Shown piece by piece: positions 1-10,999 of a DNA stretch of 10,999 bases (positions are counted from its first letter, which is position 1; each line of letters starts with the position of its first letter). Origin of the DNA: Candidatus Omnitrophota bacterium (GTDB lineage Bacteria > Omnitrophota > Koll11 > VGKN01); the NCBI GenBank assembly GCA_016867055.1, contig VGKN01000026.1, forward strand, positions 1-10,999. Direction: 5' to 3'. Both the position numbers and the translations under genes were made by a program. The notes under the pieces were generated by a model. That model saw only the letters and a list, made by a program, of their open reading frames with translations, made no database searches and was not told the origin of the DNA.

Positions 1-8
1 TAAAATAT

Positions 9-13
9 GGGGG
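9..13 (+). promoter_or_regulatory. Ribosome binding site of the first gene
   Basis: A run of five G lies six bases before the ATG at 20 and is a reasonable Shine-Dalgarno site. It favours the ATG at 20 over the in-frame TTG at 17, which would leave only three bases of spacing. Confidence 0.45.
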
Positions 14-19
14 TTTTTG

Positions 20-487
20 ATGGAGATTAAATTTACCAAAGAGCAATATGATAGCTTGATTAAACTAGTTTATCTGGGCAACTGGATGATTAACTCAATA
101 CGAGACGACGGCAAAGAGATTAAGAAGTACAATGATGTTGAGCAATACATCTATTCATTCGCTAAAGAGTTTGGCCTTGATAGTCTAGTTGAATACGATA
201 CACAGATGAAACGGTATTATCCGGCATGGGAACTTGATGATAACCCGGAAGTAGAACCTTACCGTCAGGATTATGAAAATGAGGTATTTTGGGATGAGCT
301 AACCAATAGATTAGCCAGACAGGATTTTGTCAGACACTATGGTGAAAAGACGATAAGGAAAATGGGCCAGAAAGAGCATTTTGAAAAATTGTATCCTTTT
401 ATTGAAAAATACGAAGAAGAATTCTATAAACATGGGATTGAGAGGCTTAGGATAAAGCAACAAATTGAAGATGAAAACGATTTATAG
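20..487 (+). CDS. Uncharacterised acidic protein leading the type III R-M operon
   Basis: I do not recognise this 155-residue protein. It has no signal peptide or membrane segment and looks soluble and cytoplasmic. It is rich in charged and aromatic residues; my hand count gives about 35 Asp/Glu against 24 Lys/Arg, a net charge near -11. Much of it, especially the C-terminal third (residues about 105-155), looks helical. Its end overlaps the start of the methyltransferase gene by 17 bases, so the two are probably co-transcribed and translationally coupled. That makes it a likely accessory part of the restriction-modification system. An acidic protein in such a place could bind a DNA-binding partner or mimic DNA, but this is only inference. 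The ATG at 20 is preferred because of the G-rich ribosome binding site upstream. No upstream gene is visible, so the operon may begin before the window. Confidence 0.8.
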   Translation: MEIKFTKEQYDSLIKLVYLGNWMINSIRDDGKEIKKYNDVEQYIYSFAKEFGLDSLVEYDTQMKRYYPAWELDDNPEVEPYRQDYENEVFWDELTNRLARQDFVRHYGEKTIRKMGQKEHFEKLYPFIEKYEEEFYKHGIERLRIKQQIEDENDL

Positions 488-2228
488 CTTGCCAAAAGAA
501 AGATTTAAGGCCCATAAAACAAAAAGCAGTTTTACGGTGGAGAAATCTGCTAAAAAATCATATCAAAATTGGTCCAAGGGCGAGCTAATTAAAGAAATTG
601 AGCGATTGAAGAAACGCAAAAAGTATGGTTTAGTCTGGGAAGATAAACCAGAAGAAGTAGTAGAAATGTGTAAAAATAAGTTACCAGTGGTTAAAGAGAT
701 AAAAAATAAACAAATAATCACTAACAAAAACAAAGCAGTAAATTTATTAATAGATGGAGATAATTATAATTCGCTCTCTGTATTGAATTATACCCATGCA
801 GGTAAAGTTGATGTTATCTATATCGATCCACCATATAATACGGGCAATAAAGATTTTAAATATAATGATAGGTATGTAGATTTGGAAGATGGCTATAGAC
901 ATAGTAAATGGCTTTCTTTTATGGAAAAAAGATTGAAACTGGCGAAGAATTTATTAAAAGATGCAGGAGTAATTTTTATTTCAATCGATGATAATGAAAT
1001 GGCCCAGTTGAAAATATTAATGGATAATCCTGATTTATTTGGAGAGAATAATTTTATATCTAATATAATATGGCGAAAAAAAAGAGGATATGGTCGAGGG
1101 GATAATTTAGTAATTCCTCAAACAGAATATATATTACTATATGCGAAGGATAGAAATAAATTATCTTTTTTTGAATTGCCAATATCAGAACGTAAATTAA
1201 AGGACTATAAATATAAAGATAGCTTGGGCCTTTATAAAAGAGAGACATTAGAACATCATACCCCATACGGTGGCTATGTACGGAAGACATTACAATATGA
1301 TTTAATAATTAGCGGCAAGAAGATATTTTGTACTACAGGTCAGTGGTTATGGAGCAAAGAAAGAGTAGAAAGAGAGTTAAAAGATATTATTGGTAAGAAT
1401 AGAAATGGTAAAGAATACAAATATCTAGATATCATTAAAGATAGTAAAGGAAGACAGAGAGCATATAAAAAGATTCGTTTGGAAGAAAATGGTGAAGTAA
1501 GGGGAGAAAGACCCCTTTCAATTATAGATGATTCGGAAATAACAACTAATAGCGCTGCTCATGAAATTAGAAATTTATTTGCTAATAGAGCCTTTGATTT
1601 TTCGAAACCAAGAAGTTTGATAAAACTCTTATTGAAGTTTTCGAGCTCTAAGAATTCGATAATTCTTGATTTTATGGCTGGAACAGGTACAACAGGCCAG
1701 GCAGTTATGGAACTTAATAAAGAAGATGGCGGTAACCGTCAATTTATTCTTTGTACCAATAATGAAAACAACATCTGTACTGATGTTTGTTATCCACGAA
1801 TTAAAAAAGTTATTGAGGGATACAGAAACTTAAAGGGTGAAAAGGTAGAAGGCTTAGGCGGTAACCTAAAATACTTCAAAACTGATTTTGTTGATTATAA
1901 TGAGCCTACTGATAAGAACAAAAAGAAATTGACTGACGAAGCAACTGAGATGCTTTGTATTAAGGAAGGAACCTTTGAAGAAGTTTTAGATAAAAAAGAT
2001 TTTAAAATTTTCAAGAATAACAGTCACTATACCGGCATAATTTTTGACCAATTGGCAATTCCAGAATTTAAAAAAGAAATTAAGAATATCAAAGGCAAAT
2101 TTAGCGTCTATGTTTTTTCTTTAAGTGACGAAACTTTTGATGAAGAATTTACTGATGTTAAACAAAAAATTAAATTATCTCCCATCCCCGAAGCAATTTT
2201 GAGAGTGTATAGAAGGATATTTAAATAG
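471..2228 (+). CDS. mod: Type III restriction-modification DNA adenine methyltransferase (Mod)
   Basis: This is the modification subunit of a type III R-M system. It would transfer a methyl group from S-adenosylmethionine to N6 of adenine on one strand of an asymmetric site, and it also supplies sequence recognition to the Res complex. Numbering from the ATG at 471 (585 residues), the catalytic DPPY motif is at about 119-122 in the context IYIDPPYNTG. The AdoMet-binding motif I is at about 400-409 (DFMAGTGTTG). This order, motif IV before motif I, marks the beta class. The variable stretch between them (about 190-390) should be the target recognition domain. Next come the GGNRQF and NENNICTDVCYPRIKKVIEGY blocks typical of type III Mod proteins. 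The length is normal and both motifs are intact, so it should be active. A TTG at 465 is an alternative start. The gene overlaps the preceding one and ends nine bases before the RhuM-Fic gene. No tandem repeat suggesting phase variation was seen. Confidence 0.95.
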   Translation: MKTIYSLPKERFKAHKTKSSFTVEKSAKKSYQNWSKGELIKEIERLKKRKKYGLVWEDKPEEVVEMCKNKLPVVKEIKNKQIITNKNKAVNLLIDGDNYNSLSVLNYTHAGKVDVIYIDPPYNTGNKDFKYNDRYVDLEDGYRHSKWLSFMEKRLKLAKNLLKDAGVIFISIDDNEMAQLKILMDNPDLFGENNFISNIIWRKKRGYGRGDNLVIPQTEYILLYAKDRNKLSFFELPISERKLKDYKYKDSLGLYKRETLEHHTPYGGYVRKTLQYDLIISGKKIFCTTGQWLWSKERVERELKDIIGKNRNGKEYKYLDIIKDSKGRQRAYKKIRLEENGEVRGERPLSIIDDSEITTNSAAHEIRNLFANRAFDFSKPRSLIKLLLKFSSSKNSIILDFMAGTGTTGQAVMELNKEDGGNRQFILCTNNENNICTDVCYPRIKKVIEGYRNLKGEKVEGLGGNLKYFKTDFVDYNEPTDKNKKKLTDEATEMLCIKEGTFEEVLDKKDFKIFKNNSHYTGIIFDQLAIPEFKKEIKNIKGKFSVYVFSLSDETFDEEFTDVKQKIKLSPIPEAILRVYRRIFK

Positions 2229-2231
2229 GAG
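2227..2231 (+). promoter_or_regulatory. Ribosome binding site supporting a GTG start
   Basis: AGGAG overlaps the stop codon of mod and lies six bases before the GTG at 2238. It decides the GTG start of the RhuM-Fic gene and suggests that its translation is coupled to that of mod. Confidence 0.7.
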
Positions 2232-2237
2232 CTTTTC

Positions 2238-3260
2238 GTGAGTACAAATAAGTATAGAAAAGATATCAGCGGCAACATTCAGTCTAAGGGCGAAATTGTT
2301 ATTTATCGGGCTTCTGATAAGCGAATTCAACTCGAGGTAAGATTAAAAAAAGAGACAGTTTGGTTAGATGCACACCAAATAGCCTTACTTTTTGGCGTGA
2401 ATAGGCCCGCTATAGTCAAACATATCAATAATATCTACAAAACCGCTGAATTAAGCGAAAAATCAACCTGTTCCATTTTGGAACAGATTGCAGCTGATGG
2501 AAAAATAAGAAAAATGAATCTTTATAATCTGGATATGATTATTTCTGTTGGTTACCGAGTTAATTCAAAACTGGCAACCCAATTCAGAATTTGGGCAACC
2601 CGCACTTTGAAAGAGCATATTGTTAAAGGATATACCATAAATGAAAAGAGGCTGTTAAAAGAAACGGCTAAATTTAAAGATCTGCAGAAAACTATCAGTT
2701 TTCTGCAGGAAAAATCTCAACACAAACTTTTAGAGGACCAGACACGGGAAATTTTGAATCTTTTAAGTGAATATGCTAAGTCGCTTTCATTATTAGGGCA
2801 ATATGATGCAGATAAATTAATGCTTATTAAAGGAAAAAGGGCGGCTTTTATCTTGACATATGAAAACTGCTCAGGAATAATTCTTAATATTAGAAATGAG
2901 CTTATCAGCAGGAAACAGGTCAGCGAGCTTTTTGGACAAGAGGTAAATAAAAAGCTTGAAAGCACTATTAAAACTTTATATCAAACCTTTGGCGGTAACG
3001 AGCTTTATGAGAGCATAGAAGAGAAATCCGCAAATTTACTTTATCTGATTATTAAGGACCATCCATTCGTAGATGGAAACAAAAGAATCGCTTGTCTTTT
3101 ATTCATTTACTTTTTAGAAAGGAATCGCTATTTATATAAACCTAATGCCGAAAGAAAGATTAATGATAATGCTCTCGTAGCCTTAAGTTTACTTATTGCA
3201 ATAAGTAGGCCCGAAGAAAAAGATGTAATGATTAAGATTATTACGAATTTGTTAAAATGA
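2238..3260 (+). CDS. RhuM-Fic/Doc fusion protein inside the type III R-M operon
   Basis: This 340-residue protein joins an N-terminal RhuM domain (about 20-135) to a C-terminal Fic/Doc domain (about 200-340). The RhuM part shows the family pattern: a helix-turn-helix-like stretch (WLDAHQIALLFGVNRPAIVKH) and the block NLDMIISVGYRVNSKLATQFRIWA. The Fic core motif HPFVDGNKR is at 275-283, with the catalytic His at 275. Fic enzymes usually move AMP from ATP onto target hydroxyls (motif HxFx(D/E)GNGRxxR), whereas Doc phosphorylates EF-Tu. Here Lys replaces the second Gly and Cys sits where AMPylators have the final Arg, which is closer to Doc. The chemistry is therefore uncertain. No clear (S/T)xxxE(G/N) self-inhibitory motif was found. 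The start is a GTG with a good ribosome binding site. The stop overlaps the start of res by four bases (ATGA), placing this protein firmly within the R-M operon. RhuM was named as a virulence protein of unknown mechanism. Confidence 0.92.
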   Translation: MSTNKYRKDISGNIQSKGEIVIYRASDKRIQLEVRLKKETVWLDAHQIALLFGVNRPAIVKHINNIYKTAELSEKSTCSILEQIAADGKIRKMNLYNLDMIISVGYRVNSKLATQFRIWATRTLKEHIVKGYTINEKRLLKETAKFKDLQKTISFLQEKSQHKLLEDQTREILNLLSEYAKSLSLLGQYDADKLMLIKGKRAAFILTYENCSGIILNIRNELISRKQVSELFGQEVNKKLESTIKTLYQTFGGNELYESIEEKSANLLYLIIKDHPFVDGNKRIACLLFIYFLERNRYLYKPNAERKINDNALVALSLLIAISRPEEKDVMIKIITNLLK

Positions 3261-5536
3261 CCATGCAACTTAAAATTTATCAAGAAAACGCCATAGAGGA
3301 ATTATTAGAGAAATCCAAAAAACTCTTGGCTTATCCTGACAGTAAGAAATTAGTTTTTAAATCACCGACAGCATCGGGAAAAACGATTATGATGGCACAG
3401 TTTTTGAAGCAATTAGCTGAGGATAGACCTGCCCGCCGACCTGCCTACCGAAGTCTTGGCGTAGGCAGGAGCCTCGGCGCAGGCGGGGAAATAAAGCAAT
3501 CGATTTCGTTTATCTGGACCGCGCCAAGGCAATTACATATCCAAAGCAGAAAAAAGTTAGAGAATTATTTTGAAGAAAGTAGAGCTCTAAAATGTTCATT
3601 CTTTGAGGATTTGGATGATAGAAAAATTGATGAGAATGAGGTTCTATTTTTTAACTGGGAAAGTATAAATAGAGCGGATAATATCTATATTCGCGATAAT
3701 GAACAGGACTTTAACTTATCTACTGTGCTTGAAGGAACAAAAGAAGAAGGACGGCAGATAATCTTAGTAATTGATGAGGCACATCATCATGCCACAAGTG
3801 AAATTTCACAAGGCTTGATTCAAATGATTAAACCAAAATTAACCATAGAGGTTTCGGCGACCCCGGTGATTGCAAGCCCTGATGAAATGGTGAACGTGCC
3901 GTTAGAAGATGTAAAGCAAGAGGGAATGGTTAAGAAAACAGTTGTCTTAAACGAAAAATTTATCAATCTGTTAAAAAATGAAAGAATTAATTCCCAGTTA
4001 AGTAAAGGAAGCGAAGAGTTAGTTATTGATGCATCGTTAAAGAAGAGAAAGGAGTTATTGCATGCATTTAAAAAAGTAAAGGTAAATATAAATCCCTTAG
4101 TTTTGATTCAATTACCAGATAGGATTGGCCAATTAGAAGATACAATGAAGGATAGAGTGGTTAGAATTTTAAAAGACAAATACAATATTTCATCAGAAAA
4201 TGGAAAATTGGCTATCTGGCTTTCAGGAGAGCATATCAACAAAGAAGACGTTGAAAAAAATGATAGTGAGGTTGAAGTTTTAATTTTCAAACAAGCGATT
4301 GCTTTAGGCTGGGATTGTCCACGAGCACAGATTTTAACTCTATTTAGAGAGTGGCATAGTCCAATATTTTCTATTCAGACTGTGGGAAGAATTATGCGCA
4401 TGCCTGAACCCGAGAAAGGTCATTATGAAAATGACATTCTGAACTACGGATATGTATATACTAATTTGAGCGATATAGAGATTGAGAAAGATATTGCCCG
4501 TGGATATATTACTATTTATACAAGCAAGAGAAGAGCATACTATAAACCAATCAATCTATCATCTTGCTATTCAAAAAGACATCGCGAAAAGACAAGATTA
4601 TCACCCTTATTTATTGAGATGTTCTTAAAAGTTGCAAAAAGTTATGGATTAAAAAAGAAAATTGATAAGAAGGCGAAAAAGTTAGATATAAAAGTTTTCA
4701 ATGACTGGAAGGCAGAGAATATAGACATATTAGCTGGAAAGATAATTTCTGGTGATAAAGCAATTACTGTAAGTGGCTTTGATTTGCAGCGTTTATTTGA
4801 TTACTTTGCCCGGCAAAACTTAACTCCTTTTTATCCGGAAGACAGGTCAGTGGGCCGCGTAAAAGAATCTACTTATAAATTTTTTGAATTAGAATTTAAA
4901 ATGAAGCGCGGAGAAGGAGAAGACGAAGCAATTAAAATTACTTTGAGCGATAAGAATACCCAGCATTTTAAAAATGTTATTGATAAAGCGAAAGAGGAAT
5001 ATCAAAAGGAAGTGATAAAACGTGAACCCGAGCTCATTTTTGTTAAGGACTGGAATGTACCAGAATTTATAAGATACAATGAAAACTATACTCGGGTTGA
5101 CTATGAAAAATCCATTATGGAACCATTTTATAGCGATAAGAGATGGAAAAGCGAAGAAGCATTTATAGAATTTTTGGAGAGAGAGGATAAAGTTGAAAGG
5201 TGGTTTAAAAATGGCGATAGGGACAGGACATTTTTTGCTGTGTCTTATGATAATGGCGAACAAAAGCCATTTTATGTTGACTTTATTGTTAAATTGAAAG
5301 ATGGACGAATTGGATTATTTGATTCTCATGGAGTCCATTTGAGCGATTTTAAGGCTAAATCGGATGGGTTGTTAAATTACCTTGGAGATGAAAATAAGAA
5401 AGGGAAAAAGCTTTTTGGAGGAATAGTTATCAATACCGACCAAAAAGATTATAAGGGAAGATGGATTTATTTTAATAAACCAAGCAAAGAATTAAAATAT
5501 AACAACTTTGATAATTGGGTGGATTTGGAGCTATAG
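3257..5536 (+). CDS. res: Type III restriction subunit Res: SF2 helicase with (altered) nuclease domain
   Basis: This 759-residue protein is the ATP-dependent restriction subunit that acts with Mod on unmethylated DNA. Superfamily 2 helicase motifs are clear: Walker A TASGKT at 38-43, DEAH at 173-176, SATP at 200-203, and motif VI QTVGRIMRMP at 374-383 with Arg 378 and 381. The C-terminal region (about 600-750) aligns by eye with the PD-(D/E)xK nuclease of Res proteins, including a GGIVI strand near the end. However, the core reads V-D675-F...F-D689-S-H691, where relatives I recall have PDF...D/E-T-K, so the catalytic Lys appears to be His. Residues 57-77 (rich in Arg, Pro, Gly and Ala) come from a GC-rich palindromic repeat inserted in frame after Walker A. 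The start codon overlaps the fic stop, implying coupling. At 759 residues it is shorter than the 970-residue EcoP1/EcoP15 Res. Helicase identity is sure; cutting activity is doubtful. Confidence 0.94.
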   Translation: MTMQLKIYQENAIEELLEKSKKLLAYPDSKKLVFKSPTASGKTIMMAQFLKQLAEDRPARRPAYRSLGVGRSLGAGGEIKQSISFIWTAPRQLHIQSRKKLENYFEESRALKCSFFEDLDDRKIDENEVLFFNWESINRADNIYIRDNEQDFNLSTVLEGTKEEGRQIILVIDEAHHHATSEISQGLIQMIKPKLTIEVSATPVIASPDEMVNVPLEDVKQEGMVKKTVVLNEKFINLLKNERINSQLSKGSEELVIDASLKKRKELLHAFKKVKVNINPLVLIQLPDRIGQLEDTMKDRVVRILKDKYNISSENGKLAIWLSGEHINKEDVEKNDSEVEVLIFKQAIALGWDCPRAQILTLFREWHSPIFSIQTVGRIMRMPEPEKGHYENDILNYGYVYTNLSDIEIEKDIARGYITIYTSKRRAYYKPINLSSCYSKRHREKTRLSPLFIEMFLKVAKSYGLKKKIDKKAKKLDIKVFNDWKAENIDILAGKIISGDKAITVSGFDLQRLFDYFARQNLTPFYPEDRSVGRVKESTYKFFELEFKMKRGEGEDEAIKITLSDKNTQHFKNVIDKAKEEYQKEVIKREPELIFVKDWNVPEFIRYNENYTRVDYEKSIMEPFYSDKRWKSEEAFIEFLEREDKVERWFKNGDRDRTFFAVSYDNGEQKPFYVDFIVKLKDGRIGLFDSHGVHLSDFKAKSDGLLNYLGDENKKGKKLFGGIVINTDQKDYKGRWIYFNKPSKELKYNNFDNWVDLEL
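3428..3488. repeat. GC-rich nested palindromic repeat inserted in frame in res
   Basis: This short GC-rich block sits in an otherwise AT-rich gene. The inner arms CCTGCCTAC (3440-3448) and GTAGGCAGG (3461-3469) are perfect 9-bp inverted repeats around a 12-base loop. Outer arms CCCGCC (3432-3437) and GGCGGG (3482-3487) also pair. It encodes about 21 residues (57-77 of Res) without breaking the frame. This resembles the protein-coding palindromic elements known from Rickettsia, although the sequence family is different. Confidence 0.8.
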
Positions 5537-5641
5537 AAAGGAATTATTAGAACAAGCTAAACAAAAGTGGAAATGATTATTGAAAAAGGTTATGGGTATA
5601 GTCTCAATTGTAATAGATTTTGAGCGAAAGATAATAATATT

Positions 5642-5647
5642 GGGAGG
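5642..5647 (+). promoter_or_regulatory. Ribosome binding site of the small membrane protein
   Basis: GGGAGG lies eight bases before the ATG at 5656. This strong site is the main argument that the short reading frame downstream is a real gene. Confidence 0.65.
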
Positions 5648-5655
5648 ATAGTCTT

Positions 5656-5832
5656 ATGGATAAGAAGATAAAGGTGATTGCGCTTATATTTGGTATTGTA
5701 TTAATTGGACATCTATTAAGATTTATTTTTAAGGTGCCGGTGGTAATAGGTAACTTCAGCGTGCCGTTATATTTTAGTTTGTTTCCCATTATATTTTTGA
5801 TTATTCTTATTGCATGGCTTATTAAGAAATAG
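5656..5832 (+). CDS. Small two-helix membrane protein, unknown function
   Basis: A 58-residue protein with no recognised family. It starts with MDKK, followed by a hydrophobic helix (about 6-25). A short polar or loop stretch (about 26-38: KVPVVIGNFSVPL) leads to a second hydrophobic helix (about 39-56), and the protein ends WLIKK. Lysines at both ends flanking two helices suggest a small inner-membrane hairpin with both termini in the cytoplasm. A strong GGGAGG ribosome binding site precedes the ATG, which supports expression. It lies alone, 119 bases after res and 129 bases before the nitroreductase, and its stop is followed almost at once by an inverted-repeat cluster. There is no basis for linking it firmly to either neighbour. 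It could be a small toxin-like or structural membrane peptide, but nothing proves this. Confidence 0.6.
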   Translation: MDKKIKVIALIFGIVLIGHLLRFIFKVPVVIGNFSVPLYFSLFPIIFLIILIAWLIKK

Positions 5833-5838
5833 TAAACC

Positions 5839-5863
5839 CCGTTAGAGATTTTTTCTCTAATGG
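5839..5863 (+). terminator. Possible terminator-like hairpin after the small membrane protein
   Basis: A 10-bp stem with a five-T loop begins seven bases after the stop at 5832. There is no clean T-run after the stem, so intrinsic termination is uncertain. It could instead be one half of the switch-like structure described for the whole cluster. Confidence 0.3.
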
Positions 5864-5866
5864 TAT

Positions 5867-5882
5867 ATACCGATGTCGGTAT
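5867..5882. promoter_or_regulatory. Candidate operator: perfect 7-bp inverted repeat with 2-base spacer
   Basis: ATACCGA and TCGGTAT flank TG, a symmetric site of the size bound by dimeric repressors such as TetR- or MarR-type proteins. It lies 80 bases upstream of the nitroreductase start. No regulator gene is visible in the window, and it could simply be part of the repeat cluster. Confidence 0.3.
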
Positions 5883-5961
5883 TTAATCACCAACGGTAGC
5901 TATATTTTGACCATTAACCCTATTAATGCTTTCTCTAACGGGGTAAGAAGGAGTTACGGCT

Positions 5962-6465
5962 ATGGATACAAAAGAGTTTTTGGAGATTGTAAAGACAAGG
6001 AAAAGCATAAGGAAATTCCTAAAAAAGCCGATTGCGAGGGAGATAATAGAAGATATTATTGATACAGCGCGTCTTGCTCCAACCGCAAACAATATCCAGC
6101 CATGGGAATTTGTGGTGGTTAGCGATGAAAGGACAAAAATAGCGCTGTCAGAGCTTGCAAATTATGGAAGGTTTATAAAGGATTCCGCCTGCTGCATAGT
6201 AGTGTTCTGCAAGGATACAAAGTATTATTTAGAAGATGGCTCTGCTGCAACAGAGAATATATTGCTTAGCGCCCACAGTTTTGGCCTTGGTGCCTGCTGG
6301 GTGGCAGGTGATAAAAAGCCATATTGCGAAGAGGTTAAAAAACTGCTTAGCGTTCCAGCAGAATACAAACTTATAAGCCTTATACCTATAGGTTATCCTG
6401 CTGAAAAACCGGTTTTGCATGATAAGCGGGAGATAAGGAAAGTAATGCACTGGGAGAGATTTTGA
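5962..6465 (+). CDS. Nitroreductase-family FMN oxidoreductase
   Basis: A 167-residue flavoprotein of the NAD(P)H nitroreductase family, which uses FMN to reduce nitro compounds, quinones or related acceptors, usually as a homodimer in the cytoplasm. The family signatures are all present: the FMN phosphate-binding RKSIRKF at 13-19, APTANNIQPWEF at about 39-50, and the block GSAATENILLSAHSFGLGACW at about 92-113, where the ATENILL helix packs at the dimer interface. A C-terminal IPIGYPAEKP follows. It is short, close to the minimal nitroreductase fold, so the physiological substrate cannot be named. An AAGGAG ribosome binding site (5948-5953) lies eight bases before the ATG. The stop codon overlaps the TTG start of the next gene, so the two are probably made together. 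The upstream inverted-repeat cluster could regulate it. Confidence 0.93.
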   Translation: MDTKEFLEIVKTRKSIRKFLKKPIAREIIEDIIDTARLAPTANNIQPWEFVVVSDERTKIALSELANYGRFIKDSACCIVVFCKDTKYYLEDGSAATENILLSAHSFGLGACWVAGDKKPYCEEVKKLLSVPAEYKLISLIPIGYPAEKPVLHDKREIRKVMHWERF

Positions 6466-6677
6466 TTATTAATGTCAAGGTTATTGCTAACGCTAAGCAG
6501 AATAAGATAAAAAGAGAGGGAGAGAAATTTAAGGTATATTTAACAGCCCCGCCGGTTGAAGGGAAGGCAAATAAATTACTCATTGAACTTTTAGCGGATT
6601 ATTTTAAGGTCAAGAAGGATAGGGTTAGGATATTAAGAGGTGTTTTATCATCTAACAAGATTGTAGAGGTTGCTTGA
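6462..6677 (+). CDS. DUF167 / YggU-family (UPF0235) small protein
   Basis: A 71-residue cytoplasmic protein of the DUF167 (UPF0235, YggU) family, whose biochemical role is not established. The family pattern is clear: an early beta strand (NVKVIANAKQNKI), a second strand (KFKVYLTAPP), the hallmark VEGKANKLLIELLADYF at about 32-48, and the closing VRILRGVLSSNKIVEV. The length is typical. There is no Met in the early frame, so the start is the TTG at 6462, which overlaps the TGA of the nitroreductase gene. GGGAGAG at 6452-6458 provides a ribosome binding site. This implies translational coupling. Its own stop (6675-6677) lies inside the TTGACA box proposed as promoter for the ATPase operon, so two transcription units appear to abut here. 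Confidence 0.9.
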   Translation: MIINVKVIANAKQNKIKREGEKFKVYLTAPPVEGKANKLLIELLADYFKVKKDRVRILRGVLSSNKIVEVA

Positions 6678-6700
6678 CAGAGGGGCTTTGTTCTGATAAT
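6674..6700 (+). promoter_or_regulatory. Candidate sigma-70 promoter of the V/A-ATPase operon
   Basis: A perfect -35 box TTGACA lies at 6674-6679. GATAAT at 6695-6700 matches the -10 consensus at five of six bases but with a short 15-base spacer; TAATCT at 6697-6702 gives a 17-base spacer with a poorer match. It lies about 35-60 bases before the first ATPase gene and overlaps the stop of the DUF167 gene. Confidence 0.5.
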
Positions 6701-6733
6701 CTCTTGGGGCTAATTTTCTGTTGGAGTAAATAG

Positions 6734-7048
6734 ATGGAGATTATAGAGAGAATAAGAGAAACCGAGAAAGAAGCGGATAGGATAATAGAGGAAGCCCGCC
6801 AAAGGGCAAGAGAGATAGCTCAAAGGGCAGAAAGCGATGCAAAAGCCCTGATTGATAAGACCATTTGGGATTCTAAGGAAAAATCAGACATTCTTTTTAA
6901 GGAGACCGAGATTCAGATTAATGAAAGGATAAAAGAGGTTTCTCTTAAGATAGAGAAAGAAAGGTCTCTTATAAGGGAAAAGGCTTTAAAAAATATTAAA
7001 CCCGCCATAGATTTTGTTATAGAGTTTATGAAAAAGAAATGGCAATAG
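6734..7048 (+). CDS. V/A-type ATPase peripheral-stalk subunit (H/G type)
   Basis: A 104-residue, nearly all-helical, highly charged protein that fits the small peripheral-stalk subunit of V/A-type ATPases (archaeal H, Thermus G, E. hirae NtpF). It would pair with subunit E to form the stator that links subunit I to the catalytic head and resists torque. The opening IERIRETEKEADRIIEEARQRAREIAQRAESDAKALI shows the Ala-rich, Glu/Arg-rich coiled-coil pattern with small residues at regular spacing, typical of the right-handed stalk coil. There is no membrane segment. GGAG at 6723-6726 lies seven bases before the ATG. It is the first gene of the operon and overlaps subunit I by 10 bases. Sequence alone is weak for such a coiled coil; the assignment rests on its length and its place before subunit I. 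Confidence 0.85.
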   Translation: MEIIERIRETEKEADRIIEEARQRAREIAQRAESDAKALIDKTIWDSKEKSDILFKETEIQINERIKEVSLKIEKERSLIREKALKNIKPAIDFVIEFMKKKWQ

Positions 7049-9060
7049 CCCGCATTAAAAAGTTAAGCATAATAGCTCATAACAGCATAAGAGAAAGCCT
7101 GCTGGATATTCTTCAGGGGATAGGAGTAGTTCATATATCACTAATAAAGGAAGCACCTGAAAGGAATTTTAAGAAAGAAGGAATAAAAAAGGAAAATATC
7201 TCTATTAAACTTTCCCACATAGATGAACTGATAAAATACCTAAATACCCTTGAACCCAAGAAGGGTGGATTTTTAGGTGAAAGGATATCCCTGAGATTAG
7301 AAGAGTTTAAGAATATTTATAAGATATTTGATTACAGCGAGATTTACGAAGGATTCAAATCCTTGACCAATTCTTTAAAAGAGGTAAAATCCCAAAAGGA
7401 AAAACTCCTTGATAGAAAAAGAAAACTCTCTCCCTGGAAAGACCTAACCATCGCTCCCTTAGAGATTGAACATTTAAGTTATACAAATATAATCCTCGGC
7501 ACCATAAATCATAAAGACCTTTTAAATATTACCGAACAGTTGGACAAGGATAATCTTACCTATAATTTTGAGATAATAAATACAGACAAGGATTTTGAAT
7601 ATCTGGTTTTTGTATATTTAAGGCGGGATGAAACTGCTATAGGCGAGATTCTTAAAAGAAGCAGTTTTAACAGGGCATATCTTGAGATAGGTAAATCCAG
7701 CATAGAAGAGGAGTTGGTCTATATAGATTCTGAATCTCAGAACCTGGGGCAAAAGGAAAATTTCATAAATGAGAAGCTAAAAAATCTGCTTAAATACAAG
7801 AGCAAACTTATGTGTCTATATGACTATTACCTTAATCTAAAAAGGAAAATAGAATCCGAAGAAAACTTTTTAAATACTAAAGAAACGTTTTTAATACAGG
7901 GCTGGATAAAAGAGCGCAATGAGAAGTTACTGAGAAAAACCTTAGAAAAAGATTTTAAACATCTTGAGTTGGATATACAAAATCCCGGGCCGGACGAGAT
8001 AGTCCCGGTGGAATTAGATAATAAACCACTTGTTATGCCATTTGAGTTTATAACGAGAATATATGGCATGCCAAAATATGAAGAGGTAGATCCCACTCCC
8101 TTTTTGGCACCGTTTTTCTTTTTGTATTTCGGATTTTGCGTATCAGATGCAGGCTATGGGATACTTCTTGCATTAACCTGTTTATTTATCCTTAAAAAAT
8201 TTAGGTTAGGTCCAATGGGGTTACGCTTCTTTAGGTTATTTTTCTTCTGCGGCATATCCACTATAATAATAGGTGCTTTAACGGGAAGTTGGTTCGGTAA
8301 TATGTTTGACATCCTTGCCGAGGCAAATAAAGTATTTTTGCCCCTCAAAAGATTTAAAGATAACTTAGTGCTAATTGACCCGTTAACTGAGCCCACAAAG
8401 CTCCTTGGGATAGCGCTTTCAATGGGTATCTTTCAGGTATGGTTTGGGAATATTGTTGCCGGTATAGGCAACCTGAAAAACAAACGCTATCTGAATATAT
8501 TATTTGACCAATTTAGTATGCTTACCTTTCTATTCGGTTTAACAGGGCTTGGGCTTGTCTTTTTAAAAGCAATGGATGAAACACGCATAAATTTATTCAA
8601 ATATACTACGATAGCAGGGGCTATAGCTCTTATCCTCACGCAGGGCCGCTCTGAAAAAGGCATAGGCTCAAAACTTTTCTACGGAGTGTATAATCTTTAT
8701 AATGCATTCTCGGGATACCTAAGCGATATATTATCCTACAGTCGTCTGTGGGCACTCGGCTTGGTTACAGGCGTTATGGCAAATACCATAAATCTTATCA
8801 GCGTGCAGTTTAGCCAGATAGTTGTTTCCTCAATACCGTTTCTGGATAAAATAACCTTAGCCAAGGTCATAGTAGGCACTGTTATTTTAATCTTGCTTTT
8901 TATAAGTGGGCATATAATCGCTTTTCTTATGAACCTCTTAGGCGCGTTTGTGCATCCTTTAAGGCTTCAGTTTGTAGAATTTTTTTCTAAATTCTTTAAA
9001 GCGGGCGGTAGTTCTTTTAAGCCGCTTAAGGTAGAGACAAAATATATTAATATAACTTGA
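7039..9060 (+). CDS. ntpI: V/A-type ATPase subunit I (membrane a-subunit)
   Basis: A 673-residue membrane subunit that forms the ion half-channels next to the K ring and anchors the peripheral stalks. The N-terminal soluble half (about 1-340) starts with MAIARIKKLSIIAHNSIRESLLDILQGIGVVHIS, typical of the family, and contains long coiled-coil stretches. The membrane half begins at DPTPFLAPFFFLYFGFCVSDAGYG (D351), the conserved entry to the helix bundle. About seven hydrophobic segments follow. The key SYSRLWALGL motif contains Arg 569, matching the essential Arg of the yeast a-subunit (Vph1 R735 by family knowledge). Near the end is the conserved HPLRLQFVEFFSKFF block. Length and motifs are normal, so the subunit should be functional. 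The start overlaps the end of the stalk gene by 10 bases, suggesting coupled translation. Confidence 0.96.
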   Translation: MAIARIKKLSIIAHNSIRESLLDILQGIGVVHISLIKEAPERNFKKEGIKKENISIKLSHIDELIKYLNTLEPKKGGFLGERISLRLEEFKNIYKIFDYSEIYEGFKSLTNSLKEVKSQKEKLLDRKRKLSPWKDLTIAPLEIEHLSYTNIILGTINHKDLLNITEQLDKDNLTYNFEIINTDKDFEYLVFVYLRRDETAIGEILKRSSFNRAYLEIGKSSIEEELVYIDSESQNLGQKENFINEKLKNLLKYKSKLMCLYDYYLNLKRKIESEENFLNTKETFLIQGWIKERNEKLLRKTLEKDFKHLELDIQNPGPDEIVPVELDNKPLVMPFEFITRIYGMPKYEEVDPTPFLAPFFFLYFGFCVSDAGYGILLALTCLFILKKFRLGPMGLRFFRLFFFCGISTIIIGALTGSWFGNMFDILAEANKVFLPLKRFKDNLVLIDPLTEPTKLLGIALSMGIFQVWFGNIVAGIGNLKNKRYLNILFDQFSMLTFLFGLTGLGLVFLKAMDETRINLFKYTTIAGAIALILTQGRSEKGIGSKLFYGVYNLYNAFSGYLSDILSYSRLWALGLVTGVMANTINLISVQFSQIVVSSIPFLDKITLAKVIVGTVILILLFISGHIIAFLMNLLGAFVHPLRLQFVEFFSKFFKAGGSSFKPLKVETKYINIT

Positions 9061-9086
9061 GACCGTTTAAAAAGTCATTAACGGTC
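9061..9086 (+). repeat. Hairpin directly after subunit I
   Basis: GACCGTT (9061-9067) and AACGGTC (9080-9086) form a perfect 7-bp stem with a 12-base loop beginning at the base after the stop codon. It lacks a T-run, so it is more likely an mRNA-stabilising or processing structure than an intrinsic terminator. Confidence 0.5.
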
Positions 9087-9148
9087 TTGATTACGCAGAT
9101 TTTTAGAGACGATGACACGGATTAATCATAGAAGCCTGATAGGTGTAA

Positions 9149-9179
9149 TTCCTGCGTAACGGCAGGGAGGTGTTTTTTT
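9149..9179 (+). terminator. Possible partial terminator or attenuator between subunits I and K
   Basis: TTCCTGC and GCAGGGA (9149-9168) form a seven-pair stem with one G-T pair and a six-base loop. A run of seven T follows at 9173-9179, four bases after the stem. This is close to an intrinsic terminator, but it lies inside an operon, so read-through or attenuation is the likelier role. Confidence 0.35.
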
Positions 9180-9273
9180 CACCAAAATTCATGGGCGAAT
9201 CCGCAACTCTTTTTGGCGGAAATCTGCGGAATCAGAGATAGTCGGGTTTTTCAACAATCTCAAGTTAAAAAAA

Positions 9274-9279
9274 AGGAGG
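9274..9279 (+). promoter_or_regulatory. Strong ribosome binding site fixing the start of subunit K
   Basis: A perfect AGGAGG lies five bases before the ATG at 9285. It fixes the true start of subunit K and is stronger than the sites of its operon neighbours, in keeping with a need for many K copies per complex. Confidence 0.8.
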
Positions 9280-9284
9280 CTTAT

Positions 9285-9758
9285 ATGGAAGCGGGTTTGG
9301 CTTTTGCAATTGCCGGCGCCATCATAGTAATGACTATTTCAGGCGTAGGTTCAGCTATCGGGGTAGCCTTGGCTGGTCAGGCTGCCGGGGGAGTGATGAC
9401 CGAGGACCCGGAGAAATTCGGCCGCATGATACCACTTATAAGCATTGCCGGCACGCAGGGGTTTTATGGTTTTCTTATAGGGTTCTTAGTGTTGAACAAA
9501 CTTAATCTTCTGACAGACCAGATAAAAATTCCTACCCTGAGCCAGGGCATACAGATTTTTTCAATATGCTTATTAGTTAGCCTTGTAGAGTCAATCTCAG
9601 CAGTCTGGCAGGGAAAGGTCTCTGTTGCCTCTATTGGTTTGGTAGCCAAAAAACCCGAAGAGACAGGCAAGGCCTTGGTTTTGCCCATATTTGTTGAGAT
9701 TTATGCCATATTGGGCTTGGCGGCAGCATTTTTGTTGTTATTGGGAGTAAAGGTGTAG
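9285..9758 (+). CDS. ntpK: V/A-type ATPase subunit K, double-hairpin proteolipid with Na+-site residues
   Basis: A 157-residue rotor-ring proteolipid with four membrane helices (about 5-31, 47-72, 87-109, 131-154), that is two fused hairpins as in E. hirae NtpK. The ring turns as ions pass through subunit I. Residues matching the NtpK sodium site are present: Thr57, Gln58 and Tyr61 in GTQGFYGF (NtpK Thr64, Gln65, Tyr68), Gln109 in WQGKV (Gln110) and Glu138 in VEIYAILG (Glu139). The first hairpin lacks the ion-binding carboxylate, as in NtpK, so one ion site per four helices is expected. Na+ coupling is therefore likely, though not proven. Glu102 in helix 3 is an extra acidic residue. The start is set by AGGAGG at 9274-9279; a longer in-frame extension back to 9213 is rejected. 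The gene is separated from I and E by hairpin-rich gaps. Confidence 0.96.
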   Translation: MEAGLAFAIAGAIIVMTISGVGSAIGVALAGQAAGGVMTEDPEKFGRMIPLISIAGTQGFYGFLIGFLVLNKLNLLTDQIKIPTLSQGIQIFSICLLVSLVESISAVWQGKVSVASIGLVAKKPEETGKALVLPIFVEIYAILGLAAAFLLLLGVKV

Positions 9759-9773
9759 TGTCTAAGCATACCC

Positions 9774-9840
9774 ACACAGACAATCAGATTAGAAAATACA
9801 CCTGCCTGTTGTGTAGGTAGGTGTCTGTGCCAATCTGTGT
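9774..9840. repeat. Imperfect nested inverted repeat between subunits K and E
   Basis: The inner arms ACACCTGCCT (9798-9807) and AGGTAGGTGT (9815-9824) form a 10-bp stem with one G-T pair and a seven-base loop. The outer arms ACACAGA (9774-9780) and TCTGTGT (9834-9840) also pair. It fills most of the 106-base K-E gap, which holds no gene. There is no T-run, so termination is unlikely. The ACCTGCCT core is shared with the palindrome inside res. Confidence 0.65.
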
Positions 9841-9864
9841 TCAAGTAAACGGGGTTAGATAAAA

Positions 9865-10458
9865 ATGGCGCTAACAGATATTACTGATAAGATATTATCT
9901 GAGGCGAGGCTAAAGTCAGAGAGCATCTTGAAAGAGGCCTGCTTTGAGGCAGAAAGGATTTTAGAAAAGGCGAAGGCCGAGGGTGCCAAGATTAAAGAGG
10001 AAATTTTAAAAAGCGCCCAGAAGGAATCTGCCAGGAGACTAAGGAGCGCAGAGGTGTCTCTTAATATGAACCTTAAGAATTCCCTGCTAACGGAAAAACA
10101 GGCTGTCTTGGATGAGGTTTTTAATGAGGCAAAAAGGGTTATTGCTAGTTTGGGACAGAAGGAATATAGAGATTTTATCAGAAGAGTTCTTTTAAGGGCG
10201 GTAAAGGAAGGCAGCGAAGAAATTATAATATCCCAGAACGATAAAGAAAGGCTGAACGAGAATTTTATTAATTCCATAAATGCTGAGCTTTCAAGGTCAG
10301 GCAAAAAAGGAGATTTAAAACCCATCTTTGATAAAAAAACCTTCAATGGATTTATAGTAAAAACCAGAAATGTTCGGATAGACTGCACCATTGATACCCT
10401 GTTAAAACAGCTTCGCCCTGAAATGCAAAGTGAACTTGTAAGGATATTATTTGGCTAA
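9865..10458 (+). CDS. ntpE: V/A-type ATPase subunit E (peripheral stalk)
   Basis: A 197-residue stator subunit that pairs with the small H/G-type subunit and caps the catalytic head. The N-terminal half (about 1-95) is a long Ala/Glu/Lys-rich coiled coil beginning ITDKILSEARLKSESILKEACFEAERILEKAKAEG. The C-terminal half (about 98-197) is a compact alpha/beta domain with the family ending FNGFIVKTRNVRIDCTIDTLLKQLRPEMQSELVRILFG, where GGxxV-type strands precede the final helix and the LF terminus. Length is typical. The ribosome binding site is weak (GGGG at 9851-9854). The next gene, subunit C, begins two bases after the stop, so translation is probably coupled. Membership is clear from the C-terminal block as well as from the operon position. 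Confidence 0.94.
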   Translation: MALTDITDKILSEARLKSESILKEACFEAERILEKAKAEGAKIKEEILKSAQKESARRLRSAEVSLNMNLKNSLLTEKQAVLDEVFNEAKRVIASLGQKEYRDFIRRVLLRAVKEGSEEIIISQNDKERLNENFINSINAELSRSGKKGDLKPIFDKKTFNGFIVKTRNVRIDCTIDTLLKQLRPEMQSELVRILFG

Positions 10459-10460
10459 AT

Positions 10461-10999
10461 ATGGATAACAGGTTGCTTTTAGCAAGACAGTCTTCAGGTA
10501 AGGATACAAGATATACCTATGCTGTAGGCAGGCTACGCGTCCTTGAGACAAGGCTTCTTACAGGGTCATTTTTTGATAAAATGGCAGAGGCGGCTACCTA
10601 CGAAGAATCCCTTAAGATGCTCTCTGAAAATCCTGAATACAGACAGGATGTAGAGAATCTAAAGGAAAAATCTAATTTTGAAAGCATCTTTATTAGCCAA
10701 CTTAAGAGATTATACAATCTGGTTAGCGAACTTACGGAGGATAAGGAGATAACCAATATCTTTTTATTAAAATACGATATTGATAACTTAAAAACCCTTA
10801 TAAAAATAAAACTACTCGGAGGCACCAAAGAGGCCGGGTTTGTTGATTTAGGCATTTTTAAAATAGAAACCCTTAGAGATTATATTAAAAATAATAATTT
10901 TAAATTACCCGGGGAAAAGATTGGAGATTTCATTGCTAAGATTAGCGAGGTAAGGAAACCGCAAAGGATAGAATTTCTTTTTGATGAGTTCTATCTTGA
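10461..10999 (+). CDS. ntpC: V/A-type ATPase subunit C (central-stalk adaptor), partial
   Basis: The first 179 codons of a gene that runs off the window. It matches subunit C of V/A-type ATPases (the AC39/d family), a funnel-shaped all-helical protein that seats the central shaft on the K ring. Supporting features are the opening DTRYTYAVGRLRVLETRLLTGSFFDKMAEA, the LLKYDIDNLKTLIKIKLLG-type helix at about 103-121 (here FLLKYDIDNLKTLIKIKLLGG), and ISEVRKPQRIEFLFDEFYL at the edge. Full-length relatives have about 330-350 residues, so roughly half is present. The frame is open to the last base; the TGA at 10997-10999 is out of frame. It begins two bases after the subunit E stop with no strong ribosome binding site. 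Subunits F, A, B and D are expected downstream. Confidence 0.92.
   Translation, partial: MDNRLLLARQSSGKDTRYTYAVGRLRVLETRLLTGSFFDKMAEAATYEESLKMLSENPEYRQDVENLKEKSNFESIFISQLKRLYNLVSELTEDKEITNIFLLKYDIDNLKTLIKIKLLGGTKEAGFVDLGIFKIETLRDYIKNNNFKLPGEKIGDFIAKISEVRKPQRIEFLFDEFYL

Follow-up and report, generated by a model that had tools for sequence, protein, structure and literature searches.

Gene content and start sites

The window, i.e. the whole 10,999-nucleotide stretch of DNA analyzed here, carries four same-strand open reading frames (ORFs) in its ORF list, at positions 20-487, about 471-2228, 2238-3260 and 3257-5536. The first gene (20..487, + strand) encodes a 155 aa protein without a known family that is predicted to be mostly helical and is acidic, with 35 D+E against 24 K+R residues. 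It is followed by mod (471..2228, +), which encodes a type III beta-class DNA methyltransferase, by a gene for a 340 aa RhuM-Fic/Doc fusion protein (2238..3260, +) that lies as cargo between mod and res, and by res (3257..5536, +), whose product contains the superfamily 2 helicase motifs and a C-terminal PD-(D/E)XK motif with histidine in place of lysine. The initial annotation listed the same four genes; all are real, the identities of Mod, RhuM-Fic and Res were confirmed by Pfam and PADLOC, and the first protein is indeed acidic and matches no profile in either collection. Its designation as a leader protein is not established, as the window starts 19 bases before this gene.

The closest Mod proteins (L306, L307, L308, L309, L311 and L340) start just ahead of the YQNW position, by a few residues, in agreement with GTG 537 as the more likely true start of Mod; a clear Shine-Dalgarno sequence was found at neither ATG 471 nor GTG 537. 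In the relatives of Res and in a database copy (P0237), the first residue is the MQLK/MRLK methionine, which corresponds to ATG 3263, the more likely start of Res. With these starts, the first gene and mod are separated by 49 bases and do not overlap, and a 2-base gap separates the RhuM-Fic gene from res. Among the spacings reported initially, the 9-base gap between mod and the RhuM-Fic gene stands, with AGGAG preceding the GTG start at 2238, and the 17-base overlap and the ATGA overlap are less firm, as they require Mod to start at ATG 471 and Res at ATG 3257, respectively.

Both RhuM-Fic and Res have identical database copies (P0118 and P0237, respectively), and for each of them a contig of 11,260 bases is listed; this part of the locus is therefore not an artefact of the window's contig. 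Because mod and res enclose the RhuM-Fic gene at close spacing, its co-expression with both, as suggested at the outset, appears likely; the tight spacing, the dedicated Shine-Dalgarno sequence and the Res start right behind the RhuM-Fic stop codon make it probable that the three proteins are translated from the same message.

The type III core and the mod/res junction

Mod matches PF01555 (E 2e-37) and the PADLOC profile MTase_III (E 2e-100), which identifies it as a type III N6/N4 methyltransferase, as well as the known enzymes Mbo45V (E 3e-45) and EcoP15I Mod (E 5e-32) and the structures 7dsu and 4zcf, and shows the beta-class order of motifs, with DPPY (residue 119) preceding the AdoMet motif DFMAGTG (residue 400). 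Res matches PF04851 (E 2e-18) and PADLOC REase_III (E 6e-18) and contains the helicase motifs SPTASGKT, DEAH, VSATP and QTVGRIMRMP; the Walker A, DEAH, SATP and GRxxR-type motifs are present in nearly all of its 120 relatives as well. The C-terminal PD-(D/E)XK motif reads D675...D689-S-H691, with both aspartates retained in 120 of the 120 relatives. The window shares with the EcoP15I and Mbo45V type III restriction-modification (R-M) systems the Mod family and the Mod-before-Res order, and differs from them in the extra gene between mod and res and in the histidine that replaces the active-site lysine. Among plasmid relatives of Res, the best is about 34% identical over half the length; in an E. 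faecium plasmid, the Mod and Res genes overlap by 4 bases.

Through the Res searches, we read 57 Mod-Res pairs related to that of the window, counting as cargo any ORF of 150 aa or more that lies on the same strand within a Mod-Res gap of at least 400 nt. Sixteen of these pairs hold cargo other than RhuM-Fic and 41 hold none (raw counts); where Res is at least 44% identical to that of the window, cargo is present in 4 of 11 pairs. The cargo genes are often located within a few bases of their neighbors. The junction of L306, with Mod 61% and Res 66% identical to those of the window, contains a CBASS cyclase (E 1e-110) and Cap15 (E 2e-36), and other pairs carry DUF3800 (L307, L356, L357 and L360), the Schlafen-like SLFN_AlbA_2 (L340 and L345), ORF6N (PDC-S05; L369), DUF1828 (PDC-M24B; L346), the AbiU2-like HEPN_AbiU2 (L359), M78 together with DUF4411/PIN (L363), and an SMC-like protein with a DUF1016/YhcG nuclease (L367). 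Not all cargo is defensive, L311 encoding a Y1 transposase; the cargo of L168 and L355 had no convincing match and that of L373 a weak one, and L352 was not counted as cargo-bearing, as the additional ORF there can be read as the C-terminal end of a disrupted Mod.

Since relatives carry other, often defense-like, genes at the junction or none at all, it looks like an exchangeable slot, and the four genes do not constitute one fixed machine. The four-part set envisaged in the initial annotation is not conserved: the RhuM-Fic gene lies between mod and res in none of the 57 pairs, and neither a type III Mod nor a Res is encoded in the DNA examined at any of 54 loci of the first-gene family. Relatives with Mod and Res but lacking these companions are the very case that the initial annotation named as refuting the set.

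Accessory genes and their possible roles

The fusion protein matches PF13310 and PF02661 and corresponds over its full length to the PADLOC family PDC-S23 (PDLC04965, E 2e-119, residues 17-340, profile positions 4-324 of 327), which, by PADLOC naming, presumably originates from the Payne et al. 2024 preprint. Its score against TIGR01550, the Doc family model, is 47.1, above the curated cut-off of 38.65. The Fic active-site motif HxFx(D/N)(G/A)N(K/G)R is present as HPFVDGNKR, with a lysine that we take to be Doc-like, and HxFxDGNKR is kept in 119 of the 120 relatives listed (three of the 120 being the same locus). There is no separate upstream antitoxin gene of the Phd-Doc kind, the gene directly upstream being mod. 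The AlphaFold model of the fusion protein is poor (pLDDT 51).

RhuM-Fic genes are mostly free-standing: of the 78 loci read, R-M operons contain 8, and 2 more lie beside or in R-M-like clusters. The R-M-embedded genes are spread over the RhuM-Fic tree and do not form one clade: the 8 R-M loci and the window need at least 7 changes, compared to a mean of 8.7 upon shuffling, with a slight clustering in that 7 or fewer changes were obtained in 19 of 500 shuffles. The sister of the window's gene (L286) is located directly downstream of gatB, and in L300, near the window's branch, the RhuM-Fic gene and a PrrC-like AAA_13 gene belong to one helicase/methylase cluster; together with the slight clustering in the tree, this cluster makes us lean towards a functional tie between RhuM-Fic and R-M. 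Embedding is recurrent: a divergent Nitrospirota system (L301) has an independent Mod/RhuM-Fic/Res operon in which both Mod (31%) and Res (24%) are highly divergent, and in Methylophaga the annotated order is HsdM-HsdS-RhuM-Fic-HsdR. Given the absence of RhuM-Fic from the 57 related junctions, its link to type III systems comes from the window and L301. Matches to RhuM-Fic were found in 117 plasmid records, of which 13 cover at least 80% of the query, and in 150 of 384 genomes, partial matches included; some matches carry stops, so that a selfish element would also fit. In viral contigs none was confirmed by a search with one query protein, which detects only close relatives.

For the first gene, 116 homologs were found. 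The sole NCBIfam match is below the threshold and involves an unrelated model (E 0.086); the AlphaFold2 model has a pLDDT of 90.7 and a pTM of 0.65, and a PDB fold search yielded no match at E <= 0.001. The family is mostly stand-alone, with 6 of 54 genome loci inside type I R-M operons (a raw count) of a few genomes, mostly Patescibacteria; the DNA examined around the 54 loci contained neither a type III Mod nor a Res, and no member was confirmed in viral contigs. The absence of Mod and Res had pointed to a gene unrelated to R-M, an idea that was dropped when type I queries recovered the six operons. In the window, the gene probably represents a further, looser accessory. A dedicated operon regulator or antitoxin would accord with its location directly upstream of mod, similar to that of RptR, encoded upstream of a type I operon in the pertinent passages of PMC12255303, with the six type I operons and with a homolog (L007) flanked by genes for a Fic protein and a zeta toxin. 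However, the DNA examined at the other 48 family loci revealed no R-M operon (the count leaves out a weak match to HsdM, located about 5.5 kb from the L007 homolog), a type III partner occurs at none of the 54, the PDB search gave no DNA-binding fold match, and in type I operons the family member is internal rather than first, all of which renders such a role quite unlikely.

The interpretation that we favor, with modest confidence, is that portable, probably autonomous accessory genes lodge in R-M operons as a second layer of defense, the mod/res junction being an insertion slot. The type III mod-res core would take in accessory, often defense-like, genes at this junction, which in the window is occupied by a RhuM-Fic gene that is usually stand-alone elsewhere. 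RhuM-Fic can be predicted to be a self-regulated enzyme, in which the RhuM part both restrains the Doc-like Fic domain and acts as the sensor of infection; the Fic domain would then modify a host or phage protein, by NMP or phosphate transfer, and this modification would stop growth or phage production. Such an enzyme would act behind restriction, sharing expression and horizontal transfer with the operon, and would not be a required subunit. The first gene belongs to a second small family, usually free-standing, whose members also lodge in type I R-M operons in a few genomes.

As already recognized in the initial annotation, the pairing of RhuM-Fic with R-M is not new because RhuM-DOC beside R-M genes was published in 2013 (Anantharaman et al., PMC3710099); the relevant passages propose a protein-modifying toxin that provides a further level in multilevel defense. 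The RhuM-DOC fusion described there is likewise encoded with R-M genes, and it has PrrC-like partners, whereas the window showed no such partner. A type III Mod/Res slot, which we consider a useful generalization, is not mentioned in section 10 and further passages of that article, and in the open-access literature we found no paper that joins RhuM, Fic and type III restriction and none on PDC-S23. The presence of a defense-type gene (PDC-S23) inside an R-M operon, an embedding that recurs in other loci, resembles the 'guilt by embedding' candidates, defense-type genes in another defense operon (Payne et al. 2024 preprint, as cited in passages of PMC12255303, PMC11411939 and PMC12988326). Similarly, DarTG2 or TgvAB are described in parts of PMC12255303 and PMC11411939 as separate defense modules inside R-M operons, although the hosts are type I and the effectors differ. 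Should the junction truly serve as a cargo slot, inspecting the gene that separates mod from res would offer a cheap route to new defense effectors in uncultured phyla, and the choice between independent second layers and wiring to the restriction enzyme becomes testable.

Wiring of this kind is exemplified by PrrC, a growth-stopping effector embedded in the EcoPrrI type IC locus, which is a different enzyme in a type I rather than type III system and, in the accounts consulted, is held by the R-M complex, whereas RhuM-Fic is usually stand-alone. By analogy, Mod and Res could hold RhuM-Fic inactive until phage anti-restriction proteins inhibit Res, whereupon the released Fic enzyme would halt growth. 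The tight embedding in the window is compatible with such a fail-safe, as are the precedent of PrrC itself (passages of PMC12707154 and PMC3710099), the multilevel defense proposed for RhuM-DOC near R-M and PrrC-like genes (PMC3710099, same passages), and the co-occurrence of AAA_13 (PADLOC PDC-S06, a weaker PrrC match) with RhuM-Fic in a type I operon and a helicase/methylase cluster (L303 and L300). Nevertheless, we consider it fairly improbable given that most of the 78 RhuM-Fic loci have no adjoining R-M gene, that the R-M-linked proteins do not form a single clade, and that the L301 fusion accompanies such dissimilar Mod and Res. Being mostly free-standing, RhuM-Fic arguably needs no Mod/Res, although a fail-safe where it is embedded is still compatible with this pattern. 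An addiction module, that is, a selfish toxin-antitoxin in one chain that stabilizes its operon or mobile DNA, would account for the Doc family match, the plasmid occurrence and the spread over many genomes; it appears unlikely because no separate antitoxin-like gene adjoins RhuM-Fic in the window and relatives carry in the slot, among other genes unrelated to addiction, a complete CBASS pair. Post-translational modification of Mod or Res by RhuM-Fic, tuning restriction, is suggested by adjacency and is hardly to be expected of a protein that is mostly stand-alone and adjoins unrelated type I and type III enzymes. More speculatively, and with low probability, Mod/Res of type III systems in these phyla might be a docking platform that senses unmodified DNA and drives an exchangeable effector (Fic here, the cyclic-nucleotide CBASS pair in L306, and DUF3800, AbiU2-like or Schlafen-like proteins elsewhere), with the Res active site toggling between a cutting DxK form and a non-cutting or differently cutting DxH form and so, in systems like that of the window, shifting the response from cleavage to cargo.

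The active-site cassette of Res

The active-site cassette of the window's Res (5321..5362, +; residues 689-702) has the DxH form. Position 691 is histidine in the window and in 21 of the 120 relatives (one being the same locus) and lysine in the other 99, and a cassette of roughly 14 residues alternates between the DxK and DxH forms among relatives. Among DxH loci, cargo is present in the window and L340 and absent from the distant L376, and the DxK loci L306 and L307 have cargo; with this mixed pattern and too few loci to tell, a tie between the DxH form and cargo is unsupported. A two-state cassette would bear on restriction enzymes that trade DNA cleavage for other outcomes. Elsewhere in res, a GC-rich palindrome (3428..3487, +) lies in frame and encodes 20 extra residues that are absent from the 13 other relatives displayed.

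Gene layout and translation starts

The window encodes four ORFs on one strand, followed by a small ORF of 58 aa, a nitroreductase, a YggU-family protein and V-type ATPase genes. All four ORFs are on the + strand: for ORF 1 (20-487), Pfam and PADLOC gave no family; ORF 2 encodes a type III Mod, with Pfam, PADLOC and structure-database matches; ORF 3 combines RhuM with Fic/Doc and, along almost the full length of the protein, fits the PADLOC candidate family PDC-S23 (E 2e-119); and ORF 4 is Res, with helicase motifs present. For RhuM-Fic and for Res, an identical protein is on record with an 11,260-base contig. The 58-aa ORF (5656-5832), which lies between Res and the nitroreductase gene, is hydrophobic and has no Pfam match.

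The initial annotation described all four genes as coupled, with a 17-base overlap between ORF 1 and Mod. This overlap requires that Mod starts at ATG 471, and the closest Mods favor GTG 537 instead: when 21 other Mods were aligned with it, the most similar ones started a few residues ahead of the YQNW position, consistent with GTG 537, a start that lies 49 bases past the ORF 1 stop. In its relatives, Res starts with a methionine matching ATG 3263, 2 bases past the RhuM-Fic stop. A clear AGGAG precedes the RhuM-Fic start, and no clear Shine-Dalgarno-type sequence was detected in the Mod and Res start regions. Thus, given the comparison of start sites with the relatives, Mod, RhuM-Fic and Res remain closely coupled, and a coupling of ORF 1 with Mod is not backed by an overlap.

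Varied cargo at the Mod/Res junction

Res was searched in 896 genomes from five groups, the phyla of the loci titled Omnitrophota, Elusimicrobia, Thermodesulfovibrionales, Syntrophus and Parcubacteria (384, 159, 158, 99 and 96 genomes, respectively), and a match at E <= 0.001 was found in 23, 25, 22, 5 and 9 of these genomes. Longer stretches were examined for 62 matches, the omitted ones being mostly weaker and some located on very short contigs. A recognizable Mod is encoded upstream, on the same strand, in 57 of the 62, with three of these pairs (L266, L311 and L363) coming from one genome. RhuM-Fic is found between Mod and Res in none of the 57 pairs, and neither Mod nor Res was detected near any of the 54 loci of the ORF 1 family within the flanking DNA examined, where contigs often stop short of the 10 kb flank; the four-gene set proposed initially is therefore not borne out. 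A second, independent case of the Mod/RhuM-Fic/Res order is locus L301, whose Mod shares 31% and whose Res shares 24% identity with the window's counterparts; this locus was located via the RhuM-Fic search and is excluded from the 57-pair count.

With cargo defined as at least one same-strand ORF of at least 150 aa within a Mod-Res gap of at least 400 nt, 16 of the 57 pairs carry cargo, including 4 of the 11 whose Res is at least 44% identical to that of the window, and 41 carry none. In most of the cargo-free pairs, Mod and Res lie within about 130 nt of each other; the gaps in L364-L366 and L375 are 188-269 nt. The extra ORF in L352 reads as the end of a broken Mod and was not counted as cargo.

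The cargo genes, often separated from their neighbors by a few bases only, include a CBASS nucleotidyltransferase (cyclase) plus a Cap15 effector (L306, 4111-5561; gaps of 3, -7 and -10 nt); DUF3800 proteins in L307, L356, L357 (with an additional second ORF) and L360, among which L356 alone, of the two searched in PADLOC, matched (PDC-M04A); SLFN_AlbA_2 plus one unknown ORF (L340; gaps 4, 2 and 2) or with an ATPase-like domain (L345); one unknown ORF plus DUF1828 (PDC-M24B; L346); HEPN_AbiU2 (L359, E 8e-7); HTH/M78 plus DUF4411/PIN (L363); a group of five ORFs with an SMC-like ATPase and a DUF1016/YhcG nuclease among them (L367); ORF6N of the PADLOC category PDC-S05 (L369); and a Y1 transposase (L311). 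The cargo of L168 and L355 has no convincing match, and the weakest case is L373, with a weak two-transmembrane match and opposite-strand ORFs in the gap. The embedding of defense genes in other systems is a recognized search principle (PMC12255303, PMC11411939, PMC12988326); searches of an open-access literature collection yielded no paper on a cargo slot between type III mod and res.

RhuM-Fic and ORF 1 inside and outside R-M operons

Across three groups, RhuM-Fic matches at E <= 0.001, partial ones counted, occur in 150 of 384, 67 of 159 and 72 of 158 genomes. Neighboring genes were inspected for 78 of the stronger matches; eight of these RhuM-Fic copies sit in R-M operons, seven of type I (L138, L302, L303, L304, L314, L315, L319) and one of type III (L301), distributed among the groups as 1/46, 0/15 and 7/17. 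L300 (5-9736) and L293 are close calls that stand outside this count: in L300, RhuM-Fic has an AAA_13 gene (PDC-S06) on one side and a pair consisting of a PLD/SNF2-helicase and an Eco57I-type methylase on the other, and in L293 an HsdM-like gene is located three ORFs downstream of RhuM-Fic. The other 68 loci showed no adjacent R-M gene by BLAST with HsdM, HsdS, HsdR, Mod and Res and a search for two motifs within four ORFs; five of them (L123, L144, L145, L150, L321) were flagged by motif alone, and none was classed as R-M on protein starts. An annotated Methylophaga plasmid has the order HsdM-HsdS-RhuM-Fic-HsdR, and the six other RhuM-Fic plasmid records examined have no adjacent R-M genes annotated in an incomplete gene table.

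The nine embedded RhuM-Fic proteins, counting that of the window, require 7 changes on a 79-sequence tree (shuffled mean 8.7; 7 or fewer in 19 of 500 shuffles); with L300 and L293 included, 9 changes are needed (shuffled mean 10.5; 39 of 500 shuffles as low). Therefore, embedding in R-M operons is a repeated event that is mildly clustered on the tree.

RhuM-Fic probably works as a second, autonomous layer that would share the expression and mobility of the R-M operon. It is possible that, as a PrrC-like fail-safe, it is tied to R-M: L300 and L303 carry a PrrC-like partner nearby, and L300 together with the mild clustering shifts some weight toward this possibility, slightly away from both autonomy and an addiction module. 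Because many RhuM-Fic copies stand alone, a dedicated interface with R-M is less likely. A 2013 study described RhuM-DOC fusions in the vicinity of R-M and PrrC-like genes and interpreted them as multilevel defense (PMC3710099); the layouts of L303 and L300 are close to the arrangement proposed there. In L303 (174-9880), RhuM-Fic and an AAA_13 gene (PDC-S06, PrrC-like) share one type I R-M operon.

The sister of the window's RhuM-Fic is L286, with L300 in the wider branch. In L286, RhuM-Fic lies directly downstream of gatB, and in L287, with one ORF between, the two loci representing two Elusimicrobia-group genomes; this position is possibly a fixed insertion site.

The ORF 1 family includes 116 proteins in the protein search and 54 loci in species genomes; among genomes of the Omnitrophota set it is rare (4 of 384). 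Its predicted fold is helical and locally confident, and matched no solved structure in a structure search. Six of the 54 loci (L011, L014, L015, L016, L021, L024), counted as five genomes because L021 and L024 have the same assembly prefix, are inside type I operons, downstream of HsdM and, wherever the contig extends far enough, upstream of HsdR; of the 35 loci with neighbors listed, most of the remainder are, by inspection, beside ordinary chromosomal genes. ORF 1 therefore resembles RhuM-Fic in distribution, being mostly alone and at times lodged in R-M operons. A RhuM-Fic match lies about 6 kb from the homolog in L007 and L011, and the copy in L014 ends with a C-terminal SEC-C motif. The six type I operons, mostly from Patescibacteria, contain several accessory ORFs, the ORF 1 homologs and Bro-N-like proteins among them. 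In L007 (9038-11433), the homolog is flanked by a Fic gene on one side and a zeta-toxin gene on the other.

The Res active site and an in-frame palindrome

Among the 120 listed relatives (P0237-P0356), 99 have K and 21 have H at Res residue 691. The H form is part of a linked block, typically D-(P/T/S)-H-G-x-H-L-S-D, and the K form is typically D-T-K-A-G-(I/F)-T; the window has the DxH form of this cassette of about 14 residues (5321-5362, + strand; Res residues 689-702). The K/H state requires 12 changes on the tree of the helicase part (residues 1-600), 13 to 15 on nuclease-region trees without the block and 2 on the tree with the block, which is partly circular. Judging from these counts, the cassette seems to have changed form on many occasions among proteins that share 70-82% identity with the window's Res. 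The Res of L340 likewise has the H form, and a distant Res, in L376, also has DPHGHH.

A GC-rich palindrome (3428-3487; DNA hairpin z-score -3.7) lies in frame in res and adds 20 residues that are absent from the displayed relatives. Exact 30-base and 22-base patterns identified no copies in 379 loci or viral contigs; the palindrome resembles a mobile repeat.
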